Shown: positions 1 through 64,000 of the stretch, piece by piece
How positions within the stretch are numbered: position 1 is the stretch's first letter
Layout: every line of letters starts with the position of its first letter
Origin: Massilibacillus massiliensis
Lineage (GTDB): Bacteria > Bacillota > Negativicutes > FLKF01
Reading direction: 5' to 3'
NCBI RefSeq assembly: GCF_900086705.1
Contig: NZ_LT575483.1
Coordinates: 2,555,189-2,619,188 of the forward strand
DNA: 64,000 nucleotides
Notes under the pieces: model-generated
Database searches by the model: none
The model's input: only the letters and a program-made list of their open reading frames with translations
What the model was told of the DNA's origin: nothing
Made by a program: the position numbers and the translations under genes

Positions 1-341
1 AAAACTTTTTGCTCAATGTCAGATACATTGGTTTTATGTTTGGGTATAATTTGTGGCTTAAAAGTCGCTTGACGATCACGCGGAACATCAATTGGAATAG
101 AACCCAAAGAACTTTTAAGAGTTTTTTGTGAATACCCATTACGACGATTTGAGGATTCTTTTTCACCACGATCATTACTTGAATAACCAAGATGGTGATC
201 TAATTCACCTTTTAGCATTGCTTGGAACATCGGTCCGAAAATATCTTTTAAGGCATTTTGCATATCTTCGACAGATTTTGGTTGATATTTTGCAATAATT
301 TCTTGGGCAAGCTGTTCTTGTTCAGAGTTTTTTCTAGCCAT
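1..341 (-). CDS. IS256-family transposase, N-terminal part
   Basis: This is the first ~113 codons of the Mutator/IS256-type DDE transposase, starting at the ATG at 341 (MARKNSEQEQ) and running off the left edge. It matches the N-terminus of the full transposase at 14149-15387. Only the DNA-binding N-terminal part is visible; the catalytic residues lie outside the window. Confidence 0.95.
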   Translation of the reverse strand, partial: MARKNSEQEQLAQEIIAKYQPKSVEDMQNALKDIFGPMFQAMLKGELDHHLGYSSNDRGEKESSNRRNGYSQKTLKSSLGSIPIDVPRDRQATFKPQIIPKHKTNVSDIEQKV

Positions 342-434
342 TTTTTCGTCCTTTTCGTGTTTAATATTTTTTATTATCCAATATTAAAATAATCTGTGCA
401 AGTTTTATACTTACACAGATTATTTTACACTCCC
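1..434 (-). mobile_element. IS256-family element, partial copy 1
   Basis: The sequence is base-for-base the same as 15047-15480 of the complete copy further right, so this is the transposase-start end of the same insertion sequence, cut by the window edge. The element stops at the inverted-repeat end ACACTCCC at 427-434; similarity to copy 2 ceases just after it. The 8 bases that follow (TCTTTAAT) would be the target duplication, but its partner lies outside the window. Identity of the two copies points to recent movement. Confidence 0.95.
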
Positions 435-510
435 TCTTTAATTTAGTTATTCACACTTTTATCGTTTTATAAGGGAGCTCATTTGCTTCTAATTTCCTAT
501 TATATTTAGT

Positions 511-954
511 TTACTTACAGATTTCCTTATCCATTCTAACCATGTCGTTACAACTTCTATACCCTTTTCTTTGATAGAAAGTCTCTGTTTGCTGGGTTCT
601 TGAAGTGATTAGATAGATTTCGTCAATGCCTCTTTCCAATAAACGTTTTTCAAATTCCTTTAAAAGAGTAGATCCAATACCGGTTCCACGCATTTTAGAG
701 CAAACACAGAATTCTTTAATATTGAATTGCATGCAGTCATAAAACACTTCATGATTTCCTAAAATCATACCACAAACTTTATTGTTTTCATAAGACACTA
801 AACCATAAAAACCATCACAATGCACCATTTGTAATAATCGCTTGGTCACCGTTTCTACTGTCCATCTATCGTTCCATGGGGGAGCATTGAATGCGTCAAC
901 ATACAGTTTTGCAAGTTGTGGAATATGTTGTTCATTCATAACTTCATAGATCAA
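511..954 (-). CDS. GNAT family N-acetyltransferase
   Basis: The ~148-residue protein has the GNAT fold signature: an acetyl-CoA-binding motif A with R-G-T-G-I-G near the middle, followed by the amphipathic helix STLLKEFEKRL, and a C-terminal FYQRKGYRS segment typical of motif B. The substrate is unknown. I place the start at TTG 954 (MIYEVMNEQHIPQLAKLY) because a GGAGGT lies 8 bases upstream; the ATG 18 bases further up would put that ribosome site inside the gene. It is a single gene, divergent from the marR-like gene. Family is firm; function beyond that is open. Confidence 0.85.
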   Translation of the reverse strand: MIYEVMNEQHIPQLAKLYVDAFNAPPWNDRWTVETVTKRLLQMVHCDGFYGLVSYENNKVCGMILGNHEVFYDCMQFNIKEFCVCSKMRGTGIGSTLLKEFEKRLLERGIDEIYLITSRTQQTETFYQRKGYRSCNDMVRMDKEICK

Positions 955-1050
955 GTTACTGTACCTCCACATCGTATCATTATAGAATAAAAAGTAACGT
1001 ACTTATTATAATAAAATAATCCTAAAATAACCAGCGCATTGTTTTGATCA

Positions 1051-1099
1051 TTGACTTACAGTTGACGCATATTATATAATGTAGTTGTCGTAACAACTA
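1051..1099 (+). promoter_or_regulatory. Promoter and operator of the marR-like gene
   Basis: TTGACT (1051-1056) and TATAAT (1075-1080) are 18 bp apart. Immediately downstream, 1082-1099 is an inverted repeat with arms TAGTTGT and ACAACTA around CGTA. It overlaps the expected transcription start and recurs after the gene at 1553-1576, as expected for an autorepressing MarR protein. Confidence 0.7.
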
Positions 1100-1116
1100 A
1101 AATGCAGGTGGAATAA

Positions 1117-1542
1117 ATGAATTTTAAATTAGATGATTCATTAGGATTTATTTTAAATAAGGTCAATACGAAGCTTAAAAATGAATTATTGCAACGATTG
1201 AAAGACCATGATATTACCCCAGAGCAATGGGCTATACTCAGCTGCTTATGGGAACGAGAGGGAGTCACCCCTAAAGATCTGGCGGATATGACCTTTAAGG
1301 ATAAACCCAATACGAATCGTATTCTTGAAAAGTTAGCAATAAAAGGTTTAGTTGTTCGAAAAACGCATCCAGTAGATAAGCGCGCATTTCAAATATACTT
1401 AACCGATAGTGGACGAACATTGCGGGAACAATTAATTCCAAAGGTCACGAATTTATTAGATAAAGCGACCATAGGACTGGAAAAGCAAAAAGTGTTAGAA
1501 TTGAAAAAAATGTTAAATCAGATATACGAAAATATTAGATGA
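1117..1542 (+). CDS. MarR family transcriptional regulator
   Basis: This 141-residue winged-helix protein has the MarR layout: N-terminal dimerisation helices, an HTH around TPEQWAILSCLWEREGVTPKDLA, a recognition helix with NTNRILEKLAIKGLV, and the wing VVRKTHPVDKRAFQIYLT. It probably represses itself and the downstream DUF169 gene, since near-identical palindromes lie in front of it and between it and 1758. The inducing ligand cannot be read from sequence. Start ATG has AGGTGG upstream. Confidence 0.9.
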   Translation: MNFKLDDSLGFILNKVNTKLKNELLQRLKDHDITPEQWAILSCLWEREGVTPKDLADMTFKDKPNTNRILEKLAIKGLVVRKTHPVDKRAFQIYLTDSGRTLREQLIPKVTNLLDKATIGLEKQKVLELKKMLNQIYENIR

Positions 1543-1552
1543 TTTTTTATTG

Positions 1553-1576
1553 TTTTAGTTGTCGTGACAACTAAAA
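1553..1576. promoter_or_regulatory. Second MarR-type operator
   Basis: Perfect inverted repeat with 11-bp arms (TTTTAGTTGTC and its complement) separated by GT. Its core TAGTTGTCGT.ACAACTA repeats the 1082-1099 palindrome. It lies between the MarR gene and the DUF169 gene, so the latter is the likely target. Confidence 0.65.
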
Positions 1577-1757
1577 CAAATGGCTAGTATTAAATTTGGT
1601 ATCTTTGTAATTTCTTACGATACTTTCTTTAAGGTTTAAGGACTTTCATGAATTATGTAAAAGGGGGAATGTTATAAAATCTGAGACTGTATAGAAATAA
1701 TTCAAATAAGTTATATTTTCGAAGTCATTATGAAATAAGAAAAGTGAGGTAGCGTAT

Positions 1758-2495
1758 ATGGAAAGCTGTTTGGTCAAAGAATTGAATTTACGATATCAAC
1801 CTGTGGCGGTTTTTCTTAGTAATGAAAAACCTGAAGGGGCACTCCAAAGTAAAGCCGGTCATTGGAGTTGTACAATCCCATTATTTCTGGCGGCAGCAAA
1901 AGGTAAAACGGCGGTTTTTGAACGTAATACCACGGAATGTCATGGCGGTAAAGCAGGAATGGGATTTGGACAATTCCCTAACTATCCAGGGGGGATCGAG
2001 TACTTTTTGTCAACTGGGAAAAGTGGTGTATTTGAAGGAGAAGGCTATAAAAAAGATCCAGAGCTAGGAAAAGAATATGTTGAATGTCTGCCAATCACAG
2101 ATATCCCTTATCAGTACGTAATTTTTAAGCCTATGGCAGAAGTTGATACTACGAAGGAAATACCTGAGTTAATTATATTTTATGTAAATAATGATCAGTT
2201 ATCGGCACTTACAGTACTAGCCAACTATTACAGACCCGGAATAGAGAATGTTTTAATGCCATTTAGTTCAGGCTGTCAATCTATATTTCTTATTCCCTAC
2301 AACGAAGCGCAAAAGGAAAATCCAAGAGCAGTAGTGGGTCTTACCGATATTACAGTACGCCCAATGATCGAGCCTGATATGTTGTCATTTTCTGTGCCAT
2401 ATAAAATGTTCTTAGACATGGAAGAAAGTGTGAAGGGGAGTTTCTTGGAAAAGCATTTGTGGGATAGAGTCGTGGCGAGAATGAAGAAAAAGTAA
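1758..2495 (+). CDS. DUF169 family protein
   Basis: A 245-residue cytosolic protein recognisable as DUF169 by its N-terminus (LNLRYQPVAVFL), the central ECHGGKAGMGFGQ segment with a conserved cysteine, and the PFSSGCQSI cysteine motif. The biochemical role of the family is not established. It lies downstream of a MarR gene and a MarR-like palindrome, which suggests an inducible response. GAGGT lies 8 bases before the ATG. The stop is 5 bases before repeat copy A. Confidence 0.8.
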   Translation: MESCLVKELNLRYQPVAVFLSNEKPEGALQSKAGHWSCTIPLFLAAAKGKTAVFERNTTECHGGKAGMGFGQFPNYPGGIEYFLSTGKSGVFEGEGYKKDPELGKEYVECLPITDIPYQYVIFKPMAEVDTTKEIPELIIFYVNNDQLSALTVLANYYRPGIENVLMPFSSGCQSIFLIPYNEAQKENPRAVVGLTDITVRPMIEPDMLSFSVPYKMFLDMEESVKGSFLEKHLWDRVVARMKKK

Positions 2496-2600
2496 GAAAG
2501 ACTCCTGCTGAATTCTGTATGAATTTGGCAGGAGTTTTGGTTTTTTGTGAGAATATGTAATTTTAATATCGAAAGTTCGATGGCACAGTGATGGAGAAGG
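2496..2600 (+). repeat. Hairpin repeat, copy A
   Basis: The core 2501-2536 begins ACTCCTGCTGAATTC and ends GAATTTGGCAGGAGT. It folds into a ~14-bp stem (two G-T pairs) with the 5-base loop TGTAT and is followed by TTTT, so it could also terminate transcription. A downstream block (GAGAATATGTAA ... GATGG...GTGATGGAGAAG) is shared with the other copies. Copies: 3905, 7040, 9740, 12985, 62240, 63085. Confidence 0.85.
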
Positions 2601-2647
2601 GATGCTCCTGAGTATCATTTTGTTCTCCAGTTTTTAAGGATGAAACT

Positions 2648-3058
2648 ATGAATTACATAAAAGAAAAATGCTATAATTGTCACAAAAGTCTTGAAAGCAA
2701 TTATGGTCGAATTCGAATCACATATAAATATTGCCCCAAATGTGGGAGTGATAGCAACCCCAATTTAAAAATAGAAAAGCATAGTTTCCTTTATAAATGG
2801 TCAATAGAAATAATATATTTGCTGTGGTCTATATTCGCTTTACTTTTTATGAAAATTTTTTGGGGTAAAGCATGCTACTTTATCGTTATTTTTATGAGTG
2901 TCATAGCAATCGCAGGGACACGTTTACTATATAAGACTTGCCCTCATTGTCTAACTATAACATGTAAGAGGTCACATACTTATTGTCATAATTGTGGTGG
3001 GAAAATTAAAAATTTATTCGCTATGAAAATGAAACCTGTTGATCGCTCCCCAAAATAA
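2648..3058 (+). CDS. Zinc-ribbon membrane protein
   Basis: A 136-residue protein with an N-terminal C-x2-C ... C-x2-C zinc ribbon (CYNCHK, CPKCGS), two hydrophobic helices at about residues 55-72 and 77-95, and a second C-x2-C ... C-x2-C ribbon (CPHC, CHNCGG). I do not recognise a named family and give no function. It sits directly after repeat A and before the YdcF-like gene, so the pair forms the A-to-B payload. Confidence 0.7.
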   Translation: MNYIKEKCYNCHKSLESNYGRIRITYKYCPKCGSDSNPNLKIEKHSFLYKWSIEIIYLLWSIFALLFMKIFWGKACYFIVIFMSVIAIAGTRLLYKTCPHCLTITCKRSHTYCHNCGGKIKNLFAMKMKPVDRSPK

Positions 3059-3117
3059 GTCTAGTGATTTTTTATTTGAGGGTGCTGGAATTTGAGCGTA
3101 TGAGGTAGATACTTGTA

Positions 3118-3900
3118 ATGAAAATTTGTAATTCGAAAATAGGTGCATATTTAATAACTATAGGTGGTGGATTTGCTGTTATTGGGCTAATTCTATCACT
3201 TATTGTTTTTGGTATAACTTTTGGTACAGGATGTTTAATGGTTAGTGGTGTATTCTTCATTATTTATGGTATAACATTTAGAACAACTAAAAATCCCAGG
3301 CTAAATATTAAATTATTATTGTTACGAAGGCTTTTGTCAGGGTTATTGCTAATCGCGGTAGCTAGTTTTATAACGATTGAAAGCCTTATCTTTCAATCGT
3401 TAAAATCTAATGATAAAACAGAAGTGCAATATGCAGTTATCTTAGGCGCAGGGGTAAAGGGAGAAGAGCCTTCAGCTACACTCAGAAGAAGATTGGATAC
3501 AAGTATTGACTATCTCAATAAAAATCCCGATACCAAGATAATCGCTTCTGGTGGATTGGGAAAAGAAGCAACACTCACGGAAGCAGAAGTTATGAAAAGG
3601 TATTTTATTGCACATGGCATAGATGAATCAAGGATATTGAAGGAAGAAAAATCTACGACTAGTGATGAAAACTTAAAGTATACCAAAGAGCTGCTAACTG
3701 GTTTATATGATGAAGATGTCCCAGAGATGCTTATTATAACGAGCGATTATCATATGTTCAGAGCCAAACGTATAGCTGAGAAATATTATACTAAAGTATA
3801 TGGAATATCTTCGGCAACACCGAGCACAGTTATGATGAATTATGCAATCAGAGAATACCTAGCTGTTTTGAAAATGCTGATGTTGGAGATTGGTAAATAA
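3118..3900 (+). CDS. YdcF-like (DUF218) membrane protein
   Basis: A 260-residue protein with two closely spaced N-terminal membrane helices (about 10-30 and 35-50) and a third near 70-90, then a DUF218/YdcF domain: AVILGAGVKGEEPSATLRRRL, IASGGLG, E-A-x-V-M-K-R-Y and the ITSDYHMFRA motif with its Asp-His. SanA/YdcF-type proteins act at the envelope; a substrate is not known. The stop is a few bases before degenerate repeat B. Confidence 0.85.
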   Translation: MKICNSKIGAYLITIGGGFAVIGLILSLIVFGITFGTGCLMVSGVFFIIYGITFRTTKNPRLNIKLLLLRRLLSGLLLIAVASFITIESLIFQSLKSNDKTEVQYAVILGAGVKGEEPSATLRRRLDTSIDYLNKNPDTKIIASGGLGKEATLTEAEVMKRYFIAHGIDESRILKEEKSTTSDENLKYTKELLTGLYDEDVPEMLIITSDYHMFRAKRIAEKYYTKVYGISSATPSTVMMNYAIREYLAVLKMLMLEIGK

Positions 3901-3904
3901 AATT

Positions 3905-4040
3905 TAAATAACAAGAGGAAGCTGCTGATGCATTCTGTATAAGTTTTACAGGAGTTTTCAAACTTCATACGAATATGTAAATTTAATGTAAAAAATAATT
4001 ACCAAGGTGACAGAGAAGAAATTTTTCCGTCTGTCGAAAT
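3905..4040 (+). repeat. Hairpin repeat, copy B (degenerate)
   Basis: It keeps the recognisable order of blocks seen in the other copies: CTGCTGATGCATTCTGTAT, then ACAGGAGTTTTC, GAATATGTAAATTTAAT, GGTGACAGAGAAGAA and CCGTCTGTCG. The stem is eroded, so this looks like an old copy. It ends about 25 bases before the TPR gene. Confidence 0.6.
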
Positions 4041-4063
4041 TTATTATAATAAGAGGAGAACAA

Positions 4064-5263
4064 ATGAATTTTAAACGAGTTTTTTTAGGTGCATGTTGTA
4101 TTCTATTTTGTTTGAGCAGCATTGGATTTGCGGAAGCAGATGGAAGCGATTATTGGTATTGGGTTCGTGAAGGACTAGGATATGAAAGAAACAAGGATTA
4201 TGATAAAGCCCTCTATTGTTTTAACCAAGCTATCGAAAAACGCCCTGAAGATCGAATCTTTTATAACTATCGAGCATCGTTTTATGCACAGATAAAAAAT
4301 TATCCGGCGGCGATTGCCGATTATACAAGGGCACTGGAACTTGATCCTAGTGTTTTGATTAATTACTTTTCACGCGCAAAGCTTTATGAAAAAATGGAAC
4401 AATATGATGAGGCATTGTTAGACTATACAACAGAGCTGGCTGTAGTGGCAAAGCAAAATGAAGTGGCGCAATATAAGTATGTACCTAAAGACGTTTATCG
4501 TGATCGCGCAGCCTTATATTATCGTTTAGAACGATATGATGAGGCATTTGCCGATTATACAGAAGAAATCAATGCTTATGAAGCGGAAGATCCATCGGAT
4601 CAGAGGTTTAGTTTCAATGTTAGAGGAAGAGGCGCAGCGTACTGCGCGCGTGGAACCGTTAGTTTAGTAAAGAAGGATTACGTAGTAGCAATACAAGATT
4701 TTTCACAGGCGATAAAAATTGCTCCAGCATGTTCGCCAGGATTTTTTTACCGAGCGAAGGCATATCTTTTAACACAAGAGTATGAAAAGGCTGTTGCAGA
4801 CTATGATGAAGCTCTAGCGCTTAATTTGGTGAAAAACAAGGCGGATCAGATAACTTTATACATAAATCGTGGTGTGGCCTATGCTGGATTAAAGAATTAT
4901 GATAAGGCACTAGCCGATTATGATGAGGCTTTGGCTTTGGGAGCACAGTCACCCGAATTGTACCAGCTCAGGGGAACGGCGTGTGCTGTGTTGAATAAAA
5001 TCGACCAGGCGATGGAAAGTTATCAAAAATGTATAAATCTGAAACCGGATTTTATGCTAGTTTATATGGAAAGAGCAAAACTTTACGAACAGATAAACAA
5101 TAATGCAATGGCGATAGAGGATTATACAAAAGCTATTGACTTAGCAAGTGATAAAGCAGAACTTTATATAGCGAGGGCAAATTGTTACAATGCCATAGGT
5201 CAGAAAAAATTGGCTAAGGCAGATTTAATTAAGGCGAGACAACTTCAAAAAATTGTAAAATAA
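4064..5263 (+). CDS. Secreted TPR-repeat protein
   Basis: About 399 residues with an N-terminal signal peptide (MNFKRVFLGACCILFCLSS, cleavage likely after GFA) followed by eight or nine tetratricopeptide repeats of the form Y..RG.AY....Y.KA..DY..A..L.P. TPR arrays are protein-binding scaffolds; the partner is unknown. I use ATG 4064 with AAGAGGAG upstream. The longer frame from 4007 reads through repeat B and would hide the signal peptide. The protein probably acts outside the cytoplasmic membrane. Confidence 0.85.
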   Translation: MNFKRVFLGACCILFCLSSIGFAEADGSDYWYWVREGLGYERNKDYDKALYCFNQAIEKRPEDRIFYNYRASFYAQIKNYPAAIADYTRALELDPSVLINYFSRAKLYEKMEQYDEALLDYTTELAVVAKQNEVAQYKYVPKDVYRDRAALYYRLERYDEAFADYTEEINAYEAEDPSDQRFSFNVRGRGAAYCARGTVSLVKKDYVVAIQDFSQAIKIAPACSPGFFYRAKAYLLTQEYEKAVADYDEALALNLVKNKADQITLYINRGVAYAGLKNYDKALADYDEALALGAQSPELYQLRGTACAVLNKIDQAMESYQKCINLKPDFMLVYMERAKLYEQINNNAMAIEDYTKAIDLASDKAELYIARANCYNAIGQKKLAKADLIKARQLQKIVK

Positions 5264-5335
5264 ATTGAGAAAAGGAACGAATTTTGAGCAGTTATTTAAG
5301 TTTGAGGGTTAAATATGTTAAGTGAAATAAAAACT

Positions 5336-5374
5336 GCCTATTCATTACTTGTTTTAAAATAATGATGAATAGGC
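5336..5374. terminator. Inverted repeat between genes
   Basis: GCCTATTCATTA pairs with TGATGAATAGGC across an AT-rich loop. A T-run follows only on the minus strand, so terminator function for the upstream plus-strand gene is uncertain. Confidence 0.35.
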
Positions 5375-5508
5375 GCATATATGAGTGAGGAATGTCGGAC
5401 AAAATAACTTGCCTTCAGCATCTTTTCTTATTTCAGTGAATTTCTGCTTTTCTATTTTACGAAGTAACAGTAATAGGATTAAGTTCCTTGATTAAGGAGA
5501 TAAAGGAT

Positions 5509-6981
5509 ATGATCCAGCAATGTTTAAAGTTCACGTCATGGTCGTTATTTAATCCAATTTGCATTTTTTGTTCTTTCGCTATGACCAATTACCTCGGAAT
5601 GTTTCGTTCAGTCGAAACGAATTCTGTTAGTTTTTCTAGAGAATTCTTCTCAGTGTATGTCTTTATTGGTATGATTGCTCTCTTGGTACAGATTATATTT
5701 GCGTATGCGATAAGCAGAATTTTATCTTCACGGGTGACGCCTAGCAAGGTCCTTGAGGCGTTCTTTGTCGCTCAATATCCTTTTATCGTGATGATTTTGC
5801 TTGAGCCCATTATTTTTTCAACCATAGAGGGGAACATTATGGGACTCATATGCATACCAATCTTTTTATTACTAACGATATTAAGCGGACCGTTTTCCTT
5901 ACGCATTTATTACATAAAAATAACCAAAAGTATTGCGAGCGGAGAAGAACGCGAAGGTGGTATGAAAGGAATAGTTTTCGCTTTAGTGGTTGCCCTTATA
6001 TTTTCTCTATTCTCAATTTATCGCTTCGGCTTCAATACCCACTTAGTCAACTATATGACTTGGCGGCCCGACATACCGCAATACGCGATATCGCAGGCAA
6101 TGAAGTCTTTAAAAAATAGAGAGCCAGACGCTTTCGCTCAGTATGTTGATCTGGATTCATTTTATCAATCAGAAGACGCCGAAATATTAAAGGCAGAGCT
6201 TTTAAATGCTGTTGCGGAAGGACGCTTCTTTGATCATGGTGAGGAGAGAATAAGAGTAGGTGAATGGGTCATGGCTAAATTGGAGGCTAAAAGAGGTGTT
6301 GGTTCGTTTCCGCAACTACCCATTGTTGATTCATTCATCTTTTCAAATGAAGGTAATTTACTGAAGGCGACAGCGGAGTTTTATTCTGATGCCAATGGTC
6401 ACGTGCTGCAAGTGCCTTTTGAGCTTCACGAAAAGAACGGAAAATATAGAATTGTTTGCGGAGCAGATTTTAATGCAGTAATAGATAAAATTCAAAAATA
6501 TCGCAAAGCGCTTGATGCCTTCCCTGATCTCGCAAATCAGGAGGGCATTCAATCAATATTAACAATAAAAGTGACAAACTTTTTAGCAATTGTTCCAGAA
6601 GATGGGGCGGTAGAAAATTCTAATTGGGTTGTACGGGATGGAAAGGCAAAGTCAACATCTTTCTATCTTCCTGTAAAGATTACGGCGGCAGTAGGAAATA
6701 ACACGAATGAAGAATTGCGTGCAATTGACGTTGCTGTAGTTTATCGGGATAAACAGACGAATCAGGTTATTTATGTTGATAGTATTAGTGCGTCTATTAA
6801 GAAAGATCCCGTGAAATCGCAGGAAATACGGCATGTTACTTTTGAAGATAGCGTAAATCCAGTCTTAGCAGTCGCAATCAAAAGTGGTAAAGCGAAAGTA
6901 GCCGAAGTATATCCGATAAAAGTATTCTATGATGGTGGACGGGCTTTAGAATTATTAAAAGTTCAGATTCCAAAACTATAA
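5509..6981 (+). CDS. Membrane protein with large extracytoplasmic C-terminal domain
   Basis: About 490 residues. The first ~180 carry four or five hydrophobic segments (around 10-30, 45-70, 80-100, 105-125, 155-175), loosely like the YIP1-type fold; the remainder is a soluble domain probably outside the membrane. I do not recognise a function. Start ATG 5509 has AAGGAG nine bases upstream; the TTG at 5488 has none. Its last ~200 codons are duplicated at 9126-9727 with roughly 94% identity by eye. Confidence 0.7.
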   Translation: MIQQCLKFTSWSLFNPICIFCSFAMTNYLGMFRSVETNSVSFSREFFSVYVFIGMIALLVQIIFAYAISRILSSRVTPSKVLEAFFVAQYPFIVMILLEPIIFSTIEGNIMGLICIPIFLLLTILSGPFSLRIYYIKITKSIASGEEREGGMKGIVFALVVALIFSLFSIYRFGFNTHLVNYMTWRPDIPQYAISQAMKSLKNREPDAFAQYVDLDSFYQSEDAEILKAELLNAVAEGRFFDHGEERIRVGEWVMAKLEAKRGVGSFPQLPIVDSFIFSNEGNLLKATAEFYSDANGHVLQVPFELHEKNGKYRIVCGADFNAVIDKIQKYRKALDAFPDLANQEGIQSILTIKVTNFLAIVPEDGAVENSNWVVRDGKAKSTSFYLPVKITAAVGNNTNEELRAIDVAVVYRDKQTNQVIYVDSISASIKKDPVKSQEIRHVTFEDSVNPVLAVAIKSGKAKVAEVYPIKVFYDGGRALELLKVQIPKL

Positions 6982-7039
6982 TATATACAGGAAGCAAGGT
7001 CATTGTCTGTTGTGGTTGTTTTCTATTCGGAGGAATCGT

Positions 7040-7240
7040 GATAAAAGGGATGTTTTTTTTGTGGTACTTCTGACTTGATCGTTATAACTCATTGATAAAA
7101 ACGAGCTAGGTCAATGATACTGAATAGAATATAAAAAGTAAAAAGTAAACTCCTGCTAAATTCTGCATGGATTTGGCAGGAGTTTTGGAGTTTCAATACA
7201 AAAGTTGGTGGAAGGTGACGTTAGTTCCCGATTCGACTGT
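7040..7240 (+). repeat. Hairpin repeat, copy C (long form)
   Basis: This copy has the full architecture: an upstream block (ACTTCTGACTTGATC at 7066, then AATAGAATATAAAAAG), the hairpin 7149-7185, and a shortened distal block (GTTGGTGGAAGGTGACG ... TTCCCGATTCGACTGTCC). The upstream block is shared with copies D and F. It lies between converging genes, so its orientation does not follow that of the next gene. Confidence 0.85.
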
Positions 7241-7246
7241 CCTCTT

Positions 7247-7705
7247 TTATTTTGGGATAGGAGGAGCCGTACCATTTAACTTCAGTCTAAACTGGTCTTT
7301 TTCTTTAATAAGACTAACAAAGACGAATTGTCTTATCATCCCATCTTTCGCTTTTCCACCTACCTCCCAATATTCATTCCAAAAATGTTGTTGAACTAAA
7401 TATGATACGCTAAACGCTGTACCATCTGTTACGTATTTTTCTTCGGTAACTTTTATATTTTTATAATCCTTTATTCTTTGATTATCAAATATAGATTTGC
7501 CTTTATAATGTTCCAAATACATAGTGAATAATTTCTCTACTATTTCAGTATTAGATAAATTGTTAACTTTGCTTAAGGAAATTTTGGATTCAAAGTGATC
7601 GTCAACACTTTGATATACTTGCGTTTTTAAAAAGAATATTGCGAGTAAACTTAATACTGCAAAGAGTATCATAAACAAAACTACAAAAATTGCTTTTTTA
7701 AAAAT
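7247..7705 (-). CDS. Membrane-anchored small protein, possible immunity partner
   Basis: About 153 residues: a single N-terminal hydrophobic anchor (FVVLFMILFAVLSLLAIFF) and a ~120-residue soluble domain expected outside the membrane. No named family recognised. The only well-spaced start after GGAGG (7716-7720) is an ATT at 7703-7705, giving MFKKAIFVVL; the alternative TTG at 7678 or ATG at 7672 would truncate the anchor and lack a ribosome site. It lies downstream of a peptidoglycan-amidase-like gene, which fits an immunity protein; that is inference only. Confidence 0.55.
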   Translation of the reverse strand: MFKKAIFVVLFMILFAVLSLLAIFFLKTQVYQSVDDHFESKISLSKVNNLSNTEIVEKLFTMYLEHYKGKSIFDNQRIKDYKNIKVTEEKYVTDGTAFSVSYLVQQHFWNEYWEVGGKAKDGMIRQFVFVSLIKEKDQFRLKLNGTAPPIPK

Positions 7706-7778
7706 TTCGCTCTTCCTCCCTTATATCACTTTGTATGTGATGAAAAGCGATATGTCGTCTAGGATGCTTTTCATAAAA

Positions 7779-8375
7779 TTAGCCACAATAATATGTGGGG
7801 TATAAAGGAACAATAAATCTAATTTCCGTAATAGCCGTTTTATCTGGATAGATATCACTTAGTGGTTTGTTATAGCGTGCGTCTGAGTGACCAGTATAGC
7901 ATAAACCACCATCAGAATCATAACCGGTTATGATTACAGAATGCAACCATGCTTCAGAGCCGTCATCCTGTTTATAACAAAATTGAGCGATATCTCCTGG
8001 TTTAATACTCGTACTGCTCCATTCCACTTTAGCGATCTCGTGAGTTGTCACGTAATTAAGAAAGTCATCTACATTAATCCAATTATATGAGTTAGCATAC
8101 CTGCCATCACAATAATAATCATATGCTGTAGATAGTCCAGCGGCATTCCAGCATTGCGCTACAAAATTAGTACAATCAGCATCAAAAAAAGGAAAAGCAG
8201 GATTATTAGGACGTGATTCTGTATCCCCGCAATGAGTAAGTGCATAATTTACTGCCAAAGTACGGTTAATATTAACTGCTATAAATGGAGATCTAAAGCC
8301 ATGTGCCCAAATGCCATAGCCTTCTTTTAATCCTTCTTTAATATTTTCGTAAGCGATGTCAATCGCCTCCTTCAA
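7779..8375 (-). CDS. Amidase_6-like cysteine hydrolase
   Basis: About 198 residues matching the putative amidase domain (Amidase_6): AVNYALTHCGD...FPFFDADCTNFVAQCWNAAGL with the catalytic Cys in D-C-T-N-F, a W-x-N motif, and the late His in AWLHSVIITGYD followed by TGHSDARYNKP. Such domains resemble NlpC/P60-type peptidoglycan hydrolases. No signal peptide is visible. The start is uncertain: GGAGG overlaps codons 2-4 of the TTG start. The neighbours suggest an effector with a carrier and an immunity protein, which I infer from order only. Confidence 0.75.
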   Translation of the reverse strand: MKEAIDIAYENIKEGLKEGYGIWAHGFRSPFIAVNINRTLAVNYALTHCGDTESRPNNPAFPFFDADCTNFVAQCWNAAGLSTAYDYYCDGRYANSYNWINVDDFLNYVTTHEIAKVEWSSTSIKPGDIAQFCYKQDDGSEAWLHSVIITGYDSDGGLCYTGHSDARYNKPLSDIYPDKTAITEIRFIVPLYPTYYCG

Positions 8376-8597
8376 ACTTTAGTTGAGAACGTGAAAAATT
8401 TCTGAAATATCAATATATGCCTGAATGTTCCCTTGTATCTGATCAGCTGTAGCAAATGGAATTGTACTCAAAAGCCGTTTCAGTTTGATTTGATAGAATA
8501 GATTTCAATGCTATATCATTAGGTTCAAAGTATTGCGGATCATTTCTGGCTGTTCATATGTATAATTTCGTTTAGAAGTAAAATATATGATTTGTTT

Positions 8598-9023
8598 CTA
8601 GTCAACTGTTATATCGGTAAACTTATCAGCTCTCTGTCGTAGAGTAAGAGAAAAATCACCCATGCCAGCACCGGTAGAATGCCTCTCGCTATAATCAATA
8701 ACAAAGGCATTAGGGAAATGTATTGTCCGAAAAGTATAGTCAGCAGAAACTATTTTGACAGTTACATCACGATATGCATCTGCGTTTTGGGCTGTAACTA
8801 ACGACCATCTGAATAATTTCAGGGTTTCTTTGTCTTCTAGAGCCATGTTATTATGAGTAAGTTTCCCAGTTATACACAATGTAGACGCCACACTACTTGA
8901 CTTAGCCATGGAGTTATTAGGCGTAGCTATATCAACGTTTACAGAAGTAATTTTTATACTGATTTCTGAATCTTTGCCTTTAACTAACAATATAGATGAT
9001 TCTGCTTCCACTAAAAAACACAT
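8598..9023 (-). CDS. Beta-rich protein, faintly tail-tube/Hcp-like
   Basis: 141 residues, no signal peptide or membrane segment, strongly beta-patterned (SEISIKITSVNVDIATP, VTVKIVSADYTFRTI) and ending FVIDYSERHSTGAGMGDFSLTLRQRADK. That ending recalls Hcp/tail-tube-like proteins annotated in some Firmicutes, but I cannot confirm it. It is the first gene of the minus-strand trio 9023-7247, with the amidase following after ~220 bases. GAAGG sits almost on the ATG, so the true start may be a few codons downstream. Confidence 0.5.
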   Translation of the reverse strand: MCFLVEAESSILLVKGKDSEISIKITSVNVDIATPNNSMAKSSSVASTLCITGKLTHNNMALEDKETLKLFRWSLVTAQNADAYRDVTVKIVSADYTFRTIHFPNAFVIDYSERHSTGAGMGDFSLTLRQRADKFTDITVD

Positions 9024-9125
9024 CCTTCAATCATTTATTACAATTTATTCATTATTATACAACATATACTAAAAAAATCAATTCTTTTTGCGCATCAGAA
9101 AGAAACGTATATAGTTAACTCGTAT

Positions 9126-9727
9126 TTTATTCTGATGCCAATGGTCACGTGCTGCAAGTGCCTTTTGAACTTCACGAAGAGAACGGAAAATATAGAATTG
9201 TTTGTGGAACAGAGTTTAATGCAGTAATAGATAAAATTCAAAAGTACCGCAAAGCGCTTGATGCCTTTCCTGATCTCGCAAATCAGGATGGCATTCAATC
9301 GATATTAACAATAGAAGTGATAGACTTTTTAGCAAATGTTCCAGAAGATGGGTCGGTAGAAAATTCTAATTGGGTTGTACGGGATGGAAAAGCAAAGTCA
9401 ACATCTTTCTATCTTCCTGTAAAGATTACGGCAGCAGTAGGAAATAACACGAATGAAGGATTGCGTGCAATTGACGTTGCTGTAGTTTATCGGGATAAAC
9501 AGACGAATCAGGTTATTTATGTTGATCGTATTAATGCGTCTATTAAGAAAGATCCCGTGAAATCGCAGGAAATACGGCATGTTACTTTTGAAGATAGCGT
9601 AAATCTAGTCTTAGCAGTCGCAATTAAAAGTGGTAAAGCGAAAGTAGCCGAAGTATATCCGATGAAAGTGGTCTATGAGGGTGGACGGGCTTTAAAATTA
9701 TTGGGAGTTCAGATTCCAAAGCTATGA
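9126..9727 (+). pseudogene. Duplicated 3' end of the 5509 membrane-protein gene
   Basis: From TTTTATTCTGATGCC onward it repeats 6380-6981 with about 35 differences in 600 bases by eye. The frame stays open to its own stop, but it begins mid-gene with no promoter or membrane segments, so it is most likely a dead duplicate rather than a 192-residue protein. The duplication continues into hairpin repeat D just as the parent continues into C. Confidence 0.85.
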
Positions 9728-9739
9728 CATGCAGATGAA

Positions 9740-9955
9740 GGGGGGCTCTGTCTGTTAGGAGACTTCTGACTTGAACTTTATAAATCATTAATAAATAACG
9801 AATTAGGTCAGTGTTATGCTAAATAGAATATAAAAAGTAAAAAGGAGACTCCTGCTGAATTTTGTATGAATTTGGCAGGAGTTTTGAGCTTTTATGAGAA
9901 TATGTAAATTTAATAACAAAAATTGATGGGAAGAGAACGTCAGGCTGTGCGAAAA
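9740..9955 (+). repeat. Hairpin repeat, copy D (long form)
   Basis: Upstream block ACTTCTGACTTGAAC at 9769, AATAGAATATAAAAAG, then the hairpin from 9848 with GGCAGGAGTTTTG, then GAGAATATGTAAATTTAATA and GATGGGAAGAGAACGTC. It accounts for nearly all of the gene-free stretch 9728-10049 and lies before the dGTPase operon. Confidence 0.85.
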
Positions 9956-10049
9956 TACTAAAGGCACCGATTTAAAATTTTAGTTTAACAATTTGAGTTC
10001 ATGTTTTTGCGGTGTTTAAAATAGAGGATGTTGAAATGAGTGAGAGCAT

Positions 10050-10760
10050 ATGAAATTAGACAATATTGAGTTATATAATAAACTTAAAGAAAAGAATGTT
10101 TCTTATTTATATCACGCAAATAGTTTAACAACTTCACTTGGTTTTATTAAAAATGGAGGCTTGTTTTCAAGAGGGGAAATGGAACGTAGAAATATAAATC
10201 AAACAGAGCAAGATAGTGATTATGTAGATAGAAAGTATAATGTGTGGGATGATATTTTTTTAGATACAGTTGACTTACATGGATATATATATTCCCAATA
10301 TTCGAGACAAAACATATATGGACCAGTATTATTTATATTAAAATCTGAACTGTTAAGAGATTGTCAATTTAATAATAGTTGGATAACTACCGATAACCCA
10401 ACCAATTGGTATAAAAATGGAGATACAAAGATATATTTTGATACGATCGAAAGATATATTAATGTCATGAATGACAATAGACAACAAAAAATGATCACAA
10501 TTCGTAATATTAATAATCCAATTCCTTTTAACGAATATTTAGATCATATTGAGTTAGATAATCCCCAAAGATGCTTTAATGAATCGAATATTAGTGCATA
10601 TCAATATGCATATAAGAGCTTGGAAGATGCTGTTACTACAGCAGGCTTAAAAGTTAATATTTTTGAACATAGATGTAATAGTAATTGTTTTTGCAAGAAC
10701 AATTATAAAGCAATGAATAAAATAAAATTTAATAAATATTTTTTGTATGCAGATAATTAA
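10050..10760 (+). CDS. Unknown protein, first gene of dGTPase cassette
   Basis: 236 residues, very AT-rich coding. The opening SYLYHANSLTTSLGFIKNGGLFSRG superficially resembles the N-terminal NAD-binding strand and loop of ADP-ribosyltransferases such as DarT (H-x-T then IL..GL), but the match is by eye only and a catalytic Glu cannot be assigned. It is followed after 23 bases by the dGTPase-like gene and then a nucleotidyltransferase, so the three appear to be one operon between repeats D and E. Confidence 0.6.
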   Translation: MKLDNIELYNKLKEKNVSYLYHANSLTTSLGFIKNGGLFSRGEMERRNINQTEQDSDYVDRKYNVWDDIFLDTVDLHGYIYSQYSRQNIYGPVLFILKSELLRDCQFNNSWITTDNPTNWYKNGDTKIYFDTIERYINVMNDNRQQKMITIRNINNPIPFNEYLDHIELDNPQRCFNESNISAYQYAYKSLEDAVTTAGLKVNIFEHRCNSNCFCKNNYKAMNKIKFNKYFLYADN

Positions 10761-10783
10761 GTAAAGTTGTGGAGGAAGACATA

Positions 10784-12181
10784 ATGAAATATGATTGGCA
10801 TAAATTACTTTCAACAAAAAGACAACGTCCATCGAGATCTACAAAAGCAACACATCGAAATGAATTTGATAAAGATTATGATAGAATAATTTCTTCTTCA
10901 TCTGTGAGGCGTTTACAAGATAAGGCGCAAGTTTTTCCTTTGCAAGAAAATGATTTCACGAGAACAAGATTAACGCACTCACTAGAAGCGTCAGCTATTG
11001 CTAGATCTTTAGGTTTAGCTATAGGTGATAAATTGTATAAAAGAAATAAACTTAGTATTGAGAGTAAATATGAATTATCTTCATTGTTGGCAGTAGCAGG
11101 CTTAATTCATGATTTAGGAAATCCTCCGTTTGGTCATTATGGAGAAACTATTATTAGACAGTGGTTTAAAAAATGGTTTAATGAAAATGAGGATAATATA
11201 AAAAATGATATTAATAAAGAAAAATCGGATTTAATACTATTTGAAGGAAATGCTCAAACTTTAAGAATTGTATCAAAATTACAGTTTATGAATGATCAAT
11301 ATGGAGTGAATTTTACATATGGAACTCTAGCATCTATTATAAAATATCCATGGGATTCCAATTCTAAAAAAGCAACAGATAAAAACAAATTTGGGTATTT
11401 TGTGTGTGAAAACGATCTTGTAAAAGATATTTATAAAGAGACTGGTACAGGGATGGAAAATAATAAAAATCCTATAACATATATATTGGAAGCTGCAGAT
11501 GATATATCGTATATTTTAGCTGATATTGAGGATGGTGTGAAAAAAGGTCTTATTAAATGGGATAGCATATATGAAGAAATAAAAAAAGAGTATAGTTCTT
11601 ATAGTGATGATATCAAGAGGTGTTTTGATGATTTAGACGAAAAAAGAAAACGAAACAAAGATAATAATGTTCCAGATCATCAGTTAATTGATATGCAGAA
11701 TTTTAAAGTGAACATACAAGGAATTCTAATTATTGATTGTGTGGATACTTTTATAAAAAAATACGATTTAATTATGAATGGAACAATGCAAGATGACTTA
11801 TTAAAAAATGGAAAATTCAATTTGTTAGTAAAAAAATTAAAGGATATTACTTATGATTATTGCTTTAAATGTAAAGAAGTATTAACATTAGAATTAGTTG
11901 GTGAAACTGTAATTTGTGGATTGTTAGATTTATTTGTACCGGCTATTGCGTTAAAAAAAGAGGAACCTAACTTTAATAGTAAAGAAGGTAAATTGTATAG
12001 TCTTATTTCTGAGAATTTTAAATATATATGTTGGTTAGATAAAAATGGGAAAAAGAATAAAACATTTAAGGATCTTGGTTTATATGAAAAACTTTTATTA
12101 ATTACAGATTTTGTTACAGGTATGACAGATTCTTATGCGGTAAATTTATATAAAAGACTGATTGGGGTTAATTTACCCTAA
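10784..12181 (+). CDS. dGTP triphosphohydrolase-like HD protein
   Basis: 465 residues of the deoxyguanosinetriphosphatase family: N-terminal SSSVRRLQDKAQVFPL, metal-binding H in RLTHSLEAS (about residue 65), the H-D pair in AGLIHDLGNPPFGHYGE (109-110) and the later Asp in EAADDISYILADIEDG. The enzyme class hydrolyses dNTPs to nucleosides and triphosphate; bacterial members are known to starve phages of dNTPs. Start ATG 10784 has GGAGG nine bases upstream. It is the middle gene of a three-gene operon beside an OLD nuclease, which suggests defence. Confidence 0.9.
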   Translation: MKYDWHKLLSTKRQRPSRSTKATHRNEFDKDYDRIISSSSVRRLQDKAQVFPLQENDFTRTRLTHSLEASAIARSLGLAIGDKLYKRNKLSIESKYELSSLLAVAGLIHDLGNPPFGHYGETIIRQWFKKWFNENEDNIKNDINKEKSDLILFEGNAQTLRIVSKLQFMNDQYGVNFTYGTLASIIKYPWDSNSKKATDKNKFGYFVCENDLVKDIYKETGTGMENNKNPITYILEAADDISYILADIEDGVKKGLIKWDSIYEEIKKEYSSYSDDIKRCFDDLDEKRKRNKDNNVPDHQLIDMQNFKVNIQGILIIDCVDTFIKKYDLIMNGTMQDDLLKNGKFNLLVKKLKDITYDYCFKCKEVLTLELVGETVICGLLDLFVPAIALKKEEPNFNSKEGKLYSLISENFKYICWLDKNGKKNKTFKDLGLYEKLLLITDFVTGMTDSYAVNLYKRLIGVNLP

Positions 12182-12193
12182 AAGGAGATTAAT

Positions 12194-12880
12194 ATGAAAT
12201 ATAGTGACTTGTTTGAGGATTTTTATAAGTTGATGCGTCAATTTCCAAATGCTGATAGACTACTACATAAATTAAATAAAGATAATGAGTTGTTTTTATT
12301 TGGAGGATGTGTTAGGTCTTATTTAAAAAACAACTTCAATAAGATGCCTAGAGATTTTGATATTGTTTTAAAAAAGAATAAAGTAAATGATATTGAAAAT
12401 ATATTCAAAGATTACCAATATACGAAAAATCGATTTGGTGGTTTTAAAATAAAAGTCGATAATTTAGATTTTGATATTTGGGAAATAGAGAATACCTGGG
12501 CGTTTAAAGAGAAAAAAGTTCAACTAAGTGAAAAAAATTTATGTGAAACAGTATATCTTAATATAGACGCAATAGTATATGATTTGAATAAAAAAAAGTA
12601 TTATCAGAAAGTATTTAAAGATGCTATGCATAGCAAATGTCTTGATATTGTATTGGCTGACAACCCTTATATAACATTAAATCTTTTGCGTACCATTATT
12701 TATAAAAGAGAATATGAGATGTCATTATCTAATAAACTTAAAAATCAATTTGTTGCCTTTGCTAATAAATATGATGACTTTAGTAAACTTTTGTATGATG
12801 TACAAATTGATCATTATAAAGAAGAAAAAATATCAATTAATGAAATTAATAAAGAAATAAGTAATATAGTATATGCTTAA
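12194..12880 (+). CDS. Nucleotidyltransferase (poly(A) polymerase-head type)
   Basis: 228 residues. LFLFGGCVRSYL (GG-x-V-R, about 36-40) and PRDFDIVLK (D-x-D, about 53-58) are the nucleotide- and metal-binding motifs of the CCA-adding/poly(A) polymerase head domain. It is only about half the length of a tRNA CCA enzyme and lacks an obvious RNA-binding tail, so a housekeeping role is unlikely. It starts 12 bases after the dGTPase gene with AAAGGAG upstream. Substrate unknown; a toxin or defence role is inference. Confidence 0.75.
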   Translation: MKYSDLFEDFYKLMRQFPNADRLLHKLNKDNELFLFGGCVRSYLKNNFNKMPRDFDIVLKKNKVNDIENIFKDYQYTKNRFGGFKIKVDNLDFDIWEIENTWAFKEKKVQLSEKNLCETVYLNIDAIVYDLNKKKYYQKVFKDAMHSKCLDIVLADNPYITLNLLRTIIYKREYEMSLSNKLKNQFVAFANKYDDFSKLLYDVQIDHYKEEKISINEINKEISNIVYA

Positions 12881-12984
12881 TTATATAGTGAATTATATAT
12901 GTATATAACTAAACGTATTTCGTGTTCTTTATTGTCAAAACCAATTCTGAATTTTATTTCTATGAATAGTTGACAAAGCTTTAA

Positions 12985-13110
12985 TAAAGACTGGCGGTGA
13001 TACCGCTAAATAGAATATAAACACTATAAAGGAAACTCCTGCTGGATTTTGTATGAATTTGGCAGGAGTTTTGAGCTTTTATGAGAATATGTAAGTCTAA
13101 TAGATAAAAA
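12985..13110 (+). repeat. Hairpin repeat, copy E
   Basis: CTAAATAGAATATAAAC at 13005 leads into the hairpin at 13035-13071 (ACTCCTGCTGGATTT ... GGCAGGAGTTTTG) and GAGCTTTTATGAGAATATG, the same order as D. The distal block is diverged. Together with AT-rich sequence of no evident function it fills the gap 12881-13191 between the nucleotidyltransferase and OLD genes. Confidence 0.85.
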
Positions 13111-14111
13111 GTGGTTTATGTGGGTGGTAGGATTGTTTTGTTTGATCTGGTAGAAAAATTTTTATGAATAGCTAATTTAGGAGGGGATAGTGTGCTACTA
13201 AAAAAAGTAAGTATTAATAAATATAAAAGTTATTTGACTTCTCAAAGTTTTGAAGTTGAAAATGGAATAACGCGTATAGTCGGCAAAAATGAGTCTGGTA
13301 AAACAGCAATTCTTGAAGCGTTAGCGAAATTTAATTATTTTGAAGCTGATGAAGACTTTAAATATAATGAAACCTTGGACTATCCAAGAAATGAATTAAA
13401 GGCATATCAAAGAGAAGGTGCCTCTGCTGTTGTCGTAAGTTGTGAATTTCAAATAGATAAAGACTTAATTGATATTATACAAGAAGACTTGGGTCAGAAT
13501 ATCTTAAAAAATATGAGTTTTACAAAAGATATGAAATATGATGGCAGGGGAACTATTGTAGGTATTAATACGGATTTTTCTAATTTTACGAAACATATTG
13601 TTATAACATATAAGCCAAATGGAGATTTAGCAGCAGAAATTGAGCAATGTACTGACTTTGATTCATTAATCGAATATTGTTCACAACATCCAGAGGAACT
13701 AAAAACACTTAATGATAAACTAGGCGAGATTAGTAGTATTGTTCAGGAAAAATCGTGGAGTAATAAGCTGGACTGTTATGTATATTATAAATACATCTGC
13801 AATGAAATACCTAAATTTTGGTATTTTGATGAATATTATTCTATGCCATCAAGAATTGATATAAATTCGATAATAGAGAAAAATGCAAATAAGATTTTAA
13901 GTAAAGAAGAATATAGTACAATAACGGCGCTATTAGATCTAGCTAATCTAAATATTAATGAATTGTCAAATGAAAACAATTTTGAATCTTTTAAAGCGGA
14001 ACTGGAGGCTACTTCAAATGGTATTACAGACGAAATGTTTGAATACTGGTCAACAAATGATAATCTTGAAATAAGATTTGAAGTAGAGCATGAGTCAACA
14101 GGGAAGAAGTA

Positions 14112-14119
14112 TTTAAATA
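14112..14119. repeat. Target-site duplication, left
   Basis: TTTAAATA directly precedes the inverted-repeat end GGGAGTGT of the IS256 element and is repeated directly after its other end. Confidence 0.95.
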
Positions 14120-15480
14120 GGGAGTGTCAAGAATTTTGTGTAACAAGATTAAAAGTGTTGTTCATATTTTTGAAAAATCGGCTGAATCCTAGTATCAATT
14201 GAAAGTTGGTTTCGAACCATAGACCAATTGAGAACTGGGCGATCATGCCATTTTTTATAAAGTTCTGTAACTCGTAAATACAATACTTTCAGTATGGCGT
14301 TTTCATTTGGAAACGCTCCTTTTTTTGTCACTTTTCGGAAACTTGAATTCACGCTTTCTATGGCATTTGTTGTGTACATAATCTTTCGCACTGCACTACC
14401 GTAATTAAAAAGCTGCTCTATATGTGAGAAATTCCGTTCCCATACGCTAACGGCTCCAGGATAGTTTGCCCACGCCACTTTAAATCGCTCAAATTCCGCA
14501 ATTGCCGCTTTTAAACTTGAAGCTCCATATACTTTCTTTAACTGGGCTGTAAATCCCTTATAGTCCTTACTTGGAACATATTTTATAGAATTTCTTATTA
14601 AATGCACGATACATCTCTGTACATTTACGTCTTTAAATATTGCTTTAGCTCCATCTTCTAATCCGCTCAATCCATCCATACAGATGAATCCGATATCTTG
14701 TATTCCTCTAGCCTTGAGCTCATCGAAGATTTGCATCCAGGTATGCTTACTTTCATTTTCATTGATCCATAATCCTAAGATATCTTTATGACCATCCATG
14801 TTGTACCCAAGAATCGTATAAACTGCGCAACTCTTAACTTCATAATCTTTTCGAATTGTCACGTACATGCAGTCGACAAAAACAAATGGATAGAATGGAT
14901 TTAAGGGACGTTTTTGCCATTGATCGAGCTCTTCTAATATTTTATCTGTGATGATTGAAATTTGTTCATGAGATATTTCAAAACCATAGATATCTTCAAT
15001 CGTTGCGGCTATATCTCGTTGACTGAGTCCACGCGCATACATCGCTAAAACTTTTTGCTCAATGTCAGATACATTGGTTTTATGTTTGGGTATAATTTGT
15101 GGCTTAAAAGTCGCTTGACGATCACGCGGAACATCAATTGGAATAGAACCCAAAGAACTTTTAAGAGTTTTTTGTGAATACCCATTACGACGATTTGAGG
15201 ATTCTTTTTCACCACGATCATTACTTGAATAACCAAGATGGTGATCTAATTCACCTTTTAGCATTGCTTGGAACATCGGTCCGAAAATATCTTTTAAGGC
15301 ATTTTGCATATCTTCGACAGATTTTGGTTGATATTTTGCAATAATTTCTTGGGCAAGCTGTTCTTGTTCAGAGTTTTTTCTAGCCATTTTTTCGTCCTTT
15401 TCGTGTTTAATATTTTTTATTATCCAATATTAAAATAATCTGTGCAAGTTTTATACTTACACAGATTATTTTACACTCCC
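14120..15480 (-). mobile_element. IS256-family insertion sequence, complete copy
   Basis: 1361 bp. The ends are imperfect inverted repeats: GGGAGTGTCAAGAATT on the left and the complement of AATTATTTTACACTCCC-like sequence on the right, sharing GGGAGTGT and a nearby TGTGTAA. An 8-bp TTTAAATA duplication flanks it, the size expected for IS256. It encodes one transposase and inserted into an OLD-family nuclease gene. Its right 434 bases are identical to the partial copy at the left edge. Confidence 0.96.
14149..15387 (-). CDS. IS256-family (Mutator-type) transposase
   Basis: 412 residues, the normal length for the family. Catalytic landmarks of the DDE/Mutator class are present: FVDCMYVTIRKDYEVKS (first Asp), GFICMDGLSGLEDG (second Asp), VQRCIVHLIRNS (the C-x2-H signature) and the late TTNAIESVNSSFRK (Glu). 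It catalyses cut or copy movement of the element. Frame intact, so the element is potentially active. Confidence 0.97.
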   Translation of the reverse strand: MARKNSEQEQLAQEIIAKYQPKSVEDMQNALKDIFGPMFQAMLKGELDHHLGYSSNDRGEKESSNRRNGYSQKTLKSSLGSIPIDVPRDRQATFKPQIIPKHKTNVSDIEQKVLAMYARGLSQRDIAATIEDIYGFEISHEQISIITDKILEELDQWQKRPLNPFYPFVFVDCMYVTIRKDYEVKSCAVYTILGYNMDGHKDILGLWINENESKHTWMQIFDELKARGIQDIGFICMDGLSGLEDGAKAIFKDVNVQRCIVHLIRNSIKYVPSKDYKGFTAQLKKVYGASSLKAAIAEFERFKVAWANYPGAVSVWERNFSHIEQLFNYGSAVRKIMYTTNAIESVNSSFRKVTKKGAFPNENAILKVLYLRVTELYKKWHDRPVLNWSMVRNQLSIDTRIQPIFQKYEQHF

Positions 15481-15488
15481 TTTAAATA
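15481..15488. repeat. Target-site duplication, right
   Basis: TTTAAATA follows the right inverted-repeat end ACACTCCC, matching 14112-14119. Confidence 0.95.
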
Positions 15489-16605
15489 TACGCATTTATA
15501 ATAAAAAGCATAGGGTATCATTACCCCTTAAGAATCGTAGTAAGGGATTTATATGGTTCTTTTCTTTTTTGGTTTGGTTCAGCCGAATACAAGGTAAAAA
15601 GAGCTGTAGGTACATTCTTTTACTTGATGAGCCGGGATTAAGTCTTCATGCTGCTGCTCAATCGGATTTATTGAGATTTATTCAAGAAAAATTAGCACCA
15701 GATTATCAAGTAATTTATACAACTCATTCTCCATTTATGATTGACCCTAGAAAATTAAATGAAATTAGGACCGTATTTGATTCGCAGAATGTGAAAATAG
15801 GTAGTGTTATATCGGATGCAATTCAAGAAAAAGATCCAGCTACAATTTTTCCGTTACAAGCGGCTTTAGGCTATGATATAGCACAGAATCTTTTTATATC
15901 ATCAAAAAGTTTAATTGTTGAAGGTGTGTCAGATTTGATGTATTTAACTGCAATTTCAGAGGAATTGAAATTGCAAGGTAAAGTTGGATTAGATGAAGAT
16001 ATAACAATAGTTCCGGTTGGCGGAATGGATAAAGTAGCTACTTTTATTTCTTTGCTTAGAGGACAAAAGTTGTGTATAGGATGTTTATTAGATAATTTTA
16101 CGGATGCTAAAGGAAAGCAAAAAATTGATGATTTAATTCGAGATAAAATAATAAAAGAAAAGAATATAAGATATTTTGGCGAATTTGCTCAATTGTCTAC
16201 CGGTTATGCAGATTTAGAAGATATGTTTATGAAAACTGAGTATATAAATTTATTTAATAAGGCCTTTGCTAAAACTTATTCAGCAATCGATAATTCTAAT
16301 ATTGTTCTACAAGATAAACCTATACTTATGCAAATCAATAAAATTATTAAAAAAGATCGATTTAATCATTATCTACCTGCAAATGAATTTTTAAAAATAA
16401 TTGATAAGAAGAGTTGTCTTTCTGAAGATACTTTTAATAAATTCTCATTGATGTTTAGTGAACTCAATAAGTTATTTTAATTGATTGATTTTTAGATAGT
16501 TTTATAAGTGAAATCTAAAATTAAATGGTTTTTGCTGTGTTGTAAAAGAATCCATTATTATAACAAATAAATTTAAAGACAACTAAATATATATATGCAT
16601 CGGAC

Positions 16606-16646
16606 AAAAAGGTGAGCAGAATAAAAATTATTCTGCTCACCTTTTT
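16606..16646. terminator. Bidirectional hairpin terminator
   Basis: Perfect 19-bp stem (AAAAAGGTGAGCAGAATAA and complement) with an AAA loop and T-runs on both strands, between the OLD fragment and the XRE remnant. The stretch 16481-16605 before it is AT-rich with nothing else recognisable. Confidence 0.9.
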
Positions 16647-16662
16647 TGTCGTGCCTACCGTC

Positions 16663-16835
16663 TTATTTAATTTCATATTTATAGCAAAGAATTTTAAAAT
16701 AAATCCAATTCTTTTTATGCATAATAGGGAAGTAAATCTATTTCACTAGCATTTGGTCCCTATCTCCGGAAAAGAATTCAGATGATGATATTATGAACCC
16801 TTCACAAATTTTATAAAGCCTAGGAACTTGTGACA
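16663..16835 (-). pseudogene. Remnant of XRE-type regulator (C-terminal part)
   Basis: Read on the minus strand it gives ISSSEFFSGDRDQ, a stop, then IYFPIMHKKNWIYFKILCYKYEIK, which aligns with the tail of the intact regulator at 24081-24377 (AEFFSEDEDPN ... KKELALFKEFLFYKYGIK). The N-terminal HTH is missing and an internal stop is present, so this is a decayed paralogue. Confidence 0.75.
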
Positions 16836-16870
16836 AGTATTATCTTCTTATGCTACTATCAGTTTAGTCT

Positions 16871-17203
16871 TTAGACATTTTTATTGTTTTCTTTGTAATG
16901 TATATAAGATTCGATTTCTTTACGATCTGTATTAGACAGGGTATTGATTTTGTGTAGTAAGTTTAAATCGTTTTTAGATATTTCATACGTAGATTTTGCA
17001 GTATGGATTCTATTGAATAGGGAATCAATGCTAACTTCGAAATAATCAGCGATAACGATTAAAGTTTCTAAGGACGGTTGCTTTTTGCCCGATTCGTAAT
17101 AGGCAATTGTACTTTGTGAAACATTTAATAATTTTCCTAATACATCTTGTGTGATAGCACGATGTTCTCTTAACCTACGGAGATTTTCTCCAAATTGTTT
17201 CAT
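16871..17203 (-). CDS. XRE family transcriptional regulator
   Basis: 110 residues with an N-terminal Cro/CI-type helix-turn-helix (LREHRAITQDVLGKLLNVSQSTIAYYESGKKQPS) and a short C-terminal tail of unknown role. I start at ATG 17203 (MKQFGENL) because GAAGG is 8 bases upstream; the GTG three codons earlier overlaps that site. Same strand as the next XRE gene, with about 95 bases between them. The controlled genes are not evident. Confidence 0.88.
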   Translation of the reverse strand: MKQFGENLRRLREHRAITQDVLGKLLNVSQSTIAYYESGKKQPSLETLIVIADYFEVSIDSLFNRIHTAKSTYEISKNDLNLLHKINTLSNTDRKEIESYIHYKENNKNV

Positions 17204-17298
17204 TACGATCACCTTCTTAACTCTATTATAATATGACTAAAAGTAATATTGAAATTATAAAAATAAGAGCAAGAGAAATCGCTGCGATTTTCTTGCTC

Positions 17299-17661
17299 TT
17301 ATTTTTGTTTGGCATTCCAAAATATAATATCTAGAGTTGCCTTAAGTTTTGCTTTATCTTCGTTACTTAACGGAATGCCGTGCCAAAGAAGGTTTGGTTC
17401 ATTAAGAATTTTGTTGAGGTTTACAGGAGGTTTTTCTTTTGAAGAAAGTGACGATGATGTTATGTTAATGTCTCCTGCTAAGTAGTCTATGGTTACGTTG
17501 AAGAAGTTAGCAAGTTGTCGTATCGTTGCTAAGTCTGGTTCACGTTTATTTATTTCATATAAGGATAATCGAGATCTAGAAATATTAGTTAATTGTGCTA
17601 ATTCTTTTTGTGTTAATGAATTACGCTCCCGTAATTCAGACAATCGTTCGCCAAAAGACAT
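17299..17661 (-). CDS. XRE family transcriptional regulator
   Basis: 120 residues: HTH in the first 65 (LRERNSLTQKELAQLTNISRSRLSLYEINKREPD) and a C-terminal region containing NLLWHGIPLSNEDKAKLKATLDIIFWNAK, typical of Firmicutes phage- or toxin-linked repressors. GGAG stands before the ATG. It is divergent from the XRE gene at 17810; a strong inverted repeat between them is a candidate operator. Confidence 0.88.
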   Translation of the reverse strand: MSFGERLSELRERNSLTQKELAQLTNISRSRLSLYEINKREPDLATIRQLANFFNVTIDYLAGDINITSSSLSSKEKPPVNLNKILNEPNLLWHGIPLSNEDKAKLKATLDIIFWNAKQK

Positions 17662-17691
17662 ATAATCAACTCCTATACATAATTATATGTT

Positions 17692-17727
17692 ACATTTAGA
17701 AGCATTTAAATATTTGCTTCTAAATGT
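17692..17727. promoter_or_regulatory. Perfect inverted repeat, likely XRE operator
   Basis: 13-bp arms ACATTTAGAAGCA and its complement around a 10-base AT-rich centre, between two divergent XRE genes and 12 bases upstream of a consensus -35 box. Confidence 0.6.
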
Positions 17728-17738
17728 TGCTAAAAATA

Positions 17739-17767
17739 TTGACAGCTACAAAATGAAGCAATATAAT
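17739..17767 (+). promoter_or_regulatory. Consensus sigma-70-type promoter
   Basis: TTGACA and TATAAT separated by exactly 17 bp, upstream of the XRE gene at 17810. A perfect consensus usually means strong transcription held in check by a repressor. Confidence 0.8.
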
Positions 17768-17809
17768 AGGGGTATAGATAATTTATATTGTGATCGAGGG
17801 GGTGGTTGG

Positions 17810-18064
17810 ATGAGAGAAGAGTTAGTTTCCGTTCGGAGGTGTACGGGAAAGACACAAAGTGAGATGGCTAGAATGCTAGGAATATCACGAAGTTTTTATG
17901 GGTTAATTGAAAATGGCAGTAGGAATCCAGACTATGGATTAGCTAAACGAATAGCCAAAATTTTAAAAGTATCTCCAGATGCTATTTTTTTTGATCTCGA
18001 TGGCTTCGAAATGAAGCAAAAGACTAAAGAAAATGTGCATCCGAATTTTCTTTCAAGAAAGTAA
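17810..18064 (+). CDS. Small XRE regulator upstream of the PTS operon
   Basis: 84 residues, almost all helix-turn-helix (VRRCTGKTQSEMARMLGISRSFYGLIENGSRNPDYGLAKRIAKIL). I use ATG 17810, which follows the perfect promoter and a GAGGGGG ribosome site; the longer frame from 17687 runs through the promoter and is not plausible. It precedes the PTS genes by 170 bases containing an inverted repeat, so it may regulate them. A paralogous XRE-EIIA pairing occurs at 24081-25020. Confidence 0.85.
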   Translation: MREELVSVRRCTGKTQSEMARMLGISRSFYGLIENGSRNPDYGLAKRIAKILKVSPDAIFFDLDGFEMKQKTKENVHPNFLSRK

Positions 18065-18124
18065 TTCTACCTAGAGTATACCAATAATATTCGCAAAATT
18101 CCGTAATTTAAAACAAATTTGCAA

Positions 18125-18148
18125 TCTGTTGTCAGAAATGACAACAGA
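18125..18148. promoter_or_regulatory. Inverted repeat upstream of PTS operon
   Basis: 10-bp arms TCTGTTGTCA and complement around GAAA, between the small XRE gene and the EIIA gene. No T-run follows, so an operator is more likely than a terminator. Confidence 0.5.
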
Positions 18149-18234
18149 AGTACCTACTTGAAAGGGGATGAGCTATGGGAGACGGTAAAATTTTTGGCTA
18201 TGGATATTAGATGAGAGACAAGGAGGAATGAGGC

Positions 18235-18690
18235 GTGGATATTGCAGAGGTTTTAAATGAGAATTTAATAAATTTAAAACTGCAAGCAGGGACGAAAGTG
18301 GAGGCAATCGAGGAACTGATAGAGCTGTTATATCAAGAGGGAAAAGTTAGTGATTGCGATCTGTTTTTGAGGGATGTTTATGACCGTGAAGCAGAGGGGC
18401 GGACGGGGATTGGTAAGCATGTTGCTATACCACATGGCAAGTCGGATGCGGTGGCGAATACTTCAATTGTAATTGGTCGGACAATGCATGATTTAGTATG
18501 GGAATCTCTTGATGACAAGCCTGTTCATATCGTGATTTTGTTTGCGGTGCGGAAGGAAGATAAGACGAAACTACATTTGAGATTGTTGGCGCAGGTTGCG
18601 TGTGCTTTGGCAGATGAAGAAGTACTAAAGCGATTACTGATAACTGAGGATAAACAGGAAGTCATTGCTTTGTTGACAGGGGACGAATAG
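18235..18690 (+). CDS. PTS fructose-type EIIA component
   Basis: 151 residues of the PTS_EIIA_2 fold. GKHVAIPHGKS places the phosphorylated histidine at residue 67; the second conserved His is in KTKLHLRLLAQVA. It receives phosphate from HPr and passes it to EIIB. GTG start with AGGAGG upstream. First gene of a tight five-gene operon (EIIA, EIIB, EIIC, aldolase, sugar isomerase). Compare the 24556 paralogue, where the active His is lost. Confidence 0.93.
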   Translation: MDIAEVLNENLINLKLQAGTKVEAIEELIELLYQEGKVSDCDLFLRDVYDREAEGRTGIGKHVAIPHGKSDAVANTSIVIGRTMHDLVWESLDDKPVHIVILFAVRKEDKTKLHLRLLAQVACALADEEVLKRLLITEDKQEVIALLTGDE

Positions 18691-18708
18691 CGAAAAGGGG
18701 AAGTGTAG

Positions 18709-19029
18709 ATGAAAATTGTAGGAGTTGCGGCTTGTACAGCGGGAATTGCGCATACCTATATTGCCGCAGAAAAATTGAGAAAGGGTGCGCTGGCGAGGGG
18801 GCATGAGGTGCATGTTGAAACGCAAGGCACGATTGGCGTTGAAAATGAGCTTTCGCAAGCGCAAATTGATGCGGCGGATTTGGTGATTTTGGCAGTCGAT
18901 ATCAAGATAAACGGTGAAGAACGGTTTGCAGGAAAACGTATTGTTCGTGTGAAAACGGCGACTGTGATCAAGTCACCGGTGCAGTTTATGGAGAAAGTGG
19001 AAACAGAGCTTGCAAAGAATAAGAGCTAA
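18709..19029 (+). CDS. PTS fructose-type EIIB component
   Basis: 106 residues with the family N-terminus MKIVGVAACTAGIAHTYIAAE; Cys9 is the phosphorylation site. It accepts phosphate from EIIA and phosphorylates the sugar during transport by EIIC. It starts 18 bases after the EIIA gene, so the two are co-transcribed. Fructose class by sequence type; the actual sugar is unknown. Confidence 0.93.
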   Translation: MKIVGVAACTAGIAHTYIAAEKLRKGALARGHEVHVETQGTIGVENELSQAQIDAADLVILAVDIKINGEERFAGKRIVRVKTATVIKSPVQFMEKVETELAKNKS

Positions 19030-19049
19030 AGAGGATGAGGTGAAGAAAA

Positions 19050-20147
19050 GTGGCAGGACAAAGTAATGTGATTGGAACGATCAAAAAGCATGTACTGACA
19101 GGTGTTTCTTATATGCTTCCGTTGATTGTTGCCGCAGGGATTTGTATGGCATTGGGACAAGTGGCAGGCAGGTTAATGGGTGGCAATTTGATTGAGGTAG
19201 AGGGGTCGCTCCCTTATGTGCTCAATCAGATTGGGATTTATGGCTTGGCATATTTAATTGTACCTGTAATTTGTGCCTATATTGCTTTTTCTATTTCAGA
19301 TAGACCAGGGATTGCACCGGGACTTATTGTCGGATTTATTTGTACGCAAATTCATGCTGGGTTTATTGGTGGGATGGTAGGCGGATTTGTTGTTGGGTAT
19401 GTAGTCAATGGAATTAAGAGATATGTGAAGGTGCCTGTTGCGGCACAAGGCTTGATGCCAATTATGATTATTCCGGTATTATCGACGGTCATTGCCGGAC
19501 TTGGCATGTACTATATCATCGGTCAGCCGATTATATGGTTACAGAGTAGTTTAATTCACCTGCTTGAGAGTATGCAAAATGGTTCCAAGTTTGCTTTGGG
19601 GGCAATACTTGGGGTGATGGCGACGTTTGATTTTGGCGGGCCGGTGAATAAAACGATGTCGCTGTTTGTGGATGGGCTTTTAGTTGATGGTGTTTATGGG
19701 CCGGAGTCGGTGAAATTTGTGGGATCAATGATTCCGCCGTTTGGGATCGCGATCTCATATTTTTTGACGAAGAATAAATATACAAGGGCTGAGAAGGAAG
19801 CGCTGAAAGCGGCGTTTCCAATGGGAATCTGCATGATTACAGAAGGTGTGATTCCGATTGCGGCTAGGGATTTATTTCGGGTGGTGGCTTCTTGTGTTAC
19901 AGGTTCAGCGATCGCGGGCGGATTGCTGATGGTTTGGGGTGTGGAGTCACCCGTACCGCACGGCGGAATGTTTGTTGTGCCGTTATTTAAAGAACCATTG
20001 TTGTTCTGTGCGGCGCTTTTGCTTGGTTCGGTGATTTGTGGTGTGATGCTGTCATTTTTGAAGAAAAAAGTGACAGAATCGGATGAAGCTTTTGATGATG
20101 ATGCGGTTCAGGTAAAAGATGAGGAGATCAACTTTAGCTTGGAATAA
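19050..20147 (+). CDS. PTS fructose-type EIIC permease
   Basis: 365 residues with 8-10 hydrophobic membrane segments and the family features GVSYMLPLIVAAGICMALGQ, PGIAPGLIVGFICTQIHAGFIGGMVGGF, FDFGGPVNKTMSLFVDGLL and MITEGVIPIAARD. It forms the sugar channel in the cytoplasmic membrane. GTG start 20 bases after EIIB. Here A, B and C are separate polypeptides rather than one FruA chain. Confidence 0.93.
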   Translation: MAGQSNVIGTIKKHVLTGVSYMLPLIVAAGICMALGQVAGRLMGGNLIEVEGSLPYVLNQIGIYGLAYLIVPVICAYIAFSISDRPGIAPGLIVGFICTQIHAGFIGGMVGGFVVGYVVNGIKRYVKVPVAAQGLMPIMIIPVLSTVIAGLGMYYIIGQPIIWLQSSLIHLLESMQNGSKFALGAILGVMATFDFGGPVNKTMSLFVDGLLVDGVYGPESVKFVGSMIPPFGIAISYFLTKNKYTRAEKEALKAAFPMGICMITEGVIPIAARDLFRVVASCVTGSAIAGGLLMVWGVESPVPHGGMFVVPLFKEPLLFCAALLLGSVICGVMLSFLKKKVTESDEAFDDDAVQVKDEEINFSLE

Positions 20148-20191
20148 TATTGTGCAAATAAAAAATAGTGTAGAGAAGGAGTGTTTTGTTT

Positions 20192-21052
20192 ATGTTAGTG
20201 AAAATGTCAGAATTGTTAAGCGTTGCAAAAACAGAAAAGTTTGCAGTTGGTGCATTTAATGTATCGGATAGTTCATTACTGAGAGCAGTGACGGAGGAAG
20301 CTGAGGCTTCGAATTCTCCGGCGATCATTGCGATTCATCCTGATGAACTAAAATTTATTACGGATGCGTTTATGGCGTATGTCATCGAGAGAACAAAAAG
20401 CAGTACGATTCCTTTTGTGATTCACTTGGATCATGGTGGTTCTTTTGCTGATGTTATGCGGGCAATACACGTTGGTTTTAGCTCAGTGATGATTGATGGT
20501 TCACGACTTCCTTATCATGAGAATGTTCTGTTGACGAAAAAGGTTGTAGAAGCAGCGCATGCGGCAGGCGTTTGTGTTGAGGGGGAACTCGGAACGATCG
20601 GCAATACAGGAACCTCGATTGAGGGCGGTGTTAGCGAGATCACTTATACAGATCCTGACCAGGCAGAGGATTTTGTGAAAGTAACGGGTGTGGATTCTTT
20701 AGCGGTAGCGATTGGTACGGCACATGGCATTTATCCGAAAGATGTTACGCCAAAATTACAAATGCATATTTTACAGGCAATTACTGAAAAGATTGCTACG
20801 CCAATCGTATTACATGGTGGTTCAGCAAATCCAGATAAAGAGATTGCCGAGGCAGTTAAAATTGGTGTGCAGAAAGTCAATATTTCGAGTGATATGAAAT
20901 TTGCCTTTTACAAGAAAGCACGGGAAATCTTATCGGCGCAGGAATGCTGGGAACCAAATATGATATATCCGCAGTGTATTGACGCGGCTAGAGAAGTGAT
21001 TCGTTTTAAGATGAATTTATTTGGTTCCATCGGTATGGCGAACCGTTATTGA
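20192..21052 (+). CDS. Class II ketose-bisphosphate aldolase
   Basis: 286 residues of the FbaA/GatY/KbaY family. Zinc and catalytic landmarks: FVIHLDHGGS (Asp-His), GVCVEGELGTIG, the His in AIGTAHGIYP and the His in VLHGGSANP. It splits a ketose 1,6-bisphosphate into two trioses. Start ATG 20192 with AAGGAG ten bases upstream. Its place between PTS genes and an isomerase suggests it handles a phosphorylated dietary ketose, not central glycolysis; fructose and tagatose cannot be told apart by eye. Confidence 0.9.
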   Translation: MLVKMSELLSVAKTEKFAVGAFNVSDSSLLRAVTEEAEASNSPAIIAIHPDELKFITDAFMAYVIERTKSSTIPFVIHLDHGGSFADVMRAIHVGFSSVMIDGSRLPYHENVLLTKKVVEAAHAAGVCVEGELGTIGNTGTSIEGGVSEITYTDPDQAEDFVKVTGVDSLAVAIGTAHGIYPKDVTPKLQMHILQAITEKIATPIVLHGGSANPDKEIAEAVKIGVQKVNISSDMKFAFYKKAREILSAQECWEPNMIYPQCIDAAREVIRFKMNLFGSIGMANRY

Positions 21053-21065
21053 GGAGGAATAATGA

Positions 21066-21596
21066 ATGGCTGATATAAATTTGATATTGAGTGAAAAAGT
21101 CGAAGGATTATTTAAGAAAGCGCATATTGCTTTAACAGCGGAAGAAAGAGAACACTTAGAGTTTGTTGATTTTGGCTTTGGTGCAGGTAATGTTGATAAG
21201 GAAGGGCTGCAGCTCATCGTGTACTGTAATAATGAACGTTATTGTGCTAAGGAAATGGTGCTTTTGCCATATCAAACATGTCCAGAGCATCGGCATCCGC
21301 CAAAGAAAAACGATGCGGAGGGCAAGATGGAAACATTTCGTTGTCGTTATGGAAAAGTGTATCTTTATGTAGCAGGGGATGCCACAAAACATTTGTCGGC
21401 AGAAATTCCTGTGAAACATAAAAAATGGTATACAGTAAGGCACGAGATTGTTTTACATGCAGGACAGCAGTATACGATTCCACCCAATACACGCCACTGG
21501 TTTCAGGCAGGCAATAAAGGAGCCGTCATAAGCGAATTTTCTTCGCCGAGTGATGATGCATCGGATATTTTCACAAACCCCAACATACAGCGCTAA
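21066..21596 (+). CDS. Cupin sugar isomerase (D-lyxose isomerase-like)
   Basis: 176 residues of a single cupin domain. The metal ligands are visible: H-x-H in CPEHRHPPKK, the Glu in GKMETFRCRYG and the late His in IPPNTRHWFQAG. This pattern fits the D-lyxose ketol-isomerase family (aldose-ketose conversion). It begins 13 bases after the aldolase gene and ends the operon, just before a terminator. Exact substrate unproven. Confidence 0.82.
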   Translation: MADINLILSEKVEGLFKKAHIALTAEEREHLEFVDFGFGAGNVDKEGLQLIVYCNNERYCAKEMVLLPYQTCPEHRHPPKKNDAEGKMETFRCRYGKVYLYVAGDATKHLSAEIPVKHKKWYTVRHEIVLHAGQQYTIPPNTRHWFQAGNKGAVISEFSSPSDDASDIFTNPNIQR

Positions 21597-21642
21597 GGAA
21601 CGCTTGAAGTTAAATCTATTTTATTGTCATATTTAACATAAA

Positions 21643-21701
21643 AAAACTTCCCTTTAGAGATGAATTGTTTGAAAGCGAATTCATCTCTGTGGGAAGTTTT
21701 T
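21643..21701. terminator. Terminator between PTS operon and YitT gene
   Basis: AAAACTTCCC pairs with GGGAAGTTTT and AGAGATGAATT with AATTCATCTCT, giving a long stem with T-runs in both directions. Confidence 0.85.
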
Positions 21702-21708
21702 GTTCTTG

Positions 21709-22560
21709 TTATATTTGTTTTGGTCCAGGTAGTGTGAAGCCTCGGCCTAAAACTTCTACGGCATCTTGAACGATCATAAATGCGTGGGGATCTACATCCT
21801 GGATAAGAAGTTTAATTTGACCAATTTGGGTTAGGCTTACAACGACAAAGATGACTTGTTTTTCTTGGCGCGTAAAGGCACCTTGTCCAGTGAGAATTGT
21901 AGCACCTCGCCCTACTTCTTTTAGGATGACATTGATGATCTCTTCTGTTTTATAGGAAACGATATGCAAAGTTTTCTTGCGATTAAATCCTTCTACGACA
22001 TTGTCGGTAATGTTGGCGGCAATAAACATGGAGATCAGAGTAAGTATGGCGAGTTTTATGCCAAACAGAAGCGCAGCGACCACCATAATCATACAGTTAA
22101 GTGAGAAGGAGGCAATCCCTACATTGATAGAGTAGTATTTTTTCAAGATACTGCAGACAACATCAAGCCCGCCGCCGCTGCCATTGGCTCTAAATATAAG
22201 CCCTGAGCCAATGCCGGTTACAACTCCGCCTGTAATAGCAGCGAGAATTGGGTCATCTAAGATCATAAAGTTTGATAAATAACCCGTAAGATCTATGAAG
22301 AGGGATAAGAGTACCGCGCCATAGATGGTTTTAAAAAGATACTCTTTGCCGATGAGTCGATAAGCCGCGTAAAAAAGGGGGATATTCATTGCTAGCATTT
22401 GTAAACCAATGGGCCAGCCGGACAGATAAAAAAGGATAATCGCTATCCCGCTCACCCCGCCGCTTAGTAGGTGATGAGGAACGAGAAAGCTATTGATCGC
22501 GATCGCACTTAACAAACAACCAATACCGACAGAAAGATATTGATAAATTTTATTCCGCAT
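21709..22560 (-). CDS. YitT family membrane protein
   Basis: 283 residues: five or six membrane segments in the first ~180 residues (including FLVPHHLLSGGVSGIAIILFYLSG and the glycine-rich GSGLIFRANGSGGGLDVV), then a C-terminal DUF2179 domain (GATILTGQGAFTRQEKQVIFVVV, AFMIVQDAVEVLGRGF). Function of the family is not established. Monocistronic, on the opposite strand from the PTS operon and sharing its terminator. Confidence 0.9.
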   Translation of the reverse strand: MRNKIYQYLSVGIGCLLSAIAINSFLVPHHLLSGGVSGIAIILFYLSGWPIGLQMLAMNIPLFYAAYRLIGKEYLFKTIYGAVLLSLFIDLTGYLSNFMILDDPILAAITGGVVTGIGSGLIFRANGSGGGLDVVCSILKKYYSINVGIASFSLNCMIMVVAALLFGIKLAILTLISMFIAANITDNVVEGFNRKKTLHIVSYKTEEIINVILKEVGRGATILTGQGAFTRQEKQVIFVVVSLTQIGQIKLLIQDVDPHAFMIVQDAVEVLGRGFTLPGPKQI

Positions 22561-22717
22561 ATAGTTTTTCCTCCTAGTATGAAATGAGAAGTATAGATTT
22601 AGCTTTAAAGTTTATCGACTTCCAGGTACACCATTCATAATGGATAGGCTACAATTAATTGGACAGTTATTATAAGGGCATGTAAAATAAAATAATAAAA
22701 CAAAAGGAGCTAGGCCC

Positions 22718-23008
22718 ATGACTGTTGAAAAACGCCCTCGTCGTAGCTATACGGACGAATTCAAAAAACAAGTTGTACAATTATATAATAACGGAAAACG
22801 TAAGTGTGACATTATTCGTGAATATGATATCGCATCGTCCTTGCTTGACAAATGGATTCAGCAAGCTAACAATAGTGGCTCTTTCAAGGAGAAAGATAAT
22901 CTTACAACTGAACAGATAGAACTGATTGAGCTTCGCAAACGGAACAAATATCTTGAAATGGAGAATGATATTTTAAAGCAAGCAGCGCTGATCTTAGGAC
23001 GAAAGTAA
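22718..23008 (+). CDS. IS3-family transposase OrfA
   Basis: 96 residues: a helix-turn-helix (RRSYTDEFKKQVVQLYNNGKRKCDIIREYDIASSLLDKWI region) followed by a leucine-zipper-like helix (IELIELRKRNKYLEMENDILKQAALIL), the standard OrfA plan. AAGGAG precedes the ATG. OrfB lies in the next frame, so a fused transposase by frameshift is likely in this family. Confidence 0.93.
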   Translation: MTVEKRPRRSYTDEFKKQVVQLYNNGKRKCDIIREYDIASSLLDKWIQQANNSGSFKEKDNLTTEQIELIELRKRNKYLEMENDILKQAALILGRK

Positions 23009-23010
23009 AT

Positions 23011-23844
23011 GTGATTAAAGCCAATATCCACAAATACTCTGTATCAGCAATGTGTAAAGTCCTACAAATTCCAAGAAGCACCTATTATTATGAGGCAAAA
23101 GCAAATCCAGATGAATCTAAGCTGGTGGCAAATATTGTTGATATATTTAAAGCAAGCCGAAATAATTATGGAACCCGAAAAATAAAATCAGATTTAAAAG
23201 ATAGAAATATCATTGCTTCACGCCGCCGCATCGGCAGAATCATGAGGCAGGAAGGACTGATTTCAAGTTATACGACTGCCCAGTTCCGTCCTCAAAAGGA
23301 TACTTGTAATGAATCAAAAACCAAAAATGTTGTTGACCGCCAGTTCAGTGAACAACCATATAGAAATGCTATTGTAAGCGATTTAACATATGTCAGAGTC
23401 GGCATGAGCTGGAACTACATTTGTGTGCTTATTGACCTCTTTAATAGAGAAATAATTGGTTACAGTGCCGGACGTAATAAAACAGCAGACCTTGTAAAAC
23501 AGGCATTTCAGACTGTAAGGGGAAATCTGAAAGATATCCAGATATTTCACACGGACCGTGGCAACGAATTTAAAAATCGGACCATTGAAGAAATCTTGGA
23601 AGCATTTGAAATTCAGCGTTCTCTCAGTCATAAAGGGTGTCCTTATGATAATGCAGTGGCAGAAGCAACATTTAAAATAATCAAAACAGAATTTATCAGG
23701 AACCAGACTTTTCACAGCTTAAACCATCTGCAGATTGAGTTAGCTGATTATGTAAATTGGTTCAACAATCATAGGATTCATTCTTCACTAGGATATCTAA
23801 CACCGGTGAAGTATAGAATAAATACCCTTAAAAAAGTTGTCTAA
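23011..23844 (+). CDS. IS3-family transposase OrfB (DDE integrase)
   Basis: 277 residues with an N-terminal HTH_21 region (MCKVLQIPRSTYYYEAK) and an rve integrase core whose catalytic triad is visible: Asp in IVSDLTYVRVG, Asp in IFHTDRGNEFKN and Glu in NAVAEATFKIIKTE. Starts at GTG two bases after the OrfA stop, in another frame. Intact. Confidence 0.93.
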   Translation: MIKANIHKYSVSAMCKVLQIPRSTYYYEAKANPDESKLVANIVDIFKASRNNYGTRKIKSDLKDRNIIASRRRIGRIMRQEGLISSYTTAQFRPQKDTCNESKTKNVVDRQFSEQPYRNAIVSDLTYVRVGMSWNYICVLIDLFNREIIGYSAGRNKTADLVKQAFQTVRGNLKDIQIFHTDRGNEFKNRTIEEILEAFEIQRSLSHKGCPYDNAVAEATFKIIKTEFIRNQTFHSLNHLQIELADYVNWFNNHRIHSSLGYLTPVKYRINTLKKVV

Positions 23845-24028
23845 AAAACTGTTGACAGTCCATAAAAAACCTCCTAAGTATATTCTATAGTAGGCCTGGT
23901 TATTTGTATATCCAGAAAGCTAATTTGATTTTATCAGGTAATGTAAAGTGGGTTCATGATAAAAAGACACTATCTAAGATGAGGTTGAGGACATTATTTT
24001 AAATCGTTCAATCATAAAATGAATCAAT

Positions 24029-24070
24029 ATAACAAAACCCTGTTACTTATAGGTAACAGGGTTTTGTTAT
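24029..24070. terminator. Hairpin terminator
   Basis: Perfect 18-bp stem (ATAACAAAACCCTGTTAC and complement), 6-base loop, ahead of the minus-strand XRE stop; works on either strand. Confidence 0.85.
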
Positions 24071-24080
24071 ATATACGATC

Positions 24081-24377
24081 TTATTTTATCCCATATTTAT
24101 AGAAAAGAAACTCTTTAAATAAAGCCAATTCTTTTTTTGCATCAATAGGAAGAGCTTCAATCTTATTGGTATTTGGGTCTTCATCTTCTGAAAAAAATTC
24201 TGCTAAAGTTATTCCTAAAGCATTACAAATTTTTTCTAAGGTAACAATATTAGGACTTTTTTGGCCAATTTCGATCTCTCGTAAAGTTGCCTGTCCTATT
24301 TCTGCAAGTTGAGAAAGCTTGTTTGTACTATAACCTTTTTCTGTTCTCAACTGGACGATTCGTTTAGCAATAATCAT
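24081..24377 (-). CDS. XRE family regulator next to EIIA-like gene
   Basis: 98 residues: HTH (LRTEKGYSTNKLSQLAEIGQATLREIEIGQKSPN) and a short acidic C-terminal tail ending FLFYKYGIK. GGAGGATATAATTT leads into the ATG. Divergent from the degenerate EIIA gene, with three similar 12-base boxes between. A decayed copy of the same protein type lies at 16663-16835. Confidence 0.9.
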   Translation of the reverse strand: MIIAKRIVQLRTEKGYSTNKLSQLAEIGQATLREIEIGQKSPNIVTLEKICNALGITLAEFFSEDEDPNTNKIEALPIDAKKELALFKEFLFYKYGIK

Positions 24378-24396
24378 AAATTATATCCTCCAATTT

Positions 24397-24478
24397 AACG
24401 CTAAAGCAATTATAACATTAAAAAACCGAGGAAAAATAACGTTTTAGCATTGAAGAATTAACGCGAAAGCATTATAAT
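24397..24478. promoter_or_regulatory. Operator boxes and promoter between XRE and EIIA-like genes
   Basis: Three related boxes: AACGCTAAAGCA at 24397, its inverted relative ACGTTTTAGCA at 24439, and AACGCGAAAGCA at 24460. For the plus strand, TTGAAG (24450-24455) and TATAAT (24473-24478) are 17 bp apart and the third box fills the spacer, so bound regulator would block the EIIA-like gene. Confidence 0.6.
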
Positions 24479-24555
24479 AAAATCGAAAAGAGGGTGAGAA
24501 ATAGAAGAAGTCATGTCGAAATTCAAAAGTAAAAAAGGTGAGAGGTGAGTGAGAT

Positions 24556-25020
24556 ATGAAGATTGAAGAAATTTTGAGTGAGAATCTGATTGAATTAAAT
24601 TTAAAAGCAAAGACAAAAGTGTCGGCGATAAGAGAATTAATAGAGTTACTCTATCAAGAAGGTATCATACATAATCCTGCATTATTTTTACAAGAGATTT
24701 ATGAACAGGCTGCAAAAGAGGGAACGATACTGGGGAATTGTATAGCGATACCGTATGGGCAATCTGAGACAGTAGCCGTTAGCTCGGTCGCAATTGGAAG
24801 AACAGAACAAGACATGATATGGGATTCCTTCGAGGATATGCCAGTCCGTATCGTACTTTTGGTTGCAGTAAAAAAAGAAGATAAAATGGATGTGCATTTG
24901 CGTTCGTTAAGACAGATCGCCTGCAGTGTGATGGGCAAAGAAATACAGGAGAAATTGCTGACAATCGAGGATGAAAAAGAGATGGTTACTGTGTTACAAG
25001 ACCTCTATGTTCGAGCATAG
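24556..25020 (+). CDS. EIIA-like protein lacking the active histidine
   Basis: 154 residues, clearly a paralogue of the 18235 EIIA along its whole length. At the active site the intact copy reads KHVAIPHGKS and this one NCIAIPYGQS: His67 is Tyr (codon 24754-24756), with His62 to Cys and Lys69 to Gln. The other conserved His (VHLRSLRQIA) is kept. It therefore should not carry phosphate. Frame and ribosome site are intact, so I treat it as a gene, perhaps regulatory, not as debris. Confidence 0.85.
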   Translation: MKIEEILSENLIELNLKAKTKVSAIRELIELLYQEGIIHNPALFLQEIYEQAAKEGTILGNCIAIPYGQSETVAVSSVAIGRTEQDMIWDSFEDMPVRIVLLVAVKKEDKMDVHLRSLRQIACSVMGKEIQEKLLTIEDEKEMVTVLQDLYVRA

Positions 25021-25071
25021 AATAGAAGATTTCAAAGCATTAAATTTATATAGAATTCATATGAAAACAAC

Positions 25072-25122
25072 AAAACTTCCAGACGGGTAAAATAAGGAAT
25101 GCAAACCCGAACGGGAGTTTTT
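25072..25122 (+). terminator. Terminator after EIIA-like gene
   Basis: Imperfect stem AAAACTTCC...CGGGT / ACCCG...GGGAGTTTT followed by a run of T. Confidence 0.6.
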
Positions 25123-25166
25123 TTATTGCCAGTTTTATCTGAACCTTTTATTTCTCGGCGCTATCG

Positions 25167-25748
25167 TTATAATTGGTCAATATCTATATGGTATTCAATT
25201 TTTTTTGCTACTTCTTTTGCCAAATCATTGCTAAATAGAATTTTGAGGAGGTAAAAACCTAATTCTAAACCAGAAGTAACACCGGCGGCGGTAATGATGT
25301 TATGATCTTGGACTACCTTTTTATCAGGGACTATCGTTACCGAATAGGCTGCCAGTTCTTCTAAAGCGGTGTGATAGGTCGTTGCTTGTTTTCCGTTGAG
25401 TAAACCTGCCGCAGCTAGGATAAACGCACCGGTACATACGGAAGTCATGTACTTGGCATGGGCAGCTTGCTTTAATACGAATTCTTTAATCTGGGGGTTG
25501 TGCATTGCTTCGAAGCGGCCTTTGCCTCCCGGAAGTACTAAGATATCTAAATCAGGGCAAGTGTCAAAAGAATACTCAGGAATAATTTTCATCCCATTAA
25601 AGGCTTGAACGATATCTAAATTTTCGGCGATAAGGAAAACTTGTGTACTGTCTGGCTGAATTTTATTGCTATAACTTAATACTTCAAAAGGACCTACAAA
25701 ATCCATTTCTTCAACTTGCGGAAAAATAAGAATGCCTATTTTGAACAT
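25167..25748 (-). CDS. DJ-1/PfpI family protein
   Basis: 193 residues of the class I glutamine-amidotransferase-like DJ-1/PfpI fold. The nucleophile elbow is YMTSVCTGAFILAAAGLL with its Cys near residue 104, preceded by ILVLPGGKGRF and followed by ATTYHTALEEL, the layout of isonitrile-hydratase-like and AraC-sensor-like members. The reaction cannot be told. GGAG before the ATG. Stands alone; gap 25749-26035 shows nothing recognisable. Confidence 0.85.
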   Translation of the reverse strand: MFKIGILIFPQVEEMDFVGPFEVLSYSNKIQPDSTQVFLIAENLDIVQAFNGMKIIPEYSFDTCPDLDILVLPGGKGRFEAMHNPQIKEFVLKQAAHAKYMTSVCTGAFILAAAGLLNGKQATTYHTALEELAAYSVTIVPDKKVVQDHNIITAAGVTSGLELGFYLLKILFSNDLAKEVAKKIEYHIDIDQL

Positions 25749-26035
25749 GACGATTCTCCTTTATGATATGTATATTTTTAATGTTATTTCGAGAAAACTT
25801 GATAGATTCCTTTGCCGATACAGTTGGCGTTAAAAAGTAATTGTTTCATTGCGTCATCATGGGAATCAGTAGATCAGCAGAAACTGTAAATCCTGTTATA
25901 GAAATATAAGTTTAGAAATAGGATGAATCTAGATGAATTAGGACTATATTCCTGTTTGTTATTTGTTTTACAGGATTTAAAAAATTTACCTTGAATATCA
26001 ATCATTTGTAATCATTGATATAAGGAGTGGAAGAA

Positions 26036-27730
26036 TTGAAATTACAATTAAAAACAAGTGTTGTTGTAGGCGTTATTACAGTAATCATAGCAGCATGCGG
26101 TGCAGCCTATGCCAATGGAGCAAATGAAAAACAACTAAGTGAAAAACCTGCTGTTAGTGCGGACGTCCCATTAAAGCAGACGACAAGTGAAGTGGAAAAA
26201 TCTACAGAAGATACTTACAGTAAGCGCGGTAAGTTAGTTATTCCGTTTGCTGAATTGCATAGATTGAGTTTATTTCAAGAAAAGGGACCTATTTTAGTCA
26301 AACAGAAACGACAATATGGTCTTTTTGATAAGAATGGAAAAACCATTTTGCCTGTGGAATTTCAGAATATTACAATTCGTAAAGGTGGTATGATTGAAGT
26401 TCTGAAAGACAAAAATCATGGGCTTTATAATCCAGATGGTGAATTGATTTTGCCAATAGCATTTGATGATGCTGTACCTGATAAAAATGATACGATTGTT
26501 GTGAAGCAAAAAAATAAATGGGGACTTTATGATATACGTGGAAATATAATTTTACCTATAGAATTTGATGAAATAAAAGGTATTTCTTCAGGTTTAATTG
26601 CCGCGAAAAAGGATAAGTTATGGAATTATTATGATTGGTCAGGAAAAATTGCGTTTGAAGGGGCGTTTGAGGAAGCTAGCGAATTTTCCGCAGGCATTGC
26701 ACTTGTAAAACGTGATCGTAAATGGGGTGCGATTGATACAGAGGGAAACGTTGTAATTCCTTATCAGTATAAAGAGATGGCTGGTTTTTCTGAAGGTTTG
26801 GCTGCGGTAAGAACGAAGGATAAGTGGGGATTTATCGACAAAACAGGAAAAATCGTGATTGAAGAAAAGTTTAGAGGCTATGAAGCTGGTTTCAAAGAGG
26901 GACTGGCAATTGTAAATGAAAAAAGTAAACATGATTATATCGACGTGAATGGAAATATTGTTTTTAGTGCACCGTATGATTTTGTGTTCCAATTTGAAGA
27001 TGGTCTTGCGGAAGTTCGCGTAGAAAAGAGCAGTTTTTCTTGGGGCGGGCTTATTAGTACAGCGATCTCAGCAAAATTTGGGGGATATTCGGATCCTTCA
27101 AACAATAACTTGGTAGAGTATAATCTTAAACGCGGTTTTATTGATAAAACTGGAGCACTAATTATTACAACAAAGTATGATTTAGTGAATGTATTCAAAG
27201 ATGATTTATCGAAGGTTATTGATCATGATAAAACAGGCTTTGTAAATCGTAAAGGTGAATTTGTGATTCCAGCAGAATATCAAAGTTTATCTGATTTTGA
27301 AAATGGTTTGGCAATGTTTGAAAAAGACGATAAATGGGGCTACATTGATAAAAAGAATCAGACTTTAACTACGAGAAAGTTTGATGGTGTAAAAACTTTT
27401 AGCTGCGATAGAGGTGCGGTTAAACTGGGTGAAAAATGGGGTTTTATCGATACTGCGGGCAATTTAGTCATCAGAGCTAAGTTTGATGAAGTTCAGCCGT
27501 TTATGAATGATATTGCTGCGATAAAATATAGTGATGCTTGGGGCATCATTGATTTAGAGGGTAATTATATAATTCCAGCGAAACCAGATTATGAAGAAAT
27601 GGCAGTACTCAATTCCGATCATATTGGTGTCAAAGTAAAGGGGAAATGGGGTATTATGAATAAGGATGGACACATGATCGTAGATCCTCAATACGATACG
27701 ATCAGTGCTCTTGTTTCTGAAAAGGAATAA
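26036..27730 (+). CDS. Secreted WG-repeat protein
   Basis: About 564 residues. An N-terminal signal sequence (MKLQLKTSVVVGVITVIIAACG; possible lipoprotein box IAAC) is followed by ten or more WG/KWG repeats of the form KWGxxDxxGNxVIPxxYDxxxxFxxGLA. Such beta-repeat proteins occur at cell surfaces; no activity is assigned. I use TTG 26036, eight bases after AAGGAG, over the GTG at 26027 that overlaps that site. Confidence 0.85.
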   Translation: MKLQLKTSVVVGVITVIIAACGAAYANGANEKQLSEKPAVSADVPLKQTTSEVEKSTEDTYSKRGKLVIPFAELHRLSLFQEKGPILVKQKRQYGLFDKNGKTILPVEFQNITIRKGGMIEVLKDKNHGLYNPDGELILPIAFDDAVPDKNDTIVVKQKNKWGLYDIRGNIILPIEFDEIKGISSGLIAAKKDKLWNYYDWSGKIAFEGAFEEASEFSAGIALVKRDRKWGAIDTEGNVVIPYQYKEMAGFSEGLAAVRTKDKWGFIDKTGKIVIEEKFRGYEAGFKEGLAIVNEKSKHDYIDVNGNIVFSAPYDFVFQFEDGLAEVRVEKSSFSWGGLISTAISAKFGGYSDPSNNNLVEYNLKRGFIDKTGALIITTKYDLVNVFKDDLSKVIDHDKTGFVNRKGEFVIPAEYQSLSDFENGLAMFEKDDKWGYIDKKNQTLTTRKFDGVKTFSCDRGAVKLGEKWGFIDTAGNLVIRAKFDEVQPFMNDIAAIKYSDAWGIIDLEGNYIIPAKPDYEEMAVLNSDHIGVKVKGKWGIMNKDGHMIVDPQYDTISALVSEKE

Positions 27731-27771
27731 GTTCAATTAAATTTATACGATCCTATATTGTTTTGTTTCCA

Positions 27772-27817
27772 AATGAAGCTGGTGTAAATCATTTAAACTT
27801 ATTTACACCAGCTTCAT
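27772..27817. terminator. Terminator after WG-repeat gene
   Basis: Stem AATGAAGCTGGTGTAAAT with its complement, then T-run; symmetric. Confidence 0.9.
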
Positions 27818-27918
27818 TTTTTACGTACTTTCTTAATTGATTTATCCCCCATAGGGGGATATAATAAAAAGAAATTGTGAAAAGCATGTTTTTATAACAT
27901 TGCGTGGAGCGAAAGTTT

Positions 27919-29286
27919 ATGGATCAAACGATACTTGACGTAGGTACCAAGCAGAAATCAAAAACAATTTTAAAGCTTGCGATACCAACTGTAATTGAGA
28001 ATTTTCTGTTGACGGTGGTCGGCTTTGTGGATACCTTTTTTGTTGCTAAAATTGGTTTGGCAGAAGTTGCTGCAGTCGGCGTAATCAATGCGATATCTGC
28101 AATTTATATTGCTGTTTTCTTAGCCGTAGGAATTGGTACAGCGGCTTTAATTGCACAGAATATTGGAGCTGGCAATATCAAACAGGCTAAAGTCATTGCG
28201 GGACAATCCACTTGGTTGGCAATGGGGGCAGGGGGGATAGCAGGCATCTTTACTTTGTTTTTTGCCGAACCTTTACTCAGCCATATGGGAGTGGAGGCAG
28301 AAGTTCTATCAGCAGGGATTGTATATTTCGAAATTACCTGTATTCCGGCAATTTTTATTGCGCTCATGGCGATATTCGGGACGATTTTACGCAGTAGTGG
28401 TGATAGCAAAACACCGATGAAAGTCGGTTTGGGGATTAATATACTGCATCTGGTGTTGGATTATATTTTAATTTTTGGGTTGGGCCCTTGGCAGGGCTGG
28501 GGAATTGCCGGGGCTGCTTGGGCAACTACACTTTCTCGGATAATAGGTGCAGTGATTTTATATTTATATATCCGCAAATCAAGTGTAGCTTTTTCATTAC
28601 GTGCAGGTGTGTCAAAGCATTTGATTATGCCGATCTTAAAACTTGCCGGGCCGGCAGTAGTGGAACGATTGGTGATGCGTTTAGGACAGCTGTTTTATGC
28701 GGGGCTGATTGTTAGGATTGGAACCGAGGTCTATTCAGCTTTCCTTATTGCAGGTAACATTTCTTATTTTTCATTTATGCCAGGCTATGGGTTGGCAATC
28801 GCGGCGACTACGCTTGTAGGCAATCAAATTGGCAGTGCCCGTTTCAAAGCGGCGTATCAATATGGAATGATTACGATGTGGATTGCTGTTATTTTTATGG
28901 GCGTCATTGGCGTTGGCTATTTCTGCTTTGCCGAATTTGCCGGAGCTTGGTTTACGAAAGAGGTGCAAGTCATTGAGATGGTAACGTTGGGATTACAGAT
29001 TGATGCTTTTGCGCAGCCTTTTATTGCGATCAGTTTGGTGATAACAGGCGCATTACAAGGTGCAGGGGATACAAAAAGTCCTATGTATAGTACGATTATT
29101 GGTATATGGGGAATTCGTGTAGTAGGAATTTATGTTCTTTGTTTGCATTTTACGATGGGAATTGCGGGTGTATGGTTAGTGAATGCGATTGACTATATTT
29201 TACGTTCGATTTTTTTACTGTATCGCTTTAGAAAGCAGATGCATAATGAAACGTTGCAAGATATAAATTTCTGCAATAGAATGTAA
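27919..29286 (+). CDS. MATE family efflux transporter
   Basis: 455 residues with about 12 membrane helices in two MatE halves: TILKLAIPTVIENFLLTVVGFVDTFFV at the start and a repeat at PILKLAGPAVVERLVMRLGQLFYAG after the midpoint. Family members export cationic drugs or metabolites using a Na+ or H+ gradient. ATG 27919 with GGAG nine bases upstream; the GTG at 27904 is too early. Single gene; substrate not predictable. Confidence 0.92.
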   Translation: MDQTILDVGTKQKSKTILKLAIPTVIENFLLTVVGFVDTFFVAKIGLAEVAAVGVINAISAIYIAVFLAVGIGTAALIAQNIGAGNIKQAKVIAGQSTWLAMGAGGIAGIFTLFFAEPLLSHMGVEAEVLSAGIVYFEITCIPAIFIALMAIFGTILRSSGDSKTPMKVGLGINILHLVLDYILIFGLGPWQGWGIAGAAWATTLSRIIGAVILYLYIRKSSVAFSLRAGVSKHLIMPILKLAGPAVVERLVMRLGQLFYAGLIVRIGTEVYSAFLIAGNISYFSFMPGYGLAIAATTLVGNQIGSARFKAAYQYGMITMWIAVIFMGVIGVGYFCFAEFAGAWFTKEVQVIEMVTLGLQIDAFAQPFIAISLVITGALQGAGDTKSPMYSTIIGIWGIRVVGIYVLCLHFTMGIAGVWLVNAIDYILRSIFLLYRFRKQMHNETLQDINFCNRM

Positions 29287-29371
29287 CTTAGCTTTTATAC
29301 AAAATAAGGATTGATTTAGCGGTTTATATGGTATACGATATTTTGAATTTGCGACAAATCTGAAAAGGAAC

Positions 29372-29402
29372 TTGACTTTGAGTTAACTCTATGTTGTAGA
29401 AT
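29372..29402 (+). promoter_or_regulatory. MerR-type promoter with 19-bp spacer
   Basis: TTGACT and TAGAAT are separated by 19 bp, and the spacer holds the palindrome GAGTTAACTC. That overlong spacer with a central dyad is the hallmark of promoters untwisted by MerR-family activators. No merR gene is in the window. It is the main feature of the 318-base gap 29287-29604. Confidence 0.7.
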
Positions 29403-29604
29403 AACTAGAAAGAGTAAATGCTATTTTAAAGTTTCGTTTTTCTATGTGTAATTTACAAGTTATCCGTAGTATGAAAATATTACGCGTGATCCAGTAAATG
29501 AGCGATGAAAGGATTGTACATATTTATAGAGAAGTTTGACTTGGAAAAACGGAAATTCACAAAACTGATTTTGGAGAGAATCAATGACAATGGAGGGCTA
29601 TAAA

Positions 29605-30711
29605 ATGGAAAAGTCAAAAGTGTTTTATACGGATATGCACGCAGGCAGTGAAGCCAATCTTTTACAAAAGTTAGAACGGCTAATGAAAAAAGCCGGTTTT
29701 GAGCGCATTGATTTCAAAGGGAAATTTGTAGCAGTTAAATTACACTTTGGTGAACCGGGCAACCTAGCATATCTTAGAGCAAACTATGCAAGTGTTGTCT
29801 GTGATTATATCAAGCGCCTAGGCGGAAAACCGTTTGTAACGGACTGTAATACGCTGTATGTTGGTGGTAGAAAGAATGGATTGGATCATTTAGACAGTGC
29901 TTATAAGAATGGTTATAATCCTTTCGCAACAGGGGTCCACACTATTATTGCAGATGGTATCAAAGGAACTGAAGAACGGCTTGTACCTGTAGAGGGCGGA
30001 GAATACGTGAAAGAAGCCAAAATTGGCAGTGCTATTATGGATGCAGATATTATTGTTTCCTTGAACCATTTTAAAGGCCATGAATTGACAGGCTTTGGTG
30101 GAGCGTTAAAAAACTTGGGCATGGGGTGTGGCTCTCGCGCAGGGAAAATGGAAATGCATAGCGCCGGTAAACCCCACATCAATATAGAAGATTGTATCGG
30201 ATGTAGAAAATGTCAAAAAATTTGTGCCCATGATGCGCCTGTCATTACAAATGGCAAAGCGACGATTGATCAAGATAAATGTGTGGGATGTGGACGTTGT
30301 ATTGGTGTATGTCCGAAAGATGCTGTTCTTCCTGCCTTTGACGAGGCAAATGATGTGCTGAATTACAAGATTGCAGAATATACAAAAGCTGTGGTGCAGG
30401 GGCGTCCTAATTTTCATATCAATATGGTAATTGACGTATCTCCTTATTGTGACTGCCATGCAGAAAACGATATCGCGATTGTACCTGATGTAGGCATGTT
30501 TGCATCTTATGATCCGGTTGCTGTGGATATGGCTTGTGCGGATGCTGTGAATCATCAGCCTGCTATCGCCGGTAGTGTTTTGGAAAAGCATGGACATCGT
30601 CATGGGGATCATTTTAAGGATGTTTCTCCTGAAACAAATTGGATTTCTGCGTTGGAGCACGGGCAGAAGATCGGTATTGGTAATATGGAATATGAATTAA
30701 CTAAAATGTAA
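29605..30711 (+). CDS. DUF362 protein with two 4Fe-4S clusters
   Basis: 368 residues: an N-terminal DUF362 domain (VFYTDMHAGSEANLL, KLHFGEPGN, NHFKGHELTGFGGALKNLGMG), two ferredoxin cluster motifs CIGCRKCQKIC and CVGCGRCIGVC around residues 200-240, and a C-terminal return to DUF362 (MFASYDPVAVDMACADAV). Cytosolic iron-sulfur protein of unknown reaction. Start ATG 29605 follows GGAGGG at good spacing. In operon with larE, 53 bases apart. Confidence 0.9.
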   Translation: MEKSKVFYTDMHAGSEANLLQKLERLMKKAGFERIDFKGKFVAVKLHFGEPGNLAYLRANYASVVCDYIKRLGGKPFVTDCNTLYVGGRKNGLDHLDSAYKNGYNPFATGVHTIIADGIKGTEERLVPVEGGEYVKEAKIGSAIMDADIIVSLNHFKGHELTGFGGALKNLGMGCGSRAGKMEMHSAGKPHINIEDCIGCRKCQKICAHDAPVITNGKATIDQDKCVGCGRCIGVCPKDAVLPAFDEANDVLNYKIAEYTKAVVQGRPNFHINMVIDVSPYCDCHAENDIAIVPDVGMFASYDPVAVDMACADAVNHQPAIAGSVLEKHGHRHGDHFKDVSPETNWISALEHGQKIGIGNMEYELTKM

Positions 30712-30764
30712 TTTAGATTATGAAACTACATAGTAGATATGTAGAAGAAAGGAGTCGTATCAAT

Positions 30765-31583
30765 ATGAACTCTAAAACGCAGTTTAAACTCGCGCAATTA
30801 ATGGACTTATTGACTGACCTTGACAGCGTGGCTGTAGGATTTTCAGCGGGCGTTGACAGTACGCTTTTGACGGCTGCAGCTGGGCGTAGTCTGGGGGATA
30901 GAGCAGTCGCTGTAACGGCTTACTCATCTACATTACCGGAAACGGAGAAACAGGAAGCGGTAGCGATTGCTGGGCAGTTAGATGTACGCCATATTTTGCT
31001 GCATATTGATGAGTTGGAGAGTACGGATTTTGTCGCCAATACGAACCAACGTTGTTATTATTGTAAAAAAACTCGCTTTGGCACTTTGCGTGATTGGGCT
31101 AAGTCAAATGGCTATGCTTGGGTACTTGACGGTGCGAACGCTGATGATTGCAAGGATTATCGCCCTGGGATGAAAGCCGTAGCAGAATTGGAAGGGGTAC
31201 GCAGCCCACTATTAGAAGTTGGATTAACGAAAGCAGAAATACGAGAAATTTCTCAGGAGTGGAACCTGCCTACTTGGAATAAGCCAAGTGCCGCCTGCTT
31301 ATCATCTCGGGTGGCTTACGGTTTAGAAATTACCAAAGAACGTCTGGGGCAAATCGAACAGGCCGAAAAGATCATAAAAAGATTTTGTAAGGGGCAAGTT
31401 CGAGTGCGCCATCATGGTGATCTAGCCCGTATCGAGGTTGATCCGAATGATATCGTTACATTAGCTGCACCTGAAACTGCACAGTATGTCCATAATGAAT
31501 TAAAGCAATTAGGCTTCACCTTCATTACACTGGATCTGGCAGGATATCGCAGCGGCAGTATGAATGCGGTGTTAGAGAAGTAA
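30765..31583 (+). CDS. larE: ATP-dependent sacrificial sulfur transferase LarE
   Basis: 272 residues of the PP-loop ATPase family: VGFSAGVDSTLL is the P-loop, CYYCKKTRFGTL and KPSAACLSSRVAYG hold conserved cysteines, the latter corresponding to the sulfur-donating Cys of LarE. The enzyme thiolates the pyridinium precursor of the nickel-pincer cofactor of lactate racemase. AAAGGAG lies before ATG 30765. No larA, larB or larC is nearby, so the substrate here may differ. Confidence 0.88.
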   Translation: MNSKTQFKLAQLMDLLTDLDSVAVGFSAGVDSTLLTAAAGRSLGDRAVAVTAYSSTLPETEKQEAVAIAGQLDVRHILLHIDELESTDFVANTNQRCYYCKKTRFGTLRDWAKSNGYAWVLDGANADDCKDYRPGMKAVAELEGVRSPLLEVGLTKAEIREISQEWNLPTWNKPSAACLSSRVAYGLEITKERLGQIEQAEKIIKRFCKGQVRVRHHGDLARIEVDPNDIVTLAAPETAQYVHNELKQLGFTFITLDLAGYRSGSMNAVLEK

Positions 31584-31641
31584 AGAAACTCTTATATTTG
31601 ATCCATTAAAGCTGGTAATAAAGGATTATAAATAAAATAAA

Positions 31642-31714
31642 TTAAGGCATCCAAAATCAAACTGTAGAAGCAATGCAAGTTATTGCATGCTGAGGTTTGA
31701 TTTTAGATGCCTTA
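31642..31714. terminator. Terminator after larE
   Basis: TAAGGCATC.AAAATCAAAC pairs with GTTTGATTTTAGATGCCTTA, followed by T-run; symmetric long stem. Confidence 0.85.
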
Positions 31715-31757
31715 TTTTTGTAAACTATGTAAATGAATAAAGAGCTGATGGAGCTAG

Positions 31758-32378
31758 TTATTGTATAAAATGCGTATTTATTCTTGGCTCGTATACAGGC
31801 TTAGAGATACCGGAATTTTTCCCGGCTTCTATGGATTTTAACAGCCATGCCATATTTTGCGCTAGAGTTCGCATGGTTTGTAAGCCTTCCTCATCTTTTC
31901 TCACGTCTTCGGGTGTAAATCCATGTACTTGATTCCAGTATTGCGAAGATATAATCGGCATATTGGAGATCGTAAAGTATTTATTGAGACGATCAAAAGC
32001 AGCAGTTGCGCCGCCGCGTCTGCATGATACGATGGATGCACCTAATTTACCAGCCATTTTTCCGCCATGGGCAAAGAACAATCGATCGAGAAATGCCGTT
32101 AGTTGACCGCTGGGGCCTGCATAGTATACGGGTGAACCGAGGATGATAGCGTCAAACGTATCCAAAGTATCTGCGAGTTCATTTACTTTATCATTCCAAA
32201 CACATTTGCCTGTTTGCGAACATTTCATACAAGCGATACAGCCCGCAATCGGTTTTTTACCAAGGTACAGTAATTCTGTTTCAATTTCGTGCTTATTTAG
32301 GACACCTGCAACCTCCATTAAAGCCGTATAGGTACATCCATGCTCATTTGGACTACCGTTAATTAATAATGCTTTCAT
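31758..32378 (-). CDS. Flavodoxin-like NAD(P)H reductase with Cys motif
   Basis: 206 residues. SPNEHGCTYTALMEV is the FMN phosphate-binding loop, GCIACMKCSQTGKC a compact cysteine cluster as in iron-sulfur flavoproteins, and GSPVYYAGPSGQLTAFLDRLF the flavin-ring loop. It reduces an unidentified acceptor using FMN. An operator-like palindrome at 32565, related to one beside the HxlR gene, lies upstream of it. Confidence 0.85.
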   Translation of the reverse strand: MKALLINGSPNEHGCTYTALMEVAGVLNKHEIETELLYLGKKPIAGCIACMKCSQTGKCVWNDKVNELADTLDTFDAIILGSPVYYAGPSGQLTAFLDRLFFAHGGKMAGKLGASIVSCRRGGATAAFDRLNKYFTISNMPIISSQYWNQVHGFTPEDVRKDEEGLQTMRTLAQNMAWLLKSIEAGKNSGISKPVYEPRINTHFIQ

Positions 32379-32564
32379 AGTTTACCCTCCAATAATTTTA
32401 AAAGACTATATTTGGTTTTATATTATACAAAAGCTAAGATTTGTATGTGCAAAACTACAAAGCTTAGTTTGGATAATTATTTTTAGGCGATGAGAATGTG
32501 TATGGATCTACGGGATAACGCATCGCTTACAAATTTAATTTTACTGTATGACGATATGATATCA

Positions 32565-32589
32565 AGTACGCACATTTATGTGCGATACT
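32565..32589. promoter_or_regulatory. HxlR-type operator candidate 1
   Basis: 25-bp dyad: AGTACGCACAT on the left, ATGTGCGATACT on the right. The half-site ATGTGCG.TACT recurs at 33065-33089 in front of the other flavodoxin. It lies ~190 bases upstream of the 32378 start, within the gap 32379-32695. Confidence 0.6.
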
Positions 32590-32610
32590 AACCAATAGGA
32601 AAGTATAAAG

Positions 32611-32664
32611 CTAATAAAAAAGTCTTTGAATGCAATGATTGATGATTCAAAGACTTTTTATTAG
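32611..32664. terminator. Terminator of hxlR-like gene
   Basis: CTAATAAAAA.AGTCTTTGAAT pairs with ATTCAAAGACTTTTTATTAG; symmetric with T-runs. Confidence 0.85.
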
Positions 32665-32695
32665 AAAATGGTGGGTTGCAGCTCTAAAATGTAAA

Positions 32696-33043
32696 TTAGG
32701 AATTTAATCGATTTTTACCGCCCCAGGTACACATCATGTCTAAAATCGGAATTAGTGATGTTCCGCGTTCTGATAAGCTATATTCTACTTTTGGCGGAAT
32801 CTGCGGATATTCTTTGCGTATAATTAATTGATCCGCTTCCATTTCTTTCAGCGTTTTACTTAAGGTTTTGAAGGAAATTGTGCCGATCGCACGGTGAAGT
32901 TCGTTGAATCGAATTGCAGATTTACATTCAGAGAGCCAATACATAATAATCATTTTATACTTACCGTTAATCAGCGATAGCGTGTACCCGAAATCAGTAT
33001 CTTTTATGTTTATACCAGTTGGGATGCAATCTTCAATAGACAT
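32696..33043 (-). CDS. HxlR family transcriptional regulator
   Basis: 115 residues, winged helix with the family signature GYTLSLINGKYKMIIMYWLSECKSAIRFNELHRAIGTISFKTLSKTLKEMEADQLI and the wing YPQIPPKVEYSLSERG. HxlR proteins answer to electrophiles or redox stress. It is divergent from a flavodoxin reductase and near a second; related 25-bp dyads by both argue that it controls them. Confidence 0.9.
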   Translation of the reverse strand: MSIEDCIPTGINIKDTDFGYTLSLINGKYKMIIMYWLSECKSAIRFNELHRAIGTISFKTLSKTLKEMEADQLIIRKEYPQIPPKVEYSLSERGTSLIPILDMMCTWGGKNRLNS

Positions 33044-33064
33044 TTTTACACTTCCTTTTGAGTT

Positions 33065-33089
33065 AGTACATTACCTTGATGTGCGTACT
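33065..33089. promoter_or_regulatory. HxlR-type operator candidate 2
   Basis: AGTAC ... ATGTGCGTACT, 25 bp, between the divergent hxlR-like and flavodoxin genes. The right half-site matches that of 32565-32589. Confidence 0.6.
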
Positions 33090-33159
33090 TCCTTAACGTC
33101 ATATTTTAAATTATACTTTAATTGCTGTCAATCATTTATTTAAGAAAGGGAGAGTTACT

Positions 33160-33705
33160 ATGAAAAAGAATATTTTGGTGCTAACTGGTAGTCCAAGGGT
33201 AAGAGGTAATAGCGATTTATTAGCAGATGCTTTTATCAAAGGTGCAAGCGAGGCAGGGCATGAAGTTATGAAATATGAAGCTGGTAAAAAGAATATAATG
33301 GGATGCAAAGCCTGTGATACCTGCTACAGTAAAGGGAAACCTTGTTCATTTGATGATGATTTTAATCGCGTTGTCCCTTTGATAGAAAAAGCGGAAATGA
33401 TTGTTTTTGTAACGCCGCTTTACTGGTTTACGTTTCCTGCACAGCTTAAGGCAGTTATAGATAAACTATACGCGCTGATTATGGGAGAAAAAGAATTGAA
33501 GATAAAAGAAAGCATGCTTTTGGTTTGTGGCGAAGATGATAAAGAAGCTGCATTTGGCGGTATCATTGGCACCTATGAACAAATTGCTGACTATCAAAAG
33601 TGGACAGATCGCGGGCAATTGATCGTTCCGGGTGTGCTTAATAAAGGCGATATAGTATCGACAAAATATCTTCCTATTGCCGAAGAGATGGGACGAAATA
33701 TTTAA
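33160..33705 (+). CDS. Flavodoxin-like NAD(P)H oxidoreductase
   Basis: 181 residues: SPRVRGNSDLLADAF (FMN phosphate loop), GCKACDTCYSKGKPC (cysteine cluster) and VTPLYWFTFPAQLKAVIDKLY (flavin-ring loop). Related to but distinct from the 31758 protein; both flank the HxlR gene. Likely redox or quinone-type stress response, by context. AAAGGGAG precedes the ATG. Confidence 0.88.
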   Translation: MKKNILVLTGSPRVRGNSDLLADAFIKGASEAGHEVMKYEAGKKNIMGCKACDTCYSKGKPCSFDDDFNRVVPLIEKAEMIVFVTPLYWFTFPAQLKAVIDKLYALIMGEKELKIKESMLLVCGEDDKEAAFGGIIGTYEQIADYQKWTDRGQLIVPGVLNKGDIVSTKYLPIAEEMGRNI

Positions 33706-33749
33706 CCTTTAGAAAGTATATGATCGAAAAGAAAATATGCAAGCCTATG

Positions 33750-33788
33750 AAAACATCTGAAGCTGATTGAGCAGGCTTCAGATGTTTT
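33750..33788. terminator. Terminator after flavodoxin gene
   Basis: AAAACATCTGAAGC pairs with GCTTCAGATGTTTT; 11-base loop. Confidence 0.85.
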
Positions 33789-33984
33789 ATTTATTGTTAG
33801 GTATCTGCTGTTGACAAGAATTAAAGTTCAATGCTATATTAAGTTATAATACTTTTGATAAGAGTTACGATAAGTTATTGAAATACAAGAAAAGCAAGGA
33901 ATGTCATCTGCTTTTAGAGGGTGGATGATGTGAAGAAGCCAACTACAGATGGCAAATGAGATACTGATATAAAAGGAGAAGTGT

Positions 33985-35016
33985 ATGATACCGATCGTTA
34001 ATAACACCATCCGGGTGAAACAAGTCAATGTTGAATTGGTTAAGACTGCATTAAAGGCGTTAGAAAGCGGTACAAAAATAACTTTGGCGAATGCAACGGG
34101 GTTGAGTGTGGCAACTTGCAGTAATATTTTAAATGAATTATTAGAGCGCGGCGAAGTTATTAAGGCTGATTTAGAACAATCTAGCGGTGGTCGTCCAGCA
34201 CAAAGATTTATGTATAATGCAAATTACGCCTATGCTGCTTGTCTTTTTGTAAGTAATGATGAAGGGCGTTATTATATCAATTATGCAATTGTCAATATGC
34301 TGGGAGAGATCGTTGAGCAGCAGACGGATGAGGTCTCAGTCCTTGATTATGAAGCGGTAGACCAGCTTGTTGAAAAACTGATTGATCGTTATGAAAATAT
34401 TACCGCTCTTGGCATTGGTGTACCGGGTCTCGTAAATAAAGGTTTCATTGGTTCCTGTGATATAGAAGAATTATCAGATGTTGCTTTGGCGGATCGGTTA
34501 AAAGAGAAATATAACGTAGCGGTTACGGTTGAAAATGACGTCAATTTAATTGCATATGGTTTTTACCAAGAACAAAAGTATGATGAAGATAAAAGCATTG
34601 CAGTTGTTATTTTTCCTCGTGATAATTGTTCTGGGGCGGGCCTTATGGTGGATGGTCATATTGTTAGAGGAAATACGAATTTTGCCGGTGAAATATCGTA
34701 TTTGCCGTTTGATATTTCACGTGCAGAGCAAATACGACAGCTTAATTTGACAGAAGGCGTTTCACCGATTATGGTGAAAACGCTGGTCTCTATCATTGCC
34801 GTTATAAATCCCGCAACGATTGTTATAACGGGTAATTTAGTTCGGCTGGATATGTTGGGGCAGTTCTATCATGCGTGCAAGGCGTTTATTCCGTGTGAAC
34901 ACTTGCCGCAGTTACGTATTAAAGAAAATATGCGGGGCGATTATATGAAGGGCTTAATTTCGATTACTTTAGAAAGTCTGGCTTGTAATGTGCAATTGAT
35001 AGAAAAGCGTTTATAG
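33985..35016 (+). CDS. ROK family transcriptional regulator
   Basis: 343 residues: an N-terminal winged HTH (SGTKITLANATGLSVATCSNILNELLERGEV), then a ROK sugar-kinase-like domain (ALGIGVPGLVN, VTVENDVNLIAYG, GHIVRGNTNFAGEI). The usual C-x-C zinc motif after the E-I segment is missing, replaced by SYLPFD. Probably senses a sugar and controls the MFS gene that follows 60 bases later. AAAAGGAG before ATG. Confidence 0.88.
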   Translation: MIPIVNNTIRVKQVNVELVKTALKALESGTKITLANATGLSVATCSNILNELLERGEVIKADLEQSSGGRPAQRFMYNANYAYAACLFVSNDEGRYYINYAIVNMLGEIVEQQTDEVSVLDYEAVDQLVEKLIDRYENITALGIGVPGLVNKGFIGSCDIEELSDVALADRLKEKYNVAVTVENDVNLIAYGFYQEQKYDEDKSIAVVIFPRDNCSGAGLMVDGHIVRGNTNFAGEISYLPFDISRAEQIRQLNLTEGVSPIMVKTLVSIIAVINPATIVITGNLVRLDMLGQFYHACKAFIPCEHLPQLRIKENMRGDYMKGLISITLESLACNVQLIEKRL

Positions 35017-35076
35017 AAAGTCTGACGTAAATAAGAATAGGTACTTTTGGTATAAATGGAGTAGTAGGGGGATTAC

Positions 35077-36276
35077 ATGAATAAAGTGATTGAAGATAAA
35101 AGCAGGTCTGAATTTCCGGCAGAGGGGAGTTTGACTGAAAGACGTCCAGCGCTGGGCTTAAAGGAACAAATTTCAACCAAAGCAGCTTTTTTTATCGGAG
35201 GGGTCGCAGTTTCAGCATGGGCGCCGTTGGTTCCTTATGCGAAAGCACGGTTGGGCGTGGATGAAGGAACGCTGGGATTGCTATTATTATGTCTGGGTGC
35301 CGGATCGATTATGACCATGCCTTTAGCGGGTGTGCTGGCGGCGCGTTTTGGCTGCCGAAAAGTTGTTTGTGTTGCTAGTCTGTTTATATGTCTTGCGCTG
35401 CCTTTTCTGACGATTGCGGCGAGTATTCCTGCTATGGTGATGACATTACTTATCTTTGGTGCTTCCATTGGCATGGTGGATGTCGTGATCAATATTCAGG
35501 CTGCGATTGTTGAGAAGCATAGTGGCAGAGCGATGATGTCCGGATTTCATGGAGCATGGAGTGTCGGCGGCTTTGCTGGAGCTGCGGGTGTTAGCGCTCT
35601 TCTATGGGCGAACGTGTCACCAATGATGGCAGTTCTCTGTGTCGCTGTTATGATTGTCGGACTTTTATTGATTTTCGGAAAGTATTTGCTGCCTTACGGG
35701 AGTGAAGATCAGAATGGGGTATCATTTATTATTCCTAAAGGGATTGTGCTTTTCATAGGTTTTTTATGTTTCATCGTTTTTTTAGCAGAAGGATCTATAC
35801 TGGATTGGAGTGCTGTCTTTTTGACTTCATCGCGTGGTGTTGCATTTTCTTATGCGGGATTGGGCTATTCTATATTTTCAATTACGATGATGATCGGCAG
35901 ATTAACGGGTGATCGTATTGTTGCTAAATTTGGGGGCAGAAAGGTTGTTCTTTTTGGTGGAATCAGTGCGGCGGCGGGGCTTGCTATTGTTGTGTTTATT
36001 CCGAATTGGATAGCATCACTCTTTGGTTTTGCTCTACTTGGGCTGGGAGCAGCCAATATTGTACCGGTTTTATATTCCGTTTTAGGCCGACAGAAAGTCA
36101 TGCCGGTAAATTTGGCAATTTCAGCTGTCTCTACTTTCGGGTATTCAGGCGTTTTGGCAGGCCCGGCACTTATTGGTTTTATAGCGCACGCAACGAGTCT
36201 TGTTGTTGCATTTTTAATTGTCGCTGTCATGTTGTTGTTTGTAGCTGCTAGTTCGCGTGTTACAGCGCAGTTATAA
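35077..36276 (+). CDS. MFS transporter
   Basis: 399 residues with 12 predicted membrane helices. The cytoplasmic loop signature is visible as MTMPLAGVLAARFGCRK between helices 2 and 3, and MMIGRLTGDRIVAKFGGRKV in the second half repeats it. It resembles the FucP/YbjJ-like group of MFS permeases. Co-oriented with the ROK regulator, whose ligand may be its substrate. AGGGGG before ATG. Confidence 0.88.
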   Translation: MNKVIEDKSRSEFPAEGSLTERRPALGLKEQISTKAAFFIGGVAVSAWAPLVPYAKARLGVDEGTLGLLLLCLGAGSIMTMPLAGVLAARFGCRKVVCVASLFICLALPFLTIAASIPAMVMTLLIFGASIGMVDVVINIQAAIVEKHSGRAMMSGFHGAWSVGGFAGAAGVSALLWANVSPMMAVLCVAVMIVGLLLIFGKYLLPYGSEDQNGVSFIIPKGIVLFIGFLCFIVFLAEGSILDWSAVFLTSSRGVAFSYAGLGYSIFSITMMIGRLTGDRIVAKFGGRKVVLFGGISAAAGLAIVVFIPNWIASLFGFALLGLGAANIVPVLYSVLGRQKVMPVNLAISAVSTFGYSGVLAGPALIGFIAHATSLVVAFLIVAVMLLFVAASSRVTAQL

Positions 36277-36482
36277 TTGCAGAAATAAATTGCGAATGGA
36301 AACTGGACGATATCAGAATCTGTAAAGAAGCAAAGCTTAATATTTGATAATACAATTCGAGAATAGGGTAAAGCGTGTTAGCGTCTACTAAGATATATTT
36401 TCGTGCGACATACGTTGATGCTTGATGAAAATATAGCGGGGTAGGCGATTCATAATTTTGATCATATAAGGGGGAAGAAGAA

Positions 36483-37271
36483 ATGTTAGCTGATTATCAT
36501 ATTCATACAGAGCATTCTGACGATTCGTCATACCCAATGGAAGATATGATTCAACAGGCAATCCGACTGGGATTAGAGGAAATCTGTATTACGGAGCATA
36601 TGGACTATTTTAGAAATGATTTTACACACATGGTAAATTACGATGCATATCTATCGGAATATCGTTGTCTGGAAGCAAAGTATCGAGATAAAATTTGTAT
36701 AAAGTTTGGTGTGGAATTCGGGGTGCAAATGCATACGATCCAAGAGTTTACGCGTGATTTTAAGATGTATCCGTTTGATTTTATCATCTTGTCAAATCAT
36801 CAAATTGATGATAAGGAATTTTGGACGGGAGAGTATCAGCAGGGAAAAACACAGTTGGAGTATAACTCGGCATATTATCAAGCAATTTTAGATGTCATTT
36901 CCAACTTCAAAAATTATAGTGTTCTAGGGCATTTAGATATGATTAAGCGTTATGATAAGAAAGGTGTGTTAGACGATCGGGTAAATGAGATGTTGATCAA
37001 GGATATTTTAAAACTTGCCATTTCTGACGGTAAAGGAATTGAAGTCAATACTTCCTGTTTTCGTTATAAAATGCCTGACCTTACTCCTTCGCGCACGATT
37101 TTGACATGGTATTATGAACTAGGCGGGACCATACTGACAATCGGTTCCGACAGTCATGAAGAAGGTCATCTGGGGCATCGTCTCTTATATGCAAGAGACG
37201 AATTAAAGAAGATCGGATTTAAACAGTTCTGCACCTTTGATAAAATGGATCCTGTTTTTCATGATCTATAA
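36483..37271 (+). CDS. PHP-domain histidinol-phosphatase-type hydrolase
   Basis: 262 residues of the HisJ/HisK PHP family. Metal-binding motifs: DYHIHTEHSDDS, ITEHMDYF, KFGVEFGVQ, LSNHQID, VLGHLDMIKRYD and GSDSHEEGHLG. It dephosphorylates histidinol phosphate or a similar ester. No other his genes are close, so the biosynthetic role is only probable. Monocistronic, AGGGGGAAGAAG before ATG, terminator after. Confidence 0.87.
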   Translation: MLADYHIHTEHSDDSSYPMEDMIQQAIRLGLEEICITEHMDYFRNDFTHMVNYDAYLSEYRCLEAKYRDKICIKFGVEFGVQMHTIQEFTRDFKMYPFDFIILSNHQIDDKEFWTGEYQQGKTQLEYNSAYYQAILDVISNFKNYSVLGHLDMIKRYDKKGVLDDRVNEMLIKDILKLAISDGKGIEVNTSCFRYKMPDLTPSRTILTWYYELGGTILTIGSDSHEEGHLGHRLLYARDELKKIGFKQFCTFDKMDPVFHDL

Positions 37272-37282
37272 AAGGTTATATT

Positions 37283-37330
37283 AAAAAGACGGTTCGAGCA
37301 TCCTAAAAGGGAAGCATGAACCGTCTTTTT
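37283..37330. terminator. Terminator after PHP gene
   Basis: AAAAAGACGGTTC pairs with GAACCGTCTTTTT. Confidence 0.85.
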
Positions 37331-37406
37331 GGTGCGCATATAGAATTTTATAGGAATACTGCAGTTTTTGCAGTCGTGATAAAATGCTTTTCAGCCAATG
37401 CGTGTT

Positions 37407-38054
37407 TTATTCAGTTAGATCTTCTTTCTTGATCGCATCAAGATAACTATAAACAGTCACTTTAGATATATTTAATTTTTCGGCAACTTTTTCTATGGAG
37501 CCTTTAATTAAAAAAATCCCCTTTTGCTCCATAAATTGAATTAACGCAATTTTATCTTTTCGTTTTAAAGTTTCAATATTGCTATTGCCGATCATTTTGT
37601 TGATTAAATCATCTACAATTTCCATAACATTCGTAAAAGGTTCTACCGTTGTTTCGATATTTTCTTGCTCTGTAATCAAAAAGTCATCTAATAGTGTTTT
37701 AAGATTATCAAAACTATTTAAATCATAATTTACACAGAAAGCGCCAATTACTTTATCATCATAGTCTCTAATCAGTGCGGTAGAAGATTTTATTTTTCTG
37801 CCGTCTTCGGTGACGGTTAAATAATTTGCCGTAAAATCATGATCAAAATTTTTAGACAAAAGTACATCTTTGATTAAATGGTCAAAGGGCTGTCCGATTT
37901 GTCGTCCGGTTACGTGATTATGAATTGTGTAAACTACTGAATTTTGAGGAATGGATAAATCATGAATAACCACTTCGCAGTTTTTACCAAAGGTTTTTGC
38001 GATCAAGTTGGCTATAGGGATATATTTTTCTAATTTTTTATTGATAGAATGCAA
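37407..38054 (-). CDS. YheO-type PAS/HTH transcriptional regulator
   Basis: About 215 residues: N-terminal YheO-like PAS domain (IAKTFGKNCEVVIHDLS, VTGRQIGQP, SSTALIRDYDDKVIGAFCVNYD) and a C-terminal HTH (KGSIEKVAEKLNISKVTVYSYLDAI). Members commonly regulate amino-acid catabolism such as dsd or dnl genes. I prefer the TTG at 38054, eleven bases after GGAGG. Divergent from the D-amino-acid operon it probably controls. Confidence 0.85.
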   Translation of the reverse strand: MHSINKKLEKYIPIANLIAKTFGKNCEVVIHDLSIPQNSVVYTIHNHVTGRQIGQPFDHLIKDVLLSKNFDHDFTANYLTVTEDGRKIKSSTALIRDYDDKVIGAFCVNYDLNSFDNLKTLLDDFLITEQENIETTVEPFTNVMEIVDDLINKMIGNSNIETLKRKDKIALIQFMEQKGIFLIKGSIEKVAEKLNISKVTVYSYLDAIKKEDLTE

Positions 38055-38223
38055 TTGAACTTTTACCTCCAAAATATAGAAAAAAATCTATAAATATCTT
38101 GAAAATCTATAATTTATTATATATAATACAGAAAAAAGATGATTTATATGTATTATTATATAATTTTTTATATAATAGTCAATTCTATCATCTGAAAATA
38201 ATATGAATTAGGAAGTGTATAGT

Positions 38224-39336
38224 ATGATCAAGTCAAAATATGAACAGATTGATACACCGGCACTTTTAATTGATGAAGATCTTATGATTGAAAACCTCCG
38301 TTTTATGCAAAAAAAGGCAAATAAATTTAGAGTGAATTTACGTCCCCATATAAAAACGCATAGAATGCCCGAGCTGGCGAAACTTCAGCTGCAAGGAGGT
38401 GCAGTTGGTATTACAGTGGCTAAGGTGGGCGAAGCAGAAATCATGGCAGAGCATGGGATAAATGATATCTTTATAGCAAATGAAATTGTAGGAATTTCTA
38501 AACTTGAAAGAATAAAAGCACTGGCAGAAAAGATAACAATACGTTTAGGTGTGGACAATCAAAAGCAAGTGGATCAATTGGAACAAGTTTTTAAAACTGC
38601 GAATATGCCGATTGAGGTTTTAATTGAACTTGAAGTCGGTGAAGATCGTTCTGGTGTGATTACAGATGCACAACTCATTCATTTAGCAAAATATATTGAA
38701 AAACAAGACAAGGTTGTTTTAAAGGGTATTTTTTCTCACGAAGGTCACACGTATAAAGCCAAAGATAAAGATGAATGCCGTAGGTTAGCAGTGGAGAGTC
38801 AGCAGAGGACGATTCGGGCAGTTAATTTAATCAGAGAAGAGGGGATTGGTGTTGATATTGTAAGTATTGGATCTACTCCTTCACTGATGCAAGCAGAAAT
38901 AATTGCAGGAATTACAGAAATCAGACCTGGCACATATATTTTTATGGACGCCGGGCAAGGAAATGCGATGAAAGATTATAGCCATTGTGCGGCCACGGTT
39001 TTGGTGACAGTTATCAGTAAGCCAACGGAAGAACGCGTCGTCTTTGATGCGGGAGCTAAAACTTTAACTACACAAAATCGTCCGGGCGGAATATGTGCGA
39101 CAGAAGGACAAGGATTAGTCAAAAATTCTAAAAACGTTCGTGTTGCGGGATTGTTCGATGAACATGGATTAATCTATGATAAAACGTTTAGAGAATATAT
39201 TGAAATCGGCGATAAAATAGAAATTATTCCGAATCATATTTGTCCTACTTGTAATTTATATGAGAAAGCGTATCTGGTTTCTAAGGGACAATGTATAAGA
39301 GAAATTCCTATTTTATGTAGAGGAAAATCTCAATAG
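38224..39336 (+). CDS. D-threonine aldolase/D-serine dehydratase-like PLP enzyme
   Basis: 370 residues, alanine-racemase-type barrel: RPHIKTHRMPELAKLQLQGG carries the PLP lysine, VEVGEDRSG and EIRPGTYIFMDAGQ follow, and the C-terminal domain ends with the metal site ...FDEHGLI ... IPNHICPTCNLYE. The family cleaves or dehydrates D-beta-hydroxy amino acids. First gene of a three-gene operon with RidA and a threonine-synthase-like protein. Confidence 0.88.
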   Translation: MIKSKYEQIDTPALLIDEDLMIENLRFMQKKANKFRVNLRPHIKTHRMPELAKLQLQGGAVGITVAKVGEAEIMAEHGINDIFIANEIVGISKLERIKALAEKITIRLGVDNQKQVDQLEQVFKTANMPIEVLIELEVGEDRSGVITDAQLIHLAKYIEKQDKVVLKGIFSHEGHTYKAKDKDECRRLAVESQQRTIRAVNLIREEGIGVDIVSIGSTPSLMQAEIIAGITEIRPGTYIFMDAGQGNAMKDYSHCAATVLVTVISKPTEERVVFDAGAKTLTTQNRPGGICATEGQGLVKNSKNVRVAGLFDEHGLIYDKTFREYIEIGDKIEIIPNHICPTCNLYEKAYLVSKGQCIREIPILCRGKSQ

Positions 39337-39376
39337 TATAAACTTGATGAAGATAAATGAAAAAAGGATGATCTAT

Positions 39377-39763
39377 ATGAAAAAAATTACACCAAACTAT
39401 GCTTGTGAGAATAAAGGTCATTATACGCCGGGGATGATTTCAAATGGAATGCTGTATATTTCTGGACAGTTGTCTATCGACCCCGATACGCGAAAAGTAG
39501 CAAGTGGCGGCATTGAAGAACATGCTAGACTTGCATTGAAAAATGTTGACCGTGTTCTGAAAGAAGCTGGATGTTCTAGATCTGATATTGTGCAGTGTAG
39601 AGTCTGTATCGCAGATATTGATCAATGGGATGCTGTCAATCAAGTGTATGCGGAGTTCTTTGGCGAACATAAACCGGCTAGGATTGTCGTGCCTGTAGGT
39701 AAACTTCATTTCGGGTGCCTTATAGAGATTGAAGCAATTGCTGAATTGAGGGGTGAAAAATGA
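39377..39763 (+). CDS. RidA family enamine/imine deaminase
   Basis: 128 residues of YjgF/RidA: GMISNGMLYISGQLSIDPDTRK, ALKNVDRVLKEAGCSRSDIVQCRVCI, and the arginine in HKPARIVVPVGKLHFGCLIEIEAIA that binds the carboxylate. RidA hydrolyses reactive enamines released by PLP dehydratases, which fits its place between two PLP enzymes. ATG 39377 has AAAGGA nine bases upstream. Overlaps the next gene by four bases. Confidence 0.9.
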   Translation: MKKITPNYACENKGHYTPGMISNGMLYISGQLSIDPDTRKVASGGIEEHARLALKNVDRVLKEAGCSRSDIVQCRVCIADIDQWDAVNQVYAEFFGEHKPARIVVPVGKLHFGCLIEIEAIAELRGEK

Positions 39764-40854
39764 ACTATATCTGCTTAAAATGCGGAAAAATAACAGCTGT
39801 AACAACGAGAAAGGCAAGGTGCGATTGCGGTGGGCTATGGAAATTAGAATATAAACCGCCGAAATTTGATATGTCTTTAATTGATCGTGACACTTGGGGG
39901 ATTTTTCGTTATCGAGCTTTTATGCCCTTAGAAGGTGAAACATGGCGGGAAATTACTTTGGGGGAAGGGATGACGCCGGTAATACAGCTTAACGAGGATG
40001 TTTTGCTTAAGATGGAGTATTTTATGCCGACTTTATCTTTTAAAGATAGAGGTGCTGCGATCTTGATTGCGCATTGTAAAGCAATTGGTATAAATTCCGT
40101 CGCACAAGATAGTAGCGGAAATGCGGGGAATAGTGTCGCAGCTTATTGTGCCAAGGCTGGTATTGATTGTGAGATTTTTGTACCAGAAGGAACGTCTCCG
40201 CAAAAGATAAATATGATTCAATCTCATAATGCACGTGTTAATATTATCCCCGGAACGAGAGATACCTGTGCAGATGTTTGCCGCGCAAAGGTAGAACACG
40301 AGGGAATATACTATGCAAATCATGTATATCAGCCGCTGTTCTATCAAGGAACAAAAACGTATATTTACGAAATCTATGAGCAGTTGCACAGAATTCCGAA
40401 GAATATCTTTGTGCCGTTGGGAAATGGTACGCTGTTTATCGGAATTGTGAAAGCATTGGAAGAGTTGCTGGATAGTACAGTCATTGAAAAAATGCCCAAT
40501 ATTATAGCGGTTCAAAGTGAACATTGTGCTCCCTTTGTCAAAGCTGTGATGAATGAAGAACGTCAGCCGGCGGCGATCATACCCTCTCCAACAATGGCAG
40601 AAGGTATTGCGATTGGCGTGCCTATGCGCGGAGAAGAAATTTTAGAGTATATTTATAAATATGGAATCAAAGTGATTACAGCTCCAGAGAATCAAATCTT
40701 AAAAGCTAGAATGGATCTCGCTGCCAAAGGCATTTATTGTGAGCATACAACCGCAGCTACATATGCGGCATATCTAAAATATTGTGAAATAAAAGGACGG
40801 ACACCCGATAGTTTAATTCCTATGTGTGGTGCAGGGCTTAAATCAGATCATTGA
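39760..40854 (+). CDS. Threonine synthase-like PLP enzyme
   Basis: 364 residues: N-terminal zinc-ribbon-like C-x2-C ... C-D-C-GG, then the fold-type II PLP domain with LSFKDRGAA (PLP Lys), DSSGNAGNSVAAYCAKAGI, EGTSPQKINMIQ and GNGTLFIGIVKAL (glycine-rich phosphate loop). Related enzymes make threonine or deaminate amino acids. ATGA overlap with ridA implies translational coupling and a shared catabolic job. Confidence 0.87.
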   Translation: MNYICLKCGKITAVTTRKARCDCGGLWKLEYKPPKFDMSLIDRDTWGIFRYRAFMPLEGETWREITLGEGMTPVIQLNEDVLLKMEYFMPTLSFKDRGAAILIAHCKAIGINSVAQDSSGNAGNSVAAYCAKAGIDCEIFVPEGTSPQKINMIQSHNARVNIIPGTRDTCADVCRAKVEHEGIYYANHVYQPLFYQGTKTYIYEIYEQLHRIPKNIFVPLGNGTLFIGIVKALEELLDSTVIEKMPNIIAVQSEHCAPFVKAVMNEERQPAAIIPSPTMAEGIAIGVPMRGEEILEYIYKYGIKVITAPENQILKARMDLAAKGIYCEHTTAATYAAYLKYCEIKGRTPDSLIPMCGAGLKSDH

Positions 40855-40879
40855 AATTTTAGGAAATTTAAATCCTGAT

Positions 40880-40939
40880 AATAAAGAGACAGGCACATTG
40901 TTTTCGCTTTATATTCGAGAATAATATGTCTGTCTTTAT
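40880..40939 (+). terminator. Terminator of the D-amino-acid operon
   Basis: AATAAAGAGACAGGCACAT pairs imperfectly with ATGTCTGTCTTTATT. Confidence 0.6.
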
Positions 40940-41182
40940 TTTGATTAAAATTAAATTCCGATAGTGCAAGTTTTGAATTAGGGCTTGTATTTTATTCTAA
41001 TATCCAATATGCTTTAAATAGGGGTAATTTTAGCATAAAAGTCCTATGAAAAGACTAAAAAAGTGGAGGGTGTAAATATCAAAATTTTAAATGAATTGAT
41101 TTAAGAAAGGAGTGTATATTCGCATACATATAAAATCCATATATTGTAAAGTAAATATCGCAGCAACGGGAGGTAGAAAATT
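40940..41182. other. Gene-free stretch before chemoreceptor
   Basis: With the terminator it makes a 328-base gap. It is AT-rich leader DNA of the chemoreceptor, with GGGAGG at 41168-41173. I see no convincing -35/-10 pair or dyad. Confidence 0.4.
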
Positions 41183-43150
41183 TTGAATATTAAGAAAAAA
41201 CTAACGATTGCTTTAGTGGTTGCAAGTGCGGTACCGTTGATTATTTTTACTATCATTAGTTTGAATAACTCAATAAAAAGTGCTACACAAAGTGCGATGA
41301 CGGATAATCTGCAGCGTTCAGAACTTGCACAAGAAAAAATTGATAAATTTGTTGATAAAAACTTAAATGGGGTAAAATTATTAGCGACGAATCCAATTGT
41401 TCGTTCTTATGATGCACAAGCGACAAAACCTGTTCTTATAGATGCTGCCAAAGTATATAAAGATTTGGCGCCTATTGTTGTTACCGGTGCAAATGCGATG
41501 CAAGTGGTGAAAAGCGACAGTGCTCCTTTGGCAAATGTAGCGGATCGTAATTTCTTTAAAGATGCAATTTCCGGGAAGGAAGAAGTGGTATCTGAGGTCT
41601 TGGTAAGTAAGGACAATGGGCATCTTATTTCTGTTTTGGCTGCACCGGTTAAAGATGCTGCAAGTGGAAAAGTAACAGGGGTAATTCAAGGCAGTATTGA
41701 ACTTTCCATACTTACGGATATCGTGAAAAGTCTTTCAAAAGAGAATGTCAATGTGTATGTATTGGATCGTGATGGTAAATTATTAGCGCATCCAACAAAA
41801 GACCTGCAAAAAGCAGAAGATCGTGTGGATTTGACGAAATTTGATTTTGTCAAACAAGCCTTATCAGGAAAAAGCGGTTCAGATATGGTTGAAATTGATG
41901 GAACAAAAATGATGGTAAGTTATACAAAAAATCAAAAATCCGGATGGATTATTTGTTCTGAGATTCCATATAAGGCAGCGATTGCTGAAAGTGTAAAAGA
42001 AGCAATTTACACATCGGTCACCGGATTAATTATACTATTATTTACTGGTGCTTTGGCGTTTTGGTTAGCTGGAATAGCAACCAAACCGATTTATGCAATT
42101 GTTCAGGCCGCGGATCATATTGCAAATGGGAATTTGGCCGTGGAAGAAATTCAGATAAAATCTAAAGATGAACTTGGGACATTAGCAAAATCCTTTAATG
42201 CTATGGTAGAAAATCTTAGAAAACTCATTCGACAAGTACAAAGCAATGCTGAAACAGTTGCGGCGGCTTCACAGCAGCTTAATGCGAGTGCTGATCAGTC
42301 TGCGCAAGCCTCCAATCAAGTGGCAGTATCTATAACGGAAGTGGCAAATGGCGCGGAAAAACAAAGAATGGCAGTAGAGAATACTTCTAAAGTTGTTGCA
42401 AATATGTCTGATAATATTGGACATGCAACAGTAAGCGTTCGTGCTGTTTCAGAACAATCCGCACAAAGTGCTTCTACAGCTCGTGAGGGCGGAAAGGCTG
42501 TGCAGGAAGCAGTTGAGCAGATGATTGAATTAGAAAACACGGTGAATGAATCTGCGAAAGTTGTAACACACTTGGGAGAACGATCTAAAGAAATTGGACA
42601 AATTGTAAATACAATTTCAGGGATAGCTGGGCAAACAAATCTTTTGGCTTTGAATGCAGCCATTGAAGCTGCTAGAGCCGGCGAACAAGGCAGAGGGTTC
42701 GCTGTTGTTGCTGAAGAGGTTAGAAAACTAGCTGAGCAGTCACAAATCGCAGCGAAACAGATTGAAGATTTAATTCGGGAAATTCAAGGAGAAACAGAAA
42801 AAGCTGTGCAAGCAATGGATGTTGGTACAGTCAAAACTAAAGAGGCTACTGGTGTTGTGAATCAGGCTGGTAAAGCCTTTCAAGAAATCGTTGAGAGAGT
42901 GGCTGATTTGTCTAAGCAGATTCAAGAAATTACAGTTGCGGTAGGGCAGCTGGATGGCGGAAGTCAAGAGATTGTTTCATCTGTCAAGGAAATTGATTCT
43001 TTAACCCATTCCGTGACCGATGAAGCGCAAAATGTTTCGGCAGCCACACAGGAACAAGCGGCTTCGATGCATGAAATTTCTGATTCTAGTAATGCACTTA
43101 CCAAAATGGCAGTAGAGCTGCAAGCTGAAATTACTAAATTTCGGACGTAA
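41183..43150 (+). CDS. Methyl-accepting chemotaxis protein
   Basis: 655 residues. TM1 at about 8-26, a double-Cache periplasmic sensor (30-265) with the [20 protein letters not shown] segment, TM2 at about 272-295, HAMP to ~350, and a cytoplasmic signalling domain whose tip is [20 protein letters not shown] at ~480. It senses small ligands outside the membrane and signals to CheA. TTG start ten bases after GGGAGG. Single gene. Confidence 0.95.
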
Positions 43151-43182
43151 TATTAAAATAACTTTCTCATAATAAAAGAGAT

Positions 43183-43220
43183 AAAAAGCTGGACCCTGAT
43201 AATTTAGGGTTCAGCTTTTT
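43183..43220. terminator. Terminator after chemoreceptor
   Basis: AAAAAGCTG.ACCCT pairs with AGGGT.CAGCTTTTT. Confidence 0.85.
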
Positions 43221-43277
43221 ATTTTACAATGACGTAGTCGAGATCTTATCGCCGCCCCGCGCCTTTGTCTAAACTCC

Positions 43278-43299
43278 GAGGTTACCTTAAGGTAACCTC
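43278..43299. promoter_or_regulatory. Perfect palindrome upstream of SnoaL gene
   Basis: A 22-bp perfect palindrome with half GAGGTTACCTT, about 85 bases before the 43384 start. Sites of this AGGTTACC type are typical of MerR-family regulators, but I find no matching -35/-10 spacing and no regulator beside it. Confidence 0.55.
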
Positions 43300-43383
43300 C
43301 TAATCATAAAGTGCGTTCTTCTTTTTTTATGACATTATAGTTATAATGAAATTAAAAATCAATATCAAGCAAAAGGAGGTCTT

Positions 43384-43851
43384 ATGGTGAAAAAAATCTT
43401 AATTGTATTGTTGCTGGCCTTGTCGTTTGGAAGTATTGTCTTCCCCGGAGGTCGTGTTCAGGCAGCGAGCAGAGATTTTGGTTCAGAGAATAAACAATTC
43501 GTTGAAACATTTTGGAATCAACTTTTCAATCAGCACAATGTAAACGTTATTGACAGCAAGGTTGACGATATCTATATCCAACATAGTCCATCCGTTGCAG
43601 ACGGGAAAGTAGCGTTCAAAAATGCAATGACGGATTATTTAAAAGGATTCCCTGAAAGCACTGCTGAAATAAAACGCATAGTTTCTGAAGGTGATTATGT
43701 CTTCATTCATAATCACATCAAACTAAATCCACAAGATCGTGGACAAGCAGCAGTCGATATTTTCCGCGTTGAAAATGGAAAAATCGTAGAACATTGGGAT
43801 ATAATTCAGGATGTTCCTGAGCAAAGTGCAAATAATAATACAATGTTTTAA
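43384..43851 (+). CDS. Secreted SnoaL-like protein
   Basis: 155 residues: signal peptide MVKKILIVLLLALSFG...VQA, then a SnoaL/NTF2-like domain (NKQFVETFWNQLFNQHNVNVIDSKV, YIQHSPSVADGK, VFIHNHIKLN, VDIFRVENGKIVEHWDIIQDVPE). Such domains isomerise or cyclise small ligands or just bind them; here it is exported. AAAGGAGG before the start. It is followed after 32 bases by an NAD(P)-binding protein. Confidence 0.85.
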   Translation: MVKKILIVLLLALSFGSIVFPGGRVQAASRDFGSENKQFVETFWNQLFNQHNVNVIDSKVDDIYIQHSPSVADGKVAFKNAMTDYLKGFPESTAEIKRIVSEGDYVFIHNHIKLNPQDRGQAAVDIFRVENGKIVEHWDIIQDVPEQSANNNTMF

Positions 43852-43883
43852 TTAAAAATAAATTAGAAAGAGGTGTTAGATTT

Positions 43884-44510
43884 ATGAAAATTGCTATAAT
43901 TGGTGCGACAGGCCGAGCAGGTTCTCGTATTCTTTCGGAGGCATTGAATCGTAAACATGATGTGACTGCGATCGTTAGAGATGCCGCAAAAATAAAAAAT
44001 GATGTTGTTAAAACTTTGGAAAAAGACATTTTTTCACTTTCTACAAGTGACTTGCAGGCGTTCGATGTTGTTGTCAGCGCTTTTGGTACACCAAGGGAAT
44101 CGCATCATTTACATCTGGAATCGGCAAAACATTTGACCTCTATTTTGAAAAATCAAGAAAAACCTCGTTTAATCATCGTTGGTGGTGCTGGAAGTTTACT
44201 CGTAGATGACAAAGGAACAGAACTTTGTAAAACGCCAGATTTTCCACCTGAATATAATATCACTGCCACAGCGATGCATGAGGAATTAAATTTCTTATAT
44301 AATGTCATTGATGTCAATTGGGTATTTCTTAGTCCTTCCGCTGAATTTGCGCCTGGTGAACGTACTGGACACTATCGATTAGGAAAAGATCATTTACTTG
44401 TCGATAAAGAGGGCAATAGCTCAATCAGCATGGAAGATTATGCAATCGCACTTCTCGATGAGATAGAAAAGCCGAAGCACAATAAAGAACGATTCACGGT
44501 TGGTTATTAA
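43884..44510 (+). CDS. NAD(P)-binding Rossmann protein (YwnB/NmrA-like)
   Basis: 208 residues: MKIAIIGATGRAGSRIL is the Rossmann glycine motif, VTAIVRDAAKI the NADP-selective strand, VVSAFGTP and LIIVGGAGSLLVD later landmarks of the BLVRB/YwnB-like atypical SDRs. Likely a small NADPH-dependent reductase. Co-oriented with the SnoaL gene; convergent with an HxlR gene that may respond to the same stress. Confidence 0.88.
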   Translation: MKIAIIGATGRAGSRILSEALNRKHDVTAIVRDAAKIKNDVVKTLEKDIFSLSTSDLQAFDVVVSAFGTPRESHHLHLESAKHLTSILKNQEKPRLIIVGGAGSLLVDDKGTELCKTPDFPPEYNITATAMHEELNFLYNVIDVNWVFLSPSAEFAPGERTGHYRLGKDHLLVDKEGNSSISMEDYAIALLDEIEKPKHNKERFTVGY

Positions 44511-44554
44511 AAATATAAAAGACTCCTTTCTTACGAAAGGAGTCTTTTATATTT
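44511..44554. terminator. Bidirectional terminator
   Basis: Perfect 20-bp stem around TTAC, shared by the convergent genes; it overlaps the last codons of the HxlR gene. Confidence 0.92.
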
Positions 44555-44888
44555 TTATGATATCTTCGTTTTTTAAATACAGGTTTGTCCAGATATTGAT
44601 TTTGTCCATAATACCAATTAACGCCATGCCCTCTTCTGTTAAGCTGTATTCTACAGTTGGTGGTACAGTTGGATAAACTTTCCGTGATAAAATTTTGTTT
44701 TCTTCTAGTAGCTGCAAATTTTCCGACAGCACTTTCGCACTAATCCCATCAAGCTGTTTTTGCAGCATAGCAAAATGTTTAGGCCCCTCTGACAAAGACA
44801 AAAGAATATTGGTTCTCCATTTTCCTTTAAGTATGTCAATGAAACAGTCAAATGGGCATTGATATTGTTTTGTATTAAATAAAAACAA
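44547..44888 (-). CDS. HxlR family transcriptional regulator
   Basis: 113 residues: CPFDCFIDILKGKWRTNILLSLSEGPKHFAMLQKQLDGISAKVLSENLQLLEENKIL and the wing YPTVPPTVEYSLTEEG, the HxlR signature with the usual N-terminal Cys. TTG start eight bases after GAGGTG. Convergent with the NAD(P)-binding gene. Target unknown; no dyad noticed at its own promoter. Confidence 0.88.
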   Translation of the reverse strand: MFLFNTKQYQCPFDCFIDILKGKWRTNILLSLSEGPKHFAMLQKQLDGISAKVLSENLQLLEENKILSRKVYPTVPPTVEYSLTEEGMALIGIMDKINIWTNLYLKNEDIIKI

Positions 44889-45152
44889 AATAACACCACC
44901 TCTTTAATCGCTTAAGCATTCATTATAAATCCTTGTTTTCACATTTTAACAATCTGTATTAACATTTGTCAAATACTGATAAAATTAAATGGGTTTTGAA
45001 CATAGAGGGGTTGGAATGAAGCATTCTAATATTCTCATTAAGGAAGAGAAAAATAAAGCAAGATATATAGACTTCTATGATAAAATTATGTTAGCAAATA
45101 AAATAGTTGAGTTGAGGCTCTTTATATAAAATTTTGAAATTTGGAGGTCATT

Positions 45153-46073
45153 ATGACAAGAAAATATAATCTATATCAAATTGACGCATTTACAAAAGAA
45201 AAGTTTGCGGGAAATCCAGCGGGAGTTATAACGAATGCCGATGGGTTAACTGATGGTGAAATGCAGAAAATAGCAAGAGAACTAAATAACTCTGAAACGG
45301 CGTTTATCTTTCCCTCTAATAGTAGTGAATATGATGCACATGTCCGTTTTTTTACCCCGACAAGTGAAGTGCCGATTTGCGGTCATGCTACAGTTGCTGC
45401 ACATTATGCTCGCGCTCTTGAAAAGGGGCTGGAAACATCCAGAGTCTATCATAAAACAGCGGCTGGAATCTTGCCAGTTGATATTATAAAAGAAAATGAC
45501 GATTATAAAATCGTCATGACGCAGGGGAAGATTGAATTTGGGGCGATCCTTGAAGGCGAAAATAAACAAGAAATTTTGAGTGCGCTACATTTAAGCGATA
45601 CAGATCTGCTCGAAGGGTATGACGTTCAGATTGTCTCGACAGGTCATTCAAAGGTTATGATTGGGATAAAAAGCGTTGAGATGTTACATGATTTAAGACC
45701 GGACTATGATGCGTTGTCTAAGTTGAGTAACGTGATCCAGTGCAATGGATATTATGTTTTTACGATTGACGCGCAAGATCCTGATGTTCTCGTCCATGGG
45801 AGAATGTTTGCTCCTGCAATTGGGATTCATGAAGATCCTGTTACGGGGAATGCAAATGGACCATTGGGTGCCTACCTTGTTCATCATGGTTTTGTCGAAC
45901 ATAATCATTCATTATTTAGATTCACCGCGAAGCAAGGCGAAGCCATAAAGCGGGCGGGACGGATTGAAGTGGAAGTCAAGATAGAAAATAAAGAACCTAT
46001 TGAAGTTAAAATTGCAGGACATGCTGTGATCCTATTTAAATCTGAATTGTTATTGGATGATGTTGTTTCGTGA
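45153..46073 (+). CDS. PhzF family isomerase/epimerase
   Basis: 306 residues of the diaminopimelate-epimerase-like fold: YQIDAFTKEKFAGNPAGVI, the catalytic Glu in LNNSETAFIF, FTPTSEVPICGHATVAAHY, and EDPVTGNANGPLGAYL in the second half. PhzF proteins isomerise small metabolites; outside phenazine producers the substrate is unknown. ATG 45153 with GGAGG seven bases upstream. Ends four bases from the convergent ThrE gene. Confidence 0.92.
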   Translation: MTRKYNLYQIDAFTKEKFAGNPAGVITNADGLTDGEMQKIARELNNSETAFIFPSNSSEYDAHVRFFTPTSEVPICGHATVAAHYARALEKGLETSRVYHKTAAGILPVDIIKENDDYKIVMTQGKIEFGAILEGENKQEILSALHLSDTDLLEGYDVQIVSTGHSKVMIGIKSVEMLHDLRPDYDALSKLSNVIQCNGYYVFTIDAQDPDVLVHGRMFAPAIGIHEDPVTGNANGPLGAYLVHHGFVEHNHSLFRFTAKQGEAIKRAGRIEVEVKIENKEPIEVKIAGHAVILFKSELLLDDVVS

Positions 46074-46077
46074 TTGA

Positions 46078-47418
46078 TTATACAGACAGTTGGTCATTGT
46101 TTAGTTCTGTATTTTGTTGTAAAAGTTTTTTAAAATGTTTTAATTTTCTCCGCGCGATATATTTTCTCGCAAAGATATGCGGAATTGCAACACCTATGGC
46201 TATTGCAAGTATCGTGAGATTTGCGATAATACCGCTTTCAAAGACCTGGATAAAGGACGAGATGTCCATTACGTTCACATTGATTATGCCAAACATTAGA
46301 CGATACATAAAGACGCCGGGAATCATAGGGATGACCGAAGGAAGCGTTATGACATGCATTGGAGTATGAATATAATGTACACCCTTTATCGCAATAAGAC
46401 TGACCAGCATCGCGCCGGCAAAAGATCCTATCGGTAAGCCCATATCTAAATCGTAGGTTATAAAATTCCTTGTACATACGGATATCATTCCGCCTATAGC
46501 TACTACCCATAGAAGACGTCGAGGTACATTGAAAATCGTTGAAAAGCCGATGGAAGCGATAGCGGCTGAGATGGCGTAAACTAGATAAGAACTATCAGGT
46601 CTGGTATTTATCATCGTAAAGTCTTCTACCTGACATAACTTGATCGCGAGGACAATACCAAAACTCATGCTGCCAACCATCAATATGGTATTGATCGCTC
46701 GAGTCATGCCGGAGACGATATAATTATCCAACATATCGTCAACCGAATTGATTAAAGGGATGCCGGGAACGATGAATAAGGCGCAGGCCAGAAGAGGATG
46801 CCACGGTGTCGTCGATCCTGGAATAAAATGCGTGAGGTAGGCCAGCAGCGTGGCAATAAATGATGCAATGGCGATAGAGGCATACGGATTGATCGCAAGT
46901 TTATTACAATAAAGCCGCAGATTAAAACCGAGTGAAGCACAACAAGCGGTATAGAAAAACGCTAACCAATCCCCACCAAAGAGTTTGCAGAATCCACCGC
47001 AGGCTAATCCGGCGCCAATGGCAATAAATGTTGAGGTATATTGCTTTTTTTCGATCATTATTTTATTTAATTCTTCTTCATAAGCGTCCAGCGTATAATC
47101 TTTTTCTATTGCGCGCCAAGATAATTTGCTTATTGCAGAAATTTTCGTCATGTCAACGCCATGTTTGATACATTTCTGAAACTTGGTGATCGAATGATTT
47201 CCATCACTGATATTGACCATGATCGTTGTATATGTGATGTGTATATGAAGTGTTTCAGCATATATTCCCATAAAAGCAGCGACACGTTTCATCGTTCTGG
47301 TGATACGATTGGTATCGGCGGCACTTTCCATAAGAATTTGACCTGTTTTCAAAATTAGCAGTAGTTTTTTTCCTATCTCAAAATAGGGATCTTGTCGATA
47401 TAATTGTTCTTGATTCAT
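46078..47418 (-). CDS. ThrE-type threonine/serine exporter (fused)
   Basis: 446 residues joining the DUF1212 half (ILKTGQILMESAADTNRITRTMKRVAAFMG and five membrane helices) to the DUF3815 half (four or five helices with GAMLVSLIAIKG and LPSVIPMIPGVFMYRLMFG). Many Firmicutes make these as two small proteins; here they are one. Exports threonine or serine, by family. Faces away from the 449-base gap to its right. Confidence 0.9.
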   Translation of the reverse strand: MNQEQLYRQDPYFEIGKKLLLILKTGQILMESAADTNRITRTMKRVAAFMGIYAETLHIHITYTTIMVNISDGNHSITKFQKCIKHGVDMTKISAISKLSWRAIEKDYTLDAYEEELNKIMIEKKQYTSTFIAIGAGLACGGFCKLFGGDWLAFFYTACCASLGFNLRLYCNKLAINPYASIAIASFIATLLAYLTHFIPGSTTPWHPLLACALFIVPGIPLINSVDDMLDNYIVSGMTRAINTILMVGSMSFGIVLAIKLCQVEDFTMINTRPDSSYLVYAISAAIASIGFSTIFNVPRRLLWVVAIGGMISVCTRNFITYDLDMGLPIGSFAGAMLVSLIAIKGVHYIHTPMHVITLPSVIPMIPGVFMYRLMFGIINVNVMDISSFIQVFESGIIANLTILAIAIGVAIPHIFARKYIARRKLKHFKKLLQQNTELNNDQLSV

Positions 47419-47748
47419 ACAATGCTATTTCCTTTGTTTTTATAGTATTGTAAAGTGCAATGCATAAAGAGTCCAATTACAATTGCTTTTCATTATCATT
47501 ACTTTTAGTAATTGCCAAATAGCGATAATATGGAACAATGCAGATAATTCAAGGCGATAGAGAGTAAATAAAAATAGATGAGACAATGGAAATCTATTTT
47601 AAACAATAAAATGATAACATTTATGCATGAAAATCGGTTATTGTATAATATAAAATATTTATTTGCAAGCATAGTGTTTCAATTTAGTACTTACAAAAAT
47701 GTAACTGTTGCATCATAATTTTGTTGAATGAAAGACTTTGAAATTAAA
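47419..47748. other. Gene-free AT-rich stretch
   Basis: It should hold the promoter of the ThrE gene on the minus strand (TTGGAC then TACAAT near 47440-47475). Otherwise I see only AT-rich DNA; a TAATGATAATGA tract is only a weak Fur-box match. Confidence 0.4.
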
Positions 47749-47785
47749 AAAAGGACGGTCGCGTTTTTGCTACGACAGTCCTTTC
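47749..47785. terminator. Hairpin terminator
   Basis: AAAGGAC..TCG pairs with CGA.AGTCCTTT, T-run after. Confidence 0.7.
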
Positions 47786-47867
47786 TTTTATTTTTAGATC
47801 TAATCATATTACCAAGAAAACCATGTGCGTGTTCCCTGAATATGAAGCAAGGTCGAAGGATTGAACC

Positions 47868-48218
47868 CTAAAGTTTATCAACAAGTTTTTGGATAAGAGG
47901 ATATTGATAAGATTCCCCATTTAAAGCTTTGCTTGCTGCGATTATCGATGTAACCAAAAGAATGATCCAGAAGATCGCCACAATAGGAAGCAGGAAAACA
48001 CCGATGACCAACATACATAAAAAGCTAACAATAAAGGATATGGTCAATATCGTCAGATGAGCAACAAGCGCTTGCTTAGCGTGCTCATAGACAAAATCAT
48101 CATCTTTTTTGAATAGAAAAATAATCAATGGAGCGATGATAAACCCTAATCCACCTAAAAAATACGCTATATGGGCTAAAATGGCTAAGAGTTTTTGTTC
48201 GCCAGTTATTTCGTTCAT
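47868..48218 (-). CDS. DUF4870 (Tic20-like) membrane protein
   Basis: 116 residues: EQKLLAILAHIAYFLGGLGFIIAPLIIFLFKKDDDFVYEHAKQALVAHLTI is the DUF4870 pattern, with three or four membrane helices. Function unknown. I start at ATG 48218 (MNEITG) preceded by GGAGGTGG; the longer frame from 48299 reads back through that site. Confidence 0.85.
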   Translation of the reverse strand: MNEITGEQKLLAILAHIAYFLGGLGFIIAPLIIFLFKKDDDFVYEHAKQALVAHLTILTISFIVSFLCMLVIGVFLLPIVAIFWIILLVTSIIAASKALNGESYQYPLIQKLVDKL

Positions 48219-48478
48219 GCTACCACCTCCTAATTCTATTTTATAGTAGACTGTCGCATTTGTATATTTTATTCCGAAAATTTTGTAAGGAAATTTCATG
48301 TAATGAAATCAAAGGGATGATTTGCTGATTCTGATCGGAAAATCATGTAAAATGAGAACAGCAAAACATTATAATCAGCAAGCTTATAGGTTAATGCGCA
48401 TCAGTTTTGGAAAAGATAAAATGACATCTTATGATAGTATTGTTTAATTAAATTACGGAGGGATCGTGAAAACTGACT

Positions 48479-49927
48479 ATGACGCAATCTAATCAACAGG
48501 TGCAGAAAGGCGTACTTCTTTTCATTCTGATTTTAGGCGCATTTTTATCGCTTTTAAATCAGACAATCTTAAATGTCGCTTTACCTGATTTAATGAAACA
48601 TTTTGATGTTACTACAACGACCGTCCAATGGCTGTCAACTGGTTTTATGCTGGTAAACGGCATTATAGTTCCTGCAACGGCTTATTTTATGAAACGGTTT
48701 ACAACTCGACAGCTTTTTATCAGTTCCATGCTTTTATTGCTCGTAGGTACTTTGATTAACGCAATTGCACCAAACTTTGCGATCCTATTAGTAGGGCGAC
48801 TAATTCAGGCTGCAGGTGCTGGTATCATTATGCCCCTATTGATGGTGGTCATTCTTGTAATATTTCCTGTGGATGGGCGTGGAACTGCAATGGGGATGAT
48901 TGGGATTGTCATGATAGTTGCGCCGGCCATTGCGCCAACCTTAGCTGGCTTCATCATCGAACATTTTTCATGGCGATGGTTATTTATTGGGATGCTTCCA
49001 CTGGTTGCAATCGTTATTATTTTATCATCTAAATATTTGGTAAATGTATCAGAAGTATCTAAGCCCAAATTAGATATTACCAGCATGACTTTGTCAACAA
49101 TCGGATTTGGCGGGATTCTTTATGGCTTTAGCAGTGCTGGTGACAAAGGATGGAGCAGTATAATCGTACTAGGCTGTTTAATTATTGGTACCATTTGTCT
49201 GATACTTTTTAGCTGGCGTCAGCTTACTTCAACAAATCCGTTGATGAATCTACAAGTTTTTAAAAGTCGAACATTTACAATGACGACAATCATTCTTATT
49301 TTGATTACAATCGTTATGTATGCAGATATAATTTTATTGCCTATTTACTTACAGGGGAATATGGGATATACGGTACTTCAGACTGGTTTGCTGCTATTAC
49401 CGGGGGCATTGATAAGTGCTTTGATGTCACCTGTATCTGGGCGGCTATTCGATAGAGTCGGAACAAAACCATTAGCTTTGGCGGGGTTGTTCTTTACGGT
49501 TATCGCAATATGTGGCATGTCCAATTTCAGTGAAACGACAAGCTATGATTATTTAATGTTAAGGGTTATTATATTACGCCTTGGGATGTCGCTCATTATG
49601 ATGCCTGTAAATACGGGCGGACTGAATGCACTTCCTAAACAGTTAACTGCTGACGGCACAGCAGTTAGCAATACGGTTCGGCAAGTGGCAGGGTCGATTG
49701 GAACTGCACTGCCTGTAACCATTATGACAATTGGAACGCAACGGCATAGCGATGAATTGATGCAAGCTGGTGATATTTTAGTTCAGTCAGAGATTCTTAG
49801 ACAAGCTTCTATACATGGAATAAATGATGCTTATCTTTTTACTGCGATTATCGTGATCGCAGCACTTCTCGCGACGATCTTACTACCAAATCAAAAGAGC
49901 GTGAAAAGGCGGCAACCTGCTAAATAG
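48479..49927 (+). CDS. DHA2-family MFS multidrug exporter
   Basis: 482 residues, 14 predicted helices, EmrB/QacA type: LNQTILNVALPDLMKHFDVTTTTVQWLSTGFML (helix 1 and loop), RLIQAAGAGIIMPLL and the helix-5 motif GRGTAMGMIGIVMIVAPAIAPTLAG. Exports drugs by proton exchange. The GGAGGG is 16 bases from the ATG, unusually far, with a GTG between in another frame. Single gene. Confidence 0.92.
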   Translation: MTQSNQQVQKGVLLFILILGAFLSLLNQTILNVALPDLMKHFDVTTTTVQWLSTGFMLVNGIIVPATAYFMKRFTTRQLFISSMLLLLVGTLINAIAPNFAILLVGRLIQAAGAGIIMPLLMVVILVIFPVDGRGTAMGMIGIVMIVAPAIAPTLAGFIIEHFSWRWLFIGMLPLVAIVIILSSKYLVNVSEVSKPKLDITSMTLSTIGFGGILYGFSSAGDKGWSSIIVLGCLIIGTICLILFSWRQLTSTNPLMNLQVFKSRTFTMTTIILILITIVMYADIILLPIYLQGNMGYTVLQTGLLLLPGALISALMSPVSGRLFDRVGTKPLALAGLFFTVIAICGMSNFSETTSYDYLMLRVIILRLGMSLIMMPVNTGGLNALPKQLTADGTAVSNTVRQVAGSIGTALPVTIMTIGTQRHSDELMQAGDILVQSEILRQASIHGINDAYLFTAIIVIAALLATILLPNQKSVKRRQPAK

Positions 49928-50143
49928 CAAGGCTTAGAATCAAAGGGACAGTTCTATTGATTCTGAAAATAAAATAAAGTAAAATGAGAATAAAGAGAAA
50001 TATGGTATGGAATTTTGAACGATATAAATAAGATATGCACATTCTCTAATCGACGCAAACGAAGTGGTAAACTTTATGAAGCGAAGAAAACTTCGGGATA
50101 TTTCATACTTCAAAATAACTAATAAAATAAAGGAGATGTACAT

Positions 50144-50947
50144 ATGGAAGAAAATTTTTGGTATGCATTTCTTTTAACTGCACTGGCGGGGCTTAGTACT
50201 GGATTTGGTAGTCTGATCGCTCTATTTGCTAAACAGACCGACCGACGTTTGCTATGTACTGCGCTTGGATTTTCAGCGGGAGTCATGGTTTATGTCTCTA
50301 TGATCGAACTGATGCCTGAAGCAAAACTTGCACTGCTCAATCATACAAGTATGGCTGAAAGCGGTTGGTATGTGATTGCTGGCTTTTTTGGCGGAATGCT
50401 GTTGATTGGCTTGATTGACCTATTTATTCCGCATCACATTAATCCCCATGAAGTCAGTCACATTGAAAGTGAGGAAAGCCGTTCTCATCAAAATCAAAAG
50501 CTGCTACGCATGGGAGTTCTGACAGGCCTTGCGGTAGGTATTCATAATTTTCCTGAGGGTATTGCGTCTTTTTTATCCACATTGCATGATTCTGGAACCG
50601 GATCGATGATTACGGTGGCGATCGCGATTCATAATATACCGGAAGGAATCGCTGTTTCCTTGCCGATTTATTATGCTACTGGCAGTAAAAAGAAGGCTTT
50701 TGTATATTCGTTTTTGTCCGGTGTAGCCGAACCCGTAGGCGCTCTGATTGGCTACTTATTCTTACAGCCATTTTTGACCGAGTTTGTAATGGGTATTACG
50801 TTTGCCGTTGTCGCCGGTATTATGGTATTTATTTCTTTTGATGAATTATTGCCGGCTGCCGAAAAATTTGGTGAGCATCACCTTGCTATTTATGGTTTGA
50901 TTTTTGGTATGCTGGTTATGGCGGTAAGTTTGCAGTTAAGCGTTTAG
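50144..50947 (+). CDS. ZIP family metal transporter (ZupT-like)
   Basis: 267 residues, eight helices. GIHNFPEGIASFLS and AIHNIPEGIAVSLP are the H-N-x-P-E-G metal sites of helices IV and V; a His-rich loop (FIPHHINPHEVSHIESEESRSHQNQ) lies between helices III and IV. Imports zinc and perhaps iron or manganese. AAGGAG before ATG. Confidence 0.93.
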   Translation: MEENFWYAFLLTALAGLSTGFGSLIALFAKQTDRRLLCTALGFSAGVMVYVSMIELMPEAKLALLNHTSMAESGWYVIAGFFGGMLLIGLIDLFIPHHINPHEVSHIESEESRSHQNQKLLRMGVLTGLAVGIHNFPEGIASFLSTLHDSGTGSMITVAIAIHNIPEGIAVSLPIYYATGSKKKAFVYSFLSGVAEPVGALIGYLFLQPFLTEFVMGITFAVVAGIMVFISFDELLPAAEKFGEHHLAIYGLIFGMLVMAVSLQLSV

Positions 50948-51038
50948 TAGATGAAATAAATTTTATTGTATGTATTTAATAGACGAATAAGGACGATTAG
51001 GATATAAAACTAATAAAAGTGTTGGGTTGGGCTTCGTG

Positions 51039-51105
51039 ATATGCTCCCTTCTAGGTAAACAAGTGAAAGAATAAAAACTTGTTGATTAGAAGGGCGCATA
51101 TTTTT
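51039..51105. terminator. Terminator before blaI
   Basis: ATATGC.CCCTTCTA pairs with TAGAAGGG.GCATAT, with inner AACAAGT/ACTTGTT, then eight T. Confidence 0.85.
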
Positions 51106-51121
51106 TTATGTTCAAATAGCT

Positions 51122-51174
51122 TTGACAATCAGGGAGCTGGCGGGGTATAGTAATTATAATATTACAATTGTAAT
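51122..51174 (+). promoter_or_regulatory. blaI-blaR1 promoter and BlaI box
   Basis: TTGACA (51122-51127) and TATAGT (51146-51151) with 18-bp spacing, then the perfect palindrome ATTACAATTGTAAT at 51161-51174 containing the TACA-N2-TGTA core of BlaI/MecI operators. Confidence 0.85.
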
Positions 51175-51191
51175 CATAGAAGGTGAATGTT

Positions 51192-51566
51192 ATGAATAAG
51201 TTACCACAGATATCGGATTCAGAATGGCAAGTTATGAAAGTATTTTGGAAACATGGGAAACTTACTGCCAATGAAGTGATTGATAAATTTGATGGGGCTA
51301 CATCCTGGAAGCCCAAGACGATTAAAACTTTACTTGGACGACTAGTGAAGAAAGAAGCTATTGCATTTGATAAGGATGGCCGGACCTACATTTATTATCC
51401 GCTTGTTACGGAAAGTGATTGTGTAAAAGCGGAAAGCCAGTCTTTTTTAGAAAGGGTATTCTCTGGTTCGCTAAATGTGATGTTTGCCAACTTCCTCGAA
51501 GAAAAAGAACTGTCGGCTACAGAAATAGAGGAACTAAAGCGTATCCTTGATCAAAAACAAAAATAA
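51192..51566 (+). CDS. blaI: BlaI/MecI family repressor
   Basis: 124 residues: winged helix ISDSEWQVMKVFWKHGKLTANEVIDKF...TSWKPKTIKTLLGRLVKKEAIAFDKDGRTYIYYPLV, then a dimerisation tail. It represses beta-lactamase genes until cleaved after BlaR1 signalling. ATG 51192 with GAAGGTG upstream; blaR1 follows 11 bases later. Its box occurs at its own promoter and twice before the 53603 beta-lactamase gene. Confidence 0.93.
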   Translation: MNKLPQISDSEWQVMKVFWKHGKLTANEVIDKFDGATSWKPKTIKTLLGRLVKKEAIAFDKDGRTYIYYPLVTESDCVKAESQSFLERVFSGSLNVMFANFLEEKELSATEIEELKRILDQKQK

Positions 51567-51577
51567 GGAGGGCTCTT

Positions 51578-53377
51578 ATGATCTTGCATTCCTTTATTTT
51601 CTGGCTGCTCTACTCTTCGCTTATGGGGAGTTTATTGACGGGAATCATTCTTCTCGTCCGTGCAATTTTTAAACATAAAATGGATGCTAACGGGCATTAC
51701 TTACTATGGTTTTTATTGATCGTAAAATTGTTTCTTCCTTTTGCACCCGAGAGTCCTATCAGTGTATTTAATATTTTTAATCAGGTGACCTTTCAAAATT
51801 TTACTGGCAATTATTTTGAAGGCCAAACGAATGAAAAGGCGATCCAGAAGTTAAATAAGCGGTCGCACATATCCCAAATGGGAGAAGTTGATGATTATTT
51901 TATTTCGGTAAACAGGCCTTTCCTATCTGGGGACAAGGTTCTATTTTTAGCCTGGTTAATGGGCGTAGTGAGCCTAACTGCTTACACGTTCCATTTGACC
52001 AGAAAGCAGAAATGGATCATAAAAAACAGTTTGAAAGTAGCAGATCGTGAAGTCCTTCATTTACTTGAGGAGTGCAAACAGACGATAAATACTAAGGCTG
52101 TTCCCGTGTTAGTTGAATCACCGTTGATCCGGAGTCCGATCGTTGCGGGTGCAGCTAGATCGTATATCATATTCCCGACAGGAAGTATAGGCAGGTTAAG
52201 CCAGGCAGAAGTAAGGTTCATTTTGTTGCATGAGTTAGCGCATCTTCGGCGCAGAGACTTGTACATGAATTGGATGATAGCTTTGTTTCAAATTATGCAT
52301 TGGTTTAATCCAATCATCTGGTATGCTTTTTACAAAATGAGGCAAGATCGCGAATTAGCCTGTGATGCGTATGTACTTTCTGTTCTGAACCCGAAAGAAT
52401 ATAAAAGTTATGGTGCTGCCATTATTTCTTTTTTTGAGATGAATGTAAGGTCTTCTTATGGATCGATCACTGGATTTGCAAGTGGAAAAGTCCATTTAAA
52501 GGAAAGAATAAAAAGGATTGCCATGTATGAAAAGAGGACCGTAGGCAAGCGGATAGGGGAAAGCATCCTTCTTTTGCTGATGGGATGTTTCTTATTGACA
52601 AATGCAACGGGGGCATCCGGAGTTATACAGGTAGAAAAATCATCAAAACCAAATCATGATATTATTTATGAAGATCTGAGTGCTCATTTTAAAGGCTTCG
52701 AAGGATCTTTCGTATTATTTGATGTGGAAAAAAATCATTATCAGATATACAATGAAACCAACAGTCAAAAGCGCGTATCACCGGATTCAACCTATAAGAT
52801 TATGAGCGCTTTAATAGGTTTGGAGACAGGCGTACTGGCAGATGAGAATGCTGAACTAAGCTGGGATAAAACTGTTTACCCGATTGAACCTTGGAATAAG
52901 GATCATAATCTTGCCTCTGCCATGGCTTATTCAGTTAATTGGTATTTTCAAAAAGTTGACGCCATGGTAGGAGAAGACAGAGTTGAAAACTATTTACAAC
53001 AAGCAGACTATGGTAACTATGATATTTCTGGTGGTATGCGCGATTTTTGGATTGAATCTTCGCTAAAGATTTCTCCTTTAGAGCAGGTTGATTTACTCAA
53101 AAAATTATATGCGTATGACTTGCCATTTTCTAGGAGGAACATAGATATTGTCAAAAAGCTCATTAAAATATCAGCGCAGGACGATGTAATTCTATACGGT
53201 AAAACAGGTACTGGGAATGTAAATGGAGATACTCGTAATGGCTGGTTTGTCGGGTACGTGGAGCGTAATGGCAGGGTTTATATTTTCGCGACAAATATTC
53301 AAGGTCAAGAACGGGCTGACGGAGCAAATGCTAAAACAATAACATTAGATGTTCTTAAAGAGAAAAAAATTATTTGA
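51578..53377 (+). CDS. blaR1: BlaR1/MecR1 beta-lactam sensor-transducer
   Basis: 599 residues, normal length. The N-terminal M56 metalloprotease has membrane helices and HELAH near residue 217 plus RELACDAYV. A last helix near 335-350 leads to a class-D-like penicillin-binding sensor with S-T-Y-K near 402, S-V-N near 450 and K-T-G near 541. Acylation by a beta-lactam activates cleavage of BlaI. AAGGAGGG before ATG. Confidence 0.95.
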   Translation: MILHSFIFWLLYSSLMGSLLTGIILLVRAIFKHKMDANGHYLLWFLLIVKLFLPFAPESPISVFNIFNQVTFQNFTGNYFEGQTNEKAIQKLNKRSHISQMGEVDDYFISVNRPFLSGDKVLFLAWLMGVVSLTAYTFHLTRKQKWIIKNSLKVADREVLHLLEECKQTINTKAVPVLVESPLIRSPIVAGAARSYIIFPTGSIGRLSQAEVRFILLHELAHLRRRDLYMNWMIALFQIMHWFNPIIWYAFYKMRQDRELACDAYVLSVLNPKEYKSYGAAIISFFEMNVRSSYGSITGFASGKVHLKERIKRIAMYEKRTVGKRIGESILLLLMGCFLLTNATGASGVIQVEKSSKPNHDIIYEDLSAHFKGFEGSFVLFDVEKNHYQIYNETNSQKRVSPDSTYKIMSALIGLETGVLADENAELSWDKTVYPIEPWNKDHNLASAMAYSVNWYFQKVDAMVGEDRVENYLQQADYGNYDISGGMRDFWIESSLKISPLEQVDLLKKLYAYDLPFSRRNIDIVKKLIKISAQDDVILYGKTGTGNVNGDTRNGWFVGYVERNGRVYIFATNIQGQERADGANAKTITLDVLKEKKII

Positions 53378-53394
53378 AATATAAATGTAAAGGT

Positions 53395-53427
53395 AGCGTA
53401 CGGGATACTTATCCCGGCGCTTTTTTA
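53395..53427 (+). terminator. Terminator after blaR1
   Basis: AGCG.ACGGGA pairs with TCCCG.CGCT, then a run of six T. Confidence 0.85.
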
Positions 53428-53464
53428 TCGTCAATATAAGGTACTTATAAAAAGATTATTTATA

Positions 53465-53517
53465 TTGACACATTTAGATTACAAATGTAATATTTAACTA
53501 TAGACTACATGTGTAAT
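53465..53517 (+). promoter_or_regulatory. Beta-lactamase promoter with two BlaI boxes
   Basis: TTGACA (53465) and TAATAT (53488) at 17 bp. ATTACAAATGTAAT at 53478-53491 overlaps spacer and -10, and ACTACATGTGTAAT at 53504-53517 follows. Both hold TACA-N2-TGTA, the core seen at the blaI promoter. Confidence 0.85.
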
Positions 53518-53602
53518 CGATTGAGTGAAAGAAGAGGTGATACAAGAATTTGTTTCGGCTATACTGAATAAAGTTTAATCAATAATAGAAAGGAATTTTA
53601 AG

Positions 53603-54793
53603 ATGAAAAAAATATTCCTGGTACTAATGACCGTTATTTTCACTAATTTTGGATGTATGACCAGTTTGGATGCAGCTGGATTGGAGACAAGGACAGACTT
53701 TGAGCAAATTTCCAAACAAGAATCTTATCAGGCAACAGTAAAGGCAGTAGCCATACAATTAATGCAACAATACAATATCCCCGGAGCCGCTATTGCGGTC
53801 ATTGATGGTGATCAAACTTATACATATCTGTTTGGCAGCATGGATCAAGCGAATGGCAGGCCTGTTACTGAGAATACCATTTTTGAGGTCGGTTCCATTA
53901 CGAAGTTATTTACTGCTTTGCTTTGTGCAGAGGCTGAGGATAACAAGAGTATAAAGTTATCTGATCCACTAACTGACTATTGTCCGAAATTTAAGAAGCA
54001 CAATTCGGCAACAGCACAAATTACCTTAACGCATTTACTTACGCATACGGCTGGTTTTCCCTTGAATTTGTCCGAAACAATTACCGATAAGCCCCAAATA
54101 GCTGCCCATTTGTCCACATGGCAGCCTGAAAAAAATATTGGCAGTCAATGGCAATACTCTAATGTAGGTATTGGCTTAGCAGCGATGGCCTTAGAAAATC
54201 AAACCCATAAGTCTATAAATGAATTAATGAAAGAAAATATACTGCGACCGCTAGATATGACGCCATTGGGGATAGAAGGTGTAGAAACATATCAGGAGAA
54301 TTATGCGCAGGGTTATTCGACTGAAGGAAAAGCAGTTCCGCACGTTCGTTATGACCGTGATCCTTTTTTTAGTGCCTATAGTCTTAAAGCAACCATCAAC
54401 GATATGTCTAAATTTTTGGCAGCGGCCATCGGTTTACCGAATACGCCGGACAATATCAAAAAAGCGATGCACAATGCGCAAACACCGCGTGTCGATAACG
54501 GCAATATGCAGCAAGGTTTAGCTTGGCAGGTGCACTCTCTGCAAGACGAGAACATAAAACATGAACCGGAAAATCTCGACTTAGGGCCACGGACTGTTCA
54601 TTGGCTGCCTAAAGCGCAGCAGATCTATAAAGCCAATGTTTTGTTGGATAAAACCGGCGGTACCGGAGGATTTAGAAGCTATATTGCCGTTGTACCTGAA
54701 AAAGAGCTTGGCGTAGTTATTTTATTGAATAAATATATTTCCAATGGCGCTGTCGTGACTGCCGGTAGAAATATCATTGGGATCAGAGAATAG
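53603..54793 (+). CDS. Class C-type serine beta-lactamase
   Basis: 396 residues: signal peptide MKKIFLVLMTVIFTNFGC..., then the class C triad S-x-x-K in EVGSITKLF (~97), Y-x-N in WQYSNVGIG (~185) and K-T-G in LDKTGGTGGFRSY (~349). An esterase of the same fold is possible, but the paired BlaI boxes upstream argue for a true inducible beta-lactamase. Exported. Class C enzymes are more usually governed by AmpR. Confidence 0.9.
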   Translation: MKKIFLVLMTVIFTNFGCMTSLDAAGLETRTDFEQISKQESYQATVKAVAIQLMQQYNIPGAAIAVIDGDQTYTYLFGSMDQANGRPVTENTIFEVGSITKLFTALLCAEAEDNKSIKLSDPLTDYCPKFKKHNSATAQITLTHLLTHTAGFPLNLSETITDKPQIAAHLSTWQPEKNIGSQWQYSNVGIGLAAMALENQTHKSINELMKENILRPLDMTPLGIEGVETYQENYAQGYSTEGKAVPHVRYDRDPFFSAYSLKATINDMSKFLAAAIGLPNTPDNIKKAMHNAQTPRVDNGNMQQGLAWQVHSLQDENIKHEPENLDLGPRTVHWLPKAQQIYKANVLLDKTGGTGGFRSYIAVVPEKELGVVILLNKYISNGAVVTAGRNIIGIRE

Positions 54794-54899
54794 TTCGTAT
54801 AAAATTTCTCTGAAAATTGGCATGTTCAATAAGGTCTTTTCGAAATACGATAAGTAAGCTAAAGATATTAGATCTTAGTGAGCATAGGTCGGAAGCAAT

Positions 54900-54944
54900 A
54901 GGAAAATAACCTTGGTCAAACTTATTGACCAAGGTTATTTTCCT
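54900..54944. terminator. Terminator after beta-lactamase gene
   Basis: Perfect 19-bp stem AGGAAAATAACCTTGGTCA with complement. Confidence 0.9.
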
Positions 54945-55041
54945 ATAAGTTTAGAAGGTTTTTGGCTATACATCAAGAAACAATAAAAAAATATCTTTTT
55001 GAAAGAAGATCGTGAAGTCAGGATTCAAGGAGGGTGTCATC

Positions 55042-55668
55042 ATGTCACTTTTAGAAGATTGTCAGAAATCACTTTCTAAAAACAATTTTAACTGTGAAAT
55101 CGCAGGTAACGTTGTAGAAGCTGGTAATATCATAAAAAACCTCATAGAGAAATTTCAGCCTGAAACTGTTTCTTATGGAGATTCAGAGACCCTTAGAAGT
55201 ACAGGAATTATTGCATATTGTAAAGCATGCAGTGACTTTAAATTTATTGATACGTTTAACCATGAAGAATCATTCAAGGAACAGATTGGGCGAAGAAAGG
55301 AAGCTCTTTCTTCGGACTTGTTTTTGACAGGAACGAATGCGGTAACCCTCGATGGCGTTCTTGTAAATTTGGATATGATCGGTAACCGCATTGGCGGGAT
55401 TATTTTCGGACCCAGAAAAGTTATTTTAACTATAGGGATAAATAAAATCGTTCCTGATATCCAAGCTGCATTTAAAAGGATTCGGGAGTGTGCAGCACCG
55501 AAAAATGCGGCGCGTCATCCAGAGTTAAAGACTCCATGTATAAAAACAGGCAGTTGCATGAATTGTTCCTCCATGACAAGGATATGTAACAATTGGTCAA
55601 TAACAGAGAAATCCTATCCCAAGGGGAGAATAAATATAATTCTTATCAATGAGGAACTGGGTTTGTGA
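55042..55668 (+). CDS. LUD domain (DUF162) protein
   Basis: 208 residues related to lactate-utilisation LutC: LIEKFQPETVSYGDSETLRSTGI, LFLTGTNAVTLDGVLVNLDMIGNRIGG and FGPRKVILTIGINKIV. The C-terminus adds cysteines (CIKTGSCMNCSSMTRIC) that may bind a cluster. No lutA or lutB is present. ATG 55042 after AAGGAGGG. Exact role unknown. Confidence 0.88.
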   Translation: MSLLEDCQKSLSKNNFNCEIAGNVVEAGNIIKNLIEKFQPETVSYGDSETLRSTGIIAYCKACSDFKFIDTFNHEESFKEQIGRRKEALSSDLFLTGTNAVTLDGVLVNLDMIGNRIGGIIFGPRKVILTIGINKIVPDIQAAFKRIRECAAPKNAARHPELKTPCIKTGSCMNCSSMTRICNNWSITEKSYPKGRINIILINEELGL

Positions 55669-55746
55669 TTGATTAAAAGAAGAAGTGACGGTTTGTGGTA
55701 GGTATATAAATATTTAAAAAAGTAGAGTAATTAGGGAATATGCCTT

Positions 55747-56442
55747 CTATTCTACATTTAAAATTAAACCAAATTCATCGAATAGGCCTTTTTCCCCAAC
55801 CATGGTTACACGGATAGCGCGTCCATCAGATAAATATTCTATCCATTTAAGCTCAAACATACGTTGCGTCAGTGATGCACCTAAGCTACCAGCTAAATGA
55901 TATCGGCGTTCACTCCAATCTAAACATTGGCGAGCAAAGCAACGACGATTTTTTCGTTCTTTTTCAACATCTATTCCGAAGGTTTTAAATTTGGTTTTAC
56001 CTGCTTCAGTTAATAGGAAATCTTTATCTGCTTGCTCCAGAAATCCGTCTTTAAGTAGTTTATCTGTTAAGTTTACCCCTAGCTTACCTGCCAGATGATC
56101 ATAGCAGGTTCTTGCGAGCTGTAAAGCTTGTACTTGATTCGATTCTCGCAGAGAGCGAATGGGCTTGGAAGGAGAAATTGCAAGAAGAGATTCAAGTGCA
56201 GTTGCCACTTCGGTAGTTGCAAGACGAAAATATTTATGGCGGCCGAAAGACTCTTGAACGAGGAGTCCGCCTTTTATCATTTTAGCGAGATGCGTGCTAG
56301 CCGTTTGAGGAGATATCCGAGCGGAACGGGCTAGTTCGCCTGCAGGTAAGGCTTTTCCGCCGAGCAAATTTAGAAGCATTGTAAGACGTGAAGGGTCACC
56401 GATGAGAGAGGCAATTTCCACGAGATTAGGATTTATCATCAT
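55747..56442 (-). CDS. ArsR family transcriptional regulator
   Basis: 231 residues, twice the usual ArsR length: an N-terminal winged helix (VEIASLIGDPSRLTMLLNLLGGKALPAGELARSARISPQTASTHLAKMIKGGLL) and a C-terminal ~130-residue extension found in a subgroup of these regulators. AAGGAG before the ATG. A TTCG...CGAA dyad lies upstream, and a second copy of this start region lies at 56882-56973 before the siroheme-reductase-like gene. Confidence 0.88.
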   Translation of the reverse strand: MMINPNLVEIASLIGDPSRLTMLLNLLGGKALPAGELARSARISPQTASTHLAKMIKGGLLVQESFGRHKYFRLATTEVATALESLLAISPSKPIRSLRESNQVQALQLARTCYDHLAGKLGVNLTDKLLKDGFLEQADKDFLLTEAGKTKFKTFGIDVEKERKNRRCFARQCLDWSERRYHLAGSLGASLTQRMFELKWIEYLSDGRAIRVTMVGEKGLFDEFGLILNVE

Positions 56443-56503
56443 ATTTAATAGCTCCTTGTAACATTCATACTTCGATTCTAGCCGAATTATTGCTATGTTA
56501 CAA
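56410..56503. repeat. arsR start/operator region, copy 1
   Basis: Holds the first codons of the ArsR gene, its leader and the dyad TTCGATTCTAGCCGAA (56471-56486), then TACAAT. Repeated in direct orientation at 56882-56973; a 25-base segment (56422-56446) is exactly the same in both. Confidence 0.75.
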
Positions 56504-56551
56504 TGATGATAGATAAAATATTATTTAAATATATATAAGCAGGTGTACGTT

Positions 56552-56896
56552 ATGATATTAGTTTTATTTGAAGTTACAATAAAAAAGAATCATATGGATG
56601 ATTATCTCGCCTTAGCCGCTAATCTTAAAAATGAGCTCGTAAAAAGTGAAGGCTTTATACGAGCAGAGCGTTTCTCCAGCCTTGTAAATGAAGGAAAACT
56701 TCTTAGCTTATCTGTTTGGGAAAGTGAGGAAGCGGTAAGTAAATGGCGCAATCAAATAGAACATCGTATGAGTCAGCGACAGGGACATGATGCAATATTT
56801 AAAAGCTACACCATTACTGTTGCATCGCAACTTCGCAGCTATAGCAATATCGAACGGTCAGACGCGCCGGAAGATTCCAATAGGCAATTTCTATGA
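56552..56896 (+). CDS. Antibiotic biosynthesis monooxygenase (ABM) domain protein
   Basis: 114 residues: LVLFEVTIKKNHMDDYLALAANLKNELVKSEGFIRAERFSSL...LSVWESEEAVSKWRNQIEHRMSQRQGHDAIFKSYTI, a dimeric alpha-beta barrel. Such proteins act on quinones, haem or other small molecules. The last ~6 codons are formed from the duplicated arsR DNA, so the natural C-terminus may be lost. Divergent from arsR. Confidence 0.85.
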   Translation: MILVLFEVTIKKNHMDDYLALAANLKNELVKSEGFIRAERFSSLVNEGKLLSLSVWESEEAVSKWRNQIEHRMSQRQGHDAIFKSYTITVASQLRSYSNIERSDAPEDSNRQFL

Positions 56897-56973
56897 GATT
56901 AGGATTTATCATCATATTTCAGTTGCATTAATATTTCGATCTTAATCGAAGTATTACCATGATACAATACGCT
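56882..56973. repeat. arsR start/operator region, copy 2
   Basis: Direct copy of 56410-56503. Its dyad TTCGATCTTAATCGAA (56935-56950) has perfect 6-base arms, followed by TACAAT. It supplies the promoter region of the 57012 gene and a dead start of arsR on the minus strand. Confidence 0.75.
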
Positions 56974-57011
56974 TAAATGAAAAAGTGGGATATGATGGAG
57001 GTATCGTAGAT

Positions 57012-57872
57012 ATGAATGATAAGCAAGACTTAATAGAGCAGCATGGCTATATCAAACAGCAAGAAGATGGACGATTTGCAATACGGGTTCGAACCATTGC
57101 AGGTAGCTTAACTAGTGCTCAATTACACAACCTAGCAGATTTATCCGATAGATACGGTAATGGTCAAGTGCATATTACCACTCGACAATCAGTAGAACTT
57201 CATTGGATACCGGAAAAAAATCTAGACAGCATTTTTCAAGAGATAAATGAGTTGGGTTTATTGCTTGCAGTCCGTGGACCGCGAATATTAACCGTTATTG
57301 CTTGTCCTGGGATAAAGCTCTGTAAAAAAGGGATTTGCAACACTGTAAATCTAGCTGCTCAATTGGATGCTTTAATGGTAGGGCGGAATCAGCCGTCAAA
57401 AACTAAAATTGCTTTAAGCGGTTGTCCTAATTCTTGTGCTAAGCCTCAAATTAATGACATTGGGTTGCATGGAGTTGTTATCCCAACTGCTGACAGTGGT
57501 TGTATTGGTTGTAAAGCATGTGAAAATGTGTGTAAACTCAAGGCAGTTTTAATACAGGACGGCAAGCCCTGTATTGCGGTTGAAAAGTGTATTGGCTGCG
57601 GATTGTGTGTGAAAATTTGTCCTAATCACGTTTTACGTATCCATAAACAAGGCTATAGCCTGTACGTGGGCGGAAAGATCGGTAGAAAACCAATCTTGGG
57701 TAATAAGATTTTTACTGTTATACCAGAGCAGGAAGCTATTTCCTACATTGAATCAGTACTTCAAGTTTATAATCAATTAGCTTATAAAAATGAACGAATT
57801 GGGGATGTAATAAATCGAATCGGTTTGAGTCGGTTCCTACAAGAAATATTGCACCATGTTCCAGAATGCTAA
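57012..57872 (+). CDS. Siroheme sulfite/nitrite reductase-like protein with ferredoxin domain
   Basis: 286 residues: N-terminal half-domain (QLHNLADLSDRYGNGQVHITTRQSVELHWI), the cluster-siroheme cysteines ACPGIKLCKKGICN and SGCPNSCAKPQ, two 4Fe-4S motifs CIGCKACENVC and CIGCGLCVKIC, and the closing YVGGKIGRKP. Similar to AsrC-type or short Nir/Sir proteins. It reduces sulfite, nitrite or a similar anion. ATG 57012 follows GGAGG; an ArsR-type dyad lies upstream. Confidence 0.88.
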   Translation: MNDKQDLIEQHGYIKQQEDGRFAIRVRTIAGSLTSAQLHNLADLSDRYGNGQVHITTRQSVELHWIPEKNLDSIFQEINELGLLLAVRGPRILTVIACPGIKLCKKGICNTVNLAAQLDALMVGRNQPSKTKIALSGCPNSCAKPQINDIGLHGVVIPTADSGCIGCKACENVCKLKAVLIQDGKPCIAVEKCIGCGLCVKICPNHVLRIHKQGYSLYVGGKIGRKPILGNKIFTVIPEQEAISYIESVLQVYNQLAYKNERIGDVINRIGLSRFLQEILHHVPEC

Positions 57873-57977
57873 TGCCAATGATGAAATAGAGATTTGATTT
57901 GGTGTGCAATTCATGTACATTCAATTAACCTTTTTCCTAGTAGTAATTTAGAGAGAATCATATTGCCGATAACAGCG

Positions 57978-58012
57978 AAAAGGCCACAACTCATGAGGAG
58001 ATGTGGCCTTTT
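57978..58012. terminator. Bidirectional terminator
   Basis: AAAAGGCCACA pairs with TGTGGCCTTTT between convergent genes. Confidence 0.9.
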
Positions 58013-58051
58013 GTATAAAATTTTAATTAAAAAAAGTGCTTCAAATATATA

Positions 58052-59239
58052 TCAATCGTTTTTTTCTGTGAAATAGTATAATAATGCTGCAACGGGCATA
58101 CTTAGCCCCAAAATTGATGCAAACATCCAGCCGCCATAAGCATATGCCCAGCCGCCTAATGCCGAGCCGATTGATCCACCAATAAAGAAAACAGCCATGA
58201 ATACTCCATTTACGCGCCCACGTATTTCACTTCCTAAGGAATAAATTGCACGTTGACCGAGAACAAGATTGCCAGATACCGACATATCTAACGTAATAGC
58301 AGAAATGACTATCATAGCTAACGATAATGTTGAATGATTATCAAATAGATGAGTAAGTAAAAAAGATAGAGCGGCAATTACCATTGCCAAACCTGTCAAT
58401 GTTTTTGTCCAGCCCTTATCGGCTAATCTTCCCGCGATCGGAGCTGCTATAGCCCCAGCCACGCCAGCAAGGGCGAATAAGGCAATTTCTTGCTGTGACA
58501 AGTGAAAATGACTGGTTAGCCATAAAGGGATCACTGTCCAAAACAGACTAAATGCACCAAATAGGCAAGCTTGATATAAAGAGCGTCGTCGTAAAACAGC
58601 ATTTGTTTTAAAAAATGCCCATAAAGAACGAATCAGTTCACCATACTTTATAGTAGGTAAAGGTTTTCGCTTTGGAAGAACTAAGGCTAATAGCACAGTC
58701 AAGATTGCGGTAATGGCAGCAGAGAGGGTAAAAACCGCCCGCCATCCCAAGAGATCAGTAATAAAGCTGGCTATAGGTCGAGCAAGCATTATTCCAAGTA
58801 ATAGTCCACTCATCACGTTACCTACGACTTGACCTCGCCGTTCTATTGTTGATAAATGAGCGGCATAGGGTACCAGTATTTGAGCTGCCACAGAACCTAG
58901 TCCAATAAACATTACTGCCACAAGAAAGAACACCGTGTTGTGAGCCAGGGGTGCTGCAATTAATGCACAAATAATGACTGCTAATGCTGATAGGACTAAT
59001 CGACGATTTTCAATGAGATCGCTAAGTGGAACAATAAATATTAGCCCCAAAACACAGCCAACTTGGGTCAATGTTACGATTAATCCTGCTGCCGCCAGAG
59101 GTAGATGGATATCTGCACTGATAGGACCGACTAAAGGTTGTGCATAATAGAGGTTTGCGACAATAACTCCACATGCAATTGCTAATAGTAATGTAATCCA
59201 GTTTGAAATTTTCTTAGTTTTTGATCGTAATTTGTTCAT
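58052..59239 (-). CDS. MFS transporter (DHA1 type)
   Basis: 395 residues, 12 helices: ACGVIVANLYYAQPLVGPISADIHLPLAAAGLIVTLTQVGCVLGLIFIVPLSDLIENRR with the loop 2-3 motif, GQVVGNVMSGLLLGIMLARPIASFI in helix 5. The NLYYAQP start is typical of a common, poorly studied efflux subgroup. Convergent with the reductase-like gene. Substrate unknown. Confidence 0.9.
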   Translation of the reverse strand: MNKLRSKTKKISNWITLLLAIACGVIVANLYYAQPLVGPISADIHLPLAAAGLIVTLTQVGCVLGLIFIVPLSDLIENRRLVLSALAVIICALIAAPLAHNTVFFLVAVMFIGLGSVAAQILVPYAAHLSTIERRGQVVGNVMSGLLLGIMLARPIASFITDLLGWRAVFTLSAAITAILTVLLALVLPKRKPLPTIKYGELIRSLWAFFKTNAVLRRRSLYQACLFGAFSLFWTVIPLWLTSHFHLSQQEIALFALAGVAGAIAAPIAGRLADKGWTKTLTGLAMVIAALSFLLTHLFDNHSTLSLAMIVISAITLDMSVSGNLVLGQRAIYSLGSEIRGRVNGVFMAVFFIGGSIGSALGGWAYAYGGWMFASILGLSMPVAALLYYFTEKND

Positions 59240-59446
59240 AGGGCATTCTTTTCCTTGTTTTAAAATGATGAAGGTTGATATTCTCTTTAAAATAAACAGG
59301 TTAAATCATAAAAGCTATTACAAGAGAAGAGCGCATTGCTTATTTTATAGATACGATGGGATTTTCACTAAGTTCAAAACTTTTATTTCATTAAAATGGT
59401 TTTCATCAAATCGATATTGTTACAGAGAAATTACTATAACAACGGA

Positions 59447-59971
59447 TTATCTAATTGTATTGACCGTAATTTTCTTTTTTGATTCTTTTATTTCAGTCAA
59501 TGGTTCCGTCGGATAGCCTAAGGCAATAGCAGATACAGGTGAAAAACCTTCTGGTAACTGTAATTCTCCTATTAATTCCTTTAATAATTTATCATTAGCG
59601 AGAAATGGTTTTAAAAACCCCGATAAATATACGCTGCCTAAACCGAGGTCTGTGGCGGCAAGGTGCATAGTTTCTATAATACAAGCAACATTTGCGAGTT
59701 TATTCTTTTTAACGGAGACCATAACGACTGTCGGGGCGCCATAAAAAGGCTTCAGTGCTGGATCTCCAAAACCGTTGGCCGCTATTTTTGTCATGTTGTT
59801 CAGTAATTCGATTTTTTGAATAACTGTTAAGTGAACGTCTCCATATGCGCCATTTCCTACCGGAGCGGCACAGCCTGCACAGAGTATGGTATCTAATTCC
59901 TGTTCTGAAATTTGCTCTGATTTATAACTTCGTGTCGATTTACGCATTGCTATTGTTTTTAAAGTTTCCAT
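59447..59971 (-). CDS. Nitroreductase family protein
   Basis: 174 residues: METLKTIAMRKSTRSYKSEQISEQELDTIL is the FMN-binding N-terminus, with GAPTVVMVSV, LAATDLGLGSVYL and ALGYPTE following. FMN-dependent NAD(P)H reductase acting on nitro compounds, quinones or similar. ATG 59971 after GAAGGAG. Divergent from the HxlR regulator at 60131, a common pairing in which the regulator controls the reductase. Confidence 0.9.
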   Translation of the reverse strand: METLKTIAMRKSTRSYKSEQISEQELDTILCAGCAAPVGNGAYGDVHLTVIQKIELLNNMTKIAANGFGDPALKPFYGAPTVVMVSVKKNKLANVACIIETMHLAATDLGLGSVYLSGFLKPFLANDKLLKELIGELQLPEGFSPVSAIALGYPTEPLTEIKESKKKITVNTIR

Positions 59972-60130
59972 TGTCAAATGCTCCTTCGTCTTATCGTAAT
60001 ATTTAATATTGAAGTTCTTTACTCCAATATTAAAACTAAGTATAATTAATATATCAAGTGTTTCAATGTTAAACAAGTACGCAGTTTTTATGTATCAGGT
60101 ATTACTTTTCGTACCAAAAGGAGCTTTGTG

Positions 60131-60517
60131 ATGGATATTAACTATGAAGAGGTTTTGCAGCATCATTATTTGGAAGAGTGTCCTTTACGTTATACCTTGA
60201 ATCTTATTGGCGGCAGATGGAAAATTCCTATTCTGTGGGAGCTGAATCGTAATAAGGTAATGCGATTCAACGAACTGAAAAGGGATATATATGGGATTAC
60301 TAATACGATGTTGTCAAATTCTTTGCAAGAGATGCAAAAGGATAATCTTGTGCAACGTGTTCAATATAATGAGATGCCGTTGCGAGTTGAATATTTTTTA
60401 ACAGATACAGGAAAGGACATATTTCCTATTCTTTTAGAACTATCAAAATGGGGCTGGAAACAAAAGAAGAAGCAAAATCAAAGTAATTTAAATAATGAAG
60501 AGAGCGAAACAAAGTAG
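60131..60517 (+). CDS. HxlR family transcriptional regulator
   Basis: 128 residues: CPLRYTLNLIGGRWKIPILWELNRNKVMRFNELKRDIYGITNTMLSNSLQEMQKDNLV and the wing EMPLRVEYFLTDTGKD. N-terminal Cys as in electrophile-sensing members. AAAAGGAG before ATG 60131. Probably controls the divergent nitroreductase. Confidence 0.9.
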   Translation: MDINYEEVLQHHYLEECPLRYTLNLIGGRWKIPILWELNRNKVMRFNELKRDIYGITNTMLSNSLQEMQKDNLVQRVQYNEMPLRVEYFLTDTGKDIFPILLELSKWGWKQKKKQNQSNLNNEESETK

Positions 60518-60544
60518 AAATAATTCATCTTGGGACAATGGAAA

Positions 60545-60572
60545 GACATTAGCCAAATTATTGGCTAATGTC
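60545..60572. terminator. Terminator after hxlR-like gene
   Basis: GACATTAGCCAA pairs with TTGGCTAATGTC, tetraloop ATTA. Only a weak T-run. Confidence 0.7.
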
Positions 60573-60750
60573 TATTTCGATTGGCTGAATTGACGGAAGT
60601 GTTGTCTTAAAAGAGCTGTTGTGAAGTAAGTATGCTATAAAAAGTATTTACTTAGTATCGATAGTCTAAGATAAAAAAGTCATCACATTGTCGTCCGTTA
60701 TTTTTTGATTCGATAGCATAGAGAAGGAAAATTATGAAAGTGAGGATTAC

Positions 60751-61488
60751 ATGTCTGTTCAAAAAAGTCTATTAGCATATGAAGAACGATATAAAAAAGT
60801 ATATGAAGCTGGCGGCATATTTTGGCATGATCATGCATCACCTCAAGAACTCTTAGAGTTTGTAAAAGAGTTACCGATAGGCGCGAAATGCATTGAATTC
60901 GGCTGTGGAGAAGGACATGAAGTCAGAGCGTTAGCCAAACTCGGCTTCAAAGTTACCGGAATAGATATTTCTCCTACAGTAATACAAAGGAATAAAACTA
61001 TTACGCCAGCCGATCTGTGTGTGGAGTATATCGTTGGCGATATAACGGATTTACGTACGATTGGCATTGAAGATGGATCCTTTGATTTTGCCTTGGATAT
61101 AGGTTGTCTGCACATGTTGAGTGAACCAGTAGATCGTAATTCATATTTAAAAGAAGTAAAAAGAGTACTCAAACCGGGAGCTTTTTTATATTTGCAAAAT
61201 GGCTTGAGCTTGGAGGATGTTCAACCTCAAGATGCAGATCAAGCGAATGAACTTCAAAAAATAAAAGAATTTATGCAGAATTATAACAGCGAGAAGCTTA
61301 TGCCAAGAAAGATAATAACAACTGAAGGTGAACGAGAAGTGATGCTTCCACTATGTTCGACTGGGAAATTGCTATTTTTAGAAGAATATCTTTCTGAATT
61401 AAGGGAACTAGGATTTTCAATTGTGTATAGTAAGAGAAGTGGCGGTATGAATATGAGTTTTGAAGCCATTATTATTGCTTCGACTTAG
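60751..61488 (+). CDS. Class I SAM-dependent methyltransferase
   Basis: 245 residues: motif I CIEFGCGEGHEVRAL, then FKVTGIDISPTVIQ, IVGDITDL, FDFALDIGCLHML and RVLKPGAFLYLQ, the full Rossmann methyltransferase order. Substrate unknown; the last ~60 residues are probably the acceptor cap. Single gene. Confidence 0.9.
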   Translation: MSVQKSLLAYEERYKKVYEAGGIFWHDHASPQELLEFVKELPIGAKCIEFGCGEGHEVRALAKLGFKVTGIDISPTVIQRNKTITPADLCVEYIVGDITDLRTIGIEDGSFDFALDIGCLHMLSEPVDRNSYLKEVKRVLKPGAFLYLQNGLSLEDVQPQDADQANELQKIKEFMQNYNSEKLMPRKIITTEGEREVMLPLCSTGKLLFLEEYLSELRELGFSIVYSKRSGGMNMSFEAIIIAST

Positions 61489-61535
61489 GGGACACTAAGA
61501 ATAGCGTTAGGTTTGAGAAAGGTGGTTATTGCTAT

Positions 61536-61670
61536 ATGACCAAAGTAGCAGTCGTAAAAGCTGACACCTACGATACCAAAGTCGTAGACCAAGCCATGCA
61601 AGAATTACTCGCCCCTTTAAGAAAAATAGGAAAATATATCAATCCAGGCGACCAAGTCTTGATTGTGTAA
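61536..61670 (+). pseudogene. DUF362 protein, first 44 codons only
   Basis: MTKVAVVKADTYDTKVVDQ...KIGKYINPGDQVLIV then TAA. This is the recognisable start of a DUF362 protein (..VDKA..E.L..L.G...F...G..VLLKPNLL) cut exactly where the KPN motif is due, and a different gene begins there. AAGGTGG upstream shows the original start survived. Confidence 0.75.
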
Positions 61671-62238
61671 GAAATATTTTGACAGGAAGTGGTCATTTAT
61701 TATTGTTTTAGAGGAAAGTAAGGCAAAAATTATTGGTTTAATAACTAGTTCGATTAAAAAATTTACTCAGAATAATCCTCACGTAAAAGTTTATACGTTT
61801 GGCTTATATTCATGTCCTTGGGCTGGATGGTTAACAATTAATTTTGATGCTCAAAAGCATTCCGAAAAATACATAGAAAATCTAAAAGTAAAATATATTT
61901 CTTGGGATGAACAGGAATTTTATGATACTTTCTGTAATAATTGTCCTGATTTTGAATATGCTGATTACTCTGCTATGAATTTTCCAATTTGGCAACAACA
62001 ATGTGAATCTCAAGAAAGGGTTGCATTTAAAAATAGTTTAGGAAATATCATTGAGATAAATCAATACACTGAAGGTGACGAAGCAATTAATAAAGTTGTA
62101 TATGAGTATTACGTTAATATTTTGGAAGAATTAGAGGAAAGACAGTTATTTGACATTTTAAATCAAGAACAAGTACTGCGTATCGGAGTTCAAATGCTTG
62201 ACAGTACAATCCAAAAGTTTTGGTTATATCGAAAGTGA
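61663..62238 (+). CDS. Unknown protein at the cassette junction
   Basis: Up to 191 residues; N-terminus uncertain because the frame opens in the DUF362 fragment. Core features are KVYTFGLYSCPWAGWLTINFD and FPIWQQQCESQERVAFKN; the length and pattern recall DUF4303-like immunity proteins, by eye only. AT-rich. The stop is immediately followed by long-form repeat F. Confidence 0.5.
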   Translation: MCKKYFDRKWSFIIVLEESKAKIIGLITSSIKKFTQNNPHVKVYTFGLYSCPWAGWLTINFDAQKHSEKYIENLKVKYISWDEQEFYDTFCNNCPDFEYADYSAMNFPIWQQQCESQERVAFKNSLGNIIEINQYTEGDEAINKVVYEYYVNILEELEERQLFDILNQEQVLRIGVQMLDSTIQKFWLYRK

Positions 62239-62239
62239 T

Positions 62240-62460
62240 GAAAGTGACGCTTCTTTTTTATCATGTTACTTCTGATTTGATCTTTATGAATTATTGGTAA
62301 AAATAGCTTGGATTAATGATACTAAATAGAATATAAACAGTAAAAAGTAAACTCTTGCTGAATTCTGTATGAATTTGGCAGAAGTTTTAAGGCTTTATGA
62401 GAATATGTAAATTTAATATCAAAAAGTTGATGGCAACGTGACAAAAAAGGAACGTCCCTG
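62240..62460 (+). repeat. Hairpin repeat, copy F (long form)
   Basis: Upstream block ACTTCTGATTTGATC at 62268, CTAAATAGAATATAAACAG, then the hairpin 62350-62386 (one mismatch in the stem), GAGAATATGTAAATTTAATATC and GATGGCAACGTGACAAAAAAGG. Its distal end runs into the reading frame of the recombinase fragment. Confidence 0.85.
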
Positions 62461-63078
62461 CCGTTACTCTGTATTGCCATTATCCGGGATGATGTATTGC
62501 GATAAATGTGGAGCTAGAATGACAATTAAAACTGTTGTTTATAAAGATGGACATAAAGGCTGGTTGGTATTGTGTACAAACCGTCATGAGACTGGAAACT
62601 GCAATCAAAAGAGCTGTGTATTAAGTGATGATTTCTTCGATGGACTATATCAGCGAGTAGTACGGATTGATGACAATTTGCAATGGCAGTTACAGGAACA
62701 TGATAAGGAATTAACAAAATACTGTGAAATATTAGTGATTAAAGAAAAAGAATTCAAAAAGAATCAACAGGCGATTGAACGATTGTATGAAATGCGTGAA
62801 GAAGACAGTATCGATAAAAATACGTTCTTGGAACGGAAAAACTTACGGGAAAAACAGATTCAGATTTTAAAACGGGAGGTTGAAGATTTAGAGATGATTA
62901 TTCAGGAACAGTTATGCCATCGTTGGAAAAGTTGAAACAAAAGATTAGGATATTTAAAGAAAATTGGAGACATTTTGAGAGTGTACAGGAACGGAATAGG
63001 CTTTTGAAGCGGATTGTGGGGAAGATTACGTATAACCGGGAAGATAATAATGTGTATTTGGGGATTCAATATAATTGA
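62438..63078 (+). pseudogene. Serine recombinase C-terminal fragment, frameshifted
   Basis: The first frame (62438-62935) starts VTKKERPCRYSVLPLSG and holds the recombinase zinc beta ribbon MYCDKCGARM...C...C plus a coiled coil. A second frame from 62914 continues it with LKQKIRIFKENWRHFESVQERN and ends GIQYN at 63078. The catalytic N-terminal domain is absent. It is bounded on both sides by hairpin repeats. Confidence 0.8.
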
Positions 63079-63084
63079 TAGAGT

Positions 63085-63235
63085 AAATGAAAATAGAATA
63101 TAAGTGATAAAGTAAAACTCCTGCTGGATTTTGTATGAATTTGGCAGGAGTTTTGAACGTTTATGAGAATATGTAGATTTAATACAAGAAAGTTGATGGA
63201 AAGGTGACGGAAAATAAACGTTCCCGACTGTCTAT
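63085..63235 (+). repeat. Hairpin repeat, copy G
   Basis: AATAGAATATAAGTG at 63092, hairpin 63116-63152, GAGAATATGTAGATTTAATAC, then GATGGAAAGGTGACGGAAAA and CGTTCCCGACTGTC. This is the best-preserved distal block. Confidence 0.88.
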
Positions 63236-63250
63236 AAGGACGGAGTAATT

Positions 63251-64000
63251 ATGTTTGATAGATTATGGAAAGGGACTACCAAGATAACAAAGTTAGAATC
63301 ATATAGTGTGAACTCACCATGGAAGAATAATGCAGTTCTCTTGCATGTAACTAATGGACTTGGACATTTACGTATGGTTTATGGAATGACAAAGAGTAAC
63401 AAACAAAAAATCTTTATGTTATTAAAAGATATTCCGTTAGTGAAGTGGCATTGTATTGATGAATATAACTGCCCCACATGTGAAAAACTGATATCTGCTG
63501 GTTATGGGTTGAATAGCATAAATGAAGAGGTTATTAGTGAAATTAGAAGTTGTATGAATCAATCTTATAAAACGATTGATCTAGCAGTAGATAATTTAGT
63601 ACCTATACTAAAACTTCTATCCAGTGGATATTATGTAGTAGTTGATTTACCTCTGTATCCGGCAGATGGAAATGGACAATTTTTTTGGAATCAAAGCAAT
63701 CAACCAGCCTTTAATAAAGGAACTTGCTCAATTTATTATAAACAAATGTATTCGCAAGGGAGGCCTGCATTTATTCTGCCAAGCCAACTGCCTGAAAGTT
63801 ATGATGCAGCGACAATGAATCGGTATCAGGAAATGTATCGAGCTGGGGAATCGTTAAGAGGATTAGCTTATTATATGGGGGATTATCTTTGTACTCTGCT
63901 GGATGGGCATCATAAGGCAGTGGCGGCAGCCTTGGAAGGTCAAGAGTTTCGTTGTTTAACAATTTTGCCAGTACATGGTGTTTCGTGTTTAAAAGATGAA
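63251..64000 (+). CDS. Unknown protein, runs off the right edge
   Basis: 250 open codons from ATG 63251 with no stop before the window ends. Features: an internal CPTCEKLIS pair of cysteines, GYYVVVDLPLYPADGNGQFFW, and LLDGHHKAVAAALEGQEFRCLTILP. The D-G-H-H-K-A motif recalls ParB/sulfiredoxin-like nucleotide sites, but this is only a resemblance. It sits 15 bases after repeat G. Not matched to a family. Confidence 0.7.
   Translation, partial: MFDRLWKGTTKITKLESYSVNSPWKNNAVLLHVTNGLGHLRMVYGMTKSNKQKIFMLLKDIPLVKWHCIDEYNCPTCEKLISAGYGLNSINEEVISEIRSCMNQSYKTIDLAVDNLVPILKLLSSGYYVVVDLPLYPADGNGQFFWNQSNQPAFNKGTCSIYYKQMYSQGRPAFILPSQLPESYDAATMNRYQEMYRAGESLRGLAYYMGDYLCTLLDGHHKAVAAALEGQEFRCLTILPVHGVSCLKDE

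Follow-up and report, generated by a model that had tools for sequence, protein, structure and literature searches.

An EIIA-like protein with tyrosine at the phosphorylation site, encoded beside a divergent XRE regulator in Massilibacillus massiliensis

The window analysed here, a stretch of 64,000 nucleotides of the Massilibacillus massiliensis contig NZ_LT575483.1, encodes an EIIA-like protein of 154 amino acids in which the phosphorylated histidine is replaced by tyrosine (EIIA-Y; 24556..25020, + strand). The reading that we prefer, with a probability of about 0.5, is that EIIA-Y is a former transport subunit whose transporter has been lost, that it no longer relays phosphate and that it has been kept as a binding protein under the control of an XRE-family regulator. 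EIIB and EIIC would have been lost beside it and the EIIA gene retained; the product, in effect an EIIA locked in its 'unphosphorylated' form, would then work by binding other proteins. The protein encoded by the divergent XRE gene would bind three putative operator boxes between the two genes and, as a repressor, would set the dose of EIIA-Y. At the level of sequence this reading is supported by the loss of the His and other active-site residues from an intact fold and frame, by parallel His-to-Tyr changes beside XRE genes, by selection on Tyr-bearing orthologues in the genus g5 and by conserved operators.

The EIIA-Y protein and its active site

EIIA-Y matches the PF00359 (PTS_EIIA_2) profile with 92.5 bits against a cut-off of 27 and its reading frame is intact, in agreement with the first-pass annotation, which had described an EIIA paralogue with Tyr for His67 and a preserved frame beside an XRE regulator. 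The codon for Tyr67 (24754..24756, +) is TAT, where that of the normal His67 paralogue in the window (18235..18690, +; 50% identical) is CAT, and the active-site stretch reads N-C62-IAIP-Y67-GQS in EIIA-Y and K-H62-VAIP-H67-GKS in the paralogue. The change of His62 to Cys had also been singled out, but position 62 is H, G, R, F or Y across the EIIA family and its variability means that this change carries little weight. More telling, and absent from the earlier account, are R51Q, E52A, G55E, G58I and K69Q, all at positions where the subfamily is at least 90% conserved. In a reference set of 20 His-bearing relatives there are 62 such positions, 40 of which are retained in EIIA-Y; its non-conservative losses (the five just named and H67Y) gather round the active site, and three further losses, T111M, T112D and L117S, adjoin the second conserved histidine, H114, which is present.

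R51 is presumably the active-site Arg, as in EIIA-Mtl and PtsN. Because both the phosphorylated His and this Arg are lost, EIIA-Y is predicted to be unable to relay phosphate in the normal way, and here the earlier proposal follows from the residues themselves. No phosphorylatable active-site histidine is present, the required pairing of a conserved Arg with a second His is reduced to H114 with Gln at position 51, and no cognate EIIB or EIIC gene lies within 1.4 kb of the EIIA-Y gene. An AlphaFold2 model has a confident EIIA fold (pLDDT 86.7, pTM 0.85), the closest PDB structure being that of IIA-Ntr (2a0j, TM 0.83). EIIA-Y is a member of the EIIA fold family that falls outside both the phosphocarriers and PtsN.

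Such a protein might instead be a decoy, occupying HPr or EIIB (for example the EIIB of the neighbouring His operon) and so damping phosphotransfer. The identity of 50% to the paralogue is in keeping with this, as is the retention of the rest of the motif in early-stage Tyr copies such as that of genome G035. However, R51, E52, G55, G58 and K69 have been lost from EIIA-Y just where docking of HPr or EIIB would be expected, and a decoy role seems to us improbable.

Surroundings of the gene in the window

The His paralogue is followed by genes for its partners EIIB and EIIC, a class II aldolase and a lyxose-isomerase-like protein (18709..21596, +), and is preceded by a divergent pair of XRE genes (17299-17661, -; 17687-18064, +). 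The promoter region of the first of these (17655-17800) contains the palindrome TTTAGAAGC...GCTTCTAAA, and a similar palindrome lies beside an 86%-identical XRE gene in genome G001 (L087 5865-6150), giving a second conserved XRE operator. An IS3-type transposase of two open reading frames (22718-23844) separates the His operon from the XRE/EIIA-Y pair. Elsewhere in the window, an AAA ATPase / OLD-like TOPRIM gene (13192-16480) is apparently interrupted by a transposase gene of the Mutator (IS256-type) family (14149-15387), which leaves an N-terminal part (13192-14202) and a C-terminal part (15569-16480), and a DJ-1/PfpI protein (25167-25748) is the neighbour of a 567-amino-acid protein with 11 WG beta repeats (26027-27730). 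An Rfam search of the window gave no match.

Tyrosine at the phosphorylation site in related EIIA domains

EIIA_2 matches number 32 in the host genome, which is many for 4.0 Mb. Among the 31 distinct sequences recovered from their loci the phosphorylation site is His in 30 and Tyr in EIIA-Y alone. A survey of 159 distinct EIIA_2 domains, mostly standalone and including a few that may be truncated copies, found His in 152, Tyr in 7 and no other residue. The Tyr copies are EIIA-Y, one copy in G001 and, in genus g5, an 'a' copy (G023, G055, G065) and a 'b' copy (G035, G070). The tree of these domains requires four independent changes between His and Tyr; branches with strong support make two of these unavoidable, and EIIA-Y stands at the end of a long terminal branch (0.81).

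Where a standalone EIIA is XRE-linked and has no EIIB/EIIC of this type in the surrounding 1.4 kb, the residue is Tyr in all five cases. XRE-linked copies with EIIB/EIIC comprise seven with His and one with Tyr, and every XRE-linked His copy is accompanied by EIIB/EIIC, one more His entry (L133) having been left out of the count as a truncated duplicate. Where a standalone EIIA lacks both XRE and EIIB/EIIC nearby, the residue is always His (Tyr in 0 of 30), with the qualifications that some of these 30 may have EIIB types missed by the search and that all of the neighbour counts are phylogenetically non-independent.

His-to-Tyr requires a single C-to-T transition, and the probability of obtaining Tyr in four of four independent losses of His lies between 0.0002 and 0.03 according to the mutation model; a preference for Tyr at the vacated site is therefore a hint and no more. 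The presence of Tyr in all seven non-His copies might also mean that regulation acts on Tyr67 itself, for instance through a tyrosine kinase, but a mutational preference for Tyr explains much of the pattern and we consider this very improbable. Searches of the open-licence literature turned up no PF00359 EIIA described as having Tyr in place of the phosphorylated His.

An orthologue of EIIA-Y was not found in the compared genomes, the nearest of which share only the class with the host, none being of the same genus or family. The best match in other genomes was 49% identical, and such matches are orthologues of the His paralogue. A wider scan of contigs yielded one relative only, at 33%, a plasmid search only distant EIIAs of up to 38%, and a loose Tyr-motif pattern run over 398 genomes of the phylum nine matches, the sole EIIA among them being the host's own. 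Beyond the host and genus g5, class-wide matches to the Tyr motif (L078, L084-L086) proved not to be EIIAs.

Loci with Tyr copies in genus g5 and G001

Within genus g5 the locus of G023 runs XRE pair, EIIAa (Tyr), EIIAb (His), EIIB and EIIC, and that of G055 has the same EII genes with no XRE gene detected. G065 has EIIAa (Tyr) only, without EIIB/EIIC, G035 and G070 have EIIAb only, now with Tyr, and G004 has one His copy with EIIB and EIIC. Comparison of these loci indicates that EIIAb bears His where EIIB/EIIC accompany it (G023, G055) and Tyr where they do not (G035, G070), and in two species (G023, G055) a Tyr copy is retained inside an otherwise complete PTS operon. The XRE pair of G070 is only distantly related to that of G035, and with the absence of an XRE gene in G055 this means that the EIIA is retained as its regulator is exchanged. 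In G055, where the XRE pair is missing ahead of EIIAa (L090 9519-10260), there is a short divergent open reading frame that looks ribbon-helix-helix-like by eye, with repeated GCCGTCA sites, an apparent instance of such exchange at one locus.

The Tyr copy of G001 is 69% identical to the His paralogue in the window and adjoins an XRE gene 86% identical to that at 17299, in a locus without counterparts of XRE 17687, EIIB, EIIC, aldolase and isomerase. From its gene content this locus resembles the His operon in a reduced form. The Tyr copy there has also lost the Pro and Gly of the motif (IRYC) and is fast evolving, so that by its sequence it looks to be undergoing decay.

The recurrence of the same His-to-Tyr change about four times in related bacteria suggests that a spare transport part has been turned into a regulator. 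There may even be a recurrent route in this class, in which an XRE-repressed PTS operon loses EIIB/EIIC, the EIIA is kept and its His becomes Tyr, giving a dedicated non-phosphorylatable regulator in a two-gene XRE/pseudo-EIIA switch, but we put this forward tentatively, with the odds somewhat against it.

Selection or decay

The main rival explanation is that EIIA-Y is a remnant: once the genes for the transporter had gone, constraint on the phosphorylation site was relaxed, CAT to TAT was the easiest change and the protein now does little. Each of the four origins of Tyr is located within an eroded PTS operon or close to one, the G001 copy looks damaged and has a longer branch, and if mutation is strongly biased towards AT, obtaining Tyr in all of four changes (about 0.03) would not be very unlikely. 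The Tyr orthologues of g5 nevertheless have dN/dS values of 0.18 for G035/G070 at a dS of 0.31, and of 0.19 (G023/G065), 0.18 (G055/G065) and 0.23 (G023/G055) at dS up to 0.96, compared with 0.10 to 0.27 for His copies, the difference between dN and dS having p below 1e-7. These orthologues are under purifying selection as strong as that on the His copies, and Tyr itself has been kept, as TAT, TAC and TAT, at dS near 1. In these two sets of g5 orthologues, where the conservation and selection proposed earlier as a check could be followed, genes are neither disrupted nor freely variable at the site.

The persistence of a Tyr copy beside a His copy in the complete operons of G023 and G055 also argues against a remnant, as does the retention of His in all 30 of the other standalone EIIAs that have no EIIB/EIIC nearby. 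For EIIA-Y itself the comparison of dN with dS against the His paralogue is saturated, but its frame is intact at 50% divergence, and in simulated neutral drift of the paralogue to 50% identity, with indels not counted, the frame remained free of stops in only 0.75% of walks. This implies selection over most of the divergence of EIIA-Y, though not necessarily after the loss of His, as part of that divergence may predate it. We regard the remnant explanation as rather unlikely.

The divergent XRE gene and the shared promoter region

The XRE gene divergent from EIIA-Y (24081..24377, -) encodes a regulator of 98 amino acids that is 69-71% identical to the products of XRE genes in three other genomes, and a terminator-like hairpin (24027..24072, -) closes its transcript. 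Three TAACGnnnnAGCA boxes lie between the two genes with start-to-start spacings of 41 and 22, namely TAACGCTAAAGCA (24396..24408, +), TAACGTTTTAGCA (24437..24449, +) and TAACGCGAAAGCA (24459..24471, +). The third falls within the spacer of a promoter-like TTGAAG-17-TATAAT ahead of EIIA-Y (24450..24478, +). Boxes of identical layout recur beside the XRE orthologues of G023, G043 and G065 (L136, L137 and L138), where the promoter is conserved as TTGACT-17-TACAAT and drives a second small XRE gene. A scan of the host genome with the extended box pattern, no mismatch being allowed, gave four occurrences, three of them at the EIIA-Y promoter, which is the sole cluster. A possible leftover of a small XRE gene between the promoter and EIIA-Y has a shuffle p of only 0.02-0.03 and is not claimed.

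These DNA sequences are strong evidence that the divergent XRE protein would control transcription of EIIA-Y, and the predicted position of the third box between -35 and -10 suggests that it probably represses. We infer that the XRE protein binds and represses at this promoter and that EIIA-Y is made. The boxes are not evidence that the XRE protein and EIIA-Y bind each other. It could still be that EIIA-Y is the dedicated partner of the XRE repressor, as co-repressor or anti-repressor in a two-gene feedback switch, given the divergent arrangement of the pair and operator boxes in its shared promoter region that are clustered nowhere else, and given that EIIA-Ntr binds transcription factors regardless of phosphorylation (PMC6456747). 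EIIA-Ntr binds PhoP and blocks its binding to DNA, and its H73A form binds and regulates PhoP like the wild type (PMC6456747). Against such a partnership, the same XRE family also adjoins many unrelated genes, and the regulator is different in G070 and absent in G055, which makes a fixed EIIA-XRE pairing doubtful; we consider it unlikely. The proposal of the first-pass annotation that EIIA-Y may be a regulator is thus borne out in part, by the conservation of Tyr in g5 orthologues under purifying selection, by Tyr at all seven non-His sites and by the link in DNA to the XRE gene through shared operators, while the more specific idea that it regulates the XRE protein is weakened by the exchange or absence of that protein at sister loci.

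A retained, XRE-controlled binding protein, the reading we favour, would by analogy with EIIA-Ntr work through a partner, be it the XRE protein, HPr/EIIB or another target. If this is correct, an EIIA that is held unphosphorylated would have arisen some four times, in each case with Tyr; it would be a non-phosphorylatable mutant made by nature, comparable within the PTS to a pseudokinase. Such a protein would allow us to ask what the EIIA fold does without phosphotransfer, and whether Tyr is preferred.

Comparison with known systems

Regulation through binding is known for dephospho-EIIA proteins, where the phosphorylation state is the signal. With the fructose-type PTS EIIAs (PF00359; TIGR00848) EIIA-Y shares the fold, the length, most of the conserved core residues and H114, and it is half identical to a normal member in the same window; it differs in having Tyr for the phosphorylated His, in the loss of active-site Arg and Gly and in having no EIIB/EIIC partner, and its TIGR00848 score of 79.9 is below the curated cut-off of 103.5. 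PtsN (EIIA-Ntr) is of the same fold (TM 0.83 to 2a0j) and is likewise a standalone EIIA, regulating through protein binding and partly without phosphorylation (PMC6456747). However, PtsN keeps its own His, whereas EIIA-Y has neither the His nor a PTS-Ntr context, and the PtsN equivalog scores of EIIA-Y, 33-35 bits, lie below the cut-offs of 139 and 221. As with XRE (Cro/CI-type) regulators divergent from their targets, a divergent gene is found here with repeated boxes overlapping the target promoter, but the direct target is an EIIA gene, whereas the promoter next to the XRE orthologues serves a second, small XRE gene.
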